Shown here piece after piece: positions 1 through 59,930 of a stretch of DNA of 59,930 nucleotides (its first letter is position 1; each line of letters opens with the position of its first letter). The notes under the pieces are model-generated. The model did not search any database. It had not been told where the DNA came from and saw only the letters and a list, made by a program, of their open reading frames with translations. Made by a program: the position numbers and the translations under genes. The DNA comes from a virus. The DNA lies in IMG/VR virus record IMGVR_UViG_3300017917_001272, positions 1-59,930 of that record; one strand, given 5' to 3'.

Positions 1-468
1 AGATGCTGGAAGTTGTTCAATCCTAACATTTGCATTATCTGTCTGCCAGAATATCTCAAACCATTGAGGAAGAGTGTCAACCTCTACAAAGAAGTTCCAG
101 GCTGCTACAACATATGGCGCATTCGATGGAACAATAAGTTTTGTGTTGGTATCTGGCTCAGTATTATCATTATGCTTTAGCCAAATATTTACTGTTTGAC
201 CTGAGCCCCCGCCGCCAATGTGATAAAACTGTGCAGAAAACTGAATATTATAAACGCCTAACTCAGCAAACGTAATTCTTGTTGGGTAGCCTAGGGCATC
301 ATTTGTTATAGATACACCCTGAGATAACTGAGTATTCTCAAATCTCATTGCTCCTGCGGTATTTGCTGCAAGAGATTGATCTAAAGAACTAGAGAATGCT
401 CCATGGTATGGATTTAATCCAGACATTCCTCCACCATCAAGGATTGCTGGATGAGTAAACCTTGCCAT
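1..468 (-). CDS. Virion surface/fibre protein, C1q-like, cut by window edge
   Basis: The reading frame is open from ATG at 468 to base 1, giving 156 residues without a stop; the C-terminus lies outside the window. The start overlaps the stop of the upstream gene as TAATG, so the two are translationally coupled. The N-terminus (MARFTHPAILDGGGMSGLNP) is glycine-rich. From about residue 62 the pattern is that of a jelly-roll virion domain: ITFAELGVYNIQFSAQF, then TVNIWLKHNDNTEPDTNT, then YVVAAWNFFVEV and WFEIFWQTDNANVRIEQL. The 'F..aGvY.i.fs.q' opening and 'w...n....t' centre resemble C1q/TNF-like beta-sandwich domains used in phage fibres. It probably trimerises and sits on the particle surface. 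The family assignment is by pattern only. Confidence 0.65.
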   Translation of the reverse strand, partial: MARFTHPAILDGGGMSGLNPYHGAFSSSLDQSLAANTAGAMRFENTQLSQGVSITNDALGYPTRITFAELGVYNIQFSAQFYHIGGGGSGQTVNIWLKHNDNTEPDTNTKLIVPSNAPYVVAAWNFFVEVDTLPQWFEIFWQTDNANVRIEQLPAS

Positions 469-758
469 TATGAGCCAGATTCCAATCCTATAATAATAAC
501 TGCGGCAGACATTCCATTAGCCGAAGATACTGCATAAAGCGTTGAGTTTCCTGGAAGTTCAAATGAGATTGAATGGTTTGGAAGAATTCTAAAACCATAT
601 GATGATGCGGAAACATTTTCATTTCCTATATAAATAAAACCACTAGAATTAACATTCTGAATGGTAATATCTGCTCCTGCATGAACTACCTTTGGTCCAA
701 CGAGAGTTGGAGTTGATGCATTCAGAGTATAAACCTGATGCCTTGTTTTATTGTCCAT
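468..758 (-). CDS. Small virion-type beta protein, 96 aa
   Basis: This 96-residue protein has alternating hydrophobic strands and no charged helices: ADITIQNVNSSGFIYIGN, then YGFRILPNHSISFELPG, then LYAVSSANGMSAAVIIIG. That is the look of a compact beta-sandwich, common for small virion or decoration proteins encoded next to fibre genes. The phrase 'lpN.sisfeLPg...lYAvss' suggests a ligand-free structural fold rather than an enzyme. The ATG lies 5 bases behind a TATAAT box with no Shine-Dalgarno site, so translation is probably leaderless. The stop overlaps the next start as TAATG. I do not recognise a named family; a decoration or fibre-tip role is an inference. Confidence 0.6.
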   Translation of the reverse strand: MDNKTRHQVYTLNASTPTLVGPKVVHAGADITIQNVNSSGFIYIGNENVSASSYGFRILPNHSISFELPGNSTLYAVSSANGMSAAVIIIGLESGS

Positions 759-763
759 ACTTC

Positions 764-769
764 ATTATA
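764..769 (-). promoter_or_regulatory. -10 box, leaderless start of 96-aa gene
   Basis: TATAAT on the minus strand, ending 5 bases before the ATG at 758. There is no space for a ribosome-binding site. Confidence 0.55.
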
Positions 770-771
770 TC

Positions 772-1983
772 CTATTCAAAGTCCTTATAAACAAATCTGC
801 CGCTATCAAAATCTACCTGAACAACGAACTCTCCCAAGAATCCATTACGATTCTTTCTAAATACCGCCTCAAGAACATCGCTGTTGGCCGCACGACCAAG
901 GGCGAGCAGCCAGTCAGCATCATACGCGATCTGTCGTGACCAAGAGGTCTGACCAAGTGTGGGGACACTATTCATGTCAGTAACATCATCTGGGGTAGCA
1001 GAAGAAATAGCAACAACAGGAATTTCTTCTGAGATAGCCAGCAACTTTAGTTCACGACTAAGATTCTTCATCTTCACAACCTCATTGTCTGTGCGCTGAT
1101 TTGCACTCATCAAATTGAGGTAGTCAACGAAAACGATATCTGGCTTATACTGATCAATCTTGCCACGAAGAACTGAAGGGGTTACCTCGCCAATACCCTC
1201 GTTTGAAATAATGTGAATGCTTGGCTTGCCATCAAATGTTTTATGCATCCACTTCTTCATCATGTCGGTTTCAACGTCGCCCTTGGAAAGTTTACGATGA
1301 CTCCACATACCCTGACCGATGATAGCAAAAATACGATTACGAACTTCTGCTTCAGTCATTTCTAAAGAAACGATAAGTGGAGTCTTGCCATTTTTCCAAG
1401 CCTGTACCGCAAGATATAATGCCATCCAAGACTTACCAATTGCAGGATAGGCAAGCAAAACACCAAACTGACCTGGAGTAATTCCTGCTGGCAGATAGTT
1501 ATCAAACCCTGCTAGACCCGTGTAAATTCCATGCGAACCACTCTCCTGAAGACGCTTAACCTGTTCAAAGTATGCAAGAGCATCGTCAATATCAGAAACG
1601 TCAAGATCACGGACGGTTGATGTAATTCGCTTAAGATTTGCTGTCTCAGTAATGAGTGCGTCTAGCGCTTCACTTGCCTTACCGTCCTGAACGTCTGAGG
1701 CTGTCTGACGCAGCAGAATCTTAATATTATCATTGAGATATTCTGAACGCAGTTCTTCAAGATGGTGCTTCGTTGCACCAGTATCTGGAGAATAGTCAAA
1801 GTCACGAAACTTTTCTTTGACAACATCTACAGGAGGCGCAGACTGATTCTGCTCATAATAATTACGAATGAATTGCCAAATGTCATTGTGTGTACGCAAA
1901 AGCGTATCGACATTTGCTTGTAGCAGAACATGAACTTGCTTGTCATTTAGTACCGCAGATAGCGTCTTAGCCTCTAGATTCAC
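772..1983 (-). CDS. dnaB: Replicative DNA helicase, DnaB/RecA-fold
   Basis: This 403-residue protein carries the DnaB-type C-terminal RecA core. Walker A is at about residues 178-185 (AYPAIGKS, a departure from the usual PGxGKT), the catalytic-Glu segment SLEMT at 206-210, Walker B at 283-288 (IVFVDY), and the SRQIAYDADW segment near 349 carries the arginine-finger region. It should form a hexameric ring and unwind phage DNA at the fork. The N-terminal region (about 150 residues) is short and helical and lacks an obvious standard DnaB N-domain; total length is below the usual ~450. The start is GTG at 1983 with AAAGGA upstream, overlapping the preceding gene by 17 bases. It is the last gene of a four-gene operon driven from the promoter at 2715-2743. 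An intact core makes the call firm. Confidence 0.93.
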   Translation of the reverse strand: MNLEAKTLSAVLNDKQVHVLLQANVDTLLRTHNDIWQFIRNYYEQNQSAPPVDVVKEKFRDFDYSPDTGATKHHLEELRSEYLNDNIKILLRQTASDVQDGKASEALDALITETANLKRITSTVRDLDVSDIDDALAYFEQVKRLQESGSHGIYTGLAGFDNYLPAGITPGQFGVLLAYPAIGKSWMALYLAVQAWKNGKTPLIVSLEMTEAEVRNRIFAIIGQGMWSHRKLSKGDVETDMMKKWMHKTFDGKPSIHIISNEGIGEVTPSVLRGKIDQYKPDIVFVDYLNLMSANQRTDNEVVKMKNLSRELKLLAISEEIPVVAISSATPDDVTDMNSVPTLGQTSWSRQIAYDADWLLALGRAANSDVLEAVFRKNRNGFLGEFVVQVDFDSGRFVYKDFE

Positions 1984-2284
1984 TTAACCATTCCTTTGCC
2001 TTACGGCGCATTTCTGCGCGAAACTCTTGATCTTCCTTTTGTGCCTGCATGGATTGTAGCAGGCGATCAACGTTATTGCAATACCCCTTCCACGTTGGTC
2101 GTGGATTGATCTTAAAATAATAATCCATCGCTGACTCAAGTTCTGGATCGTCATATGATTCAAGAAGGTCGTCTGCTGCCCACTGCTCCTTATGCTTATT
2201 TAAAGCAGGGACAGGCAGACCAGCCTCCTTGCATCGCTTCTCAAACTTACTAATCAGCGCAAAGCGATACTTTCTATCTGACAC
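1967..2284 (-). CDS. Hypothetical helicase-operon protein, possible loader
   Basis: A 105-residue, highly charged and mostly helical protein that I cannot place in a family. It starts with GTG, overlapping the upstream stop as TAGTG, and its end overlaps the helicase gene by 17 bases, so it is made together with the helicase. The middle contains ESAMDYYFKINPRPTWKGYC, an aromatic/Pro segment, followed by a basic and acidic helix (QAQKEDQEFRAEMRRKAKEW). Small helical proteins directly before a phage DnaB gene are often helicase loaders or replisome organisers, so that is a fair hypothesis from position only. No ATPase motif is present, so it is not a DnaC-type AAA+ loader. Confidence 0.6.
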   Translation of the reverse strand: MSDRKYRFALISKFEKRCKEAGLPVPALNKHKEQWAADDLLESYDDPELESAMDYYFKINPRPTWKGYCNNVDRLLQSMQAQKEDQEFRAEMRRKAKEWLSESRG

Positions 2285-2493
2285 TATAGTGCTGCCTCTG
2301 AAAGAATGGCAGTCACGCAGTAAACACCATCCTCATCAATCTGAGAATTCACTGCAAGCATTACTGTGTTATCGCTCTCATACTTCTTGATTTCCTTAGC
2401 AATTACCTTAAGCGCATCTGCTGCTGTTGGTGCATAACCACAAATTGCAAATGGCATTTCTGCTGTTGCTAGATAGGCGTGCTTCTTTCTCAT
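2284..2493 (-). CDS. Hypothetical protein, 69 aa
   Basis: A 69-residue protein of unknown function. The start overlaps the stop of the upstream gene as ATGA, preceded by GGAGGAATT, so both a Shine-Dalgarno site and coupling support it. Its sequence (HAYLATAEMPFAICGYAPTA, then ALKVIAKEIKKYE, then VMLAVNSQIDEDGVYCVTAI) predicts a small beta-alpha-beta-beta fold. It is the second gene of the helicase operon, which suggests an early, replication-linked role, but nothing in the sequence names one. Confidence 0.6.
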   Translation of the reverse strand: MRKKHAYLATAEMPFAICGYAPTAADALKVIAKEIKKYESDNTVMLAVNSQIDEDGVYCVTAILSEAAL

Positions 2494-2687
2494 CCCAATT
2501 CCTCCTTGGCCTCATTCAACTTCTCAATTAGTTGTGACTCAACAAATGCATATACACGATCAGAGGCTTCCTTAGTGGTTTCTCCTTCGCGCACATGGTC
2601 TGTGATTTGGCAATCAATACGCAATGACTGAAAGTTGCCAGTATTTAGTGTATATCCAAGATTCCACTGAACCTTTGTTGGCTCCAT
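2490..2687 (-). CDS. Hypothetical acidic protein, first gene of helicase operon
   Basis: A 65-residue protein. The first half has beta-strand character (VQWNLGYTLNTGNFQSLRID) and the second is an acidic amphipathic helix (ASDRVYAFVESQLIEKLNEA). Short proteins of this plan, with a 'GyTLntGNf.s.ri' opening and a 'R.y.fVe..l..K..e' helix, recur in actinobacterial phages from memory, without a settled function that I know. The start ATG follows AAAGGATTGGC, a good ribosome site, about 27 bases downstream of the -10 box at 2715-2720. It leads the four-gene replication operon. Confidence 0.62.
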   Translation of the reverse strand: MEPTKVQWNLGYTLNTGNFQSLRIDCQITDHVREGETTKEASDRVYAFVESQLIEKLNEAKEELG

Positions 2688-2714
2688 GCCAATCCTTTCG
2701 CTAGTTGTGCGACC

Positions 2715-2743
2715 AGTATACTCCTCATAGTGAGGAGTGTCAA
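2715..2743 (-). promoter_or_regulatory. Consensus promoter with operator-like dyad in spacer
   Basis: On the minus strand: TTGACA (2738-2743), 17-base spacer, TATACT (2715-2720). The spacer and its edges carry a perfect dyad, arms ACTCCTCA / TGAGGAGT (2720-2727 and 2731-2738) around 3 bases. It drives the helicase operon and lies just behind the gene of a helix-turn-helix protein (2747-3289), which is the natural candidate to bind it. The same dyad could also form an RNA hairpin at the 3' end of that gene. Confidence 0.75.
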
Positions 2744-2746
2744 TAC

Positions 2747-3289
2747 CTAAAGGGTTTCGCTGAAAACTGGAATAAATCTACCATTCTCATCTTTAACGTA
2801 ATAAATCATACCGTCCCCCATAGCGTGACGCAACTCTTGTTCAGTTGGAGTCTTGTTGTTTGTCACTAGTCCGTCTTTTCGTGCCCTGCCCATATGTGTT
2901 TGAGCCATTAGGTTTCTGGCTTCCCAAATGTGGTCCTCGCTGTAGTAACTTAGGTGATGAAACGCGGTTTCGCCACCAGGGAGTTCGCCTACGGGTGGAG
3001 GGAGAAAACCTCTTTTGACTAATCTTGGTATGCTCTTTCTATGGTAGTTAAGCAACTTAGCGGCTTCGGCGACCGTGTAAGCCCTTCGTCGCTTACGTTT
3101 AAATTCTACCATAGTTGTTGTCATCTGTATCTCTTTGGTACAATTCCAAAGCGTAATAATTCCAGATGCTCTGCTAAAATGAGTTATTCTTACTAAGTCT
3201 CCGTCAAGAAACCAAGTCTTTCTTCTTGGTCTTTGAATTACTGGCAGATTGAGGCTTTCATTCTCATTTTTTCCATTTGCCACAGCCAT
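2747..3289 (-). CDS. Helix-turn-helix DNA-binding protein, MerR/excisionase-like
   Basis: A 180-residue protein. Residues about 70-100 read as a winged helix-turn-helix of the MerR/excisionase class: YTVAEAAKLLNYHRKSIPRL then VKRGFLPPPV, matching the 'yTv.EAAkLL.vs..ti.rlv..G.lp.p' pattern. The N-terminal 60 residues include LVRITHFSRASGIITLWNCT, which looks like a separate small beta domain. The C-terminus (YYVKDENGRFIPVF) is short and beta-rich. The ATG at 3289 has AAGGA six bases upstream and overlaps the zinc-ribbon gene by 52 bases; an alternative start at MTTTM (about residue 56) would keep the HTH. It lies immediately before a promoter holding a perfect dyad, so it may regulate the replication operon. 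That link is inference. Confidence 0.75.
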   Translation of the reverse strand: MAVANGKNENESLNLPVIQRPRRKTWFLDGDLVRITHFSRASGIITLWNCTKEIQMTTTMVEFKRKRRRAYTVAEAAKLLNYHRKSIPRLVKRGFLPPPVGELPGGETAFHHLSYYSEDHIWEARNLMAQTHMGRARKDGLVTNNKTPTEQELRHAMGDGMIYYVKDENGRFIPVFSETL

Positions 3290-3429
3290 ATGGCTTCCTT
3301 GTCTGACGCATCAAAATTATGATAAAACTTTCTGTGACCGCATCTAATACAAAAAGTCTCCATGTGGTTATGCTCAGAAAATGCTCTGTCTACGAACATT
3401 CTTCCTTTGCACTTTGGGCATCGTAACAT
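3238..3429 (-). CDS. Zinc-ribbon protein, 63 aa
   Basis: A 63-residue protein with CPKCKG at residues 4-9 and CIRCGH at 27-32, a classic C-x2-C...C-x2-C zinc ribbon. The rest is a short helix with Trp and Met (EAIWLWQMEKMRM). It probably binds nucleic acid or the neighbouring regulator, whose gene it overlaps by 52 bases. The ATG lies 9 bases behind a TGATATAAT box, so the mRNA has at most a two- or three-base leader. Function unknown; the zinc-binding call is clear from the cysteines. Confidence 0.72.
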   Translation of the reverse strand: MLRCPKCKGRMFVDRAFSEHNHMETFCIRCGHRKFYHNFDASDKEAIWLWQMEKMRMKASICQ

Positions 3430-3438
3430 AATGAAGAA

Positions 3439-3444
3439 ATTATA
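3439..3444 (-). promoter_or_regulatory. Extended -10 box before zinc-ribbon gene
   Basis: TGATATAAT (extended -10 form) on the minus strand, ending 9 bases before the ATG at 3429. It should start the zinc-ribbon/HTH gene pair. Confidence 0.5.
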
Positions 3445-3888
3445 TCAGGTTGGAATTCCTATTGCTAAGATGTTAACTGATGTGGTAGCCTGACCGCCAG
3501 TATTAAATCGAACAATACCTTCAATTCTTGATGTAGTGATTGAACGAATAACAACTGTTACGTCATCGCCAACATCTGATGTACCACGATTAATTACTGT
3601 TGCAGTTGCAATAGGTGGGTACTTAAAGTCTGATGAGTAAGAAAATGACCATGGCTTTGTATCTCCAGCGGTTACTTGATCGTTTGTTGTAATGTCAACG
3701 TAGCCACCAATGATGCGAGCAGCCCTAGTTTGAATAACCTGATTTCCAGCATCTCTTGTAGAAATAGTTGTATAGTTATAGGTTGCTGAAGATATTTCAT
3801 TTGAAACATCATTAATTGCATTCGCAATCTGATAAATGTAGGTAACGTCTAAAGGCTGACCGCGATCTGGAAGAGGAATTTTTGCCAT
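3445..3888 (-). CDS. Minor virion protein, 147 aa
   Basis: A 147-residue protein with an N-terminal adaptor-like segment (IPLPDRGQPLDVTYIYQI, then helix ANAINDVSNEISSATYNY) followed by a beta-rich body: YVDITTNDQVTAGDTKPW, SFSYSSDFKYPPIATATV, DVTVVIRSITTSRIEGIV, and a final VNILAIGIP. A 'dpG.pLd..yi.qi...in.i' opening followed by a sandwich is typical of virion proteins that attach by their N-terminal helix. It is the last gene of the tail module and starts from its own leaderless -10 box. A short tail-tip or fibre component is the best guess; I know of no named family. Confidence 0.62.
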   Translation of the reverse strand: MAKIPLPDRGQPLDVTYIYQIANAINDVSNEISSATYNYTTISTRDAGNQVIQTRAARIIGGYVDITTNDQVTAGDTKPWSFSYSSDFKYPPIATATVINRGTSDVGDDVTVVIRSITTSRIEGIVRFNTGGQATTSVNILAIGIPT

Positions 3889-3894
3889 AGGAAA

Positions 3895-3900
3895 ATTATA
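3895..3900 (-). promoter_or_regulatory. -10 box, leaderless start of 147-aa gene
   Basis: TATAAT on the minus strand, ending exactly 6 bases before the ATG at 3888; no Shine-Dalgarno site. Confidence 0.65.
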
Positions 3901-3903
3901 CCA

Positions 3904-4704
3904 CTACAGGGTGGTAATAGAACCACTATAGAGTCTAAAAGGATATCCAGTAATTGACCCCGTTCCAGACAACGCTCCAGTTAAATTAACCCTGTTTGTA
4001 TCTGCTATTGCGTCTGCACTAGTTGGATATAAAGCAAAAATTGTGTAATTTATTGCTCTAATATAATACGTTCCGCCATTAGTAAGCGGTGAGACTGGCG
4101 TTGTAGAGGCATATGTTATTGAATTACCAGTTGTATAGCCATGACCATTTGCAAGAATAAAAGTATTATCAGTAATATTAATTGTCGCAGCATTTTGTGC
4201 AAAAGACTTAGTTTCTTGATATCTTGAAATTGGTCTGCCAGGCCGATATAATTCAATATAAAGTTGTTTTGGCGTTATATTGCCATATGGTGGATTTGGG
4301 TCTGGATATGTATTTGGAATGTTAATGTTAATTGATGTTGAAAAAACACTTTCCTTAAAGGTCCAGTTGCTTGGTGTTGCACCCCCATTGCCAGCCCATT
4401 TTATCCATAAATCATAATAAGGAAGTTCTGCTACACTAGATAAAGATCCATCAATATCTTTATATATTGTCACGGAATCCCAAGTTGCCATAACGGTGTC
4501 ACCGCTTTTTTGCAGATGAATTTGTCCTGGTATTTCTTGTGTTCCCGCAATAAACACAACTTCTGGGTTTACAGAATATATTGGCGACCATGCTGAGACT
4601 CTGTTCCTGTCATCAGAAACTATTCTAAAACGAACTTCATAGTTTGGATCGTATATGCTCATTCCTGGAAACTGCTCTTTGGGAACAATTAATTTTTTAG
4701 ACAT
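3904..4704 (-). CDS. Minor tail protein, 266 aa
   Basis: A 266-residue beta-rich protein. Residues 15-60 (YDPNYEVRFRIVSDDRNRVS, WSPIYSVNPEVVF) look like a fibronectin-III-type strand pattern that gives relative position to the tail ('vRfRivs.d.nr.S.WSpi'). Residues about 170-260 hold one copy of the beta unit 'NtfilaNGHGYTTGNSITY ... NGGTYYIRAIN ... FALYPT', the same repeat class as in the two large neighbours. The start overlaps the stop of the 477-aa gene as TAATG. It is probably a tail-tip component assembled with its neighbours. The gene position after the large tail protein supports this. Confidence 0.7.
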   Translation of the reverse strand: MSKKLIVPKEQFPGMSIYDPNYEVRFRIVSDDRNRVSAWSPIYSVNPEVVFIAGTQEIPGQIHLQKSGDTVMATWDSVTIYKDIDGSLSSVAELPYYDLWIKWAGNGGATPSNWTFKESVFSTSININIPNTYPDPNPPYGNITPKQLYIELYRPGRPISRYQETKSFAQNAATINITDNTFILANGHGYTTGNSITYASTTPVSPLTNGGTYYIRAINYTIFALYPTSADAIADTNRVNLTGALSGTGSITGYPFRLYSGSITTL

Positions 4705-6137
4705 TATGAAACTCCAAGGGCAAATCTAAAGTCAATGTAGTTATTGGTGTTTGCTGCCTTGGTTATTGGAGTTCCGTCTTTTTGTACAATAGAATAACCA
4801 GACATTTTGTATGTTGGATTTTCTGTTGTATTCTCTATCCTAAATCCATCAAGCGCTATGTAATGATCCTCAGACAAACTATCGTCTGCTTTTACGACAG
4901 AAACAAAAATTCTACAAACACGAATTTGTGAAGAAGCAAAGTCTGGAGCAGTATAAAATCTTGTATATGGTGAAGTGTATAGCCCAGATTCATTAGAATA
5001 ATCTATATTTTGAGAAATTTCAAATGATGATACATGATATCTATTTAAATCAAACGTTGTTCCAGGTATATATATTTGTGCCTTAGCGTATCCATTTTCT
5101 GTATCTATTTCATTCTTATAAAACTCCATCAAAATTTTTACATCTTTAGGAATTATCTCTGCCACGGCAGTTTTGTCTACTAATGAAAAGGCAAGTTTTA
5201 AAAGGTCAGAGGTGTTGTTTCCAGAAATATCAAAACTTATATTGTTTAAATGAATATGTGTTCCTGATGCAACCCAATCTCCTTTAAGTTTTGTAGCAGA
5301 GTCCCATGCTCCTCCAGCAGATGGCGATATTGTGGAAAGGTCGCCACGGACCATAAGCGTTTTATTTAAATGCCTTGGCCCCTCTTTTCTTTGTTTTCTA
5401 AAATTAACTTGGAAAATTGGATCGCTAGTGTTGGCATAAAAGGCATCGCTTGTTTCTTGAATATCCGTTGTAACGGTTGTGCCATTATCTCCAAGATTGG
5501 TATTAAATACTGGATCGCTAATAGAAGTATTATGAACTTTCCAACTTTGTGTAAAATTGAAAATCATTCGGCTATCATATTGAGTTGTTAGACTATTGCC
5601 CCCTGCTGACCAAATTCCCACCTCAGTTATGTCATACCTATTGTCTGTTGGAAGTTCTGCTGTAAGGGACATTTTTGTTCTTGTTACAATGGCTGTCCCA
5701 TTTGGTGAAACTGCAACTGCTGGATTTACATTTGTTCCAATGTTTGCATAACTAAATGTTGTAAATGGGGCGCTTGGATTTGGGCCAATTGCTGTTACGC
5801 GATACTGACCGTTAAATGTGCTATCTATAGAAGAAATAATGACTGTTTCTCCAATAACAATATCGTGTGGGACAGACGTTGTTAGTGTTGCAATATTGCT
5901 ATTACGATATTTTTGAGATATAGCATATGTTTCTGAGTTATCAACAAACCCTTTAGAAGAAATTGGCACCCTTGTCATTTCAAAGTCCATCATAGTTTTT
6001 CCAAATACTGAATTTGGAATAGATTCTTCAGCATCAAGTGGCGTTGCGCCGCATCCTATAGACAGATGAGTAGCATATGCTGGAACCTGACCCAACAAAA
6101 ATTTGGCAATAATTTCTTTTCCGTCGTTCGTAATCAT
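4704..6137 (-). CDS. Minor tail protein, 477 aa
   Basis: The N-terminus (ITNDGKEIIAKFLLGQVPAY, then SIGCGATPLDAEES) is the signature opening of actinophage minor tail proteins that carry a tail-attachment domain. Residues about 85-130 contain one beta unit (VIGETVIISSIDSTFNGQYR) of the repeat found several times in the 1802-aa protein. The C-terminal half is beta-rich (AKAQIYIPGTTFDLNRYHVS; YIALDGFRIENTTENPTYKM) and reads like a lectin-type sandwich. The start overlaps the preceding stop as ATGA. It should sit at the tail tip, perhaps as a receptor-contacting component. Exact role unknown. Confidence 0.75.
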   Translation of the reverse strand: MITNDGKEIIAKFLLGQVPAYATHLSIGCGATPLDAEESIPNSVFGKTMMDFEMTRVPISSKGFVDNSETYAISQKYRNSNIATLTTSVPHDIVIGETVIISSIDSTFNGQYRVTAIGPNPSAPFTTFSYANIGTNVNPAVAVSPNGTAIVTRTKMSLTAELPTDNRYDITEVGIWSAGGNSLTTQYDSRMIFNFTQSWKVHNTSISDPVFNTNLGDNGTTVTTDIQETSDAFYANTSDPIFQVNFRKQRKEGPRHLNKTLMVRGDLSTISPSAGGAWDSATKLKGDWVASGTHIHLNNISFDISGNNTSDLLKLAFSLVDKTAVAEIIPKDVKILMEFYKNEIDTENGYAKAQIYIPGTTFDLNRYHVSSFEISQNIDYSNESGLYTSPYTRFYTAPDFASSQIRVCRIFVSVVKADDSLSEDHYIALDGFRIENTTENPTYKMSGYSIVQKDGTPITKAANTNNYIDFRFALGVS

Positions 6138-6724
6138 AGGCTCTCTACCGTATCAATTGTACCATTTGACAAAATTTGAATCTGGATCTCTTCAGAATCC
6201 GCTACATCTTCTATTTCGATAACAAGATCACCATTATCATTAAAATATGGATCTGCGATTCCCCTATCAATGATATTAATTCCAAATCTAGAAAAATAGT
6301 CTGCTGTATAGGCTGTAGCAATAATGTTATTTGGATTAAACTGCTGATTAATTATGGGAAGGTTTTTAATTGGGCTATAAACAACATCTTGTCCGTCAAT
6401 AAGATCGGTTCTTGACATGTTGGCAAGTTCTACCGCCCCAATATCCTCGTATAGCAAATCTGTAATTAAAGCAATATCTACATTCTGTTCGTCAAACTGA
6501 ATAATATCACTAGGTGCAACCTTAAAGTTTTTGTTTGCAGTTGATAGTGGCCTAAATACTGGAAGCGCTGGTGCTGGTGGTGGAGGAGGTGGCGCTGGGT
6601 TACTTGGTCCAGATGGGTATGGCCCAGGTCTCCAAGTTCCTCCTGCATCAAATCCTCCTGGGGCATGGCCTCCTTCCCACCTAGGTGTTCCAGGTGGTAA
6701 ATACCAAAATGGATCTGTTGTCAT
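6134..6724 (-). CDS. Minor tail protein with proline-rich hinge
   Basis: A 196-residue protein. Residues 10-55 are Gly/Pro-rich, ending in an unbroken run of prolines (NPAPPPPPPAPALPVF), a stiff linker. The remaining part is acidic (DIIQFDEQNVDIALITDLLY; DLVIEIEDVADSEEIQIQIL) and probably folds as a small beta domain. GGAGG sits 7 bases before the ATG, and one base separates it from the previous gene. A short connector between the 1802-residue tail protein and the next one is likely from position. No named family. Confidence 0.65.
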   Translation of the reverse strand: MTTDPFWYLPPGTPRWEGGHAPGGFDAGGTWRPGPYPSGPSNPAPPPPPPAPALPVFRPLSTANKNFKVAPSDIIQFDEQNVDIALITDLLYEDIGAVELANMSRTDLIDGQDVVYSPIKNLPIINQQFNPNNIIATAYTADYFSRFGINIIDRGIADPYFNDNGDLVIEIEDVADSEEIQIQILSNGTIDTVESL

Positions 6725-6725
6725 T

Positions 6726-9700
6726 TTATACCTCCGCCAAATAGACCGTGGTTGACATAGACTGAGAACTTCTTGAATGCTCTATGTTGTAAACCACAAA
6801 TCTTGTTGTATTTGGTGACACAATATCTATATCATTGCTTACATAGTCTATATTAACAATATCTCCAAGTTGTATGTGTGGTACGCCAAAGGTCGTAATG
6901 CCAACGGTCTTTCTTGGATACATTACCTTTTTGATAACCCAGTCCATCATTGATTCTGCTGCGGCATCAGTTTGTACATACTGCGTATCAATTGTAAAAT
7001 CATTTCTTCCATACTTATTCCTGCTATTTTCAATATCCGAATATAGTTGTTGATACTCTTGATATTGATTATTGTCGTAGTATGTATTGTTTATAAAGTT
7101 GCTATTTTTCTTAAAGAAGTCGTCTACCTTTAAACTATGTGTAGTGTTTTGTGTAAAGGCAATTCCCAAAATTCTAAGATAGTTGCCACTAGTGTCGTCT
7201 AGATTAAGATTTTTGTCAACAGCATTAAAGATTAAAAACTCTGCTCCATATGATCCAGCCAAGAATCCAGAGACTGTGTACCCACGAACTCTATTTATAG
7301 TCTGTGCAAGTTGAGCGTATAGGGCTGGATATGCTCTGTCATATCTTATCTTAAAGTATGCTGCCTCCCTCATTATGGTTCCAAATTCATCGTAATACAT
7401 ACTATATTTTGGTGGCGCTTCAGAACTAATTCCAGACAGGTATGTGTTTTGAACAATGCCACTGATAGCATATTTTTTAATTGCTTCTGATTCTGTAATA
7501 ACTTCGTCACCAAAAATTTTTGAAATTGGAAGTTGCAATGATCTAGCAGTATTTTCTGCAAAATTTTCTGCCAAAGCATACACATTTTCAAACATAATTC
7601 TTGATGTTCCACGAACAAAGAGGGCAACGTTATTATACTGTGGCAAAGGATTTGTGTCATCAACAACGGCAATCTGCTTGTTGTTGAGATAAAGATAGAA
7701 TCTACGAGTCTTTCCAACATCAAGGTACTCTGCTGAAAGGTCGTATACAGTAGTTTTTTCTGATGTTGTTAGTCTAGACTGAGTAGTAAATTTTCCATCA
7801 TCTACTAAAATTTCTGTATACCCTCTCCAAAGAACCTCTGGTATGGCAAGTTTGTTTTTGCTAGTAACAAGGCCTATTTCTGCTAGATCTGCCTCACTAA
7901 TGTTTCCAGATGCCGCTGTATTGTATTGAATAGTTCGATCTCCAACAGCCGTTATTTGAAACTCTCCATTTAAAAGGGGGTCTACGCCAGTGACAACAAT
8001 CTGCTCTCCCTCAACAAATGTGTGATCTCTTAATGTAGTAAGTGTAACTAGTGTTCCTACACGCTTTTTCTTAATAATGTCTGCTGTAAGCGATCCAGAG
8101 ACTACTTTATAAAAGAATACATCTGAAATCAAAGTGTCGTTGTCAACAGTTTGTATGACTGTCCCACCATTTGATGACGTTGTGTTTAATGGAACCTGCA
8201 CCATTGTTCCTGATCCGTCTGGCGCTGGGGACGTTGCAGTAATTGTTTTATTAACAATAACGTTATAAGATATTGCCGTAGCAAAACCATTTGGATCAGC
8301 AACTGGTATCTGTACTGGATCTACACTGTTGGCAATCCTAAATGTATTTGCAGTTGGGGTGTCATAGATCGTGGCCATTTGTGCATTATATGCCTCTGGA
8401 TTTTCTCCTGGATCTACTGTGGCTTCAATGCCAGTTACGTTTACCTTTTGTCCTGCAAAAAATCCATGATTTGTTGATGTGGTGTATGTTACATATGTTC
8501 CGTTTGCACTTACAGCAGTGATAACCTTTTCTTCTCTCGTAGTATTAACAGAATTAACTACAAGTCCATTTCCATTATAGTCAGCAGTAAGGCCAGAGAC
8601 ATTAATGATATGTCCAGTTTTGAATACATCATTGGTTACCGTATAAGTTATTGTGTTTGCATCATGTACAGCCTTAACAATTGTTTGATTTCCTGAAACT
8701 GTTGGTAGTTCACAAATAAAGGATTTTCTGTTTGCAGAAATATTTTTTACTGTAAACTGGCCATTCATGGCAGTTGGACTTGTTTTTCTGTTATCATCAA
8801 CTAGTCCAGAGATAACAACTTTGTCTCCCACCTCAAACTGACATTGGTTTTGAAGATATACGGTCATTAATGAATTTGACACAGTTACCTTTGGATCTTT
8901 TAATATAGTATATGAAATTGCATTTGAATTATTTTTAAATGAAGAAACAGATGACTGAGAAAGCGCAGCGATTTCAAAGTAGTACCCAACATTTGTATCT
9001 TTATTGAGTCCAAAGGCGATGCCACCGCTTCCACCAGTAATTGAAACCTGCTGACTAGTATTCTGCGAAATAATATCTGTTGAATAAATGTCAAACGCTC
9101 CAATCGGAGTTTGGCTTTTATTTGTTCCAGATTCTATGCGACCAATGATTCGCATTCTTGTTCCAAAATGCTTATATGGCTTTTCAAAATTTTTGTATGC
9201 ATATGTAACGAAATCTACTGGATCTATTTCTGCTGGAAGGTTTGGCCCATTAAATACAAGCGCTGAAGTTTGAATAGATCCAGATCGTGAAGTTTTGTAG
9301 TAATCAACATCTCTTTCAGTAATATTTATGTTGGCAGCAAAGTTTTTAATAATGCCGTTCCTTGTTGACTTTACAGCATATGACTGAGATGTATATGGCT
9401 TCTTATTAATAATTTTTGTATTGCCAGCCTCGTCTATTCCCGTATTAGTTGGGTAAGACAAAGTGGTATTTGTATTAAAAAGATATTCTCTTGAATTCTG
9501 AATGGACGCCCTTACATAAAGATCGTCTGTCCAAGACGCAGCGACCCCAGCAGGGTGTGAAACTATATCTGTTCCAAACTGTCCTCTGCCGTGTTCAACT
9601 ACCGCACCATTTTTTACATTAGCATAAATTCTAACATTGCCTGTTGGATACATTTTTCCATTAAAACGCAATCTTGCAAAGTATGCCTGATATTCTTGAT

Positions 9701-12134
9701 TGTTAGATATCCAAACATTGCCTACTCCTGCAACAGAATACTCAACTGCGTCATAGCGAATTACTTCTCCGTTGGCATAAAAATATCCAGCGTAGTTTCC
9801 TAGCCAATATATGCTTTCTCCAAAATCAATAATGTTATTAATTATTTCATTTTGCTCATTTAAACTAGGAACATTCGCTGACAAAGTTGTTCTAAGCGGC
9901 ATAGCGGCTAATGAATATCCAGATGCCTGTGAGGAACTTTCGTTTACCGTTTTTGTTTTTTCTTGTCCCGCGACTTCCCATAAAAGAACTGGTTTATAAA
10001 CATAAGTTTTGTATTCATCTATATATGGCGCTTGAGCAATAGAGCCTATTGACTTTTGAATGTATCTTGTTGTGTAGTTAATTTCTCCACCATTATAAAC
10101 TTTCTTCTCTTGTGAAGAAATATTTATAATATTTGGCAAAGCAATTTTTTCTCCTATTTGCTTTTCTTGTCCATATAGGGTGAGGTCTGTTGTACGAAAC
10201 TCTGATGATTCTGGCAACAAATAATTCTTTGACATAACCACTAAATTATTGTATTCATCAAAAAACATTGCGCTTTGAGAAGAAATCGCTAACTGCTCAA
10301 GAACTTCTGCCACATTTTGATCTGGCCCAACAAAGAAGAATGGAATAATAAGTTCTTCATCTTCTGGAAGTCTTTTAAATACATAGTTGCTAAAGCCAAT
10401 ATTATCAAGAAGTACGGTGATGGCATAACTTAAAGAAACATTTGTTAAAAGTAATTCTGGCGCTTTCTTTGACTCAAGCAGGTAGAATGTATCTCTCAGA
10501 TCCATTGATATTTCTGCGGCAGACTCGCTTACCTGTGGAACTCTTTCAGTAAACATTGTCTTCATTGGAATATAGTAATCAAATCCGTTTACATTTTTAA
10601 CAATGTCAAAGAATAAAAATTTCATTCTTGTGTTTGAATATTGACTTACAATGCTTCCAGTGTTAGTAATATTGTTAAAGGCATTGTTTTCGCTAAAAGA
10701 AAGGTCATAATCAAATAGTGCTATATTTCCTGTTGAGGCAATAAGGTTTCCTGTTGGCATAGAATTGTTTCCAAGATCTGCCAAAGTTTTTCTAATTGAA
10801 AAATCTACAACTCTGTCTGATATATCTGCAACAAGTCTTGCAGATAATTCTATAAGGTCAAAGGTGCAGTTGATCTTGTTCATTGTATCAACAACAACTC
10901 TTAATCCTTTAACAAAATGAAACTCTCTAAATATTTTTTGACTATTTTCAATATAAAAATCTGGATTTGACAATTTGGTTAAAACCTTTGTCGTCTTAGT
11001 TATATCTGTTGAAGCAACTTGCCACTTGTATTCTGGAACAAATGGATTCCAAGTCCCGCCATCTGATATAAACAGCGTACCCTTATCTGTTTCGCTTTCT
11101 TTATACAAATATGCGTATCCATATGGCGCTAACTCTGGGCGCATTGACAAAGAATATATTTCTCCAGCAAATGTAAAAACATCTTGATAGAGTTCTGGAA
11201 TTACTAATCCATATTCTATTTCTACTTGACCATCAGAGCCGATGATTGGACTACCATCACTTCTTGTAGATCCCTCGTCAAATGCGATTGCCTGCACCCA
11301 CTTGTTGTTTTCGTCTAGATATTGAATAGCCCATCTTTTTGGAGTAGTTTGGTTTGCTTCTCCATATAATGGATCTGGAACATTGCTTACATTGCCAATT
11401 CTATATGGGCCATAATTTTCTTCTCCGACATTTGTCTGCATCTTAACAACAATTTTGTTTGTTGGAACTTGCTCATTATAAACAACGAATGGTGCTGCGT
11501 CATATATAAAGTATGATGGAGATGCGCCGCCAGTAAAAATATTTTGAGAAATTCCATACTCAAAAGTTTGTCCATTAACAGTTTCTGTTCTATAAGAAGT
11601 CCAGTATTTAAAATCATCATATCTGGAAGCCATATAGTATCTAGGTCTTCTAGCAATGTTTGATGTAGCAAAAGATCCAGTGCTATCGCTATAGTGCGTT
11701 AGGCTATCGATAAACTGACCACTTGAAGAAGATGTGCCCACAACACCCAAATAAAGAAGTTTGTTTATGCCAGATCGTGGTCTATTTTGTTTAAAGCAAT
11801 CATCAAGTGAGTATAGTAGATTAATTTTTTCTTTTGGTGCTAAGAATGTTGTTGGAGTATTGTTATCGTCAAACCCAGCATTGACAAGAATGTCTGAGTC
11901 TGTCGCCCCAGTGTAATATCCCTTTTGTGTTACTGGGTTTATTGGATCAACATCTTCATAAACATCTCTGATTATGCCATATACTGGATCAGTTGTTCCA
12001 GGCCTGTAACGATAATTTCCTACCCGCTTGATGTTGTATGACTGATTTAAATTCCACTCTATAAATACTGACTGACTATTTTCAATAGTATGAGAGTATG
12101 TGAGTTCTTCCTCAAGTTCAAAGTTACTAAACAT
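6726..12134 (-). CDS. Large minor tail protein, 1802 aa, repeat-bearing
   Basis: An 1802-residue tail-tip protein, second in size to the tape measure. The C-terminus (FGVPHIQLGDIVNIDYVS ... TTVYLAEV) is the closing element seen in actinophage tail-tip proteins. Residues about 1095-1400 carry at least four copies of a beta unit: GDKVVISGL, HIINVSGL, GQKVNVTGI and GEQIVVTGVDPLLNGEFQI, each followed by 'NG.f.V..v....F.Y'. Residues about 1440-1520 (TVYDLSAEYLDVGKTRRFYL, YLNNKQIAVVDD) read like a laminin-G/concanavalin sandwich. The ATG overlaps the previous stop as TAATG with GAGG upstream. Probably part of the host-contacting tip; position directly after the distal tail protein supports it. Repeats of this kind are often length-variable between relatives. 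Confidence 0.8.
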   Translation of the reverse strand: MFSNFELEEELTYSHTIENSQSVFIEWNLNQSYNIKRVGNYRYRPGTTDPVYGIIRDVYEDVDPINPVTQKGYYTGATDSDILVNAGFDDNNTPTTFLAPKEKINLLYSLDDCFKQNRPRSGINKLLYLGVVGTSSSSGQFIDSLTHYSDSTGSFATSNIARRPRYYMASRYDDFKYWTSYRTETVNGQTFEYGISQNIFTGGASPSYFIYDAAPFVVYNEQVPTNKIVVKMQTNVGEENYGPYRIGNVSNVPDPLYGEANQTTPKRWAIQYLDENNKWVQAIAFDEGSTRSDGSPIIGSDGQVEIEYGLVIPELYQDVFTFAGEIYSLSMRPELAPYGYAYLYKESETDKGTLFISDGGTWNPFVPEYKWQVASTDITKTTKVLTKLSNPDFYIENSQKIFREFHFVKGLRVVVDTMNKINCTFDLIELSARLVADISDRVVDFSIRKTLADLGNNSMPTGNLIASTGNIALFDYDLSFSENNAFNNITNTGSIVSQYSNTRMKFLFFDIVKNVNGFDYYIPMKTMFTERVPQVSESAAEISMDLRDTFYLLESKKAPELLLTNVSLSYAITVLLDNIGFSNYVFKRLPEDEELIIPFFFVGPDQNVAEVLEQLAISSQSAMFFDEYNNLVVMSKNYLLPESSEFRTTDLTLYGQEKQIGEKIALPNIINISSQEKKVYNGGEINYTTRYIQKSIGSIAQAPYIDEYKTYVYKPVLLWEVAGQEKTKTVNESSSQASGYSLAAMPLRTTLSANVPSLNEQNEIINNIIDFGESIYWLGNYAGYFYANGEVIRYDAVEYSVAGVGNVWISNNQEYQAYFARLRFNGKMYPTGNVRIYANVKNGAVVEHGRGQFGTDIVSHPAGVAASWTDDLYVRASIQNSREYLFNTNTTLSYPTNTGIDEAGNTKIINKKPYTSQSYAVKSTRNGIIKNFAANINITERDVDYYKTSRSGSIQTSALVFNGPNLPAEIDPVDFVTYAYKNFEKPYKHFGTRMRIIGRIESGTNKSQTPIGAFDIYSTDIISQNTSQQVSITGGSGGIAFGLNKDTNVGYYFEIAALSQSSVSSFKNNSNAISYTILKDPKVTVSNSLMTVYLQNQCQFEVGDKVVISGLVDDNRKTSPTAMNGQFTVKNISANRKSFICELPTVSGNQTIVKAVHDANTITYTVTNDVFKTGHIINVSGLTADYNGNGLVVNSVNTTREEKVITAVSANGTYVTYTTSTNHGFFAGQKVNVTGIEATVDPGENPEAYNAQMATIYDTPTANTFRIANSVDPVQIPVADPNGFATAISYNVIVNKTITATSPAPDGSGTMVQVPLNTTSSNGGTVIQTVDNDTLISDVFFYKVVSGSLTADIIKKKRVGTLVTLTTLRDHTFVEGEQIVVTGVDPLLNGEFQITAVGDRTIQYNTAASGNISEADLAEIGLVTSKNKLAIPEVLWRGYTEILVDDGKFTTQSRLTTSEKTTVYDLSAEYLDVGKTRRFYLYLNNKQIAVVDDTNPLPQYNNVALFVRGTSRIMFENVYALAENFAENTARSLQLPISKIFGDEVITESEAIKKYAISGIVQNTYLSGISSEAPPKYSMYYDEFGTIMREAAYFKIRYDRAYPALYAQLAQTINRVRGYTVSGFLAGSYGAEFLIFNAVDKNLNLDDTSGNYLRILGIAFTQNTTHSLKVDDFFKKNSNFINNTYYDNNQYQEYQQLYSDIENSRNKYGRNDFTIDTQYVQTDAAAESMMDWVIKKVMYPRKTVGITTFGVPHIQLGDIVNIDYVSNDIDIVSPNTTRFVVYNIEHSRSSQSMSTTVYLAEV

Positions 12135-12772
12135 TAGACCTCTTCCAAAGAAACGCTAATGTTCCAAAAATCAAAATTGGTTGCCCCTCTTTTTTCAATG
12201 GTGTATTCAAAACTTGCAAAATACATAAGCCTTACATCATTATATATTCCAAGGAAGTCAAATGATTCGTCTTGTATTTTTCCAGCAACCTTGAAAGAAT
12301 TGTTATTGTATTTGTCATACCCAAGGTATACATAAAATGGCCCAGAGTGTGACTCATACCAATCAAGAAGTTCTACTCCTCCTGCCCCACCATCTACGGT
12401 ATATTCTGTATCACCAGTATTTAAAATTGGTGTGCCAGATTCATTAAAAATTACATTGCGAGAATATGATCTTGATGGCAATCTATTCCAGTTCAAACTT
12501 AAACTAATTTTATCTGCAACATAATAAGATCTCATGGTTCCATTGACCATTCTTTGGCGATTCTCAATTCTTTGCTGAGAAACACTTATTTCTGATCTAT
12601 TATGATCTGAACAAATAATGAAGTCTTCTTTTTCATTTCCTTCAGGAATTCTTACATTGTCAACAATGGTTCCAGAATTATTTGACCAAAGCATTGCTTG
12701 TGGTCTGGCATATCGCTTTCTACCAGAAATATATGTGACGGTGCTTGTGGGATTGTTGGGATTAATATCCAT
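12134..12772 (-). CDS. Distal tail protein-like, 212 aa
   Basis: A 212-residue protein encoded directly after the tape measure, the usual place for the distal tail protein (Dit) that caps the tail tube. Its body is beta-rich with conserved-looking strands (VTYISGRKRYARPQAMLW; GPFYVYLGYDKYNNNSFK; VRLMYFASFEYTIEKRGA) and ends in WNISVSLEEV. The start has GGAGA 6 bases upstream and overlaps the tape measure by 11 bases. Dit assignment rests on gene order, size and strand pattern; I see no diagnostic motif. Confidence 0.68.
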   Translation of the reverse strand: MDINPNNPTSTVTYISGRKRYARPQAMLWSNNSGTIVDNVRIPEGNEKEDFIICSDHNRSEISVSQQRIENRQRMVNGTMRSYYVADKISLSLNWNRLPSRSYSRNVIFNESGTPILNTGDTEYTVDGGAGGVELLDWYESHSGPFYVYLGYDKYNNNSFKVAGKIQDESFDFLGIYNDVRLMYFASFEYTIEKRGATNFDFWNISVSLEEV

Positions 12773-15700
12773 TTATTCTCCTGATTGATCCGCCTTCTAT
12801 ATTTCTAATCTTAGTGATAACCTTATGTGCAATTTCATCAGCAGATGCGTTAGGCTGTGTTACAGGAACGCTTATGCTATAACTATTATACACTGGAGCG
12901 TTGATATTTGACTTGGTATTTTCTGTAGAAACTCGTGGAACAGATGCGTTGTTAATGTCATAGTTTGGCAATGAGAATGCACCCATATTGATTTTTTCAA
13001 ACATTGCTGGTCCATACTTTCTTACAGCAGACTTTCTTATGATAAATTCACCAGGAGTTAGCATTGCTGGCACAGAATCTCTTCCTCCTGTCCCCACGAT
13101 TCCTCCTGCTGCCATTCTTTGTCCAGTAGTCATGTAATAGATATCTGCTGAAGTTAGTTCGTTGCCACTAGTTACTGGCGCTGCTGATGCTGATATTGCA
13201 TTCGTTCCTGTTCGATAGGCTTGATCAATCGCGGTCTGCCTTTCTTTTTCAATATCTGCAAGTTCAGCAGCGTAATCTACTTCAGATATTACTCCTGCAT
13301 CATAAGCAGTTTTTGTTTGATTGATTCTCTTGTTTGCAGAATCATTTGCAGCATTAATAAGTTCTAGAACATTCTGCCACTGCTTTGCAAGATAGAGTGC
13401 CGCCTCTTTTTGTCTGCCAGTTGCCTTTACCATTAACTGTGCCTGCTTAATGGCAGCCTTGCCATTTGCATATGACTTATCTTCAGCAGCAAGTTTTTGA
13501 TTAAGCGCTTCAACTTGACCATTGAGAGGAGCAATTTGCTCGTCTTCTATTTGCTTAATTTGCTGTGTTCTTTCATAAATAATATCCTGAATTCCCTGAA
13601 TCTGTAAATCAAGTTGATATTGCTGATCTTTGAGCGGAATGATCTCTTGATTGCGAGCATAAATTTGATCTTCTATGTCACGAATCTGCAAAGATGTTTG
13701 ATAAGACTGTTCTTTAATTGCTGCAATTTGTGCCTCTGCCTGCTCTCTCGTTAACCCACCAGACGTAGTAAGTCCAGCAATTTGCCCTTCCATGCCCTGC
13801 TGAAGAGCAGCGCGATTCTGTTCTGCGGCAAACTGAACCTGCTGGGCTTGCATTTCTTGAGCGGCTTGTGCAGCAGCATAGATATCTCCCTGACTTAAAG
13901 CCTGAGAAAGACCAAGTTGGCTCTTTTGCTGATTAAGAATATAATCATTAATTTGCGCAACTTTATCAAGCGCTTCGATTCTCTTTTGATAAGCATCTCT
14001 AATATCTTCTTCTACCTTAGACATTAATTCAAGTTCGTGAGAGAGTGCTTCTGCTGTTCTGTTTCTTAATTCATCTTCTCTTCTAAGTGACTCTATTCTT
14101 CTCTGATCCATTTCATTTGCTCGCTCAAGGGCGGCAATTTGACGCTGAATCATTTCCTTTTGTCTTTCAAGACCATTTATTCTATCTTGATCAGCGCTGT
14201 TTAATTTCTTAAGGTCATCAATCTGGGTTTGAATAAGCCTTATTTGTTCATTTAATCCATCAATTTGATCATTAATTGACTGAACAATTCTTTCGTGTGA
14301 TGCATCTAACTCATCTGCTAGTGTGCCAAGAATGTCTTCTGGTTCCTTAATTGCAGAACTTAGCGCCTTTCTTTTTTCTTGCGCCCACTCATTAAACTTG
14401 CCCTTGCCCTCTTCAAGTGCATTTCCCAAATCGTTTACAAGTGCAGTGTCTTGTGTAATTCCTGCAATTTCTTCTTCTGAGAATCCTCTTTTTTCTAGTG
14501 CAGCAGTTACAGCGCGAATATTTTTATTTGTTTTTCTTGTTGCTCTTGATGCCTCAACGTCTGCTGCAATGCTTCCAGTAAACTGCATTCTGTTGGTTTC
14601 AGCAACTCTTCCCTTGATAGAACTCCATATCTTCTTAGCATCCTTGTATCCCTTGGAAAGAATATCGGCAATAAGATTTTCATTTAATCCTGCTCTACGC
14701 ATTTGCTGGGCAAGACTATTTGAAAAACCAATTTGTGGAAGAAGTTTTTCTATTTGCCCCTTCTTGCCCTTAAGTTTTTCAAGGAGGCTGGGGAGATTGG
14801 TATAAAGTTTAAGTTTTTCTTTTAGGCTTTCCATGAAGTCTTTAACTGGATCTGCTTTGTCTCCGCCGCCGCCTCCGCTATCTCTTGCAGGAAGTTCGTT
14901 TCCTCCCTGAGCAAATCCTGCTCCAGCGGCTGCCGCCGCACTCTTTTGTGCAACGCCAGCGGCTACAAACATTTTGTTTGCAGCATTTTGAAGCATTCTT
15001 CCAGCCTCAGTATCTCCAGCAGCGAATGCTGCATCTGCTGCCGCCTGATAAGTCTTTGCTGATTCTTCTAATCCTCTTGCTTCTACAGCAAACTGAATAA
15101 TTTTGGCAATTGTGTCTGGTGGAAGTTGAATAAATTCTCCTTCAGTAATTCCCAATTCCTGAATCATATAATTCATAGCATCTGCTGCTTGTCTTGGATC
15201 AACTTCCTTGCCCTGAGCATCATATGCTTTAATAATCAAATCAATAATTGCCTGCTTACGAACCTTTTTGCTAGTTGATCTTAATTTATCAAGTGTTTTG
15301 TTGTATAGTGCAATGTCTTTACCGAAGGTAACTGGATCTTTAGGTTCGCCATTTTCGCTTGCATTAAACATAATGCTTACAGCGAATTCTTTTTGCTCAT
15401 CTGGAAGATTTTCGATAATTGGAACAAGTAAGGATAGAGCATCTGCCATTGGTCCATACTTCTCCACATCTTCTGGATTTTGTAAATCAATTCCAATGAG
15501 TTTTTGAATTTCTGGTGGAACCTTAGCATTAAGATTTTCTATCTCTTTTGTAATTTGAGGAAGATATGTTTCTAATCCATTTGGCTCTGTCCTCATTGCA
15601 ATATTGATATATCCAGTAATCGCTTCCTGATTTTCTCCAAAGATTTGTTTCAAAGTTGCTGCGGCGTCAATTGTCTTTTGACTTACTTGTCCCCCTGTTT

Positions 15701-18700
15701 TTTCAGTTACTGCATATGCTGCTTCTGATCCAAGTGATCCGAGGAGTTTGTTATAGGTATCAATTTCTTGCTTTAGTTTTTGTGGATTAGTAACGTTTCC
15801 ATTTGCATCAACATATCTTTGCTGAATTGTAATTACCTTTTCTGAAGGAATTGACATAAGGAATTGCTGGAAGTCTGCTGCGGTGCCGCCCATCTCTACA
15901 AATCTAACGCCGACGTCCATTGTTCTTTCAATGTTTGCACGAGTTTCAGCCTCGTTCTGTCCTTGTAAACCTGGAACGCCACCTTGTTCCATAGACATTT
16001 GTAATCCTGCAAGACCGTATGACTGTCCAGTTCCTGCTACTCTAGCAAACATGCTCGCAACTGCACGACCAGATTCGCTTTCCATGTAATCATAAATTGC
16101 TTTGATATTTTCAAAAGCCATTCCTTGTGCTACTGCTGCGCCTGCTTCCGCACGAACCTGTGCTTGATTTGCACCAGTTCCAAACCCAGATGCTGTGATT
16201 CCAACTCCACTCATTTCAGCAATTGCAGACGCCTGTTCTGCCGTAAGGCCTAGTTTAACCAACTGATCATTAAATGCTGCCATCGTGCCACCAAGGTCGT
16301 CTGTCGCACGAATAGCCTTAATCATATTGTCGGTGCTAATCTTTATAGAGTCGTTAGATTCTTTTACAGCCTTTTCATACTCTTCCTGAGAAATTTTTCC
16401 AGAAGCAAGTTCTTGTGCTGCGACAGCAGAGGCATTTGCAAAGTCTTGTATTACCTGCAAAGACCCACCAATTACTTGGGTAGTATTAGTTGCCTCTGTA
16501 TTTGTAAAACGATCTCCAGGCCTTAGAACTTTATCTATTTCTGCAAGTGCTGCGCTTCCAAGAACAGAGGCTTCTCTTCCTCTTGCAAGAGCCATCATTG
16601 CATTTGTTCCTGTTTGCTGATTTGCTATTGCAGACTTTACTCGTATTGAAAGCAAGGCATCGTCTAGTTGCAAAGCAACTGCATCAGCAAACTGCCTTGC
16701 TTGAGTAATATCCATTGCTCCTGAGGCAATTCCGTAACGGATATAGTCTCCAAGTTGCTTAAATCTTTCTTCTGATGTAGCACTCTTTAATCCATCAATA
16801 AAGGTTTTTCCTGGGCCTTCAGAAAGCATGTTGGCCCACTGAGCCATCTCTTCATTTAGTTGTTGATCTGTGATGCCAAGCCTTAATTGAGTTTGGGCTT
16901 GTGCTGGTGTCATCTTGCCCAAAATTGCAGACATGTTGTTTAGAGCATTTGCAGTTCCTCCTAAGTTAGCACCTAAATCTGCTGCCGCCCTGCTTGCGTT
17001 GTCTACACTATCTCTCCATAACTTATATGCAATTATTGCTCCGCCTACAGCGAGAGTTACGCCCCCTGTGGCGGCAGCGAGTCCTCCTAGACTTAGCCCA
17101 AGTGCTCCTGCTGCCTTTGTCGCCACACCCATAATTGGACCAAGTTTGAGAAGGGATGCCATATCAAATGCCATGCCTGCGGTGGCCATGCCCATACCAA
17201 GTGCATTTGCATTCATCCCCATAAACTGACCCTGCTCATTTTGTGCCATAAATGGAATCATTGAGGCAATTCCTAGACCCATGCCAATGGTTCCAGATCT
17301 TCTCATCATTCCTGCACCAAGTCGTGATAGCCTTCCTCCTGTTGGTGCTGCTCCACCGCCATCGTATCCAGTCGCTGCTGCAATAGCATCTTGTGCAATT
17401 CTTGCTGCTGCTGCTTCTCTTGCAATAGCAGCCTTCTTATCTGATCCCGACTCTCTATTTCTAGATCTTGCTATTTCACTATCTGACTTTGCTCTAATTG
17501 CTCGTCTTTCAGCAGATGCAGTCTTTTCTCTTGCAATTCTTTGAGACTCTTCTTGCTTTACAATGGTAAGAATTTCTTCATCTGACATTTCTTCAACGCG
17601 ACGACGAGCAGCCCTAATTGCCTGCCTACGGTCTTTTCCTGGTCCACCAGCGCCTGCTGCTGCCTCTCTCATTGCCTGATCTCTTAGTCGTTGACGAGTT
17701 TGAGGAATTAAATCAATTTGCCTTAATTCTTCTCTTTGTGCGCTTTGAGATGCACGATATATTGCTTTTGCATTTGCCGCTTCTTTAAGTCCAGCAATCT
17801 GTGCTTCACCAGCAACCTGACCCGCTTTTGCAGAAGTTTTTGCAGACTTCTTTGCTCCAATTAACTGTCCTTCAGCAACACTTTCAGATAGTTTTTCGCC
17901 TTCTTTTGCTGGACTATTAATTCCAAGCACATCTTGTGCTTCAATGAGTTGTGCCTGTCCAGTTGTTTGTCCAGCCATTCCTGCCGTTTGTCTGGCTCTT
18001 CCGCCAATCATTGGAATAGCAGATCTTATGTTTCTCCAAGACCTATATGATCCAGTTCCTGCTGTACCACCAAAGAACGCACGCTGTCTTCCTTGACTAA
18101 GACCAATGCGCTCTCCCTTTGATCGAACGCCCTCGCCACCATAAACTGCAAGAGTGGTTGCTCTCTTTGATGCCTCAATTGGACCCCTTACATTTTCAGA
18201 AAGTTGTGCTTCTCTCAATGCCCTATCTGTTATTGCATAAAAATCTGCGTCAGCAATTCTTCTTGCACCTTGTTCTGCAAGGCCTGTCCCAATTTGTGCA
18301 GCAAAACCTCTTACTTCTCTTTGAATTCTTGGATCTTGCATAACTGTTTCAACTGATCGACCCATGTTATCCGCAATTGCCTTGTACATTGGATACATAG
18401 TTCTGTCTACAAGTCTTGGATTGCTGAATAGTTGTGCCGCACTTTGGCCAGTCATTCTGCCTTGATTAAATGCTTTTGGAGTCATAAAGCCAAAGTTACT
18501 TAGTGACTGCATTCTTGTTGCAGACTGAATATACTGATTTCTAGGAGCGAGGCTTCTAATTAGATCTATCTCTTCTTGTGTTAGGTTTTGTGGCGCTTGT
18601 CCATGTGCAAAGACAACGCCCCTATTGGCCCTTGCAGCATTTCTTCCACGCTGGAATCCTTGCAACGTTCCAGCATTCATTGCATTGATAATTGGACCAA

Positions 18701-20780
18701 ACCTTTGAGAAGCACGCTTTGTGACAACGGTTTCTCCTGGTTCTAATAGTGCTGGAACCTTATCTCCTGATCCGCTGCCAGGAACAACCCCACCGCGAGC
18801 CATTCTAATCTGTGTAGCAGATGCCCTACCTCTAGACGCTGCTCCTGATGCAATTCCTGCCGCAGTCGCATATCTCTGATATTGTCTAATAAGACCGCCA
18901 AGCGCTATTTTTTGTATATTAAGTGCGCTAGTAAGACCTGTTACGCTTCCTTCTAAAGCGTCTGATGCGGCTTTTGCTTCAAGTTCTGCGGTTGCAAGAT
19001 ATTGAAAGTTTTCTGAATCTCCACGAATTCCAGCAAGTCTTCTTCTAAAGAATTGAATTCCTTTAACAAGGTTTGCCAAGCCGTTACCGATTAGGCCTAT
19101 TGTCATTAGAAATACTGGGCCAAGGCCAGCAACAATACCAGTGATAACAGCAAAAACATTCTTTACTGGATCAGGAAGTTTATTGAATGCTTCTGCCAAG
19201 GCGGTAAGGCCGTCCATAATTGGCATAATTCCCTTAAGGAATGCTTCTCCAAGTGGGGCAATTGATAACTTCAATCTTTCCATCGCTGCTTGGAATTTAA
19301 CTGTTGTTGACTCTTCAATCTTTGAAAGTTCTTTATCAGATAATGCAGCAAGTTCTGCAACAGACATGTTTGCAAGATCCATTGCTCTTGCGGCTTGGCT
19401 GGAACTTCTTGCAATGTTGTCAAAAAGTGCTGCCATACGAGCATACTGATACTTGCCAAAAATTTGCTCTAGCGCTTGTGTTTTGCTAAATTCATCTACC
19501 CTTGAAAGAGCATCGCCAAACGCCTTAACGGTTGCCATAAGGTCGCCACGATTAGCATTGATAATTGTTTGCATATCAATGCCAAGTTTTTTCATTGACT
19601 CTTGCGCTCTATCTGTTGGATTAATCAATGATGCTAAACCAGACTTTAGGGCGTTGGCACCATTTTCTGCGCTTACCCCGCCTTCTCGCATAGCAGTCAT
19701 GAATACTGCAAGATCTCTTACGTCGCCACCTAAGCCTTGAATAACGGTGGCAACACGAGGAATTGCAGCAGACATGTCTTCAATGGAAAGCACTGTTTGG
19801 TTTTCTACAGCATTTAAGTAGTCGATAGTGTTGCCAAGATCCTTTGACTGAACATTAAATGCGGATTGCAAAGCAATGGTGGCGTCAAGCGCTTGGTTAT
19901 AATCTATCTGGCCCAAAGTTGCAAATCGCAAAGCCTGTTCTGTTGCAGCCAACATGTCTGCATTAACAAGGCCCGTTGCAGCAACCTTTGCTGAAAGTTG
20001 AATAGTGTCACTTACAGCAATACCATATTTTGTATATTCAGAAGCGAGGCTCATTACAGCGCCCTTATTTCTTTCCATTTCTGCTGTAGTTGTGCTCAAA
20101 TCTCCGTAAACACGCTCAAATGCAACAGTAGCCTTATCAATTTCCATGAATGCTTGTGCTGCTGCTGTTCCCAATGCTGCTAGTGGCAAAGTAAAGCCTA
20201 CCATCAACTGGCGGCCAGCCCACTGAGTATTCTTTCCCCAGTTTAGAAGTTTTGTTGACCCATCATCGATGAGTTTGTTAAACATTTGCTGTCTTTGTGT
20301 TGCAACTGCAAGTTCTGTTGCTGCACCCGCCGCCAAACCTGTAGGAGTTGCCTGCAATGCTTCTCGCACACCGCGTGCAGATTTTCCAAGTTCTACATAC
20401 TGAGCATTAATTCTTTTGACACGATCTCGTGCTGTTCTTTCCATTGTGTCAAACTCTGTACGAAAAACTCTGCTAAGACCAGGTAATTGAGATGCAGCAT
20501 ATCTGCTGTATTCACCAAGCGTTAGTTTATTTTTTTCTAGAGCGTGAGAAAACGCATCGACGCGAGAAACTACTGGAACCATTCTCGCATCGAACATGCG
20601 ACTAGAATTTATGCCATCAAGCAGTGCTCTGTTAAGAGCCGCCGCTTGTGTGGCTGCACTGGAATTTGCTGCACCAAGTGATCGATTAAATGAAGAGATT
20701 TGAGACTGAAGCGCTCGTAACTGATTTTCGGCTTGACTGGTGTCTATGCGTATATTAATATTTGCATTAACATCGCTCAT
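12762..20780 (-). CDS. Tail tape measure protein, 2672 aa
   Basis: The longest gene in the window. Residues about 200-400 match the TP901-type tape measure domain (MEIDKATVAFERVYGDLST; TKYGIAVSDTIQLSAKVAAT; LNAVENQTVLSIEDMSAAI; FMTAMREGGVSAENGANALK). Hydrophobic segments near 555-590 and 1215-1260 could cross membrane during DNA delivery. A long coiled coil of about 110 residues lies near 2165-2275 (DGLNEQIRLIQTQIDDLKKL). Two copies of a 'GG.v.g.g..D.VPA.L.PGE...' motif occur, near residues 665-690 and 2560-2585. By the usual 0.15 nm per residue the tail would be about 400 nm, long for a siphovirus. The ATG follows TATAAT and a 17-base leader. Function is certain; the length estimate is inference. 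Confidence 0.95.
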   Translation of the reverse strand: MSDVNANINIRIDTSQAENQLRALQSQISSFNRSLGAANSSAATQAAALNRALLDGINSSRMFDARMVPVVSRVDAFSHALEKNKLTLGEYSRYAASQLPGLSRVFRTEFDTMERTARDRVKRINAQYVELGKSARGVREALQATPTGLAAGAATELAVATQRQQMFNKLIDDGSTKLLNWGKNTQWAGRQLMVGFTLPLAALGTAAAQAFMEIDKATVAFERVYGDLSTTTAEMERNKGAVMSLASEYTKYGIAVSDTIQLSAKVAATGLVNADMLAATEQALRFATLGQIDYNQALDATIALQSAFNVQSKDLGNTIDYLNAVENQTVLSIEDMSAAIPRVATVIQGLGGDVRDLAVFMTAMREGGVSAENGANALKSGLASLINPTDRAQESMKKLGIDMQTIINANRGDLMATVKAFGDALSRVDEFSKTQALEQIFGKYQYARMAALFDNIARSSSQAARAMDLANMSVAELAALSDKELSKIEESTTVKFQAAMERLKLSIAPLGEAFLKGIMPIMDGLTALAEAFNKLPDPVKNVFAVITGIVAGLGPVFLMTIGLIGNGLANLVKGIQFFRRRLAGIRGDSENFQYLATAELEAKAASDALEGSVTGLTSALNIQKIALGGLIRQYQRYATAAGIASGAASRGRASATQIRMARGGVVPGSGSGDKVPALLEPGETVVTKRASQRFGPIINAMNAGTLQGFQRGRNAARANRGVVFAHGQAPQNLTQEEIDLIRSLAPRNQYIQSATRMQSLSNFGFMTPKAFNQGRMTGQSAAQLFSNPRLVDRTMYPMYKAIADNMGRSVETVMQDPRIQREVRGFAAQIGTGLAEQGARRIADADFYAITDRALREAQLSENVRGPIEASKRATTLAVYGGEGVRSKGERIGLSQGRQRAFFGGTAGTGSYRSWRNIRSAIPMIGGRARQTAGMAGQTTGQAQLIEAQDVLGINSPAKEGEKLSESVAEGQLIGAKKSAKTSAKAGQVAGEAQIAGLKEAANAKAIYRASQSAQREELRQIDLIPQTRQRLRDQAMREAAAGAGGPGKDRRQAIRAARRRVEEMSDEEILTIVKQEESQRIAREKTASAERRAIRAKSDSEIARSRNRESGSDKKAAIAREAAAARIAQDAIAAATGYDGGGAAPTGGRLSRLGAGMMRRSGTIGMGLGIASMIPFMAQNEQGQFMGMNANALGMGMATAGMAFDMASLLKLGPIMGVATKAAGALGLSLGGLAAATGGVTLAVGGAIIAYKLWRDSVDNASRAAADLGANLGGTANALNNMSAILGKMTPAQAQTQLRLGITDQQLNEEMAQWANMLSEGPGKTFIDGLKSATSEERFKQLGDYIRYGIASGAMDITQARQFADAVALQLDDALLSIRVKSAIANQQTGTNAMMALARGREASVLGSAALAEIDKVLRPGDRFTNTEATNTTQVIGGSLQVIQDFANASAVAAQELASGKISQEEYEKAVKESNDSIKISTDNMIKAIRATDDLGGTMAAFNDQLVKLGLTAEQASAIAEMSGVGITASGFGTGANQAQVRAEAGAAVAQGMAFENIKAIYDYMESESGRAVASMFARVAGTGQSYGLAGLQMSMEQGGVPGLQGQNEAETRANIERTMDVGVRFVEMGGTAADFQQFLMSIPSEKVITIQQRYVDANGNVTNPQKLKQEIDTYNKLLGSLGSEAAYAVTEKTGGQVSQKTIDAAATLKQIFGENQEAITGYINIAMRTEPNGLETYLPQITKEIENLNAKVPPEIQKLIGIDLQNPEDVEKYGPMADALSLLVPIIENLPDEQKEFAVSIMFNASENGEPKDPVTFGKDIALYNKTLDKLRSTSKKVRKQAIIDLIIKAYDAQGKEVDPRQAADAMNYMIQELGITEGEFIQLPPDTIAKIIQFAVEARGLEESAKTYQAAADAAFAAGDTEAGRMLQNAANKMFVAAGVAQKSAAAAAGAGFAQGGNELPARDSGGGGGDKADPVKDFMESLKEKLKLYTNLPSLLEKLKGKKGQIEKLLPQIGFSNSLAQQMRRAGLNENLIADILSKGYKDAKKIWSSIKGRVAETNRMQFTGSIAADVEASRATRKTNKNIRAVTAALEKRGFSEEEIAGITQDTALVNDLGNALEEGKGKFNEWAQEKRKALSSAIKEPEDILGTLADELDASHERIVQSINDQIDGLNEQIRLIQTQIDDLKKLNSADQDRINGLERQKEMIQRQIAALERANEMDQRRIESLRREDELRNRTAEALSHELELMSKVEEDIRDAYQKRIEALDKVAQINDYILNQQKSQLGLSQALSQGDIYAAAQAAQEMQAQQVQFAAEQNRAALQQGMEGQIAGLTTSGGLTREQAEAQIAAIKEQSYQTSLQIRDIEDQIYARNQEIIPLKDQQYQLDLQIQGIQDIIYERTQQIKQIEDEQIAPLNGQVEALNQKLAAEDKSYANGKAAIKQAQLMVKATGRQKEAALYLAKQWQNVLELINAANDSANKRINQTKTAYDAGVISEVDYAAELADIEKERQTAIDQAYRTGTNAISASAAPVTSGNELTSADIYYMTTGQRMAAGGIVGTGGRDSVPAMLTPGEFIIRKSAVRKYGPAMFEKINMGAFSLPNYDINNASVPRVSTENTKSNINAPVYNSYSISVPVTQPNASADEIAHKVITKIRNIEGGSIRRINGY

Positions 20781-20797
20781 TCAAAGTCACCAAGTCC

Positions 20798-20803
20798 ATT
20801 ATA
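20798..20803 (-). promoter_or_regulatory. Extended -10 box before tape measure gene
   Basis: TGATATAAT on the minus strand, immediately after the chaperone stop. The leader to the ATG at 20780 is 17 bases and includes a weak GGTGA. Confidence 0.55.
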
Positions 20804-20806
20804 TCA

Positions 20807-21507
20807 TCAACCAAACGGATTTTTAGGTTCTTCTCCCTTAAGATCGGAATATTCAAGACCCATGCCGATTCCGAATCCAGCCTGCTGAGCATTAATTCCC
20901 TGAAGAGACAAAACATCGTCAGAATCGTTTGCCTTACCACCAGAAAATGCTCTAGCCTTAAGGTCTTCCCATTCTTTTTGTCCACCAGACTTTGATGATT
21001 TGTCAAGGTCGATGCCCTGTATTGCAGCCAAAAACTTTTGTTTTTGTTGTTCCGATTCTCTTGCAGCATTTAGAGTTGCAACAAGTTCAGGCATAGAAAG
21101 ACTATCTTCAAGATCTTTATAGTCTTTCCAGTTGCCTAGAAGGAATACTTCACACTCTATTTTGGCGAGATCTAGATCGTTCCAGGTAGTCCCGCCGTCT
21201 GTGCGTTTCCCTCTGCGTCCAACTTAATGCCAGAGGCAACCTCAATGATCTTATAGATCATCTTGATATCACAAACGTCTTCAAACTTACCCTTGTCTTC
21301 TGCAAGATCTGGTGAATACTGCTTCATTGCAATCATTGCACATTCAACGAGAACGTCCATGGAATCGACATTAGATGTTGCAACTTCAACAACTGTGTCG
21401 AACTTCTTCATGAACTCTCTTAGCAAAGAAATCTTTAGTGGACGCATTTCTATTGTTGTGCCGTCCATTAGTGTCAACTTCTCTGTTTCATATACTGAAG
21501 TAGCCAT
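20807..21507 (-). CDS. Tail assembly chaperone G-T, -1 frameshift product
   Basis: The long form is read from 21507 in the G frame to the slippery site at 21205-21211, then in the -1 frame to the stop at 20807. After the slip the protein continues RTDGGTTWNDLDLAKIECE, then FLLGNWKDYKDLEDSLSMPE, AARESEQQKQKFLAAIQGID, which is the familiar T-part pattern of siphovirus chaperones ('W.dL...lie.EvlL.G.w..y.diE.sLSMPELva.l.aare.e...qkFlaAiqGIDL'). It binds the tape measure during tail assembly and is absent from finished virions. A plain ATG at 21094 inside the T part is not the true start because the open frame runs upstream to the slip site. It sits between major tail protein and tape measure, as expected. 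Confidence 0.93.
21172..21507 (-). CDS. Tail assembly chaperone G, 0-frame product
   Basis: The 111-residue zero-frame product, made by most ribosomes. The ORF begins at ATG 21507 with AAAGG five to six bases upstream. Sequence is alpha-rich and acidic (ISLLREFMKKFDTVVEVATS; ALMKQ-type helix; FEDVCDIKMIYKIIEVASGI), followed by DAEGNAQTAGLPGTI and the stop. Small acidic chaperones of about this size lie directly upstream of the tape measure in siphoviruses. The ratio between G and G-T is set by slippage at the heptamer near codon 88. Together the two coat the long tape measure before tube polymerisation. Confidence 0.92.
   Translation of the reverse strand: MATSVYETEKLTLMDGTTIEMRPLKISLLREFMKKFDTVVEVATSNVDSMDVLVECAMIAMKQYSPDLAEDKGKFEDVCDIKMIYKIIEVASGIKLDAEGNAQTAGLPGTI
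21205..21211 (-). other. Ribosomal -1 slippery heptamer GGGAAAC
   Basis: On the minus strand the zero-frame codons are GAG GGA AAC, giving the X-XXY-YYZ heptamer G GGA AAC. Slippage by -1 joins the G frame to the T frame, which is open from here to 20807. The lambda and mycobacteriophage chaperones use the same kind of site. Confidence 0.9.
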
Positions 21508-21536
21508 TTTTTACCTTTCTGAAAATTGGTAAGAAA

Positions 21537-21542
21537 ATTATA
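21537..21542 (-). promoter_or_regulatory. Extended -10 box before chaperone gene
   Basis: TGATATAAT on the minus strand, directly behind a GC-rich hairpin; leader of about 29 bases to the ATG at 21507 with AAAGG. Confidence 0.55.
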
Positions 21543-21552
21543 TCATGAGAAA

Positions 21553-21575
21553 GCCCCCGCCATATTGACGGGGGC
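21553..21575 (-). terminator. Rho-independent-type hairpin after major tail gene
   Basis: Seven-base GC arms GCCCCCG / CGGGGGC around a 9-base loop, followed on the minus strand by TTTCT. It lies 32 bases past the major tail protein stop and is followed at once by a promoter, so it separates high-level tail-tube expression from chaperone expression. Confidence 0.7.
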
Positions 21576-21606
21576 AGTCTCCAAATATTTAGTTATTATT
21601 TTGTTA

Positions 21607-22278
21607 TCAAGATGATGGAACCAAGCGGTCAACAATCTTACCGTAAGAACCATTGTTAGCAGGAAGCAAACGGAATGAAACTTCAAACATTGAAGCCTCG
21701 TCACGCTTTGCAGATACTGTAACGTTCTCAATTGAGAGCGCACGGTAAGCAACATAGATTCTTTCAATTGTTGAGCCAGCCGCACAATCGCCTGTGCCAG
21801 GACCAATAGCGACGAGTCCACGCTCTACGGGACATTCGCCTAGTTCGCCTGACTTGAGTTCAAGAACATCAGCAAAGTTAGTTGTTCCTGTTTCAATTGG
21901 ATTGTCCATCTTAACATCCTTAGCCAAAGCATTGGCTGGGGAAGCGATAGCGACAAGAAGGTTCTCAAGTGTAGCCTCTGCGAAAGCAGTGTTCATGTTA
22001 ACCTGCATACCTTGCTTGTACAACTTTGCAACGTCAAGCAACTGGTCAACCTGAACTTCACCGAAGTCGGGCTGGAACTGGAGTTCTAGACCATTCATGG
22101 TGTAGCCAACGTTACGGACAACGCTTGAACTTGAAAGAGTTTCGCGGTATGATGTGCCAGCAACGAAGTCTGGTAGAGCAGGGCTTGTGTTGGTTGGATC
22201 AAATTCAGCAGTAGTGGATACGAACATTGCTGCCGCACCAACAATAATCTGCTTTGAATCACCACGGGTATAAGCCAT
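21607..22278 (-). CDS. Major tail protein, 223 aa
   Basis: A 223-residue protein in the normal position before the chaperone. It opens MAYTRGDSKQIIVGAAAMFV, which reads like the tail-tube 'ng..i.vGaa.l.v' strand, continues with VGYTMNGLELQFQPDFGEV and a helix DVAKLYKQGMQVNMNTAFAE, and ends with FEVSFRLLPANNGSYGKIVD. That combination (strand, 'G.el.y.pd.gev.vdq..d.a', helix, 'e.sFrlLP..dg..gki') is typical of actinophage major tail proteins. It polymerises into the tail tube. GAGGTG sits before the ATG and the promoter at 22332-22337 gives a leader of about 53 bases; a strong hairpin follows the stop. Confidence 0.9.
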   Translation of the reverse strand: MAYTRGDSKQIIVGAAAMFVSTTAEFDPTNTSPALPDFVAGTSYRETLSSSSVVRNVGYTMNGLELQFQPDFGEVQVDQLLDVAKLYKQGMQVNMNTAFAEATLENLLVAIASPANALAKDVKMDNPIETGTTNFADVLELKSGELGECPVERGLVAIGPGTGDCAAGSTIERIYVAYRALSIENVTVSAKRDEASMFEVSFRLLPANNGSYGKIVDRLVPSS

Positions 22279-22331
22279 ATTTTTTCACCTCTATTTTCCT
22301 TGGATTAAATTAGGGGCGTTTCCTCACTCTT

Positions 22332-22337
22332 ATTATA
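22332..22337 (-). promoter_or_regulatory. -10 box before major tail protein
   Basis: TATAAT on the minus strand, with a leader of about 53 bases to the ATG at 22278 that carries GAGGTG. Confidence 0.55.
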
Positions 22338-22348
22338 CTGCCTATTTA

Positions 22349-22867
22349 TTACAAGTTGGTTAAGATTTCTTCTATGGATTCTGTAAAATGGTATCTGGCA
22401 TCTACTATAAATTCAGAAATATAATATGGCCTATTACTAAAGTCTCTTGTTTTTGAGGAATCTGTCTGATATACCCTCAAATTATGAAAATATACTTTTG
22501 CTGGACTTTCTTGAGTTCTATTCCAATCATTGATATCTTGTGCAGCATCGTCCATTCTATCAAGAATATATTGAATGGCCATTGACCACTCTAAAGTCTT
22601 TTCTTCATTTCCTTTGAGCGCATAAAGGATATGCTCATTTTTTATTGCATAAAATGGGCTAGGGGTCATTTTTAGAATTCGATCATAAATAATGTATGGC
22701 TTGTTTTCCCATGATTTGGTTCCGCTAGTACTATCACTCATTGGAAAGAATGGCAATTTATTGCCGTAATTCTTTGTTTGAGTAAGTGTTGGGTCTAGTT
22801 GCTTCATAACGTCCCAAAGGTAGTTATTGATAGTAAGAACTGGTAAAGTAAATTGTGAAAAACTCAT
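22349..22867 (-). CDS. Tail terminator-like protein, 172 aa
   Basis: A 172-residue protein directly before the major tail protein, the standard place for the tail terminator (tail completion) protein. It opens with FTLPVLTINNYLWDVMKQLD and has a central helix EKTLEWSMAIQYILDRMDDA and a strand-rich end YYISEFIVDARYHFTESIEE, consistent with the alpha/beta terminator fold ('pyiiYdr....py...e...y.i....'). The start overlaps the upstream stop as ATGA. Role assigned from order, size and this secondary-structure pattern, not from a motif. Confidence 0.68.
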   Translation of the reverse strand: MSFSQFTLPVLTINNYLWDVMKQLDPTLTQTKNYGNKLPFFPMSDSTSGTKSWENKPYIIYDRILKMTPSPFYAIKNEHILYALKGNEEKTLEWSMAIQYILDRMDDAAQDINDWNRTQESPAKVYFHNLRVYQTDSSKTRDFSNRPYYISEFIVDARYHFTESIEEILTNL

Positions 22868-23538
22868 TCAAAAACAACTCCTGACATTTTTAGGTATTGC
22901 CTTCCTGCTCTTACTCCAAGCGTCTTTCCACCCTTTGTTCCAGCGTTGAAATTTTGTATATATTCTTTAGCATTCTCTAGGTCTGCAATAAATGGCTTCA
23001 ATAAAGAGTTTGTAAAATAATTAGTGAAAAAGGTGTCGATTATTTCTCCAAAACTTCCAGCAACCTCATCTCCACCAGGATGTTCAATAATTATTGTTTT
23101 TCTGGTAAACACTGTTTCATCTTCAGACTCAAATACCAGTACGTCTGATGATTTTGGCTCAATGACTATTGCAATTGAATTTTCCATAATTTCTGCTTTG
23201 TTTGCAAAAATTTGATCGCTTGTTGGTGATGGAACTTTGGATGGCAAAAATGTGCCATTAATGCTTATTAATGTTTTAGTTGCATTTACATTAAATTTAA
23301 AAAGTCTACCTCTTTCGTTTCCAGTCATCTGCCATTCATATACATGATGCAAAGATTGAGGATTTGATCTTGCCTTAGCGTCAATGTACTTCCCAAGGGC
23401 TTCTGCTGCATAGCCACCTAACATTTTATTAAAATGAATTTTTTCTATATCTATTCCGTCTAAAAATCCATATGAATAGTCAACTGCATTTGTCAAAATT
23501 TTCTTGGTTTCTGAATTATCAAATTTAACAGATAGCAA
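22864..23538 (-). CDS. Head-tail connector protein, 224 aa
   Basis: A 224-residue protein in the connector block between head and tail genes. The start is TTG at 23538, with AGGAG upstream, overlapping the previous gene by 14 bases. It contains GGYAAEALGKYIDAKARSNP, then HVYEWQMTGNERGRLFKFNV and IIEHPGGDEVAGSFGEIIDT. Proteins with 'H.Y.w...g...gRLf.f...' occur at this place in actinobacterial phages and are taken as HK97-gp10-like neck components. The exact connector is not settled by the sequence. Confidence 0.63.
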   Translation of the reverse strand: MLSVKFDNSETKKILTNAVDYSYGFLDGIDIEKIHFNKMLGGYAAEALGKYIDAKARSNPQSLHHVYEWQMTGNERGRLFKFNVNATKTLISINGTFLPSKVPSPTSDQIFANKAEIMENSIAIVIEPKSSDVLVFESEDETVFTRKTIIIEHPGGDEVAGSFGEIIDTFFTNYFTNSLLKPFIADLENAKEYIQNFNAGTKGGKTLGVRAGRQYLKMSGVVFE

Positions 23539-24010
23539 TGTCGTTCAACTCCTGCGTATCTGATCTTTCTAATTGAATTTTCCAATATTCAATACTGTTA
23601 AATGGTCCTACAAATGGTTGACAAGTCTTAATTTCAAATACCGTTGGCTTTCCAACATAGTCCCCGTTTGTTTCTAGCCAAAAATTTTCAGTATTGCATG
23701 TCGCGCCACGAATATTGTGAACTAAAATATGAGAAAGAGGATGATAAAGTCCAGTAGAGTCTTGTCTTGGATCGGTGGCAAATCTGCCATAAAGCATTGT
23801 TTCTAGTTTATAAAACTTTCCATCTTCAAATGAGAAGTTATTGTCGTTACTTTTATCTCCTAATGTATAAAAAGAGCATTTTTCAACCATGTCAAATTCC
23901 CATGTTTTGTTTATTTTGCCATATTTGTCCTGCGATTCTTTAGCATAATAAAGATCGCATTCCATTTGGAAAAATGGGCTTACACAATTAGTGAGAAAGT
24001 TAGGAGCCAT
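23525..24010 (-). CDS. Head closure/stopper-like protein, 161 aa
   Basis: A 161-residue protein with the start overlapping the upstream stop as TAATG and GGAG upstream. The sequence opens NCVSPFFQMECDLYYAKESQ then YGKINKTWEFD, close to the stopper-type pattern 'd.y....qd.yGkv.k.W....'. Later segments DSTGLYHPLSHILVHNIRGA and EIKTCQPFVGPFNSIEYWKI are strand-rich. Stopper proteins close the portal channel after DNA packaging. Assigned by order (adaptor, stopper, neck, terminator, tube) and this opening. Confidence 0.65.
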   Translation of the reverse strand: MAPNFLTNCVSPFFQMECDLYYAKESQDKYGKINKTWEFDMVEKCSFYTLGDKSNDNNFSFEDGKFYKLETMLYGRFATDPRQDSTGLYHPLSHILVHNIRGATCNTENFWLETNGDYVGKPTVFEIKTCQPFVGPFNSIEYWKIQLERSDTQELNDIAIC

Positions 24011-25023
24011 TAGAGCACTCCAAGGCGGTAGATTGGTCGTACATAAGAAGAAAGAATCTTGTCTGCAATACGATTACCAGTGTCCTTGAACACTCTGTCA
24101 TCAAACTGTAGCGTGAACTGATCGCTCTTGTAATTCTTGATGTATGAATTAATATATGGAATATTGTTGCACCTAAGATCATTGACAATTAGCGTTGCAG
24201 CCTGCTTAATATCCTGCGGAATAACTGGCCACCCTGCTTCAACCTCTACCGTATAATCCCAGTTAGATGGGAACATTGGAGATCCGCCAGCGCCATCGAT
24301 AAACATTTTTGTATCATACGATACTGCCTCAGAGTAGTTTGGTGAGTCGTTGGTATTGTAAAGCGTGAATGAATCTGACGCACCCTTGATCCTATATGGA
24401 GCCCTTGACTGCAATCTATTATATCCAGTTGATCCAAGAACCTTAACACTAATCGCTCCCTTATCTGGAGTAATATAGTATTCTTTAGCATTCGTCCAGT
24501 CTGGGTCTGTTGATTCTGTGTCATATACAAGAACATCATTTTCATAAACTTTTACAATTTTACAAAGTCTAAATGGAATTGCAAGATAATCATTTCCTAA
24601 TCCTACCGTTTCAATTGTCTGACGTTCATAAAGAAATCCACCAGTAATTGAGTTTATTATTGCTCTTGCAATAGCCTCGTACATTTTTGCGTCTTCTTGA
24701 TCATCTTCTGTTTCTGCAAGAAGTTTTGGATCAACATATGGACGCATAATAGTCATAGTGTCTACCCAAACGAGTTCTCCCGTTTCCCAGATATCTGGGT
24801 CTTCTGATATATCATAATGTATTTCAATATAATATTCAGCATCATATTTTGAAAAATAGTCTGATAAAGTAAGGGTGATTACACCTTCTTCATCACTAGT
24901 TAGTCCATGATCTTCAATTATTGCATTATGATCGTCTAATATAGACAACACATACTTTGTGTCTGGATCAAACCCATCTTGGGTAAATACTAATGGAAAT
25001 GGCTGAAGTCTTGTAATCTCCAT
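24010..25023 (-). CDS. Head-tail adaptor-like protein, 337 aa
   Basis: A 337-residue protein, larger than usual for an adaptor. Residues 1-110 form a separate beta domain (QPFPLVFTQDGFDPDTKYVL; SDEEGVITLTLSDYFSKYDA; YIEIHYDISEDPDIWETGEL), probably an Ig-like extension. The rest reads as an adaptor: ARAIINSITGGFLYERQTIE, YLAIPFRLCKIVKVYENDVL and VIPQDIKQAATLIVNDLRCN, the typical 'Pedi..Aa..li.d' helix. It starts three bases after the stop of the upstream gene. It should dock on the portal ring; the added Ig domain would be exposed at the neck. Adaptor call is from order and the C-terminal pattern. Confidence 0.7.
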   Translation of the reverse strand: MEITRLQPFPLVFTQDGFDPDTKYVLSILDDHNAIIEDHGLTSDEEGVITLTLSDYFSKYDAEYYIEIHYDISEDPDIWETGELVWVDTMTIMRPYVDPKLLAETEDDQEDAKMYEAIARAIINSITGGFLYERQTIETVGLGNDYLAIPFRLCKIVKVYENDVLVYDTESTDPDWTNAKEYYITPDKGAISVKVLGSTGYNRLQSRAPYRIKGASDSFTLYNTNDSPNYSEAVSYDTKMFIDGAGGSPMFPSNWDYTVEVEAGWPVIPQDIKQAATLIVNDLRCNNIPYINSYIKNYKSDQFTLQFDDRVFKDTGNRIADKILSSYVRPIYRLGVL

Positions 25024-25026
25024 TTA

Positions 25027-25488
25027 TCATTTGCCGTAATATGACGCTACTTCTTCTGGGGTGGCCTTACGAATACCATCCCTAGTTAGCCACTTTTCGG
25101 CAGCCTCCTCTTTAACAATGTTATATCCCTTGGACAATTCTCCCACACCACTCCAACGAATATTCTTTCCAGACCAAAGCGCTACTTTCTGCTCGCTTGG
25201 CTTTTGTGACTCTTTCTTTGCACTTGCCTTTGGTGCATCTTCTAAAGCACGATCTGCGGCATGTGAACCGACTATGCCGTCATCTTTGGTATGCATATTT
25301 GATGTTCTTGGTGCTCTTGGACGCTTTGGGGCAGAAATAACTGTCTGTCCCTCTTCTGTCTTTACTTCCTTTGCCTCTTCAATAACAACGTTTTCAACAA
25401 CTGTAGACTCTTCAGCAACCTTCTTTGTTCTAGGCTTGCGAGCCTTTGGTGCTGACTTTTCAACGACTACTACAGATTCTTCTGACAT
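25027..25488 (-). CDS. Head-associated protein, 153 aa, Lys/Ala-rich
   Basis: The first 95 residues are low-complexity and rich in Lys, Glu, Val and Ala (APKARKPRTKKVAEESTVVE; SAPKRPRAPRTSNMHTKDDG). The last 50 look folded: VALWSGKNIRWSGVGELSKG then AAEKWLTRDGIRKATPEEVA. A basic, disordered N-terminus plus a small C-terminal domain, next to the capsid gene, fits a head accessory or DNA-facing protein, but the function is not shown by sequence. I chose the ATG at 25488 because AAAGG lies six bases upstream; an in-frame ATG at 25506 lies only four bases behind the -10 box. Confidence 0.65.
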   Translation of the reverse strand: MSEESVVVVEKSAPKARKPRTKKVAEESTVVENVVIEEAKEVKTEEGQTVISAPKRPRAPRTSNMHTKDDGIVGSHAADRALEDAPKASAKKESQKPSEQKVALWSGKNIRWSGVGELSKGYNIVKEEAAEKWLTRDGIRKATPEEVASYYGK

Positions 25489-25510
25489 TTTTAACCTTTC
25501 TCTCATTGCA

Positions 25511-25524
25511 ATTATATCATTATA
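25511..25524 (-). promoter_or_regulatory. Tandem -10 boxes after capsid hairpin
   Basis: Two TATAAT boxes on the minus strand, 25519-25524 and 25511-25516; the second is in TGATATAAT form. They lie directly behind the hairpin at 25532-25557 and lead the head-accessory/connector genes. Confidence 0.55.
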
Positions 25525-25531
25525 TGCTGAA

Positions 25532-25557
25532 GGGAGGCTAGCCGAAACTAGCCTCCC
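25532..25557 (-). terminator. Ten-base-pair hairpin after major capsid gene
   Basis: Perfect arms GGGAGGCTAG / CTAGCCTCCC around the six-base loop CCGAAA (plus-strand sense). No U-run follows on the minus strand, so it may protect or process the capsid mRNA 3' end rather than stop RNA polymerase. Its twin lies at 50451-50476 with one compensatory pair change. Confidence 0.65.
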
Positions 25558-25577
25558 CTCAAAGCAATCACAACGTA

Positions 25578-26705
25578 TTATGAAGTGAATACATTGTTGT
25601 CTGCGTAAGCAACTGCGTCAAGTTCTTCCCATGTGATACCGAAACGAACAAAGATGGTGTACTCAATTGTATCCTTCTTTGGCTTGTACTCACGGTTCAC
25701 AGTAATGTCGCGCTGGAAGCCCCAGACACGGTTCTGTGGGAATGTGAGATCGGCATAATCTGCTGGGTAGTAAGGAACTTCCTGAACGTCAATGCCAAGA
25801 ACACGGGTAGTACGAGCACCACCGAATGTCTGGCCACTGCCGTTAAGGTAATCCTGACGGTTTGCAGGAGTACCTGCTGGGTTACCAGCAAATGCGGCTG
25901 CAATAGCGTCAGCAAGAGTTCCGTTCTTCTCAACGATGCTAGCAAAAACGTCTGTGCCTGCGTAGAACTTTAGGCCAGACTTGATTGCACGGTACTTGCG
26001 TGGGAGAGCATAGATGATCTCCTGCATGACCATTGGTGTCCAACCAAGTGAGAGGTCAACGACTGCTTCATGAGCGTCGCCGCCTGTTGTAACCTGATTG
26101 ACGAAACCATTCATGATTCCCAAGAATGGATCGACACCACCGTTGCCATTGATAGCAAGATCCTCAAGGTCGTTACCAAAAGCGTTTGTCATTAGACGAA
26201 CAAGGTGGTCCTCAAGAGCGTTACCTTCGATATTATCTTCAAGTGCCTCTGTTGAAACCTCCCAGTCCAAACGGATCTTCTTTGTGGTAAGTTCTACCTT
26301 TGTGAATGTTGCGCCTGCGTTTGTGTACTCGCCAAGGGCTTGTGCAGCAGCACGAATAACGCGCTCTCCAACGTTGACCTTCTCAAGTTCAATGGTGTTT
26401 GCACGCATTGTAACTCTACGTCCGTCTTGGGCGAGAACTGTTGCGTCCCAAACGTAGTCGATGAAACGACGAGCCTGTTCGGGATTTAGGATACCGCCAG
26501 GGGTGCCTGATGGGTTAACGGCGTTTGGGCCTGTGGTAACACCATAGTTGGCCTCTGGAATGTTTCCGATAACACCAGCACCTGGATCGGTTACTCCACC
26601 AATATCACCAGCGGCTACAGCGCCCTGACCCTGATATAGACCTGGGTTTGGATCACCATATTCGCCAGTGCCACTGGGCTGGTTCTTTAGAATTTCTTCT
26701 GCCAT
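25578..26705 (-). CDS. Major capsid protein, HK97 fold
   Basis: A 375-residue protein encoded directly after the protease/scaffold gene. The first 65 residues are Gly/Pro/Asn-rich (GEYGDPNPGLYQGQGAVAAG) and probably flexible. From about residue 75 (LNPEQARRFIDYVWDATVLA, then MRANTIELEKVNVGERVIRA) it follows the HK97 pattern, with EVSTEALEDNIEGNALEDHL as the spine-helix region and FAGNPAGTPANRQDYLNGSG before a C-terminal strand set ending ITWEELDAVAYAD. The start is the ATG at 26705, preceded by AGGAGGTG. A separate scaffold gene is absent; the C-terminal part of the protease probably serves. The stop is followed by a strong hairpin. Confidence 0.92.
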   Translation of the reverse strand: MAEEILKNQPSGTGEYGDPNPGLYQGQGAVAAGDIGGVTDPGAGVIGNIPEANYGVTTGPNAVNPSGTPGGILNPEQARRFIDYVWDATVLAQDGRRVTMRANTIELEKVNVGERVIRAAAQALGEYTNAGATFTKVELTTKKIRLDWEVSTEALEDNIEGNALEDHLVRLMTNAFGNDLEDLAINGNGGVDPFLGIMNGFVNQVTTGGDAHEAVVDLSLGWTPMVMQEIIYALPRKYRAIKSGLKFYAGTDVFASIVEKNGTLADAIAAAFAGNPAGTPANRQDYLNGSGQTFGGARTTRVLGIDVQEVPYYPADYADLTFPQNRVWGFQRDITVNREYKPKKDTIEYTIFVRFGITWEELDAVAYADNNVFTS

Positions 26706-26734
26706 TTTGACTTTCACCTCCTGAATATTCTTTC

Positions 26735-28312
26735 TTATTTAAATAGGTCGGCATTTGTGAGGAAACGACCGCCCCATGAAGAAGTTGCCTTCTCCATTAT
26801 TACTGGTTCTTCCTGCAAGATCTCGCCAAGATCAGCAGACTTACGGAAAGCGGTGTCCTTTTCCACAGCGTCTACACGCTTTCCAAAACTATCTTTTACA
26901 TTTTCTACCTCATGAGAAATGCCAGCAACCGCCTTGTTAATGCCTTCAATCTTGGCATCAAGAGCCTTTACTGTTTCTGCAAGAGTGGAAAGTGCAGATG
27001 TGAGTGATTCGTTGATTTCGCTAATCATCTTGGTAGTAGCATTAACGTCTTCTTCGCTAACTGCGGCAGGGGTTTCGACAGCCTTGCCTACTTCCTCCTT
27101 CATGTCCTCGCCCATCTCTTCTTCAGCGCCCTCATTCTCTGCTGAATCTTCGCCTTCCTCGTTTTCTTCTTCGATTTCAATTTCAACAGCCTTTTCTGTG
27201 GTGGCTACTGTGGCATCGTTTTCAGAAACTGGGATTGCGTCTTCCAATGGAGGATTGGGCTGTTCTTCACTCATACCCTTTTCAATTTCATCTACAACAA
27301 CAATGTCTGAGTCCATCTTGCTAACCTCCTTTACCTCTGATTTACTAATCGCATTAACTTTTTCCAATGAAGAAATATTCTTAATAACGCGACGATTGGT
27401 AGGTATTATTATACCGTCATTTTGTGAATATGATTTTATAATCACAACTGGATCATCTGACTTAGCCATTACAGCAACTTCTTCAGATGAAAGTCTTGCA
27501 CCGCCTTTAAAAATAACCTGAATCACCTTACCATATTCCCCGTTGAACTTTACATAGTCGCCTTCATCAATGTTGCGCATAATTTCTGCTCTCTTTACGC
27601 TCTTGATGATTCCCTTGACAACTGAAGCCTTGTCAGAGTCGTTGCTTTCAACGAATCCGATATTGCTCATAGCCTTATCGCATTGAGGACATGCACGATT
27701 TGCATCGTATGACATTTGAATAATATCGTCGCCACGGCACCAAAAAACGTTCTCAATTGTTGCCTTTGAAAGATATCCGTCCATCTGTGTCTTTCCGTCT
27801 ACCTTCTCAATTGATACAACGTTGGCAAACTGATTTGCTGGATTATCAACGAGTGATAGTTCGCTCAACTTATATTCCTTGATGACGCGATATGCCTTAT
27901 TCATTTCATCGTCATAAACGTCTTCAGAATCGTCAATTTCCCCGCCGATTGAGAATCCTGTAAGAGTTCCATCAAGAACCTTTTCCCATGTGTCCTGAGC
28001 ACCCTTGCTTACATATGCAGAGACATAAACACCGTTATAGAACTTCTTTGTTTCTTCATCAAAATACTTATCTGGCTTAAATGAAACAACTTTGCCAACA
28101 GCAATTGGCTGATGCATTTCTCTAAGGTTGCCACGAAATGTTTCAAAAGCCTTTATGGACGCCTCTGCTGGAACTACATCACCCTGACGATCAAGGTTAT
28201 CTAATGTAGCAAATCCGTGAACCATTCTACGTTCACGATCAACTTTGCTGATTGGCATAGAAAGACGGATATGGTCGTCTTCCATAGACCAATGTGCTTT
28301 ATTTAGTTCCAT
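26735..28312 (-). CDS. Prohead protease fused to scaffold-type tail
   Basis: A 525-residue protein with several parts. Residues 15-170 match the XkdF/S78-type phage serine protease: MVHGFATLDNLDRQGDVVPA, MHQPIAVGKV with H67, TLTGFSIGGE with S121, and LSELSLVDNPAN at 149-160. Residues 190-215 hold WCRGDD and CPQC (C192, C208, C211), a small zinc-knuckle-like insert. Residues about 245-300 (DYVKFNGEYGKVIQVIFKGG) look like a KOW/SH3-type barrel. Residues about 365-420 are very acidic, and 425-480 form a coiled coil (SALSTLAETVKALDAKIEGI). Protease followed by acidic coiled coil is the known protease-scaffold fusion plan. The ATG lies 9 bases behind TATAAT; the gene stands alone before the capsid gene. 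Confidence 0.85.
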   Translation of the reverse strand: MELNKAHWSMEDDHIRLSMPISKVDRERRMVHGFATLDNLDRQGDVVPAEASIKAFETFRGNLREMHQPIAVGKVVSFKPDKYFDEETKKFYNGVYVSAYVSKGAQDTWEKVLDGTLTGFSIGGEIDDSEDVYDDEMNKAYRVIKEYKLSELSLVDNPANQFANVVSIEKVDGKTQMDGYLSKATIENVFWCRGDDIIQMSYDANRACPQCDKAMSNIGFVESNDSDKASVVKGIIKSVKRAEIMRNIDEGDYVKFNGEYGKVIQVIFKGGARLSSEEVAVMAKSDDPVVIIKSYSQNDGIIIPTNRRVIKNISSLEKVNAISKSEVKEVSKMDSDIVVVDEIEKGMSEEQPNPPLEDAIPVSENDATVATTEKAVEIEIEEENEEGEDSAENEGAEEEMGEDMKEEVGKAVETPAAVSEEDVNATTKMISEINESLTSALSTLAETVKALDAKIEGINKAVAGISHEVENVKDSFGKRVDAVEKDTAFRKSADLGEILQEEPVIMEKATSSWGGRFLTNADLFK

Positions 28313-28321
28313 ATCAGTTCC

Positions 28322-28327
28322 ATTATA
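28322..28327 (-). promoter_or_regulatory. -10 box before protease/scaffold gene
   Basis: TATAAT on the minus strand, 9 bases before the ATG at 28312, preceded by an overlapping TATAGT. The leader can be at most two or three bases. Confidence 0.5.
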
Positions 28328-28350
28328 CTATAATTTTTATTACAATTGTA

Positions 28351-30024
28351 TTACGATGTTTTTGGTCCTGCACCCTTTGGATTTCTTGGTGTTATAGCAC
28401 CAGCACCATCTGACTGATTGTTAGATCTTTCTGTATCTCTTTCTCTGTTCTGTGCAAGATTTGCTCTTGCATCAGCAGCCTGACGAGCATTAAGTTGCAG
28501 CGGCTGATCTCCACCCATTCTATGTGGAAGACCAATCTTTTCTCTTGCTTCATCTGGAACCATGATTTGATTTTTAACGTAACGCTCAAGAATCTGAGAT
28601 TCAGCAATTTCATCAGTAAGAGAAACCTGATTGAATACAAGTTCAACAACGTCTGTCTTTTCTCTGATAATCTTATTTACTGCTTTTGCTACATATTCTT
28701 GCAATGGCTTCGCTACTTGATCTCGGAATGTGCGATCTTGTGTCATTGCGGCAGAAAGATTCGCATCTATGCCGCCTAACTTTGATAGAGGAACTTGATG
28801 TGCCATAAGAATATCATCACGATTTCTTTGGCGATACTTATCAAATGATCCCTCTTGTACACCGTTTTCAATTGGATGCATTTCAAATTCAATTTTGCTT
28901 CCCTCTGCATCACCAGGAAGTGGGATATAAAGAGTACGATGTGACTGACCCTTAAGGCCTGTTTGGAAGAATCGGAATAATTTGTCTTCTGCTTCTGGGG
29001 TTAACTTGGCACCCTTGACAGTAATGATGTAACGAGGCACAGCCTTATTCTCAAAATAATCAATATTGTATTGCTGTGCCATTTGGTCGCCGCGCAAAGA
29101 GGTCATGGCAGCAACAATATCTGGAACACCGTAGAATGTGTTGAGTGGAGAATATTCCTTTAGATGAATTACCTCATTTGGGCGAGGATCGCTTGTTACT
29201 GGATTTGGATTCTTTCCACCAAAGTTGCGGAAATATGTAACAGTTCCAGCAATAATTTGAATATATCCATCATGTAATCTACGGACTCTCATAGTTGTTG
29301 ATGGAATGTGACCAATGTAACCAATTTCTCCAGTTACCGTTCGTCCAATTTCAATGTAACCGTTGCCTGTTGCCTGCATATCTGTGACAACTTTTTCAAG
29401 AATCTTAGTCAAACTCTCATCGTCATTACAAGAATCAAGCCAGGCGGCGAGTTCCATCTTTAGGCGTTCAATTCTTTTCTTTGCGGCATCTCTTCTTTTA
29501 TCATCATCAATTGCAGCCAACTTCATCATTGTTGCAGTTGTAATTTCAAACTTGTGTCCTAAGCCAACGGTATTTGAAACCTTTGTATCAATTGCGGCAT
29601 GATTAGCAAAAGAAGTGTCATAAAAAGCAGAAAGTTCATAAAGATTGTAGGGTGGGGTAATGAGATCAAAGATTCCGTATCCATTGCGATAAACCTGACC
29701 AGGATTGATTCTCTTTGAGCCAACTGTTTTGTCTTCGTTTTGTCCAATTGCCATTGCCTCTGAAAGGTAGCGACGAGAAATTTGTCCATCAGGATCTCTT
29801 GGAACTTGATTTACGTTTAGCCCATATCCGCCTGTACTTGAGGTAGTCATTCCAGGTGGTGGCGCAGCCTTTGCCATGCGAGAAACCCTGCGCTTAAAAT
29901 TCTTTTCTAATCCATTAAGAGATATAAGTTCGTCCCAATTCTTGGTAAATGGGTCCATGTTGGCATACTCATTTTCAATAATTTGAGTTGCCATCTTTGC
30001 ATCAATAAGAAATTCCTGACTCAT
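28351..30024 (-). CDS. Portal protein, 557 aa
   Basis: A 557-residue protein of the PBSX-type portal class. Recognisable segments are EVIHLKEYSPLNTFYGVPDI, then SLRGDQMAQQYNIDYFENKA, VPRYIITVKGAKLTPEAEDK, and QRNRDDILMAHQVPLSKLGG. These match the portal pattern 'fyG.pdi.aa...l..d..a..yn..ff.n.a.P.yil...g' and 'r..v..aH.vPp..lg'. It forms the dodecameric ring for DNA entry and exit. The start overlaps the upstream stop as TAATG with GGAG. The C-terminal 60 residues are charged and probably disordered. A terminase gene is not next to it. Confidence 0.93.
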   Translation of the reverse strand: MSQEFLIDAKMATQIIENEYANMDPFTKNWDELISLNGLEKNFKRRVSRMAKAAPPPGMTTSSTGGYGLNVNQVPRDPDGQISRRYLSEAMAIGQNEDKTVGSKRINPGQVYRNGYGIFDLITPPYNLYELSAFYDTSFANHAAIDTKVSNTVGLGHKFEITTATMMKLAAIDDDKRRDAAKKRIERLKMELAAWLDSCNDDESLTKILEKVVTDMQATGNGYIEIGRTVTGEIGYIGHIPSTTMRVRRLHDGYIQIIAGTVTYFRNFGGKNPNPVTSDPRPNEVIHLKEYSPLNTFYGVPDIVAAMTSLRGDQMAQQYNIDYFENKAVPRYIITVKGAKLTPEAEDKLFRFFQTGLKGQSHRTLYIPLPGDAEGSKIEFEMHPIENGVQEGSFDKYRQRNRDDILMAHQVPLSKLGGIDANLSAAMTQDRTFRDQVAKPLQEYVAKAVNKIIREKTDVVELVFNQVSLTDEIAESQILERYVKNQIMVPDEAREKIGLPHRMGGDQPLQLNARQAADARANLAQNRERDTERSNNQSDGAGAITPRNPKGAGPKTS

Positions 30025-30416
30025 TATTCTGCATCTCCATAAAGTTCAAGTGACTTCTTCGCTGCCGCTACCGCACCAATATCATTGAGTGAGGGGATAA
30101 GACCTTCCTTAAGCCTATCTACCTGCTCTTCATATTCTTCATCAGTTGCACGATTAACACCAGCGTAGAACCATGGCTGACCCTCTGGGTATCCATAGTG
30201 TGCCGCTGCTTGACGCAACTTTGCCATTTGACCAATATCACCCTTAACAGACGGAATATTAAGCATTCTTCCTTCTCCATCTTTTAATAAGTGGCCATCT
30301 GGCAGTTGCCAAAAATATAGCCCCCACTCATATCCAAAATGCTTTCTTTGTGCATCACCCGTATTTACAACTGATACCTTACTCTTTCCAAGAGTTGGCT
30401 TTTTACGATTACTCAT
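30024..30416 (-). CDS. Hypothetical head-cluster protein, 130 aa
   Basis: A 130-residue protein from the second ATG (30416), which lies 7 bases behind TACAAT; the first ATG (30422) is only one base from that box and cannot be used from a leaderless mRNA. The sequence has WGLYFWQLPDGHLLKDGEGR, then LNIPSVKGDIGQMAKLRQAA and YGYPEGQPWFYAGVNRATDE. The 'G.YfWqlpdG.ll.D..grvLnips..gD...m.kL...a..yG.peG.pwf..G.r..td.eye.q' plan is one I associate with actinophage genes between terminase and portal. Function unknown; coupled to the portal gene by TAATG. Confidence 0.7.
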   Translation of the reverse strand: MSNRKKPTLGKSKVSVVNTGDAQRKHFGYEWGLYFWQLPDGHLLKDGEGRMLNIPSVKGDIGQMAKLRQAAAHYGYPEGQPWFYAGVNRATDEEYEEQVDRLKEGLIPSLNDIGAVAAAKKSLELYGDAE

Positions 30417-30423
30417 AACCATT

Positions 30424-30429
30424 ATTGTA
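30424..30429 (-). promoter_or_regulatory. -10 box, leaderless start of 130-aa gene
   Basis: TACAAT on the minus strand, ending 7 bases before the ATG at 30416. It decides the start between two nearby ATGs. Confidence 0.5.
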
Positions 30430-30434
30430 CCAGA

Positions 30435-33400
30435 TTATGCTGGTTTGCCTGAATATAGTGACCATGAAACGCCAGAAAGGATGTTTGTTTCTTTGTGTGC
30501 TAACTGCAACCCATAGTCATCATCAATAACATTGATGTTTGTTCCAGTATATGTTTCGTAAATTGAACTTGGTGTAAAGAGATATTCATTGTACTTTCCG
30601 ACTACATACACATATTGCCAAGTTTGGCTACTTGATAGCCAATATGCCCAAACTTGGGGTGGAGGAGACAATGGATCATCTGCATAATTAACAATTGTGT
30701 TCCATGTTCTTGTTGTAATATTTGTCTTTGTTCCAAGACCTTCTGAAAGGTAGTATGAAACGTTGTTAAATACAAATCCTCCCAAGAATTCAATATTTCC
30801 CTCGCTATATTCGCTAAAGTCTAATTCTGTATCAAATAGTATGGCTATAGTATTCCATTCATTATTTCTGATGACTGGACTCTTTACATACCTACCATTT
30901 TGATAGAACGATACGCCACCAATTTCCTCGTATTGCTCTCCAGTTTCTGTATTGACTGATGCCGCTGTTACATTAATGGTTAAGGTGGCGCTAGCACTAG
31001 AAGATGCGGCGTCCCATGTATCAGCAAAAACACTAGTTGATGAATCTCCTCCATCTACCACAATTGATGGATTTTTGCTATACGCCTTAACAATTGTCTC
31101 AAACTCTGTTTTTTCTAGAATAAATGAAATAATTCCATTTGCATGTTTGACTTCTACAATTGGTATTTGATCAATAACGTCAGGGAATTTTGCCAATAAG
31201 TCAAACTTTATTGCTCCTACCCTAAAATCAAACGACGCATTTTTATTTACTGGAATTTGAATCTTATATTCATTTAATGTAGGTGCATTGTTAAGAAGTT
31301 TTGGATTTACAATTTGGAATCCAGACTTTGCTGTTGAATAAACATATGGCGTGCCAGCCTTGTAAATAAAGTATGGGTTTTTATCTTTATAGTCTATTTC
31401 TCCAAAAATATCAATTTGTGGATAAATTTTTGTACCGTATTTGGTTCCAATATAATTTCTTTGTTCTTCAAAATTATTTGTTGATGTGTAATTAAGATTT
31501 TTTGAAGTAATTTCAAAACTTTTAATTTTTAGTGGATTCTTTAAAATTGATCTCTGATTAATTTGTAGTGTTACTACCATTGCATAATTTCTAAAGTCTT
31601 GTGATTTTGGTGGATAGACGATCACATTATCAGTAAATGGGAATTTTGTTCTATATGCCTTATCTGGAATTGATGGTGTATTTACTGAATCTGCATCAAT
31701 AACAAAGTCTTCTGCTAAATATTGGATATATTCGAAATCATCAATTGGTGTATTTTCTTCTGCATCTAACGGCTGGAATGTTAAAAATCCTTGCAGCGAT
31801 GAGCCAGAAACGTTGATTGGAACTTCGAATGAGTTTCTTTTCTTTAGATTAAGATAATTTACATAAACACTATCCTTAAGATCTTGATAGTCTTGACCAA
31901 TAAACTCATCATTTAATTCATTGTAATACCACTCAACTGATGATACTGACGGAACATAGCCTAAGTTGATTTGCAAAAAGTCTAGATCATAAATCTGCTC
32001 TCCATTAGCATCTTTGACAAAAGAAGCAAAATATGTTAATGGAAAATATTCTTCCCATTCTGATGCAACAGATATGTCTAAGAACATTTTTCCGTACTCA
32101 TACTCTGGGATAAGTGTATAACTGGCAAATCTATCAAGAATGAAAATATAATCATCCTTATTAGCAATACCGTTTGCAAGAAAATAATCAGAAACTCCAG
32201 CATAATTGTTTTGATTACAGAAACCTACTTGATATATTTTCCCCTCAAACGTATCTTCTCCATTTCCACCGACATACAACTGAACAGAAGATGGTGATGA
32301 AAAGAATTGTGCTACATCATATCCAAATTCTATACCTGCTAATTCAAAATTAATTCCCACTAAATTTTCCATGCCAATGGTTACGCTTGATGAATAAAAA
32401 ACATTATCGTTAAGAGCATAGTTTATGGTGTCTCCATAAACATATATATCTAAACTACTTTGATCTTTTGAAAAACTCATCAAAGTTCTTTTTTGATCAA
32501 TATCTTTTTCTATTTCAAATATTCCATAAACTGCTGCCATTGCATCATTCAGAATATTTAATGTTGGAAAGTTTAAAAAGTATTGGTCATTGTAGTTAAG
32601 GCCATCTGGATTCCAAAATGAAACTGTTGATGGTGATAGATTTGCTGTTCCCGTCCAACCATAATCTATTGCCTTTATTGTTGGGTCTATATATCCGCCA
32701 TCAAAATATGCATTAACAGATGCTGACTGCTCAAAAAGCATGGCATCTAAATAATGAATTTCATTTATACTTGCTGATGAAATTTTTACATAAACTCTTG
32801 CCTTAACTGCATTTGATGGTGATGTTGCAACTATTGATGATCTAGTCCAAGCGGTGCTGCTATTCGTTACTGCTGTTCCAGAGGAGGCTGAGATTGATGC
32901 ATTTAAGTCATCAAACCATTCAATATTGGCATCTACTTGTCTTGTAGTTGATTGTGCCAAAGAGTATGCCGAGAAGCAGTATTCTGTATTTGGAAGGATA
33001 TTAATATAGGAAGAGGCGGTTCCATTTCCTTGATATACCACAATGTCTCCAGCACCAGATGCGCTAGCAGATAAAGATGCTGTTCCAATATATTTTTTTG
33101 CAGTAGTTCTTCCAATAGTTGCTGAAGCAGATCCGCCGCCGAGCCAGTCAGCAGCATTTAACTCAAAGGATGGGTTGTTTATAAGATTTTCTCTTGTTCC
33201 TTGGTTTGGCCTAAAGGTGATAAAGTTTGGATGATTTCTTTCTGGATATTCCGCAAAGTTAATAATTCTATTTGCCTCATACCACTCTCCAAGATCTCTT
33301 CCTCCGATATTAATAGTTGGCAACTGATAGTTTGGAACTGATAAATAGTCTTTAGTCGCATTAAGATTATTAAAGTAACCCGCGTCCCATCTAGCAATAT

Positions 33401-34760
33401 CTGGATAAATAATATTTGATGAATATTCGGCGGTAGGGAAGTCAGCGACAACTGATGTTCCTTGAAACTGATTGTCTACTGACTGAATTGCTGGCGATCC
33501 TTCTCCATAAACGAATCTTTTTTTAGCAACGATTGTTGGCAAAACGTATGGAAATATTGAAATACAATCTACATTAAAAAGACTAAAATCAGAATATGAA
33601 TATACTCCCCACCAATCTCTTGCATCTGGAAGATCTATTGAAGATCTATTAAAACTAATATCAATTACTTCTTCTCCGTTAAGAATAACGGTAATGTTGT
33701 TCTCTTTCATTACGACATGCACCAGCATTGGTCTATACCATTCAGAAACGCAATGAGATCCTATTTGATCACCAACAACTAATGTGAGAAAACCTTCTTT
33801 TACATATAGCCCATCATTGCTGTCTAGTGGCCCAACAATTCTTTGTGCATTAGTGGTGGTTGGATCAATTTTCATCCACATTTCAAATGTATATTTTTTA
33901 TTTCTTCCTTTTTCATGCAACATCCCCTTGCCAGGAAAAACAAAAGACGGAACATCTGTTCCAGAAGGATAGATTTTTGTTGACTGTTTTGTACCATAAA
34001 TAATTGGCGCTCCGTCATTTTTAGCAAGTAATTGATTATTTTTTACTAAGTAATAGCCAGCATTTGATAGAATTCCATACTGATCTGCTGCAATTCCAGT
34101 AATTCCAGTAAGATTCAACTCTTCTGGAATCTCAATGTCATTGCTTCCTAAGTTTTCATAACAAGTTGCCTCTGATCCCTGCGCAACAGAAAGTCCATTC
34201 ATAATAAATGTTCTTGATGATGCGTCACCGCCTGAACTATCTTTCATATTAATTTGAATAAATATTTTTACATCGCTAACCAAGTCCTGTGGAATCATGT
34301 AGGTATTATTAAAATTCATCCATGATGCGAACTGTGGTGCTGGGATTTGCTCAGATATGACTTCTTTTATATTTGAAAAGTCATCAACATATCTATATCC
34401 AACCTTTATCCAATTAATAAAGTCTGGTTTTTGATATAAGAAAAAGTTTACACAAAATGTTTGATCGCTTGGAATTTTTTGCGTAATATCAAAAAGTGAT
34501 GGGCTTTCAACTTCTATAAGATTTGGAGCAGGCGTAGTGCCTACAATTGAGGAATATATTGTGTCAGATATTGGTGATTCTGGAACATTTGAAAGATCTG
34601 GATTATCGTTTGCAGTACAATTTGTTTTTGTCCAATTAGAGAAAAGCCTATCATTATCATCTATGAGAGATAAAAAGAAAACATCTTCATCTAGTGGCCA
34701 AAGTGATATTGGATGTTCTGCAAAAACTTTATTTGCATACTGATTTCCAGATATTGGCAT
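30435..34760 (-). CDS. Large glycan-binding-type virion protein, 1441 aa
   Basis: A 1441-residue protein with several sandwich domains. The N-terminus (ANKVFAEHPISLWPLDEDVF) is a 'hp...W.LDe' opening seen in large actinophage virion proteins. Residues about 285-360 read as a laminin-G/concanavalin domain (KYTFEMWMKIDPTTTNAQRI, TVILNGEEVIDISF). Residues about 520-690 match a CBM4/9-type carbohydrate-binding module: NPSFELNAADWLGG, STTRQVDANIEWFDD and EIHYLDAMLFEQ. The C-terminal part is beta-rich. It is transcribed from a leaderless promoter behind the terminator of the reductase gene and lies just before the portal cluster, where a terminase is usually found. A head or neck fibre binding host glycans is the best hypothesis. 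Confidence 0.75.
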   Translation of the reverse strand: MPISGNQYANKVFAEHPISLWPLDEDVFFLSLIDDNDRLFSNWTKTNCTANDNPDLSNVPESPISDTIYSSIVGTTPAPNLIEVESPSLFDITQKIPSDQTFCVNFFLYQKPDFINWIKVGYRYVDDFSNIKEVISEQIPAPQFASWMNFNNTYMIPQDLVSDVKIFIQINMKDSSGGDASSRTFIMNGLSVAQGSEATCYENLGSNDIEIPEELNLTGITGIAADQYGILSNAGYYLVKNNQLLAKNDGAPIIYGTKQSTKIYPSGTDVPSFVFPGKGMLHEKGRNKKYTFEMWMKIDPTTTNAQRIVGPLDSNDGLYVKEGFLTLVVGDQIGSHCVSEWYRPMLVHVVMKENNITVILNGEEVIDISFNRSSIDLPDARDWWGVYSYSDFSLFNVDCISIFPYVLPTIVAKKRFVYGEGSPAIQSVDNQFQGTSVVADFPTAEYSSNIIYPDIARWDAGYFNNLNATKDYLSVPNYQLPTINIGGRDLGEWYEANRIINFAEYPERNHPNFITFRPNQGTRENLINNPSFELNAADWLGGGSASATIGRTTAKKYIGTASLSASASGAGDIVVYQGNGTASSYINILPNTEYCFSAYSLAQSTTRQVDANIEWFDDLNASISASSGTAVTNSSTAWTRSSIVATSPSNAVKARVYVKISSASINEIHYLDAMLFEQSASVNAYFDGGYIDPTIKAIDYGWTGTANLSPSTVSFWNPDGLNYNDQYFLNFPTLNILNDAMAAVYGIFEIEKDIDQKRTLMSFSKDQSSLDIYVYGDTINYALNDNVFYSSSVTIGMENLVGINFELAGIEFGYDVAQFFSSPSSVQLYVGGNGEDTFEGKIYQVGFCNQNNYAGVSDYFLANGIANKDDYIFILDRFASYTLIPEYEYGKMFLDISVASEWEEYFPLTYFASFVKDANGEQIYDLDFLQINLGYVPSVSSVEWYYNELNDEFIGQDYQDLKDSVYVNYLNLKKRNSFEVPINVSGSSLQGFLTFQPLDAEENTPIDDFEYIQYLAEDFVIDADSVNTPSIPDKAYRTKFPFTDNVIVYPPKSQDFRNYAMVVTLQINQRSILKNPLKIKSFEITSKNLNYTSTNNFEEQRNYIGTKYGTKIYPQIDIFGEIDYKDKNPYFIYKAGTPYVYSTAKSGFQIVNPKLLNNAPTLNEYKIQIPVNKNASFDFRVGAIKFDLLAKFPDVIDQIPIVEVKHANGIISFILEKTEFETIVKAYSKNPSIVVDGGDSSTSVFADTWDAASSSASATLTINVTAASVNTETGEQYEEIGGVSFYQNGRYVKSPVIRNNEWNTIAILFDTELDFSEYSEGNIEFLGGFVFNNVSYYLSEGLGTKTNITTRTWNTIVNYADDPLSPPPQVWAYWLSSSQTWQYVYVVGKYNEYLFTPSSIYETYTGTNINVIDDDYGLQLAHKETNILSGVSWSLYSGKPA

Positions 34761-34766
34761 GTTCTT

Positions 34767-34772
34767 ATTATA
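34767..34772 (-). promoter_or_regulatory. Extended -10 box, leaderless start of 1441-aa gene
   Basis: TGCTATAAT on the minus strand, ending exactly 6 bases before the ATG at 34760, directly behind the hairpin at 34780-34806. Confidence 0.68.
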
Positions 34773-34779
34773 GCAAGGA

Positions 34780-34806
34780 CGGGGCAGCCCTCAACCGACT
34801 GCCCCG
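34780..34806 (-). terminator. GC-rich hairpin after ribonucleotide reductase
   Basis: Arms CGGGGCAG / CTGCCCCG around an 11-base loop, 17 bases beyond the reductase stop. There is no long U-run, but a promoter follows at once, so it marks a transcription-unit border. Confidence 0.65.
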
Positions 34807-34822
34807 CCCATGTACCAACCTA

Positions 34823-36766
34823 TTATGCAGAAACGAGATCTACGACTTCACATGCGCCAGAGGTGCAAGCAAGTTCTTGAGATCCTGTTGTCGTGTCTTC
34901 CAATTCATACAGAGGCAAGGATTCCCATGGGATTCTCTTTGGCATTGAAGCAAGTGCAGCCTCATACTCTTCCTTGCTAATTGGCTGATATGGTGCCTGC
35001 TTATATGTATGCTCAGATAGTGGAAGGAAGGAAACTCCTCCAATATAATCAAAATTATTAAATACCCAAGCGCCTACATCAAGCCACTCGTCCTCTGCCA
35101 CGTTAACCGTAACTGATGGATTATGTTCTGTCCAGTATGTTCTATAGGTCTTCCATACTTCAAGGTGGTCAATTGCCGAAAGATCTGTTGTGACAACAGC
35201 ATTGTCTGGTGCTGCAATTGGGAATGAAAATACTGTTGTGGCATCTGGCTTCATTACATCTGGCTCATTTGGTACACCAAAATCCTTAAGGAATTGTGTC
35301 AAAGGATCTTTGTTGTCTGCACGAACAGTGCGAATGTAATACTTTGAATACCATGGATGAATTCCAGATGAAACTCCTGTCAACTGAGACACTGTACCTG
35401 AGGGCTTAACAGTAGTTACCGCTGTGGAATGCTCAATACCAAGACGATCTGCCTCATCAACATTTGCCTCAACAGCGATTTCTCTTAGGCTTGCGAGCAT
35501 TGGGGCAAGATCCTTGTGCAAGGTTCCTGTCAATGGATTACCGAAAATTCCAGTGAGTGATACACCAAGAAGGCGCTCCTCTTCTGTATTGTCCTTCCAA
35601 GTCTTACGAATGTACTTAAAGTTTGAAAGGGTAGATTGCCAAGTTCCAAGGATGCTGGCAATACGAACCTTTTCTGCAAGAGTATCTTCTGTATCAGTTG
35701 CATCAATAACGACTTCAGTAAGATTGCAGAACTGATTTGCTCTTAGAAGAATTTCTCCACATGGATTCGTTCCCATAACCTTTGAGGAATCTCTACGACC
35801 AAACTTGTCAATGTGCTTTCGAACACTATCCATATTGTAGATACCGCGTTCGCCAGACTTTGATTCATAAAGGTTTCTCCATTCACGAAGGAACTGAGCA
35901 GTATTTGGCTTTCCGTTGTATACCGCTGAATTGTTGGCTAGAGCACGCTGTGGCTCTTGTTCCCACCACTGGCCGCTCTTTGCCTTTGCCATTTCAAAGT
36001 CATCAAGGTTGGATAGTGAGATGAGTGCTGAACGACGGACGCCACCGACAACCACTACCTCACCAATCTTACACATAATATCGTGAGCCTCAATTGGCTT
36101 AAGACGACGACCCTTGGCAACCTTAAACTGCTCAACAGTAAACTTGAAAAGATCATTAAGTGGTTCTGGACCTGATGCACGACCGCCAAATGTCTTTAGT
36201 CTTGCTCCTGCTGGACGAACCTTGCTCATATCCCATTCTGGAATTTGTCCTGTTATAAGAAGACCGATAAGTTCCTTATATGCCTTTGCCCATCCAACCT
36301 TGCTGTCCTCAACTACGATAGTTGTATTTGTCTCATAGAATTCTTCTGCAATGATTGGAAGATTTGCAACATACTTCTGCTCTACTGAGAATCCGACGCC
36401 AGTGCCATTCATTAGGATATACATGGCCTCATCAAAGGCTCTAAGGCTGTCTACCGCGATAAATGAGCAATTGTATGCCGCGATATTATCGCGCTCCAAC
36501 GCTGCTCCTGCGGTCATCATGGCACGCATGGAAGGCATTACCTTATGATGAAGAATGGCATCACGAACTTGAGCAAACCTAATGTCATTTACGTCATACT
36601 TATAATTCTTAACAAGATGATCTTTCATGAAATTCACATAACGATCTACCGTTTCTACCCAAGTCTCCCTTCTACCTTTATCTTCTAGCCAGCGGCTATA
36701 ACGGGAAACATGAATAAAATTACGGTATGGATCAGAAATTGATCCATTTTCGTCAATGAATGACAT
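34823..36766 (-). CDS. nrdJ: B12-dependent ribonucleotide reductase, class II
   Basis: A 647-residue single-chain class II reductase, most like the monomeric RTPR type. It makes deoxynucleotides from ribonucleotides using adenosylcobalamin, so it needs no iron-radical subunit and works with or without oxygen. Seen: YNCSF with C100 and QFCNL with C347 as the substrate-reducing pair; NPCGEI with C336 as the thiyl cysteine and E338; and the C-terminal CTSGACE with C634/C639, which re-reduces the active site. The segment MNGTGVGFSVEQ near 119-130 is typical. The start ATG follows GAGAGGGTG; a promoter lies at 36803-36831 and a terminator follows. It pairs functionally with ThyX for DNA precursor supply. 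All key residues are present. Confidence 0.94.
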   Translation of the reverse strand: MSFIDENGSISDPYRNFIHVSRYSRWLEDKGRRETWVETVDRYVNFMKDHLVKNYKYDVNDIRFAQVRDAILHHKVMPSMRAMMTAGAALERDNIAAYNCSFIAVDSLRAFDEAMYILMNGTGVGFSVEQKYVANLPIIAEEFYETNTTIVVEDSKVGWAKAYKELIGLLITGQIPEWDMSKVRPAGARLKTFGGRASGPEPLNDLFKFTVEQFKVAKGRRLKPIEAHDIMCKIGEVVVVGGVRRSALISLSNLDDFEMAKAKSGQWWEQEPQRALANNSAVYNGKPNTAQFLREWRNLYESKSGERGIYNMDSVRKHIDKFGRRDSSKVMGTNPCGEILLRANQFCNLTEVVIDATDTEDTLAEKVRIASILGTWQSTLSNFKYIRKTWKDNTEEERLLGVSLTGIFGNPLTGTLHKDLAPMLASLREIAVEANVDEADRLGIEHSTAVTTVKPSGTVSQLTGVSSGIHPWYSKYYIRTVRADNKDPLTQFLKDFGVPNEPDVMKPDATTVFSFPIAAPDNAVVTTDLSAIDHLEVWKTYRTYWTEHNPSVTVNVAEDEWLDVGAWVFNNFDYIGGVSFLPLSEHTYKQAPYQPISKEEYEAALASMPKRIPWESLPLYELEDTTTGSQELACTSGACEVVDLVSA

Positions 36767-36802
36767 ATAAACACCCTCTCTTTGAAATTATGGTAAGACA
36801 TA

Positions 36803-36831
36803 ATTGTAGCAACTTCTTATGAATTCCGCAA
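36803..36831 (-). promoter_or_regulatory. Probable promoter of ribonucleotide reductase gene
   Basis: On the minus strand TTGCGG, 17-base spacer, TACAAT, about 37 bases before the ATG at 36766. A small dyad TCCGCA/TGCGGA overlaps the -35 box (36825-36837). The rest of the 36767-36889 gap holds nothing else I can name. Confidence 0.45.
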
Positions 36832-36889
36832 TGCGGATAGGGGAAAAATAATGATTTTTAAAGGTGAACTTTATAACAATTTTATTACA

Positions 36890-37081
36890 TTACCACTTGC
36901 CAAGTGGACATGAGTTTTGCTTTTTTGCAGCCATGGTTTCTACGTTACAACCACACTTTTTACATCCAGAAAGATCAAGTTCTGGACATTCATAGCATAT
37001 GGCCAGTCTCTTTTTTAGAGAAACATTTTTACCAAGCATTGGTGGCTTTGGTACGGGAGTCCACTCTATTGGCTCAGGCAT
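36890..37081 (-). CDS. Small Cys-rich CPLGKW protein, 63 aa
   Basis: A 63-residue protein with the pattern C-x2-C-x7-C-x2-C-G-C-x12-CPLGKW at its C-terminus, preceded by MPEPIEWTPVPKPPMLGKNV. The same pattern ends the two small genes at 58644-59010, so this is one of three family members in the window. The cysteines should bind zinc or form a tight cross-braced knot. I chose ATG 37081, which overlaps the upstream stop by 8 bases (ATGCCTGA); the longer TTG start lacks support. Such genes often sit beside phage fibre genes, from memory, with no known function. Here it follows the fibre array and precedes the reductase. Confidence 0.7.
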   Translation of the reverse strand: MPEPIEWTPVPKPPMLGKNVSLKKRLAICYECPELDLSGCKKCGCNVETMAAKKQNSCPLGKW

Positions 37082-37409
37082 CTTTAATCTCAATCTCTCC
37101 AGTATCTTCAATTGAGAGTTTGTCTTCAAGAGTTGACACTACAAGTATTTCATAAGTGAATATGCCAAGTGGAAGGTCAGCGGTATCTTCTAGTGCAGCA
37201 ACGCAATATGTTGTTGCATCTTTACCGTCCCAAGTAAGCCTGTTTGCAGAATTTGCCTCAAAGCCCATGTTGAAAATAATGTTTTTGTTTTCATCAAGAA
37301 TTCTAAAGTATGAACGATTAGATATTCTAAAATTTGTCATATGGTCTGGGCCAGAGTATTTCCATAACCAAGCATGGTATGTTGGAACTCCTCTAGTTAC
37401 AGAAATCAT
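37074..37409 (-). CDS. BppU-like beta-sandwich virion protein, 111 aa
   Basis: A 111-residue protein. I chose the ATG at 37409 (MISVTRG), which overlaps the upstream stop as TAATG, over an ATG 21 bases earlier. The sequence FRISNRSYFRILDENKNIIF, then RLTWDGKDATTYCVAALEDT and GIFTYEILVVSTLEDKLSIE fits the small sandwich domain seen at the N-terminus of baseplate upper proteins ('dlp.G.y.yeI.v....d......G.i.i'). A similar plan occurs in the 114-aa protein at 52747-53091. It probably attaches fibres to the particle. Assignment by pattern. Confidence 0.6.
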   Translation of the reverse strand: MISVTRGVPTYHAWLWKYSGPDHMTNFRISNRSYFRILDENKNIIFNMGFEANSANRLTWDGKDATTYCVAALEDTADLPLGIFTYEILVVSTLEDKLSIEDTGEIEIKDA

Positions 37410-37849
37410 TAGTTGACAATCCTTCGCCATTCATTAGTTCCTTGTACATACCCTGCGGGACCAGCATTAAGATTTGGCCCAGAGCAGCATTGGTATGGCT
37501 GTAGAACCCAAACAAAGTTTCCTTGTGCATCTTGAAATGCTGAAGCGCACATAGCACAGTTATAAGTAAAAGTATATGGGGCACGACCAATAAGGGCTGT
37601 TGCGGTTATTGTTTGAGAAGTTCCCTTGACTGAATTAGCAGCAACAGTACATTCTGAAGGTGTTGCACTCAATGTAACTACTCCAGTGCCGTCCATCGTG
37701 GCCGTTCCAGAGTTTGGCACAAGAGTATATACGTTTTGTGAACTATAGTTTGTCGTATTAAACTTTCCAGTGGTGTTATACGACATATTAGGTTTTGCAG
37801 GAGTCCATCTTCCTCCTGCTGAAGCATTAAGTACACCAATAATAGGCAT
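37409..37849 (-). CDS. Virion protein with Cys-rich C-terminal part
   Basis: A 146-residue protein. The ATG at 37849 overlaps the stop of the upstream fibre gene as TAATG, so I prefer it over a longer in-frame start. The N-terminus (LNASAGGRWTPAKPNMSYNT) is Ser/Thr/Asn-rich; the middle repeats short strands (TATMDGTGVVTLSATPSECT). The C-terminal region has YNCAMCASAFQ and QPYQCCSGPN, five cysteines in 30 residues that could bind metal or form disulphides outside the cell. Secreted-fold-like composition and its place at the end of the fibre array suggest a fibre accessory. No family recognised. Confidence 0.6.
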   Translation of the reverse strand: MPIIGVLNASAGGRWTPAKPNMSYNTTGKFNTTNYSSQNVYTLVPNSGTATMDGTGVVTLSATPSECTVAANSVKGTSQTITATALIGRAPYTFTYNCAMCASAFQDAQGNFVWVLQPYQCCSGPNLNAGPAGYVQGTNEWRRIVN

Positions 37850-38697
37850 TACGCAATCACATCTCCCGATACTATCCAAGTATTACTTGCACGCTTAATT
37901 AACGTAGCAACGCTCCACTGAGTTCTAAGTTTCAACCCAGGTGTTCCATTAATTATAACACCAACTCCTGGGGTTATTGTGGTTTGTCCAGTTCCAGTTT
38001 GTGCAATAATAATTTGTGCTCCAATTGCAAAGTTTACTGAACTTTCTGGAGGAACAGTTATTGTATTTGCTGTTGCAACGCTCATTTCAACCTGAGTAGC
38101 CGCATCTGTCAACTGCAAGGTATAGTTTGATGTTCTACTGGTAATTGTTAAATTTAATGGAGAATATTGGCCAGACAATCCTGTAACTGCTGACTGAGGG
38201 ATATTTTGGAAGGTATTAAGCGTACCGTCCATTGTTTTGTTTGTTAAAGTTTGTGTAAGTGTTGTTCCTACAACGGCTCCTGCCCCAACACCGTGTATCC
38301 CCGTTGTAAGCCCTGAGTGTGTTGTGATTCCCCCTGTAACAAACGCAGTGCTTGCAATTTTTGTTGTATTATCTCCTGCTGTTGGCGTTGTTGTCAATAG
38401 CGGAGTGCCAGTAAATGTTGGAGAAGATATTGGCGCATAATTTGCAGATGCTGTTGTTTCCTTTAAATATCCCTGATTAATAACAAATTGTGTCGTGGCA
38501 ATTTGTGTAGTGCTTGTATCTGTAGCAGCGGTTGGTGCTGCTGGAACTCCCGTGAATACTGGAGAAGCAAGATTTGATTTTGTAACGAATGTTGAGTCAA
38601 CTGCGACCGCTAGAGCCTTAACGTCATCAGCAACGTCTACTGGATCTGTATTTAACGGATAGGGTAAAGAGTATACATCAGTAAGACCGCTAGGCAT
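37849..38697 (-). CDS. Modular tail fibre protein, 282 aa
   Basis: A 282-residue fibre protein built from modules. The N-terminus MPSGLTDVYSLPYPLNTDPV followed by DVADDVKALAVAVDS is a common phage-fibre attachment segment. Then come two 'SP.FTGtP..ptp......Ia.t.FV' shaft repeats (about residues 43-75 and 87-118) and TLTQTLTNKTMDGT. The C-terminal ~85 residues (SNYTLQLTDAATQVEMSV, ANTITVPPESSVNFAIGAQI, GTPGLKLRTQWSVATLIKRA) form a head module shared with three other genes in the array. Start is leaderless behind TATAAT; the stop overlaps the next start as TAATG. Likely a receptor-binding or decorative fibre. Confidence 0.8.
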   Translation of the reverse strand: MPSGLTDVYSLPYPLNTDPVDVADDVKALAVAVDSTFVTKSNLASPVFTGVPAAPTAATDTSTTQIATTQFVINQGYLKETTASANYAPISSPTFTGTPLLTTTPTAGDNTTKIASTAFVTGGITTHSGLTTGIHGVGAGAVVGTTLTQTLTNKTMDGTLNTFQNIPQSAVTGLSGQYSPLNLTITSRTSNYTLQLTDAATQVEMSVATANTITVPPESSVNFAIGAQIIIAQTGTGQTTITPGVGVIINGTPGLKLRTQWSVATLIKRASNTWIVSGDVIA

Positions 38698-38703
38698 ATA
38701 AAA

Positions 38704-38709
38704 ATTATA
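38704..38709 (-). promoter_or_regulatory. -10 box, leaderless start of fibre gene
   Basis: TATAAT on the minus strand, ending exactly 6 bases before the ATG at 38697. Confidence 0.66.
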
Positions 38710-38721
38710 CCATTCTTAACA

Positions 38722-39573
38722 TTATGGAACAAGATCGCCAGTGACAACCCAAGAGTTTGTGTCTCGCTTAATCAATGTTGCCAATGACCATTGAGTTCTT
38801 GTTTTGAGGCCTGGGGTGGCGTTTGGAGTAAAACTATTTCCAGCGATAGTAACCTGTCCTGTGCCAGTTTGCATGATAGCAATATATGTTCCTACAGGGA
38901 AAATAGTTGTAACAGATTCATTTGGTATTGTTATTGTGGTTCCAGATGATGAATTAACCTCAATCATTTTGCTTTGATCTGATGCAACCAAGGTATACGA
39001 GGCATTTCTTTGATTTGTTCCAATTGTTTGAATTGGATTAGTCAATGTTTTGTTTGTCAGCGTTTGTGTTCCTGAAATAGTCACAACTTCATTTGTTCCA
39101 GTACCATCAAAGGAGTACATTTTTCCTGAACTGTCTACTTTGGCAACAGTTGTTGCACTACTATTCCATCTTTGTAAATCTGCGGTTTGAGCAATAACGC
39201 CCTGAATAGTTAATGGAACAATAGTGCTACCACTTGGCTGAATAAAGTTTCTTGTATCATTGTTGTCATTTGATGATGGAATCATTTTGACATAAGTAGA
39301 AGCAAGGCTTGTTCCAACAACAGTTTCTAACGACACAAGTCTTGCTTGCACCGTAGTTGCTGGATTTATTGGATCGTATGAAGTATATCCAATTGCGTTT
39401 CTAGTTTTTGTAATGTCATCATTGATTGTAGCCAAATGTGACTCTACGCTGTTTGGAAAAATAGATCCTGTTATTCCACCCGTATGATAATATTTAAAGG
39501 CTTCAACAATGTCTGCTTTATCTGATAATGTTGGAACAGTTACTTGATAGTTTGTTCCAATATTAGTAGTCAA
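38722..39573 (-). CDS. Modular tail fibre protein, 283 aa, TTG start
   Basis: A 283-residue fibre protein. The N-terminal ~70 residues (SDKADIVEAFKYYHTGGITG, then SVESHLATINDDITKTRNAI) form an attachment domain with a helical part. The middle has GTQTLTNKTLTNPIQTIGTN. The C-terminal module (ASYTLVASDQSKMIEVNSSS, TPGLKTRTQWSLATLIKRDT, WVVTGDL) is a homologue of the module ending three other array genes. The start is TTG at 39573 with AAAGGTG upstream; no earlier start is in frame because of a stop, and it lies 18 bases after TGATATAAT. Role as in its paralogues: exchangeable fibre tip. Confidence 0.78.
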   Translation of the reverse strand: MTTNIGTNYQVTVPTLSDKADIVEAFKYYHTGGITGSIFPNSVESHLATINDDITKTRNAIGYTSYDPINPATTVQARLVSLETVVGTSLASTYVKMIPSSNDNNDTRNFIQPSGSTIVPLTIQGVIAQTADLQRWNSSATTVAKVDSSGKMYSFDGTGTNEVVTISGTQTLTNKTLTNPIQTIGTNQRNASYTLVASDQSKMIEVNSSSGTTITIPNESVTTIFPVGTYIAIMQTGTGQVTIAGNSFTPNATPGLKTRTQWSLATLIKRDTNSWVVTGDLVP

Positions 39574-39591
39574 AGCAGTTCACCTTTTATG

Positions 39592-39597
39592 ATTATA
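39592..39597 (-). promoter_or_regulatory. Extended -10 box before TTG-start fibre gene
   Basis: TGATATAAT on the minus strand, 18 bases before the TTG at 39573; the short leader carries AAAGGTG. Confidence 0.52.
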
Positions 39598-39601
39598 TCA
39601 T

Positions 39602-40297
39602 TTAGTTTGAGGCCATAATTACCCAGTTTGTTCCATTTCCCACCAAAATGGCCCATTTTCCTGCTGTAGCGGATAGAATTGACGTTGCTGCTGTTCCAGA
39701 ATTTATTGGCAATACATTTGATGATGCGGAATTAATTGCAAATGCAGCAATTGTTTTTACTAAAAGAACTCTGCCAACGGTGGCAGTTGGTAAAGTTACT
39801 GTACAAGTAGCAGTAGTGTTGAAAATAATAGACATGTCCGTTGAAGAAACGGTATATGTGGCAGCGGTTACAGGCGTTACAGTAGATAATGCACCAATAA
39901 TCAATTGATTAAGATTTGGTGAAGTTGTGGTTGATAAGTCTCCTGATGCTGAGTTAGTAACAACTCCAGCAGTTGAGAGTGATGCAATTCTTACATTTCC
40001 GCTTGCATCAATAACGAATGGTGTGCTGTCTGGATTTGCGCTATCTTCAACTACAAGAGCATTGCCAGATCCAGTTTGTGTAATTCTTAATGCATTACCA
40101 GCGCTATTATCGGAAATTACAGATTGACCAGAAAATACTGAGTTTGCGTATGAAAGCGCTGTCCAAGCATCGTTTCCATTGCCAATTTTCCATCTTCCAG
40201 TGTCTGTTTCAAGGCCCATTTCTCCTGCTGCAAGAGTCGGATTATTAGTGGTCCAATTTGCGGAGGTATCTCTACGCATTTGGATTCTGACAGACAT
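39602..40297 (-). CDS. Fibre protein with Mtd-N-type domain, 231 aa
   Basis: A 231-residue protein. Residues 1-55 (VRIQMRRDTSANWTTNNPTL, then AAGEMGLETDTGRWKIGNGN, DAWTALSYA) match the major-tropism-determinant N-terminal attachment domain ('iq.RrgtaaeW...np.La.GE.g.etdtg..KiGdG.taW..L.y'). The middle (GNALRITQTGSGNALVVEDS) is a common shaft segment. The C-terminus is a beta tip (GKWAILVGNGTNWVIMASN) unlike the shared module of the neighbours. It likely anchors to the particle via the first domain and displays the tip. Leaderless start. Confidence 0.8.
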   Translation of the reverse strand: MSVRIQMRRDTSANWTTNNPTLAAGEMGLETDTGRWKIGNGNDAWTALSYANSVFSGQSVISDNSAGNALRITQTGSGNALVVEDSANPDSTPFVIDASGNVRIASLSTAGVVTNSASGDLSTTTSPNLNQLIIGALSTVTPVTAATYTVSSTDMSIIFNTTATCTVTLPTATVGRVLLVKTIAAFAINSASSNVLPINSGTAATSILSATAGKWAILVGNGTNWVIMASN

Positions 40298-40303
40298 ATG
40301 TTA

Positions 40304-40309
40304 ATTATA
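40304..40309 (-). promoter_or_regulatory. -10 box, leaderless start of Mtd-N-type gene
   Basis: TATAAT on the minus strand, ending exactly 6 bases before the ATG at 40297. Confidence 0.66.
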
Positions 40310-40311
40310 CC

Positions 40312-41310
40312 TTATGCAACAAGATCGCCAAATGCTAACCAAGAGTCCGTTCCGCGCTTAAAAACAGTAGCGGTTGACCATTGAGTTCTAAGTTTTAAAC
40401 CTGGTGTTCCGTTTACCGTAACTGCCCCACTTGCTGGAGCGATGGTAGTTTGCCCAGCACCTGTTTGAGTAATGGTTATTGTAGATCCAATTGGGAACGC
40501 AACGCTAGCATTGGTAGGAATAACAAAGTTATTTGCAGAAGCATTGCTTATTTCTACAACCTTATCTCTATCACTTAGTACCGCTGAATAAGATGTTGTT
40601 TGTGCATTAATTCCTACAGTAATCTGTGGAGTGTTTAAGGTGGGCGTATTTAAGGTTGGAGTATTAAGAACTGGGCTTGTCAAAGTTTTATTTGTTAGCG
40701 TTTGTACAGCATTCAAGGTTACGTTATCTGGATTAGAAAGTGCTGTCCAAGCAGATCCTGTCCACATATATTGAACGGTATCGTCTGAATCTACCCAAAT
40801 TTGTCCAACTACTGGTGATGTTGGTGCTGTTGCTTGATACTTAGAAAATGGATAAAGGCTGGTATCTGCAACACCATTTACCCATTCAGATCCAGTCCAA
40901 TATAAAACGTTGCCTGTTGATGTATTGACAAAAACATCCCCAATTGCTGGGTTTGATGGATTTGACGTTCCAGTAGAAATATTTGAGGTTCCATTGGTTT
41001 CATAAATACCGTTGAGTGAAAATGAAAGATTTGCTGTAGACGACCTAATATAGATTACGTCATTAGTCATTACTGGAAATCTAAAGGTTTCCATCGAATT
41101 TGCAACTGGAACAAGAGCGTCATATGCAATATATGAATATTGTGACTCAGACGAACTTCCTTGTGGCTGTATCCATATTCTTACATTTGCAGCAATTGTA
41201 GGAGATTTATTTGTGGCAATAACCGATACTAATGCTGGCCTAGGTGCGGTATATAGAATAGTGTTTGTCGTAGCGGCAGGATTAGATATCGCTAGACGAG
41301 TAATGGCCAT
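40312..41310 (-). CDS. Modular tail fibre protein, 332 aa
   Basis: A 332-residue fibre built from four modules. Residues 1-105 (ITRLAISNPAATTNTILYTA, VRIWIQPQGSSSESQYSYIA) form an N-domain shared with the gene at 49425-50072. Residues about 113-195 carry two copies of a 'nPaiGDvfvnts.g.v.yWtGseWv' unit. Residues about 205-235 have QTLTNKTLTSPVLNTPTLNT with three tandem LNTP repeats, a shaft. The C-terminal ~90 residues (TPGLKLRTQWSTATVFKRGT) are the shared tip module. Leaderless start. This mosaic is direct evidence of module exchange within the array. Confidence 0.82.
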   Translation of the reverse strand: MAITRLAISNPAATTNTILYTAPRPALVSVIATNKSPTIAANVRIWIQPQGSSSESQYSYIAYDALVPVANSMETFRFPVMTNDVIYIRSSTANLSFSLNGIYETNGTSNISTGTSNPSNPAIGDVFVNTSTGNVLYWTGSEWVNGVADTSLYPFSKYQATAPTSPVVGQIWVDSDDTVQYMWTGSAWTALSNPDNVTLNAVQTLTNKTLTSPVLNTPTLNTPTLNTPQITVGINAQTTSYSAVLSDRDKVVEISNASANNFVIPTNASVAFPIGSTITITQTGAGQTTIAPASGAVTVNGTPGLKLRTQWSTATVFKRGTDSWLAFGDLVA

Positions 41311-41316
41311 ATTAAA

Positions 41317-41322
41317 ATTATA
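41317..41322 (-). promoter_or_regulatory. Extended -10 box, leaderless start of fibre gene
   Basis: TGATATAAT on the minus strand, ending exactly 6 bases before the ATG at 41310. Confidence 0.68.
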
Positions 41323-41331
41323 TCATTCAGG

Positions 41332-41868
41332 TTATCTTGTATATGCAAAAAGATAAAAAGAACTTCCAGCAGCAAAAGACCCAGTTGATGGGAAGAAGTC
41401 TAGTTGTGTTATTTGACCAGTAAATGAACTATTTTGACCAAAAATAAAGCCTATGTTACAGTTTGCAGTGTATCCTGAATTTGGCACTGTTCCTTGCTTA
41501 CATTGAAAGTTTTTATAAACATTTGTCTTTGAATATCCAAAAATTTGAATAAAATTAGAGGAAAAATAGCCAGTTGCCCATCTTGAATCTGGAATTGTAC
41601 TCAGATCAAAGGAAGATGCCGCAGTTCCCTGAGATCCAGTAACTGCCCACGCTGTTGTGGTTGCTGCATAATTATAATCATTGTATGTTGTTGTTGTTAA
41701 TCCATTAAATCTCATTTTCATTGTTGTTAGTGCCCCAGCGGTTCCTCTTGCCGAATAAAATACAACTAAATCTTTATAAGTAGATGGAATTGAAGAAAAG
41801 GTAACAGTGGCAGTATCTACAGAAAGTTCTGATTGTGCAAGCAAAACATCATTTCCTAAATCAGACAT
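41332..41868 (-). CDS. Fibre/adhesin protein, tandem paralogue 3
   Basis: A 178-residue jelly-roll-type protein, third of three tandem relatives. Shared pattern: VTFSSIPSTYKDLVVFYSAR, then MKMRFNGLTTTTYNDYNYAA, a variable middle, QIFGYSKTNVYKNFQCKQGT, and a closing SSFYLFAYTR. The '..fssIP..Y..LvvfysaR.......m.iRFN.d...nY' opening is common among fibre proteins of aquatic phages. The start overlaps the upstream stop as TAATG. It is probably one surface-exposed head domain with no shaft of its own, so it may trimerise on a partner. Confidence 0.72.
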   Translation of the reverse strand: MSDLGNDVLLAQSELSVDTATVTFSSIPSTYKDLVVFYSARGTAGALTTMKMRFNGLTTTTYNDYNYAATTTAWAVTGSQGTAASSFDLSTIPDSRWATGYFSSNFIQIFGYSKTNVYKNFQCKQGTVPNSGYTANCNIGFIFGQNSSFTGQITQLDFFPSTGSFAAGSSFYLFAYTR

Positions 41869-42395
41869 TAGTTTGCTCCAGTTGCATATAGAGATATTCT
41901 AGAGTTAGCAACAAAATTTGCATCCAAACTAAGAACGGTAATTGAATCTACAGTATTGGTAGATTTCCAAAGACCAGATGACTCTGTTACTTGTCCTCCG
42001 CTGGTATTTTGATCATGACCGCCTTGAGTATATACAGTAGTAAATATTGATGTATTGTTGTATCCATATATATATATTCGATATCCACAAAAAGTATTTG
42101 CTAGTCCAGATGCGCCTGGTATTGACAAATTACAGCAAGATGTTGCTGGATCTGTTAATGTTGCTAAAATATTTGTTGTTGTACTTTTTAAACAGTTTCT
42201 GTTTAAAGTTGCATAATTACTTGTTGCATCATTGTTAAATCTTAGCCCCACATAAGAATATACGTTTGCTCTATCGCTTCTTAAACTTAATTCTAAAATT
42301 AAAACTTTTAGATTGCTTCTATTTGTTATATTTGAAAAAGTAATTGAATTTGTTGAGGAAGACAAAGAAATTTGCCCCATATTAAAGGTAGCCAT
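41868..42395 (-). CDS. Fibre/adhesin protein, tandem paralogue 2
   Basis: A 175-residue relative of its two neighbours: ITFSNITNRSNLKVLILELS, then YVGLRFNNDATSNYATLNRN, RIYIYGYNNTSIFTTVYTQG and a closing SRISLYATGAN. It shares the opening strand pair, the RFN-D-NY motif and the C-terminal strand, with a different middle. The start overlaps the upstream stop by one base (TAATG) and follows GAGG. Tandem duplication with diversification is the simplest reading. Confidence 0.72.
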   Translation of the reverse strand: MATFNMGQISLSSSTNSITFSNITNRSNLKVLILELSLRSDRANVYSYVGLRFNNDATSNYATLNRNCLKSTTTNILATLTDPATSCCNLSIPGASGLANTFCGYRIYIYGYNNTSIFTTVYTQGGHDQNTSGGQVTESSGLWKSTNTVDSITVLSLDANFVANSRISLYATGAN

Positions 42396-42958
42396 TATCC
42401 CTTCCTCAATCCATATAATATAAAAGAACTTTCGGCAAGGAAATTTCCTGATGGTGAGCCGCCGCTATATCCAGTAATTAAAGAAATTTTATTAATAGCA
42501 GATGTTGATCTCCATTGATATAGTCCAGATTCTAATATTGTTGTTCCTGTTGATGCCCTCCTTGACCAAACACCATAAAATTTTTTAAATTTTGTAGTTG
42601 TATAGTCATCTATATACATTTCAATTTGGCATCTTCTTATCCAAGGAACTGAACTAGGGCCAGGGACTGCAATATCCATCGCAGTAACATTGCTTTGAGA
42701 GTTATTGGTAACTGCCGCAGAAACCAAGGTTCTTGAATAGTTTGAGCCTGCATCATCATTAAATCTAATTCCTGGATATGATTCAGTGTTACCACTAATA
42801 TTTACACTCAATGCTAGCGCTCCATAAACAACTAAGGAGTCATAGTTTTGCGGAATATTAGAAAAAACAATGCTTGAGGAGCCCATAACTGCTTGCGCCA
42901 AAACATCTACTTGGACTACATTAGTGTTTGAAGACGAAACAATTCCATTCACCATCAT
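42395..42958 (-). CDS. Fibre/adhesin protein, tandem paralogue 1
   Basis: A 187-residue first member of the tandem trio: IVFSNIPQNYDSLVVYGALA, then YPGIRFNDDAGSNYSRTLVS, CQIEMYIDDYTTTKFKKFYG and a closing SSFILYGLRKG. Start ATG overlaps the upstream stop as ATGA. The 20-residue N-terminal extension (VSSSNTNVVQVDVLAQAVMG) is like that of paralogue 3. Likely a trimeric head displayed on the particle. Confidence 0.72.
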   Translation of the reverse strand: MMVNGIVSSSNTNVVQVDVLAQAVMGSSSIVFSNIPQNYDSLVVYGALALSVNISGNTESYPGIRFNDDAGSNYSRTLVSAAVTNNSQSNVTAMDIAVPGPSSVPWIRRCQIEMYIDDYTTTKFKKFYGVWSRRASTGTTILESGLYQWRSTSAINKISLITGYSGGSPSGNFLAESSFILYGLRKG

Positions 42959-43215
42959 AGCAAATGCATTATCCTGTAATCTGGAGTAATTTGTGGAACA
43001 AAAGATTCTGCATCTTCCTGAGAAAACCCTAAGTCAATAAATTTTTTGATAGAATTATTTCTTTTTTCTATTTGTTGATCATATTCTTTTTTCAGTTCAG
43101 TAGCGATAATTTCATTTTGCGCTTTATCCTTTTTTAATTGATCTTTTTCTTTTTTTGTATACTGTCTTTCTATTATTTCGCCAGTTTCAACATTAATTTC
43201 AATTACGTCTGCCAT
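42955..43215 (-). CDS. Small helical fibre-cluster protein, 86 aa
   Basis: An 86-residue, mostly helical and highly charged protein: VIEINVETGEIIERQYTKKE, then KDQLKKDKAQNEIIATELKK, KRNNSIKKFIDLGFSQEDAE. The 'i.iNveTGEii.r..t.eE' opening occurs in small phage proteins encoded beside fibre genes and sometimes thought to help fibre assembly. AGGAG precedes the ATG. It overlaps the first tandem adhesin gene as ATGA. A fibre chaperone is a reasonable but unproven guess. Confidence 0.65.
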   Translation of the reverse strand: MADVIEINVETGEIIERQYTKKEKDQLKKDKAQNEIIATELKKEYDQQIEKRNNSIKKFIDLGFSQEDAESFVPQITPDYRIMHLL

Positions 43216-43224
43216 CTTTTTCTC

Positions 43225-43758
43225 CTATAGTGAAAGATCTCCCACAACTACCCACTCATCTGTATTAATTTTAATTAATGTACAAGAGGAGTATCGTGTT
43301 CTTAGTTTAAGTCCAGGTGTTCCATTTACCGTTACCCCTACTGCTCCTGCAACTGTGGTTTGGCCAGCATTATATTGTAAGATATCAACAGTTGTTCCAA
43401 TACTAAATGATGCAGTTGCATTTGTTGGAATTGTCAAAGTGTTTGCTGTTGCAAAATTCATCAAAATTATATCGCCAGCGTCTGACAAAGCAAGAGTATA
43501 GGCTGAGGCACTTTGAGTTAAAATAGTTCTTGGAAGTGCTGCATAATTATCAACATATGCTTTTGTTGCAGCAGAAAAATTTGTTGTTGGCGTTGGAATC
43601 GTTACGGTCCCAGTGAATGTTGGCGATACAAAGGTAGACTTTTCATTGGCAATTTCTGTCAGAGCGGCTTGAAGTGTATTTGCAGAAATATCGCCAGTGG
43701 GCTCAGTAAATACTTGTACCGCTGGCACCGCTGTTGTTGGTCTTGCATACCCAGGCAT
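43225..43758 (-). CDS. Modular tail fibre protein, 177 aa
   Basis: A 177-residue fibre protein. The N-domain (MPGYARPTTAVPAVQVFTEP, then GDISANTLQAALTEIANEKS) is homologous to that of the gene at 44039-44992. One 'SPTFTGTVTIPTPT' shaft unit and AATKAYVDNYA follow. The C-terminal module (VNGTPGLKLRTRYSSCTLIK, WVVVGDLSL) is the fourth copy of the shared tip. So this gene joins the N-domain of one neighbour to the C-module of others. Leaderless start. Confidence 0.8.
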   Translation of the reverse strand: MPGYARPTTAVPAVQVFTEPTGDISANTLQAALTEIANEKSTFVSPTFTGTVTIPTPTTNFSAATKAYVDNYAALPRTILTQSASAYTLALSDAGDIILMNFATANTLTIPTNATASFSIGTTVDILQYNAGQTTVAGAVGVTVNGTPGLKLRTRYSSCTLIKINTDEWVVVGDLSL

Positions 43759-43760
43759 AT

Positions 43761-44024
43761 TTAAATTATAGCATTTTGTGCTAATTCTTCATTGCGTTCT
43801 GCTGCGCTCTTAATTTCTGCCGCCAAAACTACTGCCTCGCGGTCTGCGGGGATTTCAGTAATAGTTGGATCAGCAAGCATTCTCTGCACTTCCATCTGAA
43901 AGATTTCTTCCATAGCAATACGAGCACGTTCGCTGGCAGCATTTTGAATCCATTCCGCTGGATCTGAAGCAACGTAAGCAAGAGCCTTATACTGTGCCTC
44001 TGTAAGAGTAACCGTATATTCCAT
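43761..44024 (-). CDS. Small helical fibre-cluster protein, 87 aa
   Basis: An 87-residue, alpha-helical protein: YTVTLTEAQYKALAYVASDP, then AEWIQNAASERARIAMEEIF, TEIPADREAVVLAAEIKSAA. The 'lTeaqykAL.yva.dp.eWiqNa...RAriAmeeI' pattern is a widespread phage family found beside fibre genes; function not established as far as I know. It may help assemble or tether fibres. Leaderless start; its terminal codons overlap the promoter of the next gene. Confidence 0.72.
   Translation of the reverse strand: MEYTVTLTEAQYKALAYVASDPAEWIQNAASERARIAMEEIFQMEVQRMLADPTITEIPADREAVVLAAEIKSAAERNEELAQNAII
43765..43770 (-). promoter_or_regulatory. Extended -10 box, leaderless start of fibre gene
   Basis: TGCTATAAT on the minus strand, ending exactly 6 bases before the ATG at 43758; it overlaps the end of the 87-aa gene. 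Confidence 0.66.
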
Positions 44025-44030
44025 ATTTTT

Positions 44031-44036
44031 ATTATA
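44031..44036 (-). promoter_or_regulatory. -10 box, leaderless start of 87-aa gene
   Basis: TATAAT on the minus strand, ending exactly 6 bases before the ATG at 44024; only three bases after it the upstream gene stops. Confidence 0.66.
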
Positions 44037-44038
44037 CC

Positions 44039-44992
44039 TTATCCTAAGAAATATCCTGAAAAATGTGAATGTCCCATATAAACACTTGATCCAGAAAGTG
44101 ATTGCCAGTCACCCACAGAAACATAATCATTAACATTTAAACTTAAAACAACAGACTGTGACCAAGCCGAGCCAGAGATCATATTAAGATTATTATATGA
44201 TGTATTATTAACCTTTATGGTCATTCTATTTGTTGCTGTATTAACAAAAAGAGATGTTGTAAATAAATATTTACCAGCAATTGGCGCTGTAAATCTATAA
44301 GTAGATGTATTAAAATGGCTTCCTACGTTTACTATTGCATTATTAAAAGGAAAGTCTGCGCCGTTTGTAAGCGTATAACTTGATTCTGCGCCCCTAGCAT
44401 AAAAATATGGCTGATATGGCATTGTAACTCTACCAGAGGAATCTATTATCATTCTTTGTACGCCGCCAGTATAAAAAACATTGTTTGATCCGAGGAGCAT
44501 CAGGGGGTTTGCTGTATCTGCTCCTGTTTTTTGCAAAAATTCAAATCCATTAACAGCATTTTCGAATAAATTGACAAAATTTGTTTCTGCTGCACCAGCA
44601 CTTCTATTCCAAGATACACTTACTCCGCCTTGATTGATAGATGGGTGTAGTGTTGCAGTATTGTATTGTCCAATTAAACTGTATCCACCAGTAACATGTA
44701 ATGTAGATACTGGATTTGTTGTTCCTATTCCAACTCTATTATTTGCAGAATCTACATATAAAGTATTTGTGTCAACAGTTAAATTTCCCGCAATATTTCC
44801 CGATGAAGCAGAAAGATTTCCAGATACTGCAATATTAGCAGCAGAAGCAGTTCCTGTAAAATTTGGTGATGCAATAGGAGACTTTTCATTGTCTAATTCA
44901 ATAATTGCATCTGCAACCGTAGTGGCAGAAATATTACCAGTTGGCGTGAATGGATTCAATGTTTCTTGTGCTGGAATTAAATATCCTGGCAT
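44039..44992 (-). CDS. Tail fibre protein with C1q-like tip, 317 aa
   Basis: A 317-residue fibre. The N-domain (MPGYLIPAQETLNPFTPTGN, then ISATTVADAIIELDNEKSPI) is shared with the 177-aa gene next to it. One SPNFTGTASAANIAVSGN shaft unit follows, then LYVDSANNRVGIGTTNP, a shaft motif common in fibre proteins. The C-terminal ~125 residues are C1q-like: YFYARGAESSYTLTNGADFP, HFNTSTYRFTAPIAGKYLFT, SVVLSLNVNDYVSVGDWQSL and SHFSGYFLG. C1q heads trimerise and often bind sugars or proteins. No S74 autoprotease was seen. Leaderless start. Confidence 0.83.
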   Translation of the reverse strand: MPGYLIPAQETLNPFTPTGNISATTVADAIIELDNEKSPIASPNFTGTASAANIAVSGNLSASSGNIAGNLTVDTNTLYVDSANNRVGIGTTNPVSTLHVTGGYSLIGQYNTATLHPSINQGGVSVSWNRSAGAAETNFVNLFENAVNGFEFLQKTGADTANPLMLLGSNNVFYTGGVQRMIIDSSGRVTMPYQPYFYARGAESSYTLTNGADFPFNNAIVNVGSHFNTSTYRFTAPIAGKYLFTTSLFVNTATNRMTIKVNNTSYNNLNMISGSAWSQSVVLSLNVNDYVSVGDWQSLSGSSVYMGHSHFSGYFLG

Positions 44993-44998
44993 AAAAAG

Positions 44999-45004
44999 AT
45001 TATA
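44999..45004 (-). promoter_or_regulatory. Extended -10 box, leaderless start of C1q-type gene
   Basis: TGATATAAT on the minus strand, ending exactly 6 bases before the ATG at 44992. Confidence 0.68.
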
Positions 45005-45412
45005 TCATTTAAAGTTATTTGGTAATATGAGTTTTTTTTCTACTATTTTTTGTTCTGGTGGAGTGGGAGAGTTTTTTGTTCTAGGATAATAAATATTGTT
45101 TATGATCAAGAACTGCTCTAATCTTTCATTCGCCATCCAACCTTCAAATTCTTGCCACACCATCCAATTTTTTGTTACTACATAATACTCTGCATATGGC
45201 TGATATGCGGCATAAACACCTATTGGGCCACTAGATTCACTAATTACTTCCCATAGATCTACATCCTCAAACCTTATTGGCCTATTTCCATTCCACGGCA
45301 TTGGTTCTGGAGCGTATTGCCAAATACGATCATAGTTCATCCAATTTTCTTCAAAAAACTCTCCGTCTTTTGACAAATTAAGAATTTGTTCTGTTACTTT
45401 CCATCGTGGCAC
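45005..45412 (-). CDS. Hypothetical protein, 135 aa, GTG leaderless start
   Basis: A 135-residue protein rich in Trp and Tyr: RIWQYAPEPMPWNGNRPIRF, then EDVDLWEVISESSGPIGVYA, YYVVTKNWMVWQEFEGWMAN. I do not recognise the family. The GTG start lies exactly 6 bases behind TAAAAT, the same geometry as the ATG leaderless starts. The gene lies back to back with the oxygenase operon, 69 bases away, and precedes fibre genes. It could be a fibre accessory or a partner of the oxygenases, but only position suggests either. Confidence 0.6.
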   Translation of the reverse strand: MPRWKVTEQILNLSKDGEFFEENWMNYDRIWQYAPEPMPWNGNRPIRFEDVDLWEVISESSGPIGVYAAYQPYAEYYVVTKNWMVWQEFEGWMANERLEQFLIINNIYYPRTKNSPTPPEQKIVEKKLILPNNFK

Positions 45413-45418
45413 AAATAT

Positions 45419-45424
45419 ATTTTA
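45419..45424 (-). promoter_or_regulatory. -10 box, leaderless GTG start
   Basis: TAAAAT on the minus strand, ending exactly 6 bases before the GTG at 45412. It forms a divergent pair with the plus-strand box at 45455. Confidence 0.55.
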
Positions 45425-45454
45425 CCCTAAAATAATTTTTTTAGTGTATCATGA

Positions 45455-45460
45455 TATAAT
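45455..45460 (+). promoter_or_regulatory. Extended -10 box of oxygenase-halogenase operon
   Basis: TGATATAAT on the plus strand, 21 bases before the ATG at 45482. The short leader carries GAAAGGG. It is the only promoter-like site seen for the three-gene operon and has the same form as the phage's own promoters. Confidence 0.6.
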
Positions 45461-45481
45461 TTTGTGGTCGAAAGGGCTTTT

Positions 45482-46114
45482 ATGACTGTAAAAATAGGAA
45501 ATTTATTTCCTGGAGAACTAAAGCCAGACACAACCGTTGCAGGATGCATAGATATTTTTGAAAATGTGTGGCCTGATCCTTTAGGGACTATTGCAAAAGT
45601 TGAAGATGAGTCTGGCAAAAAAGATTCTGGAATGAATTGGGTTAGAGCAACAACATTGGGCCAAGGGACAAATCAAAATTATAGAACAAACTATCATCTT
45701 GGAATAACCGTTTCGGCGTGGCAAGACAATAACTTGCTAGCGCAGAATATTCATAATCAGATGTACCTTCTGCTTCTTGCCGCAACCACTCCTTATGCTC
45801 AAAAGCACAATATTCCATATTTATTTCATGAGGACTATCAAATGCTTAGATACTCTGGTGGTCAGCATTATAAGGCTCACTCTGATGGGAATACCGATAG
45901 CGGAAGAACGGTTTCTGCAATTATTTATCTTAATGATGATTATGTTGGTGGAGAAATAGAATTTGTAAATTTTGGTATTAAGATAAAGCCTCAAAGGGGT
46001 ATGTTAATTTTGTTTCCATCAAATTATGCATATAGTCATATCGCTCACCCCGTAACAGAAGGAACCAAATATGCCTTGGTTACTTGGATTAAGGATAGAG
46101 AAATATGTCAATAA
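45482..46114 (+). CDS. Fe(II)/2-oxoglutarate oxygenase, prolyl-hydroxylase-like
   Basis: A 210-residue protein with a P4H-type double-stranded beta-helix. Iron ligands are H133 and D135 (HYKAHSDGNT) and H186 (YSHIAHPV); K196 in GTKYALVTW should bind 2-oxoglutarate. Core strands: YQMLRYSGGQHYKAHSDG, SAIIYLNDDYVGGEIEFVNF, and KPQRGMLILFPS. The pattern is closest to prolyl 4-hydroxylase/PKHD enzymes, which hydroxylate proline or other side chains using O2 and 2-oxoglutarate. I chose ATG 45482 because AAAGGG lies five bases upstream; an in-frame GTG at 45464 is only three bases behind the -10 box. First gene of a three-gene operon; it overlaps the next by ten bases. Substrate unknown. Confidence 0.88.
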   Translation: MTVKIGNLFPGELKPDTTVAGCIDIFENVWPDPLGTIAKVEDESGKKDSGMNWVRATTLGQGTNQNYRTNYHLGITVSAWQDNNLLAQNIHNQMYLLLLAATTPYAQKHNIPYLFHEDYQMLRYSGGQHYKAHSDGNTDSGRTVSAIIYLNDDYVGGEIEFVNFGIKIKPQRGMLILFPSNYAYSHIAHPVTEGTKYALVTWIKDREICQ

Positions 46115-46713
46115 AAAAATTTAATGAAAATGGTTATGTGCTTATAAAAAATGCCTTGAACAAAGATATTGTAGATATTATTACTCAATACGCTCTTTTT
46201 GATGAAATACAAGATTTTAGCCCAGATACCCTGCAAGTAGTTGGCGCTCATGCCAAATATGCCGACCCTGCGATGGAATCTCTTCTTTTATATTTTCTTC
46301 CATTAGTAGAAGAAAATACTGGTCTTGAACTATATCCAACCTATTCTTTTTATAGAGTATATAGGAATGGCGATATTCTTGAGCCACATACCGATAGAAA
46401 TTCTTGTGAAATATCAATAACTGTTTGCTTTAATTATAATTATGATGATGAAAAATATTCTTGGCCAATCGTGATGGACGGGCAAAAAATAACAATGAAG
46501 CCTGGAGATATTGTAATATACAGAGGAACTGAATTAGAGCATTCACGAGGGGAATTCAAGCCTCCTCTGGATTCGTGGCACGTTCAAGGCTTCTTTCACT
46601 ATGTAGACGTTAATGGTAAAAATGCTGAATATAAATATGATAAAAGATTATCCTTGGGGCTTTTGCCAAATCAACAATTAAAGAAGCCATATATTCAATA
46701 TACTGGGAGATAG
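46105..46713 (+). CDS. Second Fe(II)/2-oxoglutarate oxygenase
   Basis: A 202-residue oxygenase of a different subtype from its neighbour. Seen: VYRNGDILEPHTDRNSCE with H95 and D97 as iron ligands, ELEHSRGEF with H146 as third ligand and R148 as likely 2-oxoglutarate anchor. The N-terminus (KKFNENGYVLIKNALNKDIV) has the 'f...GyvlikN.l....' opening of phytanoyl-CoA hydroxylase-like and tail-to-P4H oxygenases. Its start overlaps the previous gene by 10 bases and the halogenase follows after one base, so the three proteins are made together. Both oxygenases keep their full facial triads, so both should be active. Substrate unknown. Confidence 0.86.
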   Translation: MSIKKFNENGYVLIKNALNKDIVDIITQYALFDEIQDFSPDTLQVVGAHAKYADPAMESLLLYFLPLVEENTGLELYPTYSFYRVYRNGDILEPHTDRNSCEISITVCFNYNYDDEKYSWPIVMDGQKITMKPGDIVIYRGTELEHSRGEFKPPLDSWHVQGFFHYVDVNGKNAEYKYDKRLSLGLLPNQQLKKPYIQYTGR

Positions 46714-46714
46714 A

Positions 46715-48160
46715 ATGAAAGTTTTAGTTGTTGGTGGGGGAACTGCTGGATTAATGACAGCAATTATTTTAAAAAAACATTTGAACTATCAAATCGATGT
46801 TGTACGATCTGAAAAAATAGGAATTGTTGGTGTTGGTGAAGGATCTACAGAACACTTTAAAGAATTTTTAAACTTTTGCGGAATAGATCAATATTCAATA
46901 CTAAAAGAATGTGGCGCAACATATAAGGGTGGAATTCTTTTTGAAAATTTTGGATCAAAAACTTATATGCATAATGTATCTTGTCCTTTTGATAGCCGTG
47001 CCGCGCAATATAGTTATGTTTATGGAAAGCAAATTGCTGAAAATAGCGAATATATGCAATCACGGCTTATATGGGAAAATAAAATAAATTCTTGGCACAT
47101 GAATAGACTACATGATATGCCATTTAATCAATTTCATTTTGATACATTTAAACTCAACAATTTTCTAACAAAATTTTCACAGCAAATTGGAATAAATTTT
47201 TATGATGATGAAATTATTGAAGTTGAGTTAAACCACAATGGCGAAATTGATTGTGTTGTAGGAGAAAAACAATCATACAATTATGATTTTTATATTGATT
47301 CAACTGGTTTTAAGAAAATACTAATGTCAAAACTTGGTAGCAAATGGATTTCTTTTAGCAAATATATGAAAATGAATTCTGCAATAACATTTCAAACAGA
47401 AGAAACAGACGAATACAATCTTTGGACACTTGCAGAAGGAATGAAATATGGATGGCTATTTAGGCTTCCCACGCAAGAACGTTATGGCAATGGATATATT
47501 TTTGATGACAGATATATTGATATTGATAAAGCAAAATTTGAAGTAGAACAGTTATTTAAAAAAGAAATAAATATTGGAAGAACGTTTAAATTTGATCCAG
47601 GTTGCATAGATAGGCCTTGGATAAAAAATTGTGTTGCTGTTGGACTAAGCAGCCTATTTGTTGAACCTTTAGAAGCAAGTTCTATTGGTAGCACAATACA
47701 ACAGGCATTTTTATTAATGCATAGGATTTCTGGATACAATGAAAAAGTTATAGAATCATACAACAAATCTTTTAGCGATATTGTTGAAAATATTAGAGAT
47801 TTTATTGTTTTACACTACATAACCGATAGAAGAGATACTGAATTTTGGTTAGATGTTTCTCAACAAGAGATTCCAGATTCCTTGGCGGAAAAGTTAAAAG
47901 TTTGGAAACATCGGCTACCCATTAAAGAAGATTTTAACGATTATTCTGATTATATAATGTTTTCAGAAAGCAATTTTATTGTCGTTATGCATGGATTGAA
48001 TATGTTTGATAGAAATTCGATAAAATTAGAATATGAAGCAAAACAGTCTTGGATTCATGAAAGTGCAAACAATATAATTGCAGAACAAGTATCTAATGAA
48101 AATATAGTAAAAACTATTGGACATAAAAACTTTATAAAAATAGTAAAAGAATATCTTTAA
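46715..48160 (+). CDS. Flavin-dependent halogenase, tryptophan-halogenase family
   Basis: A 481-residue FAD enzyme of the PrnA/tryptophan halogenase family. FAD-binding GGGTAG is at residues 7-12, with GVGEGSTEHF at 39-48. The catalytic Lys is K71 (GATYKGGILF). YIDSTGF lies at 193-199. The WxWxIP signature appears as GWLFRLP at 246-252, so the second Trp is Phe. FVEPLEASSIG at 315-325 holds the active-site Glu region. The family oxidises chloride, bromide or iodide with reduced FAD; a separate flavin reductase is needed and none is encoded here. A flavin-dependent halogenase from a marine cyanophage (VirX1) is already known to be active. The stop codon abuts the stop of the convergent glycine-rich gene. 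Codons look more AT-rich than in the head genes. Confidence 0.9.
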   Translation: MKVLVVGGGTAGLMTAIILKKHLNYQIDVVRSEKIGIVGVGEGSTEHFKEFLNFCGIDQYSILKECGATYKGGILFENFGSKTYMHNVSCPFDSRAAQYSYVYGKQIAENSEYMQSRLIWENKINSWHMNRLHDMPFNQFHFDTFKLNNFLTKFSQQIGINFYDDEIIEVELNHNGEIDCVVGEKQSYNYDFYIDSTGFKKILMSKLGSKWISFSKYMKMNSAITFQTEETDEYNLWTLAEGMKYGWLFRLPTQERYGNGYIFDDRYIDIDKAKFEVEQLFKKEINIGRTFKFDPGCIDRPWIKNCVAVGLSSLFVEPLEASSIGSTIQQAFLLMHRISGYNEKVIESYNKSFSDIVENIRDFIVLHYITDRRDTEFWLDVSQQEIPDSLAEKLKVWKHRLPIKEDFNDYSDYIMFSESNFIVVMHGLNMFDRNSIKLEYEAKQSWIHESANNIIAEQVSNENIVKTIGHKNFIKIVKEYL

Positions 48161-48173
48161 TTAAGAAAGATAT
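48151..48173. repeat. Inverted repeat at two abutting stop codons
   Basis: Arms ATATCTTT (48151-48158) and AAAGATAT (48166-48173) around 7 bases, spanning the convergent stop codons TAA (48158-48160) and TAA on the minus strand (48161-48163). It might act as a weak two-way terminator, but the stem has only one G-C pair. Confidence 0.35.
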
Positions 48174-49075
48174 CTTACTATAACTACTCCTGGTCCACCG
48201 AAACCTGCACTAGCATTTGCACTATGACCAGTTCCACCTGAACCAGAGCCAGTATTTGTTCCAGCAGAAGTAGACGATTGACCTCCACCAACAGTTCCTG
48301 GAGTTCCTCCTCCTGAGCCGCCAGTTCCAGCGGTATGTCCAGCAGTAATTCCTCCCCCTCCACCGCCAGCACGAATTACAGCAGTTCCATTAATTGAATT
48401 TGTTAATCCACTTCCTCCTGGTCCTGCTGGCTGCCCTCCGCCACCAGAGCCGCCTGGAAATCCCTGTCCAGATGATGCAGCACCGAATGTAGCGCCTCCT
48501 GGTTGAGCATTTGTTCCAGCAGATCCTGCTCCTCCGCCGCCGCCGCCAGCATGAGGCGAGGCTCCTGATCCACCACCGCCACCACCAGAGCCGCCATTTT
48601 TTCCTGTTTGTCCTCCAGCGGGATTATTGTTTACTCCTCCAGGAATGGTAGCCGCAGCATTGTGTGTTCCTCCCCCTCCACCGCCAGTGGCGGTCACTGT
48701 ATGAAAAACAGAGTTTTGTCCATTTTCTCCAACATAGTATGTGCCATTACCAGGTCCATAGTTTGTTCCCTCTCCTCCAGCCCCCACAGTCACAGGATAT
48801 GTTCCAGGAGTCATATTAGAAAATGTTCCAGTTAAATATCCCCCTGCTCCGCCTCCTCCAGAGAGTCCAGTACCACCCCTACCTCCTCCAGCAAGAACTA
48901 AATACTCAACATTTGCAATGCCCTCATTAATAACAAACGATGTTGGACCATTCGTGGCAAATGTATGAATGGTATATCCTCCAGCGGTGGTGATTGATCC
49001 ACCACTTGCATTCAATGTTTGTGAAACAGCATTCATGCTAAAAAATGTTGGATACTTTAATCTTGATACCGCCAT
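48161..49075 (-). CDS. Glycine-rich adhesin/fibre-tip protein, 304 aa
   Basis: A 304-residue protein. Residues 1-75 are a beta opening (VSRLKYPTFFSMNAVSQTLN; TTAGGYTIHTFATNGPTSFV; GIANVEYLVLAGGGRGGTGL). From about residue 68 to 290 it is dominated by Gly with Ala, Ser and Thr, with repeated runs of four to six glycines, and it ends FGGPGVVIVRYLS. This fits a polyglycine-II sandwich tip as in some T-even adhesins and many glycine-rich phage proteins. Several Pro-Gly dipeptides (IPGG, QPGG, FPGG, GPGG, TPGT) lie between the runs. Its stop touches that of the halogenase gene. Likely receptor-binding. Confidence 0.82.
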   Translation of the reverse strand: MAVSRLKYPTFFSMNAVSQTLNASGGSITTAGGYTIHTFATNGPTSFVINEGIANVEYLVLAGGGRGGTGLSGGGGAGGYLTGTFSNMTPGTYPVTVGAGGEGTNYGPGNGTYYVGENGQNSVFHTVTATGGGGGGTHNAAATIPGGVNNNPAGGQTGKNGGSGGGGGGSGASPHAGGGGGGAGSAGTNAQPGGATFGAASSGQGFPGGSGGGGQPAGPGGSGLTNSINGTAVIRAGGGGGGITAGHTAGTGGSGGGTPGTVGGGQSSTSAGTNTGSGSGGTGHSANASAGFGGPGVVIVRYLS

Positions 49076-49076
49076 G

Positions 49077-49409
49077 CTATGTCAACTCCGATACAAATGC
49101 CACAAATGAAAGAGTATTAGCGCTTGAAGAAACTCTAATAAATTGAGAGTTTGACAATGTTATTCCTACAGTAATAAAGGAAGTATCATTTGCAGCAACT
49201 GAGGCACCATATACAATATGATCTGCTTGTGCTGGTGTTCCCGCTGAATCCATTATTGCAATTCTAAATGTTGCAGGACTTGCAGAAGTATTGCATACAG
49301 CAATAGTTGAAATAACAGCACTTGAAGAGGCAGAAGTTGAATATAAGGTTGCATAGGTTGATACTGATGCTGTACCCTGAACTCTTGAATTTTTATATGC
49401 TCTTGCCAT
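49077..49409 (-). CDS. Fibre N-domain-type protein, 110 aa
   Basis: A 110-residue beta protein: MARAYKNSRVQGTASVSTYA, STIAVCNTSASPATFRIAIM and NSQFIRVSSSANTLSFVAFV. This resembles the N-domain of the fibre genes at 40312 and 49425 ('l.si.a.N.s...a.vriwi......y..y....aN.ye.frf.....n..i.vrsssanlsfs.'), but stands alone. AGGAG is four bases before the ATG behind TGATAAAAT. It lies directly upstream of the glycine-rich adhesin gene and may bind it to the particle as a separate base. Inference from similarity of pattern. Confidence 0.68.
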   Translation of the reverse strand: MARAYKNSRVQGTASVSTYATLYSTSASSSAVISTIAVCNTSASPATFRIAIMDSAGTPAQADHIVYGASVAANDTSFITVGITLSNSQFIRVSSSANTLSFVAFVSELT

Positions 49410-49418
49410 AGTACTCCT

Positions 49419-49424
49419 ATTTTA
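49419..49424 (-). promoter_or_regulatory. Extended -10-like box before 110-aa gene
   Basis: TGATAAAAT on the minus strand, 9 bases before the ATG at 49409; AGGAG fills the gap. Confidence 0.42.
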
Positions 49425-50072
49425 TCATGCGCCCATAAGAAAGAATCCATCTATATCTTCTGGAACATCTCCAACGATAACCCATGATGATCCATTATAA
49501 ACTCTTAATGCAAACGTTACGCTGTCTACCCATAAATCTCCAGTTGTTCCTCCTGGTGGCGCTGTAGGTTGATATGGAACAACAATAGATCCTGCTGCTG
49601 TAGATAACCAGTTTGATGTTTCTGAACTATATACATATATTGGCTTTGCTGAAGATTCTGAAATAACTCCATCACTATCAACCCAGATCATGCCGTCTAC
49701 TGGATTAGATGGAGCAGTTGGAGAGTATGAACTAATTCCTGCACCAATCCTAATATCATACTGAATAATTCCATAGGCAGAAAAAGATACATTGGCAGAA
49801 GATGCTCTAACTTTAATTAAATCATTTTGATTTACAGCAAACCTAAAAGTTTCATATGAGTTTGATGCGTCGATTGGAAGATCGTATACATAATAAGCAT
49901 ATTCTGATTCAGTAGAACTACCGCTTGGCTCTACCCAAATTCTAATAGTTGCAGCAGTTGTCGTTGATTTATTTGCAGCAATAATTGAGACTAAATATTG
50001 GTTGTCACTTGTTAATAGAGTAGTTGCTGTATTTGCTGAAGGATTTGCAATACCAAGTCTTACGAGGCCCAT
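49425..50072 (-). CDS. Modular tail fibre protein, 215 aa
   Basis: A 215-residue protein. Residues 1-105 (LVRLGIANPSANTATTLLTS, TIRIWVEPSGSSTESEYAYY, RASSANVSFSAYGIIQYD) are the shared N-domain. Residues about 115-205 hold two copies of a 'aPsnPvdGmiWVdsdg...y.y.s...W' unit. There is no tip module after it; it ends DVPEDIDGFFLMGA. Leaderless start. It probably anchors or links a fibre whose tip is encoded elsewhere in the array. Confidence 0.75.
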   Translation of the reverse strand: MGLVRLGIANPSANTATTLLTSDNQYLVSIIAANKSTTTAATIRIWVEPSGSSTESEYAYYVYDLPIDASNSYETFRFAVNQNDLIKVRASSANVSFSAYGIIQYDIRIGAGISSYSPTAPSNPVDGMIWVDSDGVISESSAKPIYVYSSETSNWLSTAAGSIVVPYQPTAPPGGTTGDLWVDSVTFALRVYNGSSWVIVGDVPEDIDGFFLMGA

Positions 50073-50078
50073 TTTTTA

Positions 50079-50084
50079 ATTATA
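50079..50084 (-). promoter_or_regulatory. -10 box, leaderless start of fibre gene
   Basis: TATAAT on the minus strand, ending exactly 6 bases before the ATG at 50072. Confidence 0.66.
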
Positions 50085-50430
50085 CCCCCAGCCACCATGA
50101 ATTAGAAAGGGCAACATCTGTTGAAACAGCACCAGTCATTGTTTGAGCACCAATTTCTACCCAAGTTGAGTCATAATAGATATATGTCTTAAGACTTGTA
50201 GTGTTTAACCACATATCTCCTAATGATGGGGATGCTGGAGGAACGTCTGCTGTAGTAATAGTTGATCCACCACCGCCACCACCACCTGATCCAATGGCAA
50301 TCCAAGATGAGCCATCATAAACTCTTAGTTCATTAAATGAGGTATTATAGTAAATTTCACCAGCAGTCCCTGATGCTGGATTGCTGGATAAATTAACTAT
50401 TCTCTGTGTACTAAGAAGTCTTTTTGCCAT
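50080..50430 (-). CDS. Fibre-module protein, 116 aa
   Basis: A 116-residue protein made almost only of two copies of the 'G.iyyNt...lrvYdGssWv' unit: NPASGTAGEIYYNTSFNELR with VYDGSSWIAIG, a Gly hinge, then PPASPSLGDMWLNTTSLKTY with IYYDSTWVEIG. The unit recurs in five genes of the window. The opening MAKRLLSTQRIVNLSS matches the start of the 588-aa gene (MAKRFLTHVDMSGNQIVNAA). The ribosome site is weak (AGAAAG). It follows the hairpin at 50451-50476. Likely a fibre or virion accessory. Confidence 0.68.
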   Translation of the reverse strand: MAKRLLSTQRIVNLSSNPASGTAGEIYYNTSFNELRVYDGSSWIAIGSGGGGGGGSTITTADVPPASPSLGDMWLNTTSLKTYIYYDSTWVEIGAQTMTGAVSTDVALSNSWWLGV

Positions 50431-50450
50431 ATCATTCTACTTTCTGGCTT

Positions 50451-50476
50451 GGGAGGGTAGCCGAAACTACCCTCCC
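50451..50476 (-). terminator. Ten-base-pair hairpin after 588-aa virion gene
   Basis: Perfect arms GGGAGGGTAG / CTACCCTCCC around loop CCGAAA, 11 bases past the stop at 50487. It is the twin of the hairpin at 25532-25557; the seventh base pair is swapped from C:G to G:C, keeping the stem. Confidence 0.65.
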
Positions 50477-50486
50477 GTTAGCCATA

Positions 50487-52253
50487 TTAACCTACTACAA
50501 CCACTCTATATGCATCTACTGCTGGAGCAACAGCAAATGATACGGTAATAGTATTGGTATCTGTTCTTACTACATCACATTCTACTGTGTCGTGTAGTGT
50601 CTTATCATACACCTGAACTTGAACATCTCTAGTTCCCAAATTATGAACTACAGGAATTGATGTTAGAGATGCATTTCCGATATCTTGTGAATACTTTCTT
50701 GTGTATGTAGAAAGTGCAGAAGTGATATCTGATGTGAGCGCTACTGTTCCAGACTCATCTTTGAAGGTAATGGTTCTGTCAGCAGTGGGATCAGTGAAAA
50801 CCAACGTTGTTTCATGAACGTTTGCCGTTCCTTCAATAACGATATTATTATCAGACAAATACAAGCCAGAAACTGTTGGGCTAGTAATTGTTGGTGATGT
50901 AAGCGTCTTATTAGTTAATGTCTGTGCAGTATTGTGATCTACAGTGATGGATGTATCAATGCTAAATGAATTTCCAGTTAGCGTTAGACCATTTCCAGCA
51001 ACGTAGGTTCCTGATCCAGAGAACTGTGACCATGTTTGACCAGAGAAACTGGTAAGGTAATGATTTGTCTGCACCCATGCGGTACTTGCGTATGTAGTGC
51101 CTTCCATTACGAATACCGCTGCACCAATTAATTCTTGGTATGTATCTGCATCTACCGCTCTTGAAAGGGTATATGTAGATCCGTCATCAGCATATACATA
51201 AATGCCATTTTCTGAACCAGTTGTTTGATTCTTGAGCAACAATCTGTAACCATCATCAGTGTCGTCAAGTGCGGCATGGCCGTCAATAACAAGAGTTCCT
51301 GATGTTCCAGTTAGTGCAATATTGCTTGTCGCCAATAGGTTTACAGCGGTGTGCCAGTCAAGGCCTGAAACTGCTGAATCAACATACTGCTTGGTTGCTG
51401 CTTCAAGTGGATTTTGTGGATCTGCATTTAGGGTGACAGTTCCTGGGAAGGTGACTGCATTTGGAAGAGATAGTGTTACAGATCCAGATACTGTGCTAGC
51501 AGAAATCTGATTTGCTGTTCCCTCTACCGCAAGAACACCGTCATTTGTCACTGTGAGCGTTGCGCCAGAAACTGATGTGCTGATTCCTGTTCCACCAGAA
51601 ATCGTTACAGACGCACTATTGCTAGATGCGCTTATTGAGCCAGAATCTGATTCAATTGTCTTAAAGATATTCTGTGAAGAACCCTTATCTGTATTAGTAA
51701 GAGATACAGAGGCACCCTCACCAGTTCCAGTTGCTGAAATTCCATCGCTAGCAGATACTGATGCAACATAATCGCCTGTTGTATCTGTGCCAAGAACGAC
51801 TGAATTTGCTGCTACGCTATTTGCTACGCTTGCTGTTGTTGCGAATGTTGCAGATGCGGCAGTTCCAGTAGTATCTGATGAAATTGTGCTTTCAAGACTG
51901 ATTGTGTATATTCCAGCAGATGCTGTTACATCAATGTCTGTTCCTGCAACAATGTCAAGAACTGTTCCTGCGGCGAGCCACTGTGATCCGTCATAAGACT
52001 TGATCATATTTTCAGTGGTGTTATAAATAACTCTACCCTCGTAATTTCCAGATGATGGATCTGAAGAAACTACTGGGATTGTGGAGTCAACATACTTGCC
52101 TCCGTCATAAACTCTTACAACGTCAAGTACAGTATTGTAGTAAAGTCTACCTTCAAAATTACCAGAGTTGGGGTCTGCGCTGAGTTTTTCGAAGGCAGCA
52201 TTGACAATTTGATTGCCTGACATATCAACATGTGTCAGAAATCTTTTCGCCAT
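50487..52253 (-). CDS. Large modular fibre/virion protein, 588 aa
   Basis: A 588-residue fibre-type protein. It opens MAKRFLTHVDMSGNQIVNAA with two 'dp.sGn.eGr.yYNt....vr.YdGg.w' units (residues about 25-95). The middle is rich in Ser, Thr and Val with short repeats (ASVTISGGTGISTSVSGATL). GTVTLNADPQNPLEAATKQY then VDSAVSGLDWHTAVNLLATS form a well-known phage fibre domain, followed by AQTLTNKTLTSPTITSP. The C-terminus (YSQDIGNASLTSIPVVHNLG, VQVYDKTLHDTVECDVVRTD) is a separate beta domain. GGAG precedes the ATG. The strong hairpin after it suggests high expression, as for the capsid gene. Confidence 0.82.
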   Translation of the reverse strand: MAKRFLTHVDMSGNQIVNAAFEKLSADPNSGNFEGRLYYNTVLDVVRVYDGGKYVDSTIPVVSSDPSSGNYEGRVIYNTTENMIKSYDGSQWLAAGTVLDIVAGTDIDVTASAGIYTISLESTISSDTTGTAASATFATTASVANSVAANSVVLGTDTTGDYVASVSASDGISATGTGEGASVSLTNTDKGSSQNIFKTIESDSGSISASSNSASVTISGGTGISTSVSGATLTVTNDGVLAVEGTANQISASTVSGSVTLSLPNAVTFPGTVTLNADPQNPLEAATKQYVDSAVSGLDWHTAVNLLATSNIALTGTSGTLVIDGHAALDDTDDGYRLLLKNQTTGSENGIYVYADDGSTYTLSRAVDADTYQELIGAAVFVMEGTTYASTAWVQTNHYLTSFSGQTWSQFSGSGTYVAGNGLTLTGNSFSIDTSITVDHNTAQTLTNKTLTSPTITSPTVSGLYLSDNNIVIEGTANVHETTLVFTDPTADRTITFKDESGTVALTSDITSALSTYTRKYSQDIGNASLTSIPVVHNLGTRDVQVQVYDKTLHDTVECDVVRTDTNTITVSFAVAPAVDAYRVVVVG

Positions 52254-52270
52254 ATAAACTCATCTCCTTT

Positions 52271-52747
52271 CTAAGATAGGTATGCCGCCCCAGCAATTGA
52301 TTCAGAAAAGGTAAGCGTTATCGTGTTTCCACTGTATTGATAATCTCCTTCAATCACTTTTCCAACTAGATCGACTACCGTAATGTTTGGATTAAACTCT
52401 AAATCATGAGTTATAGTCCAAACTGTGGACGAGGAGGTTTGGTAATGGGTAAGAGCAACATCGGCAATTGCCAAGCCCATTCCGAGTAAAACTCCAGATC
52501 CCCAACCACTTTCTGTTTTTGGTCCAAAAATGTATCCAGTAGTTGTATTGATATATTGATCACCTACAAGACCAATAATTGGTGATGGATCGGTGGGACC
52601 AGAAAGAACCTGCGTTCCTCTTGGCCCCTGTGGACCAGTAATAGCAGTTGCAACCTCAATGATATTTTCACAAACATTGACATTAACAACTTCTTCAACA
52701 ACCGTAACCTCAACAACTGAACCATCTGCGGTAACTGTTGTAGCCAT
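52271..52747 (-). CDS. Virion protein with short collagen-like motif
   Basis: A 158-residue protein. Residues 1-35 are Val/Thr strands. Then comes ITGPQGPRGTQ, a collagen-like patch of two Gly-Pro-X triplets, followed by a VGDQYINTTTGYIFGP unit related to the array's 'GD.y.nt..g' module. The C-terminus has STVWTITHDLEFNPNITVVD then YQYSGNTITLTFSESIAGAA, matching the C-domain type in the 588-aa neighbour. The start overlaps the upstream stop as TAATG. Likely a fibre-attachment or tip component. Confidence 0.72.
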   Translation of the reverse strand: MATTVTADGSVVEVTVVEEVVNVNVCENIIEVATAITGPQGPRGTQVLSGPTDPSPIIGLVGDQYINTTTGYIFGPKTESGWGSGVLLGMGLAIADVALTHYQTSSSTVWTITHDLEFNPNITVVDLVGKVIEGDYQYSGNTITLTFSESIAGAAYLS

Positions 52748-53091
52748 TACTTTGTTACCTCTGGGGTTACGATAAATTTACCTTCAATTAGTCTTGTTAC
52801 AACATTTCCAGATGAAACAAGTTCTAAGTCATATACATAATCTTTTGCGGGAACAAGTTCTGTAACAATACTTGAGATTTCAACATCAATTGTTCCTGCT
52901 TCCCCGCCCAAAACAATTCCGTCTGTGCTATCAAGGCTAATGATTGCTGTTTTACTTATATACTTTTCTCTAACCTGCATTCTTGCAGAGTATCCAGTAA
53001 GATCTACTGGTTCATTATTGATAGCATAAGTAAATTGCTGAACATAAGTAGATCCTTGAGGACAAACGATGTTATACTTTCCTGGGATCAT
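52747..53091 (-). CDS. BppU-like virion protein, 114 aa
   Basis: A 114-residue protein, ATG 53091 chosen because AAAGGAG lies nine bases upstream; a TTG further up is unneeded. Sequence: VCPQGSTYVQQFTYAINNEP, then DLTGYSARMQVREKYISKTA, TELVPAKDYVYDLELVSSGN and RLIEGKFIVTPEVT. This is the 'G.t...qf.w....pvDLtGy.a.mqvR......' domain, as at the N-terminus of baseplate upper proteins, and commonly the first gene of a fibre cluster. It starts the leftward array and faces thyX divergently. Confidence 0.75.
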   Translation of the reverse strand: MIPGKYNIVCPQGSTYVQQFTYAINNEPVDLTGYSARMQVREKYISKTAIISLDSTDGIVLGGEAGTIDVEISSIVTELVPAKDYVYDLELVSSGNVVTRLIEGKFIVTPEVTK

Positions 53092-53119
53092 GCTCAACAA
53101 CTCCTTTTATTTTACTTCT

Positions 53120-53125
53120 ATTATA
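53120..53125 (-). promoter_or_regulatory. -10 box of leftward fibre array
   Basis: TATAAT on the minus strand, 28 bases before the ATG at 53091; the leader carries AAAGGAG. It is divergent from the thyX promoter. Confidence 0.52.
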
Positions 53126-53164
53126 ACAGGACTTCATTGTTATTAAATCGTTACCGTGAAAAAT

Positions 53165-53193
53165 TTGACACCTTCACAAAAGGTGCTTATAAT
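53165..53193 (+). promoter_or_regulatory. Consensus promoter of thyX with spacer dyad
   Basis: Plus strand: TTGACA (53165-53170), 17-base spacer, TATAAT (53188-53193). A dyad CACCTT / AAGGTG (53169-53174 and 53180-53185) overlaps the spacer. The transcript starts near 53200 and its leader of about 55 bases ends with AAAGG before the GTG at 53255. The promoter lies inside the longest open frame, which argues against a start at 53156. Confidence 0.78.
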
Positions 53194-53254
53194 TTCTTTT
53201 TATAAAAGAGAGAGAAAAAAGAAAAGTATCTCTACCCTAGCAGAAAGGTCTTTC

Positions 53255-53959
53255 GTGACCCAATTTTCAGTTCTTGATCATGGATATGTTCGTTTAATTA
53301 ATAATATGGGTTCCGACCTTGATATTGTAAATGCTGCAAGAGTTAGTTTTGATAAAGAAGTTTCAGATCTTTCTGATTCTGATATTAAACTCATCAACTT
53401 CTTGGTAAAGCATAAGCACGATTCTACCTTGAGACATTGTGTGATGACTTTTGAGGTTTATGCTCCTCTGATGGTTGCTAGACAGTGGTGGAAACATCAC
53501 ATCGGATCTGCTGCCCTTGATGATCAGGATGGGTGGAATGAATCATCTCGTCGCTATGTAACAGAGAATGAGCAATTCTATATCCCTGCCATTGATGCGT
53601 GGCGCTCAGTACCCGAAAATCGCAAGCAGGGCAGCGGTGAGCCGATTGAATTGGATAAGGCGGCTAAATACCATCAGGCAATGATTCGAACCGTTAGAGA
53701 TGGCCACAATCTTTATTTAGAGGCACTTGCAGATGGTGTAGCGCCAGAACAGGCAAGACTTCTTCTTCCTGCCTATGCTATGTATGTCCGTTGGAGGTGG
53801 ACGGTAAGCCTAAATGGACTTCTTCATTTCCTCTCACTCCGCCTTGGTCATGGTGCTCAATATGAAATCGTAGAATATGCTAAAGTTATCAATACGATTG
53901 TTGAAGAGCATTATCCAATTACAACAAAAGCATGGAATGAGTTCAGAGTTGATTCATAA
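53255..53959 (+). CDS. thyX: Flavin-dependent thymidylate synthase ThyX
   Basis: A 234-residue ThyX that makes dTMP from dUMP with FAD and methylene-tetrahydrofolate. The start GTG 53255 gives the family opening (VLDHGYVRLINNMG) and has AAAGG six bases upstream; the longer frame from 53156 would span the promoter. Conserved C-terminal part: LLLPAYAMYVRWRWTVSLNG then LLHFLSLRL. The signature region is unusual: instead of RHRxxS the protein reads RQWWKHHIGS (76-85), then a nine-residue insert (86-94), then NESSRRY (95-101). Both signature arginines are replaced by Lys and His. It may use a shifted motif or have lower activity. Pairs with the class II reductase for dNTP supply. Confidence 0.9.
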   Translation: MTQFSVLDHGYVRLINNMGSDLDIVNAARVSFDKEVSDLSDSDIKLINFLVKHKHDSTLRHCVMTFEVYAPLMVARQWWKHHIGSAALDDQDGWNESSRRYVTENEQFYIPAIDAWRSVPENRKQGSGEPIELDKAAKYHQAMIRTVRDGHNLYLEALADGVAPEQARLLLPAYAMYVRWRWTVSLNGLLHFLSLRLGHGAQYEIVEYAKVINTIVEEHYPITTKAWNEFRVDS

Positions 53960-54407
53960 TTATGTTTCTCCCCGCGCAAGAAAGCGTGCCGCTAAGTGGC
54001 GTCTTGTTGGCATGATCAAAACTTGGCGGGGATGCATAGATTGTGGATATAATTCTCATCCTGAAGCATTACAATTTGATCACATAAATAATGATAAGAA
54101 AGACAATGTATCAAATTTGATACGAAGCGATTATGCTTGGTCAACTATCTTAAATGAAATAAATAAATGTGAGATTCGATGTGCTAATTGTCACGCGGTA
54201 ATGACTGCTCATAGGAAACGCGCATATCGTGAATCTGAGCCATCAACTGTTCATTTTGAGTCTTTAGGGCAGCAAGATCTTGACGAAGAAGTTCATTCTC
54301 AGCAATCAATTCCTCTATCTTTTGACGAGCCTCCGATAATTCTAGGCGAAGTTCCTGCATTGTCATCTGCATGGTTTCGACGGCTTCTCCCGAAGCACCA
54401 GCAATAA
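53937..54407 (+). CDS. HNH endonuclease with antisense C-terminal tail
   Basis: A 156-residue protein. The HNH fold is clear: WRGCIDCGYNS with C33/C36, LQFDHINNDKKDNVSNL with D48-H49, and CEIRCANCHAVMTAHRKR with C82/C85-H86. Such free-standing HNH nucleases are often homing enzymes or packaging helpers. The ATG at 53937 lies inside the end of thyX (23-base overlap). The domain ends near residue 100; the last ~57 residues have no nuclease pattern and are encoded opposite a coiled-coil gene (54184-54516), overlapping it by 224 bases. The original stop was probably lost. Confidence 0.8.
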   Translation: MSSELIHNYVSPRARKRAAKWRLVGMIKTWRGCIDCGYNSHPEALQFDHINNDKKDNVSNLIRSDYAWSTILNEINKCEIRCANCHAVMTAHRKRAYRESEPSTVHFESLGQQDLDEEVHSQQSIPLSFDEPPIILGEVPALSSAWFRRLLPKHQQ

Positions 54408-54516
54408 CGCCATAAATATCGGCAAGATGCTTTTTTCTATTTAAAAACCATGTAAAGAACGCAGCAATTGGAGCGGCAAGAACACCAACAATTGCCAAGA
54501 TAAATGAACTATCCAT
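54184..54516 (-). CDS. Membrane-anchored coiled-coil protein, 110 aa
   Basis: A 110-residue protein with one N-terminal membrane segment (SFILAIVGVLAAPIAAFFTW) and a long coiled coil from about residue 45 (MQMTMQELRLELSEARQKIE, then LIAENELLRQDLAALKTQNE). It is the third gene of the holin cluster and overlaps the previous gene by 8 bases. A spanin-like or holin-regulating role would fit a lysis cassette, but actinobacteria lack an outer membrane and the protein has no lipobox, so a classical spanin is unlikely. Its last 224 bases are also read on the other strand by the HNH gene. Confidence 0.7.
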   Translation of the reverse strand: MDSSFILAIVGVLAAPIAAFFTWFLNRKKHLADIYGVIAGASGEAVETMQMTMQELRLELSEARQKIEELIAENELLRQDLAALKTQNEQLMAQIHDMRVSYEQSLPRDN

Positions 54517-54958
54517 TTACCGCACTCCTCTTTAGCATAAGATAAATATCTAGTGATCTAAAACCACTTGCAAGAAACATTCCAAACCAAATAAATGCCA
54601 AAATTATTGGCAACCAAATTCCAGGGTATCCAACATAAATCATCTGAGCAACATACATAATGGTTACAGCAAAAGAGGCAGCGCTTATTGCTAGCCACCC
54701 CCACATCTCCCCCAAAACTGCATATACTGGCTTTGTTTTTCTATTGCAAAGAAGTGCAGACATAACTATCCCTGAAGCAACCATCATGTATACAGAAACA
54801 AGATTTATCATGACAACAATTTGTGGAGATGGTGCATTTTCTGGCCAGTATGGACTGACAAGTGCAAAGGCTCCTGCTAAAAAGATAACAAAGGCGGTAT
54901 AAAAATCAAAAGGGCGCTGTCGCAAATTATTACGAAGCACCCCTTTGATATTACTCAT
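54509..54958 (-). CDS. Four-helix membrane protein, holin-like
   Basis: A 149-residue protein with four hydrophobic segments: YTAFVIFLAGAFALVSPYW, VVMINLVSVYMMVASGIVMS, WLAISAASFAVTIMYVAQMI and WLPIILAFIWFGMFLASGF. Charged ends are Arg/Lys-rich. It starts at ATG 54958, overlapping the r1t-type holin stop as TAATG. A second membrane protein next to a small holin is common in actinophage lysis cassettes and may act as partner or antiholin. Topology is by eye. Confidence 0.7.
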   Translation of the reverse strand: MSNIKGVLRNNLRQRPFDFYTAFVIFLAGAFALVSPYWPENAPSPQIVVMINLVSVYMMVASGIVMSALLCNRKTKPVYAVLGEMWGWLAISAASFAVTIMYVAQMIYVGYPGIWLPIILAFIWFGMFLASGFRSLDIYLMLKRSAVNG

Positions 54959-55182
54959 TACTCAGCAGCACCCTTGCCATAACGTGGATCTGACTTATCA
55001 AAGTAGTTCTTGATTACTGGTAGCACGGCTACAACTGCTGAAATCAAGGCTCCTAGCCAGAGTTCTCCATCTAGAGGAATTGTTCCATTGTTAGATGTGA
55101 GAATGACAAGAACGGCGGTAATCAAAGCGGAAATAAATACATTAAACCATGACTTAAGCATAGCCTTAGTTTGCTTTGACAT
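54958..55182 (-). CDS. Holin, r1t-like
   Basis: A 74-residue protein: a cytoplasmic basic N-terminus (SKQTKAMLKSWFN), membrane segment VFISALITAVLVILTS, a polar turn (NNGTIPLDGE), second segment LWLGALISAVVAVLPVI, then NYFDKSDPRYGKGAAE. The DPRYGKG ending and two-helix plan match r1t-type holins of actinophages. It makes membrane holes for lysis timing. AGGAG lies eight bases before the ATG; the TTG six bases further up is not needed. The endolysin is not in this window. Confidence 0.82.
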   Translation of the reverse strand: MSKQTKAMLKSWFNVFISALITAVLVILTSNNGTIPLDGELWLGALISAVVAVLPVIKNYFDKSDPRYGKGAAE

Positions 55183-55212
55183 AAGCAATTCTCCTTTTGT
55201 AGTTGTGAATTA

Positions 55213-55218
55213 ATTATA
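55213..55218 (-). promoter_or_regulatory. Extended -10 box before holin gene
   Basis: TGATATAAT on the minus strand, 30 bases before the ATG at 55182; AGGAG is in the leader. It lies between the fibre genes and the lysis cassette. Confidence 0.55.
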
Positions 55219-55243
55219 TCAAAGTTTGTGGATATAGTGTGGA

Positions 55244-56383
55244 TTAAAGTTCAGCAGAAAGCGCTAAATATCCAGCAGAATTATTTGCATTTATTAGCGC
55301 ATAAGTTCTATATGCTGTTGCTCCAGTAACAGTTGATTGAATTAGCGAAACATCATTTCCAGAATTTATAGTTGAAAGTGAAATTGCACTCGGTGTCAAT
55401 CCTGTAATCCAATCATTTACAAAAAGCCCAGATGCCTCAATAGACGTAGGGGTTGTCCTCATTGTAGTTTTATGATTTATTTGTGTATAAACAAGCGTTG
55501 TGCTTTGTGCCATTCCTAGACCATAGCCAGAATATGGTTGACCACCAGCAAATTTTTGATAATATCTCTGACACTCTCTTAATTCTTGTGCATATGATTT
55601 AAATTCAAAAGGGGTAGCAACTGGACCTGTTTCTAACTGTACTCCCGTAATTTGCCAATAGTTGTTTGTAGATGAGGCAAGATTAGTTTGTCCAACAGCA
55701 CGGCGGTTTGCAGTATACGAAATCCAAGAGGTTGTAAGTGATGATCCAGAAGAATATTCTGGTCCACTTGCTAGCCAAAAATTTATTTCTAAAGAGCCGC
55801 CATTGTCATTATTCAAAATACCTGTACTATCAGAAGGAATGGTTACTGCAACCTTTTGCCAAGTTGCTGAGGAACTTATTGTATATGGTGCAGATACATG
55901 ACGATTGTTGTCAGTATCAAAAATTTCAATAATAAAAGTTCCCATTACGTTTGACTTTACCCAAAAAGAAAGAGTTAACTGTTGAGCAGATGCCGTACCC
56001 TTAGCAATTCGTTGAACATCTTGACCCTCTAGTTTTTGATTTACAATAACATAGTCTCCAGTTGTAGGAGAAGCGTCAGCAGTTGTGCAAAGAACCTTTA
56101 AAGACTTTGAGAAGCCAGATCCAGTCGGAGCATCATTTTCAATTGTCTGTGTCCAAGTTCCTAAAGCAGACATTGGAAACTGCCACCTATCCGCAGTATA
56201 ATAGCCACTAGTTGTAATACCAGCAACGCTGGCAGATCTTTGGGCTACCTGCATAGCCCCGTTATAGAGTAAATTTCTATTAGGATAGGGGAAACTTCCT
56301 GTCATTGCCCCCGTCGAATCAAGCGTAATTGCGGCGGTAGTTGCAGAAGGATGCTTAAAATTAACTGCTTGTACTGTACTCAT
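55244..56383 (-). CDS. Tail fibre protein with CBM-like domain, 379 aa
   Basis: A 379-residue fibre protein. After a short N-attachment segment (VQAVNFKHPSATTAAITLDS) it has the well-known phage pattern NRNLLYNGAMQVAQRS then YYTADRWQ, LTLSFWVKSNVMGTFIIEIF, WQITGVQLETGPVATPFEFK and ELRECQRYYQKF: a CBM4/9-like sandwich. The C-terminal part (RTTPTSIEASGLFVNDWITG) is a further beta domain. The paralogue at 56944-57993 has the same central domain. Start overlaps the preceding stop as TAATG. It should bind sugars at the host surface. Confidence 0.82.
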   Translation of the reverse strand: MSTVQAVNFKHPSATTAAITLDSTGAMTGSFPYPNRNLLYNGAMQVAQRSASVAGITTSGYYTADRWQFPMSALGTWTQTIENDAPTGSGFSKSLKVLCTTADASPTTGDYVIVNQKLEGQDVQRIAKGTASAQQLTLSFWVKSNVMGTFIIEIFDTDNNRHVSAPYTISSSATWQKVAVTIPSDSTGILNNDNGGSLEINFWLASGPEYSSGSSLTTSWISYTANRRAVGQTNLASSTNNYWQITGVQLETGPVATPFEFKSYAQELRECQRYYQKFAGGQPYSGYGLGMAQSTTLVYTQINHKTTMRTTPTSIEASGLFVNDWITGLTPSAISLSTINSGNDVSLIQSTVTGATAYRTYALINANNSAGYLALSAEL

Positions 56384-56928
56384 TATGCCGCCTCATATGT
56401 AAACATAAATAATATCGAATCCCCCGAGCCCCATGTAAATGGAACAGTGGATGCGGTTGCAGCAACACTTGCATAGGTTCCCGATGCTGAATAAATATAT
56501 GACATTGCGCTTGTTGCATTATTCCACGTTACCATTCCAAAATATTGGTTAGAACCAAAATCATGATACGTTGCGACCCCCAAAGGTGCAACTGTTGGCA
56601 ATAAATAATCTATAGAAGTTACTGGTAAAGATACTGAAACATTTCCAGTTATTGCTGAGGTAGATCCCAAAGTAAATCGAGCATATACTGTAACAGTTTT
56701 ACCTATTTGAACATATCTTGTAACCGATGTTCCATTTCCTACAGTAATATTGGTCCATGTTGCACTATATGAACTCCAAGCCCCCGCTCCCCCAGTCGGT
56801 TTTGAATCTATTTGTGTTTGTAAAGCACTTGTTACACCATCTAAATAGCCAATTTCGGCGGCAGACACAGAAGCATTCACAGAACTCAATCCTGCTAAAC
56901 TTCCATCTCCACTTATTGATATTGGCAT
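56383..56928 (-). CDS. Tail fibre protein, 181 aa
   Basis: A 181-residue fibre-type protein. It opens MPISISGDGSLAGLSSVNAS followed by AAEIGYLDGVTSALQTQIDS, a known shaft motif ('Ei.yLdGvTs.iQtQi..K'). The body is a small beta tip (SATWTNITVGNGTSVTRYVQ; GKTVTVYARFTLGSTSAITG; DSILFMFTYEAA). This is the typical short-fibre plan of aquatic phages. Leaderless start. Confidence 0.8.
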   Translation of the reverse strand: MPISISGDGSLAGLSSVNASVSAAEIGYLDGVTSALQTQIDSKPTGGAGAWSSYSATWTNITVGNGTSVTRYVQIGKTVTVYARFTLGSTSAITGNVSVSLPVTSIDYLLPTVAPLGVATYHDFGSNQYFGMVTWNNATSAMSYIYSASGTYASVAATASTVPFTWGSGDSILFMFTYEAA

Positions 56929-56934
56929 AGTTTA

Positions 56935-56940
56935 ATTATA
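56935..56940 (-). promoter_or_regulatory. -10 box, leaderless start of fibre gene
   Basis: TATAAT on the minus strand, ending exactly 6 bases before the ATG at 56928. Confidence 0.66.
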
Positions 56941-56943
56941 CTC

Positions 56944-57993
56944 CTAGACGATTTCCGCATCTGCCCTAAATATTGGCCAGTTATATCCTGTTGTATTTCT
57001 AGAGCCAACAAATCTTCCCGTGTTTAGTCCAGAAAATCCAGTCATCTGTGTCCAAAATCCGCCTACTGTTGTGGACATGTTTGGAATAGTTGGTGAAGCA
57101 GATTGAAAGTCTCCAGTTATATGACGAAGAGTAACAGTTCCTGGCAATAGAGTAACTACGGGAGCCGCTCTCATCGGCTGATTAAAAACTCCATTAATTT
57201 CTACCGTTGTTGCATTTATTGCTTCTCCGTTAATTCCAGCACCTATTGTTTGATAGTATCTTTGACATTTTCTTAATGTGTCTCCAAAATTTTCAAACTC
57301 AAATTGACTTGCTACCGTTCCAACTTCTAACTGTGCTCCCGTAATGTCTAGCGTTCCAGAAGTAAATGAACCAAAAGTAAAATATATTTCTAAACCGTTA
57401 GTAACACCCGATGGAAGATTAGATATTTGAAAAGTATATTCAGTTGGAGTAGAGGTAACATTAATTGCTCCACTGCTAATCAAGGTTACGCCAGCATAAT
57501 TGTCTGCTGAACTTGGATGGCGAGCGTACCAAGTAAGGGTCATAGGGGAACTACTAGACAAAACAATTTGATAAGTTACTGTTTTACCAACTAAATGACC
57601 GCAATTAACTGATTCAATCTTTTGACCAAAGAATCCAGAGTTTACTCCGCTTGCACCAGTTATTCTCATTGCTTTTGAAAACTCTCCAGAGCCAGAAACT
57701 TGTGCAACTGTTCCTGCACCACCTGTGGTATTTACATACCATCTATCTAATGTATAGGAGGTAACACTATTTGTCAAAGAAAAAGACGTACCCCTTTGAG
57801 CACACATCATACTTCCATTTATTAACAAGTTTCTATTAGATGGTGAAAATGAACTTCCAACCATGTATGCTGTATCACTTGTTGCTACAGAAGCGCTGGT
57901 AGAAGAAGGAATAACAAGGGTTACATTGTTTCCCCCGTCAGGCGCGGTAAGGGTAACAGATCCTGTTGTTGCACCATTTAATTTAATTGGCAT
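56944..57993 (-). CDS. Tail fibre protein with CBM-like domain, 349 aa
   Basis: A 349-residue paralogue of the 379-aa gene. N-terminus MPIKLNGATTGSVTLTAPDG, then NVTLVIPSSTSASVATSDTA, the common attachment segment. Then NRNLLINGSMMCAQRG, YTLDRWYV, VTYQIVLSSSSPMTLTWYAR, ITGAQLEVGTVASQFEFENF and LRKCQRYYQT, the CBM4/9-like core. I chose ATG 57993, which overlaps the upstream stop as TAATG; a 15-base longer start exists. It should bind surface glycans. Confidence 0.82.
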   Translation of the reverse strand: MPIKLNGATTGSVTLTAPDGGNNVTLVIPSSTSASVATSDTAYMVGSSFSPSNRNLLINGSMMCAQRGTSFSLTNSVTSYTLDRWYVNTTGGAGTVAQVSGSGEFSKAMRITGASGVNSGFFGQKIESVNCGHLVGKTVTYQIVLSSSSPMTLTWYARHPSSADNYAGVTLISSGAINVTSTPTEYTFQISNLPSGVTNGLEIYFTFGSFTSGTLDITGAQLEVGTVASQFEFENFGDTLRKCQRYYQTIGAGINGEAINATTVEINGVFNQPMRAAPVVTLLPGTVTLRHITGDFQSASPTIPNMSTTVGGFWTQMTGFSGLNTGRFVGSRNTTGYNWPIFRADAEIV

Positions 57994-58520
57994 TAGACCA
58001 CCGTCCATGTGCTACCGCTTGGAACGGTGACAGTTGCACCAGTATTGACTGTGACTGGTCCTGCCGTCATCGCATTCTTACCTGCGGTAATGGTGTATGA
58101 AGTCGTAATGGTTATATCGTTCTCATAAAATGCTTGATCGTTTCCGCCACCCGTTGCACCCGCTGTTGCCTTTACCCATACAAGGCCTTCCGTCGCGGCG
58201 GCAGAAGCAGTCAGCACATATCCGTCTGTTCCCACACCAAGTCTCGCGGCGGTATCGTTCGCGGTAGCAACAATCAAATCACCCTTTGCATTGAGTATCG
58301 TTGCTGAAACCTTTTCATTCAACGCGGCGGTAAGTCCAGTAATCTGACTCTGTGAAAGCGTCAATGGATCTGCACCCGCAGCGGTATGATTCATTGAATG
58401 ACCATAAATATTTGGATCGTCAAAATATACGTTCCATGCAGTGCCATCCCATTTCCATGTTCTTTCACCATTATTGAACAAGTCCCCTACGCTGGGGGAA
58501 TTGGGAAAATCAACGGCCAT
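57993..58520 (-). CDS. Fibre/virion protein, 175 aa
   Basis: A 175-residue protein. Residues 1-33 are one 'FPnsPsvGDlf.nG.rtWkWdGtaWnvy' unit, the module seen across the array. Then DPLTLSQSQITGLTAALNEK, LNAKGDLIVATANDTAARLG and VGTDGYVLTASAAATEGLVW, standard shaft motifs, and a tip NDQAFYENDITITTSYTITA, AGPVTVNTGATVTVPSG. That tip is widespread in aquatic phages. The codons look more GC-rich than in the neighbours. The ATG lies 7 bases behind TATAAT. Confidence 0.82.
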   Translation of the reverse strand: MAVDFPNSPSVGDLFNNGERTWKWDGTAWNVYFDDPNIYGHSMNHTAAGADPLTLSQSQITGLTAALNEKVSATILNAKGDLIVATANDTAARLGVGTDGYVLTASAAATEGLVWVKATAGATGGGNDQAFYENDITITTSYTITAGKNAMTAGPVTVNTGATVTVPSGSTWTVV

Positions 58521-58527
58521 ATATCAA

Positions 58528-58533
58528 ATTATA
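58528..58533 (-). promoter_or_regulatory. -10 box, leaderless start of fibre gene
   Basis: TATAAT on the minus strand, ending 7 bases before the ATG at 58520. The gap up to 58643 contains nothing else I can name apart from a small GGCG/CGCC dyad. Confidence 0.58.
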
Positions 58534-58643
58534 CATGATTACATTCGCAAAACGGCAGCGCGAAAATTAGTATAAAAACATTCACAATATATGCTTTTCC
58601 GCTTTTCGCTAAGGCGACGGTACGCCATTACATGGCACTTTGT

Positions 58644-58799
58644 CTACCATTTGCGAATAGGACACTTTGCATTTTCATTATTCGTGCGGGAACTTATATA
58701 ACAACCGCATAACGAACATATGGCATTTTGCCATAACTTATCACATGCGTTACATATTTCTAGACGCTTCTTGCGAATTTCAAGAAAGTCGTCACTCAT
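58644..58799 (-). CDS. Small Cys-rich CPIRKW protein, 51 aa
   Basis: A 51-residue gene, short enough to be missed. It opens MSDDFLEIRKKRLEICNACD and continues LWQNAICSLCGC, ending AKCPIRKW. The pattern C-x2-C-x8-C-x2-C-G-C-x12-CP-x2-KW is the same as in the 72-aa neighbour and in the gene at 36890-37081. The ATG overlaps the upstream stop by 8 bases (ATGAGTGA), the same overlap as for the 36890 gene. Probably a zinc-binding or cross-braced protein made together with its neighbour; function unknown. Confidence 0.72.
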   Translation of the reverse strand: MSDDFLEIRKKRLEICNACDKLWQNAICSLCGCYISSRTNNENAKCPIRKW

Positions 58800-59010
58800 C
58801 GACTGTCCCCCATTTGCCCAAAGGACATTCTGCGTCCTTGAGCCATGTCTTTAATGACATGAAACATCCACATTCTTTACATGTTCGTGTTGGACGAAAA
58901 AGTCTTTCGCAACCAAGACAAGTTCCTAGTCTCTGCCCCCGAATTTTTGCATTCGTATAATTATCACTGTCTAATAGGTCTAATGGCGTTACATCGTCTT
59001 GTTCGTTCAT
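58792..59010 (-). CDS. Small Cys-rich CPLGKW protein, 72 aa
   Basis: A 72-residue protein from ATG 59010, which lies exactly 6 bases behind TATAAT; an upstream TTG overlaps that box and cannot be the start. The C-terminal half has CLGCERLFRPTRTCKECGCF then AECPLGKW, pattern C-x2-C-x9-C-x2-C-G-C-x12-CPLGKW. The N-terminus is acidic. Family members occur in many phages near fibre genes, from memory. Function unknown; metal binding likely. Confidence 0.75.
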   Translation of the reverse strand: MNEQDDVTPLDLLDSDNYTNAKIRGQRLGTCLGCERLFRPTRTCKECGCFMSLKTWLKDAECPLGKWGTVDE

Positions 59011-59016
59011 GCGAAC

Positions 59017-59022
59017 ATTATA
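59017..59022 (-). promoter_or_regulatory. -10 box, leaderless start of CPLGKW gene
   Basis: TATAAT on the minus strand, ending exactly 6 bases before the ATG at 59010. It rules out the longer start. Confidence 0.66.
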
Positions 59023-59064
59023 CAACCAAGAATGTTTGGCTGCCCCCGAAAGTTTAAAAAAATT

Positions 59065-59601
59065 TTATGATAAGTATTCGATCATTGCATTCAGATAATT
59101 AGGATTATCTCCTACCATACCAAGAGTTTTATTGCATCGTGAACACAAAAGGCCTCTAACACATTGTCCACAACTTGTAGGTCCAGCACAGCACGAATGA
59201 TCGTGATCTACTGCAAGTCTTTTTCCAGACTCGTCTTCTTTTTTACATATTGCACATACGCCATTTTGTTTTTTCATTAGACTGATATAGTCATCTATAA
59301 TCATTCCGTATCTTTTCAATACCCTTTCATGACCATAAAATGATCTACATTGTTTACAATATGTTTCAGTTTTTCTGCTTTTACCATCTTTACTAGCAAA
59401 TTGATTATGTGGTTTTAACTCTTCACACACCCTGCACTGTTTATGTGTGCTAGTAATTTTCATTTTCTTTAATTTTCTTGTGTATTTTTCTTTATAGTAT
59501 TCGTGAGCACAAATTTTGCAATATGACGCATACCCTCCATTACTTCCCTTTGAAAAATTATCATATGATAAAAAAGTTTGACATTTTGAGCATTTTTTCA
59601 T
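59065..59601 (-). CDS. Endonuclease VII-like HNH nuclease, 178 aa
   Basis: A 178-residue protein of the recombination endonuclease VII family. The nuclease core is CAICKK with C116/C119, AVDHDHSC at 131-138, and RGLLCSRCNKTLGMVGDN with C153/C156. Before it come two N-terminal zinc modules: CSKCQTF...YCKIC (C4, C7, C28, C31) and CRVCEELKPHNQF...YCKQC (C56, C59, C82, C85). Members resolve branched DNA or act as free-standing nucleases; in phages many are mobile. The ATG is exactly 6 bases behind TAAACT, with no ribosome site. Confidence 0.88.
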   Translation of the reverse strand: MKKCSKCQTFLSYDNFSKGSNGGYASYCKICAHEYYKEKYTRKLKKMKITSTHKQCRVCEELKPHNQFASKDGKSRKTETYCKQCRSFYGHERVLKRYGMIIDDYISLMKKQNGVCAICKKEDESGKRLAVDHDHSCCAGPTSCGQCVRGLLCSRCNKTLGMVGDNPNYLNAMIEYLS

Positions 59602-59607
59602 GTAAAT

Positions 59608-59613
59608 AGTTTA
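59608..59613 (-). promoter_or_regulatory. -10 box, leaderless start of nuclease gene
   Basis: TAAACT on the minus strand, ending exactly 6 bases before the ATG at 59601. Confidence 0.55.
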
Positions 59614-59862
59614 CCACATTTTTAAACTATTAGTTTAGCAAAAGTTTAATAGTGGTCAGTGCGGAACGATGCGCATTTTGTAACATATGTCCGATTTGTA
59701 ATAGTACGCACACATACGTCCTTTGTAAATCTTTTGCCATTATCGGCGTGTCGATTTGACAGACATTTCGGACAAAAACACTGTGATGTAGACCACAAAA
59801 AAGTTTCTGGCACATGTCCGATTTGTATGTATTCTGAGATGAGAAATGTCAGACCCCCCTGT
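59614..59862. other. Divergent intergenic region with direct repeat
   Basis: About 250 bases between divergent genes. It holds a perfect 14-base direct repeat ATGTCCGATTTGTA at 59687-59700 and 59814-59827. On the plus strand each copy can be read as Cys-Pro-Ile-Cys, in two different frames. Short frames on both strands look weak and I do not call a gene. The repeat could be a regulatory site for the divergent promoters or debris of small zinc-finger genes. Confidence 0.4.
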
Positions 59863-59868
59863 TAGACT
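59863..59868 (+). promoter_or_regulatory. -10 box of rightward gene
   Basis: TAGACT on the plus strand, ending exactly 6 bases before the ATG at 59875, the same geometry as the leftward leaderless sites. Confidence 0.42.
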
Positions 59869-59874
59869 GAAGCC

Positions 59875-59930
59875 ATGAAAGAGAAAGGAAAGGAGGTAAA
59901 GGAAATGACCGTAGTGTATTGCTCAGGTTG
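59875..59930 (+). CDS. Start of a rightward gene, cut by window edge
   Basis: An open frame begins at ATG 59875 and runs past the window edge. A second in-frame ATG at 59905 has a strong AGGAGG site six to seven bases upstream, so either a leaderless start at 59875 or a ribosome-site start at 59905 is possible. The visible peptide after the second ATG is MTVVYCSG. Too little is seen to guess a function. It marks the beginning of a rightward transcription unit, divergent from the nuclease gene. Confidence 0.5.
   Translation, partial: MKEKGKEVKEMTVVYCSG

Follow-up and report, generated by a model that had tools for sequence, protein, structure and literature searches.

A modular set of enzymes, made up of several 2-oxoglutarate (2OG)-Fe(II) oxygenases together with one or more halogenases or a carbamoyltransferase, recurs in the genomes of many unrelated phages; in the gene neighbourhoods compared, its members occur together more often than expected by chance and lie beside fibre and adhesin genes. 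One version of it, an operon of two oxygenases and a flavin-dependent halogenase, is found in the fibre region of an uncultured phage. The operon may serve the post-translational tailoring of fibre, adhesin or accessory proteins, a reading whose chances we put somewhat below even.

The operon and its surroundings

The window, i.e. the whole stretch of 59,930 nucleotides that was analysed, comes from a 59.9-kb contig of an uncultured phage in IMG/VR (IMGVR_UViG_3300017917_001272). The closest relatives of its portal protein belong to large Streptomyces phages (42-44%), which makes an actinobacterial host likely. An earlier note on this DNA had placed three plus-strand genes at 45482-48160 inside a minus-strand fibre array. 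All three open reading frames were recovered at those coordinates (Table 1), and the flanking minus-strand frames match tail-fibre, C1q-domain and glycine-rich proteins, with further tail-fibre matches beyond, so the operon does lie within a fibre block. The C1q-domain protein and a small protein, F0, are on one side of the operon and the Gly-rich PF21722 protein is on the other. The two oxygenase genes, oxyA and oxyB, overlap by 10 bp.

Table 1. Features of the operon and the adjoining fibre genes (positions in the window)
Feature	Position	Strand	Evidence and remarks
oxyA, P4H-type 2OG-Fe(II) oxygenase	45482..46114 (alternative GTG start 45464)	+	PF13640, catalytic residues
oxyB, second 2OG-Fe(II) oxygenase	46105..46713	+	phrog_2954, AlphaFold2 model, Foldseek
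Putative flavin-dependent halogenase, PrnA/Trp_halogenase superfamily, phage clade 1	46715..48160	+	PF04820
F0, 135 aa, Trp/Pro-rich; candidate substrate or fibre accessory protein	45005..45412	-	Recurrence near oxyA
Glycine-rich fibre/adhesin-like gene	48161..49075	-	PF21722, E=1e-13; abuts the halogenase stop
C1q-domain fibre gene beside the operon	44039..44992	-	PF00386, E=5e-10
AT-rich inverted repeat at the convergent halogenase/Gly-rich junction	48140..48180		Fold -9.7 kcal/mol, z -3.2
Intergenic region between divergent F0 and oxyA, 69 bp	45413..45481		

The G+C content of the operon, 32.1% against 39.1 +/- 3.0, is the lowest among the 2.7-kb stretches sampled on the contig and is consistent with horizontal arrival. 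The inverted repeat at the end of the halogenase gene is a possible bidirectional terminator. Promoter matches in the F0/oxyA intergenic region are not in excess over shuffled sequence; promoter and terminator scans gave nothing informative, and tRNA and Rfam searches gave no match. A search for PF01613 agrees with the earlier statement that no flavin reductase is encoded in the 59.9-kb record, which may itself be a fragment.

The two oxygenases

OxyA matches PF13640 (E=1e-17), and its ATG start at 45482 is favoured over the GTG at 45464 by an alignment of 31 homologues. The iron ligands H133/D135/H186, taken as intact in the earlier note, are invariant in these diverse homologues, as is K196, ten residues past the distal histidine. 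A lysine ten residues beyond the distal histidine is the signature of prolyl 4-hydroxylases (P4H), and the HxD...H triad with Lys(+10) gives oxyA the complete P4H-type signature. Among solved structures, the oxyA profile is nearest to a bacterial P4H (2e-12) and to vCPH of a chlorella virus (1e-9), and further relatives include EGLN1, prolyl 3-hydroxylase and the lysyl hydroxylase LH3; almost all of these are protein hydroxylases. The bacterial P4Hs (5hv0, 3itq), vCPH (5c5t) and EGLN1 have both the H-x-D...H...K(+10) arrangement and the profile similarity in common with oxyA, and in sequence this likeness is limited to the catalytic domain. By these comparisons oxyA appears closest to the protein prolyl and lysyl hydroxylases, proline being a predicted substrate only.

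OxyB has no match in Pfam and matches phrog_2954 in PHROGs (E=2e-43). The PHROG labels 'ferrochelatase' (phrog_2954) and 'DNA endonuclease V' were rejected as annotation carry-over, the matched proteins bearing 2OG motifs. Its triad H95/D97/H146, also taken as intact in the earlier note, is invariant in 34 homologues. When the 2OG-binding position was sought in these sequences, R148 (H+2) proved invariant and H+8 to H+12 had no invariant Arg or Lys. The AlphaFold2 model of oxyB (pLDDT 93.6) is matched best by Foldseek to chains of the Pseudomonas putida P4H (E=2e-11), whose fold (4j25/4iw3) it has in common and one entry of which was solved with EF-Tu. PHD2 follows, and the small-molecule oxygenases EctD, SnoK and HalD are also near. 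The modelled double-stranded beta-helix fold and the HxD...H motif thus assign oxyB to the 2OG-Fe(II) oxygenase superfamily. Profile comparison of oxyA with oxyB yielded no more than weak homology (probability 25%).

No oxyB was found among bacterial genomes with the patterns used. In cyanophage S-SCSM2R the two oxygenases are fused: gene 301 encodes a 427-aa protein in which oxyB spans residues 6-196 and oxyA residues 240-426, and its neighbours are glycosyltransferases, one of them a GT25, and a gene that carries the annotation radical-SAM maturase.

The halogenase

The third gene of the operon matches PF04820 (E=5e-89). The catalytic elements listed in the earlier note are all preserved in it and among 167 phage homologues: the glycines of the FAD motif GGGTAG (Gly7/Gly9/Gly12, 163-165 of 167), Lys71, the equivalent of PrnA K79 (166 of 167), and, in the EPLE motif, Glu317 (167 of 167) and Glu320 (164 of 167). 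The canonical WxWxIP motif is absent and reads W247-L-F249-R-L-P252; phenylalanine stands at the second Trp position in 59 of the 167 homologues. Family score and catalytic residues place the protein in the PF04820 superfamily as a putative halogenase, and not as an established canonical Trp halogenase.

A scan of IMG/VR with the single halogenase sequence gave no match, and the phage homologues in that database were recovered by a profile scan. The nearest cultured relatives are the halogenases of cyanophages S-H38 and S-SCSM2R (42-44% identity). VirX1 (PDB 6qgm) and the cyanophage PrnA-like halogenases have PF04820 and the catalytic Lys and Glu in common with the window enzyme, which differs from VirX1 in its clade. 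VirX1, whose source is cyanophage Syn10, is known as a stand-alone enzyme, and we know of no native substrate for it.

Recurrence of the enzyme set

Profile scans with oxyA and oxyB returned about 100 loci among the matches listed. IMG/VR contigs are fragments and the scan samples were limited in size or by the patterns used. Counts are given for loci made non-redundant at 90% identity and, for oxyA, with sufficient flank. Among 43 such oxyA loci, oxyB is present in 35 and a halogenase in 33; a carbamoyltransferase is found in 4, and one or the other of the latter two enzymes in 36. Typically, oxyA heads or is part of an operon whose other members, all on one strand, are oxyB, additional 2OG genes (PF13640, PF13759, DUF6445) and at least one halogenase; the halogenases belong to two clades. 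A NodU/TobZ-type carbamoyltransferase occupies the third slot in a few loci. The number of oxygenases per locus is variable and large, up to about ten. The expectation that the three genes co-occur beside fibre genes thus held at loci with oxyA, where the halogenase and oxyB are frequent and the rare co-occurrence named beforehand as evidence against the proposal is not seen. It did not hold for the exact trio, which is rare among relatives of the window phage: a PF04820 gene was found in only one of 46 contigs with related portals.

That contig, G041, has a portal 80% identical to that of the window phage and has, at the corresponding position among its fibre genes, oxyA (63%) and oxyB (66%) together with a Gly-rich gene (43%), a 110-aa gene (50%) and a copy of F0 (85%) which lies on the opposite side from the window arrangement. 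Its halogenase is only 26% identical to that of the window, which indicates that the oxygenase pair has been retained with a halogenase from another clade. In a second relative with parts of a homologous array, G046, F0 and the Gly-rich gene are absent from the stretch read, and the contig has neither PF04820 nor PF13640 genes.

The linkage is also seen when the scan is anchored on the halogenase. A motif-checked 2OG gene lies within 3 kb in 51 of 68 non-redundant IMG/VR loci, directly adjacent in 34, and 17 loci have none within that distance. The density of 2OG genes around phage halogenases falls from 5.6 per 10 kb at less than 1 kb to 0.34 at 8-10 kb; the portal-anchored baseline is 0.17. 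The halogenase of HTVC008M sits between terminase genes, away from fibres. Bacterial halogenases of the superfamily, in contrast, have a 2OG gene within 3 kb in only 2 of 79 loci (p=4e-22 against the phage loci), a count from which the nominally bacterial locus L379 was left out as it resembles a phage contig in a MAG.

Since the 2OG profiles had been built on phage genes, the neighbour count was repeated with Pfam on four neighbours at each of 24 loci (96 proteins) in the phage and bacterial sets alike. PF13640 accounts for 18 and PF13759 for 16 of the 96 phage neighbours, 34 matches together. Both are missing from the list of the 25 families most often matched by the 96 bacterial neighbours. 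Single matches outside that list could be hidden; within it, TonB plug (13) and SapC (3) stand out. Some bacterial Trp-halogenase loci (TonB receptor, SapC, Cupin_8, DUF6445) do have oxygenase-like genes and surface receptors near the halogenase, and thus resemble the phage loci; they differ in the rarity of nearby 2OG genes, and their halogenases are mostly 27-33% identical to that of the window.

Four cultured cyanophages carry PF21722 Gly-rich genes next to such clusters. The order in Sf-CH11 is structural gene, Gly-rich gene, P4H, 2OG gene, Trp halogenase, 2OG gene, oxyB, Gly-rich gene and neck gene. In S-CREM1, eight annotated 2OG oxygenases and a JmjC gene accompany a halogenase and a Gly-rich 'collagen-like' gene. 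S-RIM44 and Syn10 carry two halogenases each; in S-RIM44 these go with three Gly-rich genes and at least four 2OG-like genes, in Syn10 with Gly-rich genes and a minimum of eight 2OG-like genes. PF21722 was confirmed in the cluster neighbours of all four and of G041. Arrays of 2OG-Fe(II) oxygenases have been described in cyanophages, ten genes in S-CREM1, whose virion proteome was also determined, and 24 in S-SCSM1 (PMC9964418). As in the system considered here, these arrays contain multiple PF13640 and PF13759 members, and that of S-CREM1 adjoins a halogenase and a Gly-rich gene. They differ in how they have been read, namely as serving 2OG draw-down, DNA repair or host reprogramming (PMC3037559, PMC9964418) and not as one tailoring system. 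No description of the oxygenase and halogenase combination as a single system was found in the openly accessible full-text literature searched.

Candidate substrates in the fibre locus

Of the minus-strand frames of the window that were examined, F0 is the richest in Trp (5.9%) and Pro (8.9%); its residues P35, P72, W40 and W54 are conserved. The Gly-rich neighbour has Tyr and Pro and no Trp at all, which leaves F0 as the best Trp/Pro-rich candidate substrate in the window. F0 lies within 4.5 kb of oxyA in 26 of the 43 oxyA loci, and in a scan anchored on F0, independent of oxyA, 58 of the 77 loci have a 2OG gene of the operon type and 47 have oxyA. About 10 of the 77 are free of the enzymes, F0 there typically coming directly after a fibre gene of ~300 aa. 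F0 is therefore not an obligate partner of the operon, and it belongs to fibre loci independently of the enzymes. No match to F0 was found in 50,697 cultured phage records, and its model (pLDDT 78.8) has no match in the PDB with E below 0.5. F0 was also compared with the proteins of ~160 aa that lie between the adhesin and the halogenase in Syn10, S-CREM1 and S-RIM44, and homology to them was rejected.

Gly-rich genes are denser at oxyA loci (0.65 per 10 kb) than at portal loci (0.075), which are not fibre regions. Within oxyA loci they are no nearer to the enzymes than other genes are, the enrichment being at the level of the locus and its support for the proposal weak, and they also occur at loci that lack the enzymes, so they are not obligate partners either. 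Collagen-like GXY repeats were rejected as a P4H substrate in the window, where the longest run, in the Gly-rich gene, is only 5.

Proposed function and alternatives

In the mechanism that we propose, oxyA and oxyB would hydroxylate residues of a protein encoded in the same fibre locus, and the third enzyme would add a halogen, or a carbamoyl group, to one of these residues or to one beside it. The third slot is interchangeable, being filled by a flavin halogenase here and by another halogenase clade or an O-carbamoyltransferase elsewhere. The likeliest target would be a fibre-tip or accessory protein, the Trp/Pro/Tyr-rich F0 before the Gly-rich adhesin, and FADH2, Fe(II), 2OG and halide would be supplied by the host. 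Such decoration may affect how the virion binds its receptor, how stable it is or how diverse its surface is. The enzyme families, the intact active sites, the recurrent linkage and the swapping of modules are observed; action on proteins, the identity of these proteins as virion fibres and an effect on adsorption are three separate steps, each of which we infer. Fibre regions gather cargo genes, so that location alone is an insufficient argument; tailoring is favoured because of the recurring enzyme combination, the affinity to P4H and the repeated Gly-rich and F0 neighbours.

The main alternative is that a small molecule or secondary metabolite of the host, such as free tryptophan, a pigment or a signal, is modified during infection and that the fibre locus is a tolerant site for cargo. 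Characterised PrnA-type enzymes do act on free Trp or indoles, small-molecule oxygenases are among the fold matches of oxyB, and phage halogenases have been interpreted in the literature as host-metabolite auxiliary metabolic genes (AMGs) or antibiotic genes (PMC10452541, PMC9964418). However, neither the window nor the identified operon families contained a recognisable biosynthetic gene for building a scaffold, oxyA is closest to protein hydroxylases, and the Gly-rich or F0 neighbours would need a separate reason, and we regard this explanation as unlikely. Less likely again, and next in order, is that host proteins, e.g. translation factors or surface receptors, are modified, either to redirect the cell or to keep out superinfecting phages. 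Such a role would fit the P4H that best matches the fold of oxyB and for which a structure with EF-Tu exists, and the TonB receptors and SapC which often adjoin bacterial halogenases of the superfamily, as well as the precedent of YcfD, which hydroxylates ribosomal protein L16 (PMC4295552); the linkage to fibre loci and the large, variable enzyme repertoire would be left unexplained.

The low G+C content and the antisense placement, which suggest horizontal arrival, would also suit a cargo island for counter-defence or superinfection exclusion whose position is incidental, but the conserved multi-enzyme combination resembles a biochemical pathway and makes this improbable. The bases of the phage DNA are the least probable target, and very improbable as such: some 2OG oxygenases and phage carbamoyltransferases do act on nucleic-acid bases, but oxyA and oxyB match P4H/PHD folds and the clusters accompany fibre and neck genes, not replication genes.

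Significance

To our knowledge, native substrates have not been established for viral halogenases or for the many 2OG oxygenases of aquatic phages. The linkage described here joins two loose lists of AMGs into one testable system with named candidate substrates and cultured carriers (S-CREM1, Sf-CH11, S-RIM44 and Syn10). Tailoring of fibres might extend well beyond the window phage: a widespread modular system of adhesin loci may hydroxylate and then halogenate or carbamoylate the phage's own tail-fibre proteins, and viral halogenases of the VirX1 type may have this as their native function. This wider proposal is doubtful at present, and we advance it more cautiously than tailoring in the window phage itself. 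Halogenation of virion proteins of this kind has not been described in the literature searched. If the proposal is true, phage attachment proteins would bear enzymatically added hydroxyl, halogen and carbamoyl groups, protein halogenases for biotechnology would be obtainable from phages, and receptor binding would have a layer of variation that is not visible in sequence.

Composition of related loci

At the fibre loci L225-L231 and L199, a carbamoyltransferase of the NodU/TobZ type substitutes for the halogenase, and its gene follows oxyA and oxyB in that order. The phage contigs L023, L025, L027, L028 and L032 from IMG/VR each carry 4-5 halogenase ORFs inside roughly 20 kb, and several 2OG oxygenases accompany them. 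G073 (locus L193) and G072, both portal relatives that lack a halogenase, contain one stretch each with 6-10 2OG oxygenase genes. The L379 contig has been assigned to a Verrucomicrobia MAG (TMED56) but is probably that of a phage; it has two ORFs for halogenases and four for 2OG enzymes.

The uncharacterised protein families o5/o6 (phrog_7084) and o12 (phrog_17480) are also recurrent in the operons. The HxD...H motif is not consistent in their proteins.

The window itself has another plus-strand insertion in its minus-strand fibre block: thyX, which shares an overlap with an HNH-endonuclease ORF.

Features with coordinates
Locus	Position	Strand	Feature
Window	53156-54407	+	thyX (plus strand) with the overlapping HNH-endonuclease ORF
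L291	5298-5999		example of the o5/o6 and o12 proteins
L214	5621-6340		example of the o5/o6 and o12 proteins
L459	6300-14333		S-SCSM2R gene run

Annotation of the oxygenases

The PHROG families 2954, 3531, 274 and 2297 are labelled 'ferrochelatase' or 'DNA endonuclease', and the members encountered in this analysis are 2OG oxygenases. The labels are likely an annotation error that has spread through the cyanophage records.

The cluster of Synechococcus phage S-SCSM2R

In the run at L459, oxyB and oxyA are fused in one gene. After it come glycosyltransferases, including a GT25, then a gene that carries the annotation of a radical-SAM maturase (SkfB/NifB/PqqE-like), a 2OG oxygenase and an amidinotransferase. 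It is a richer predicted tailoring cluster.
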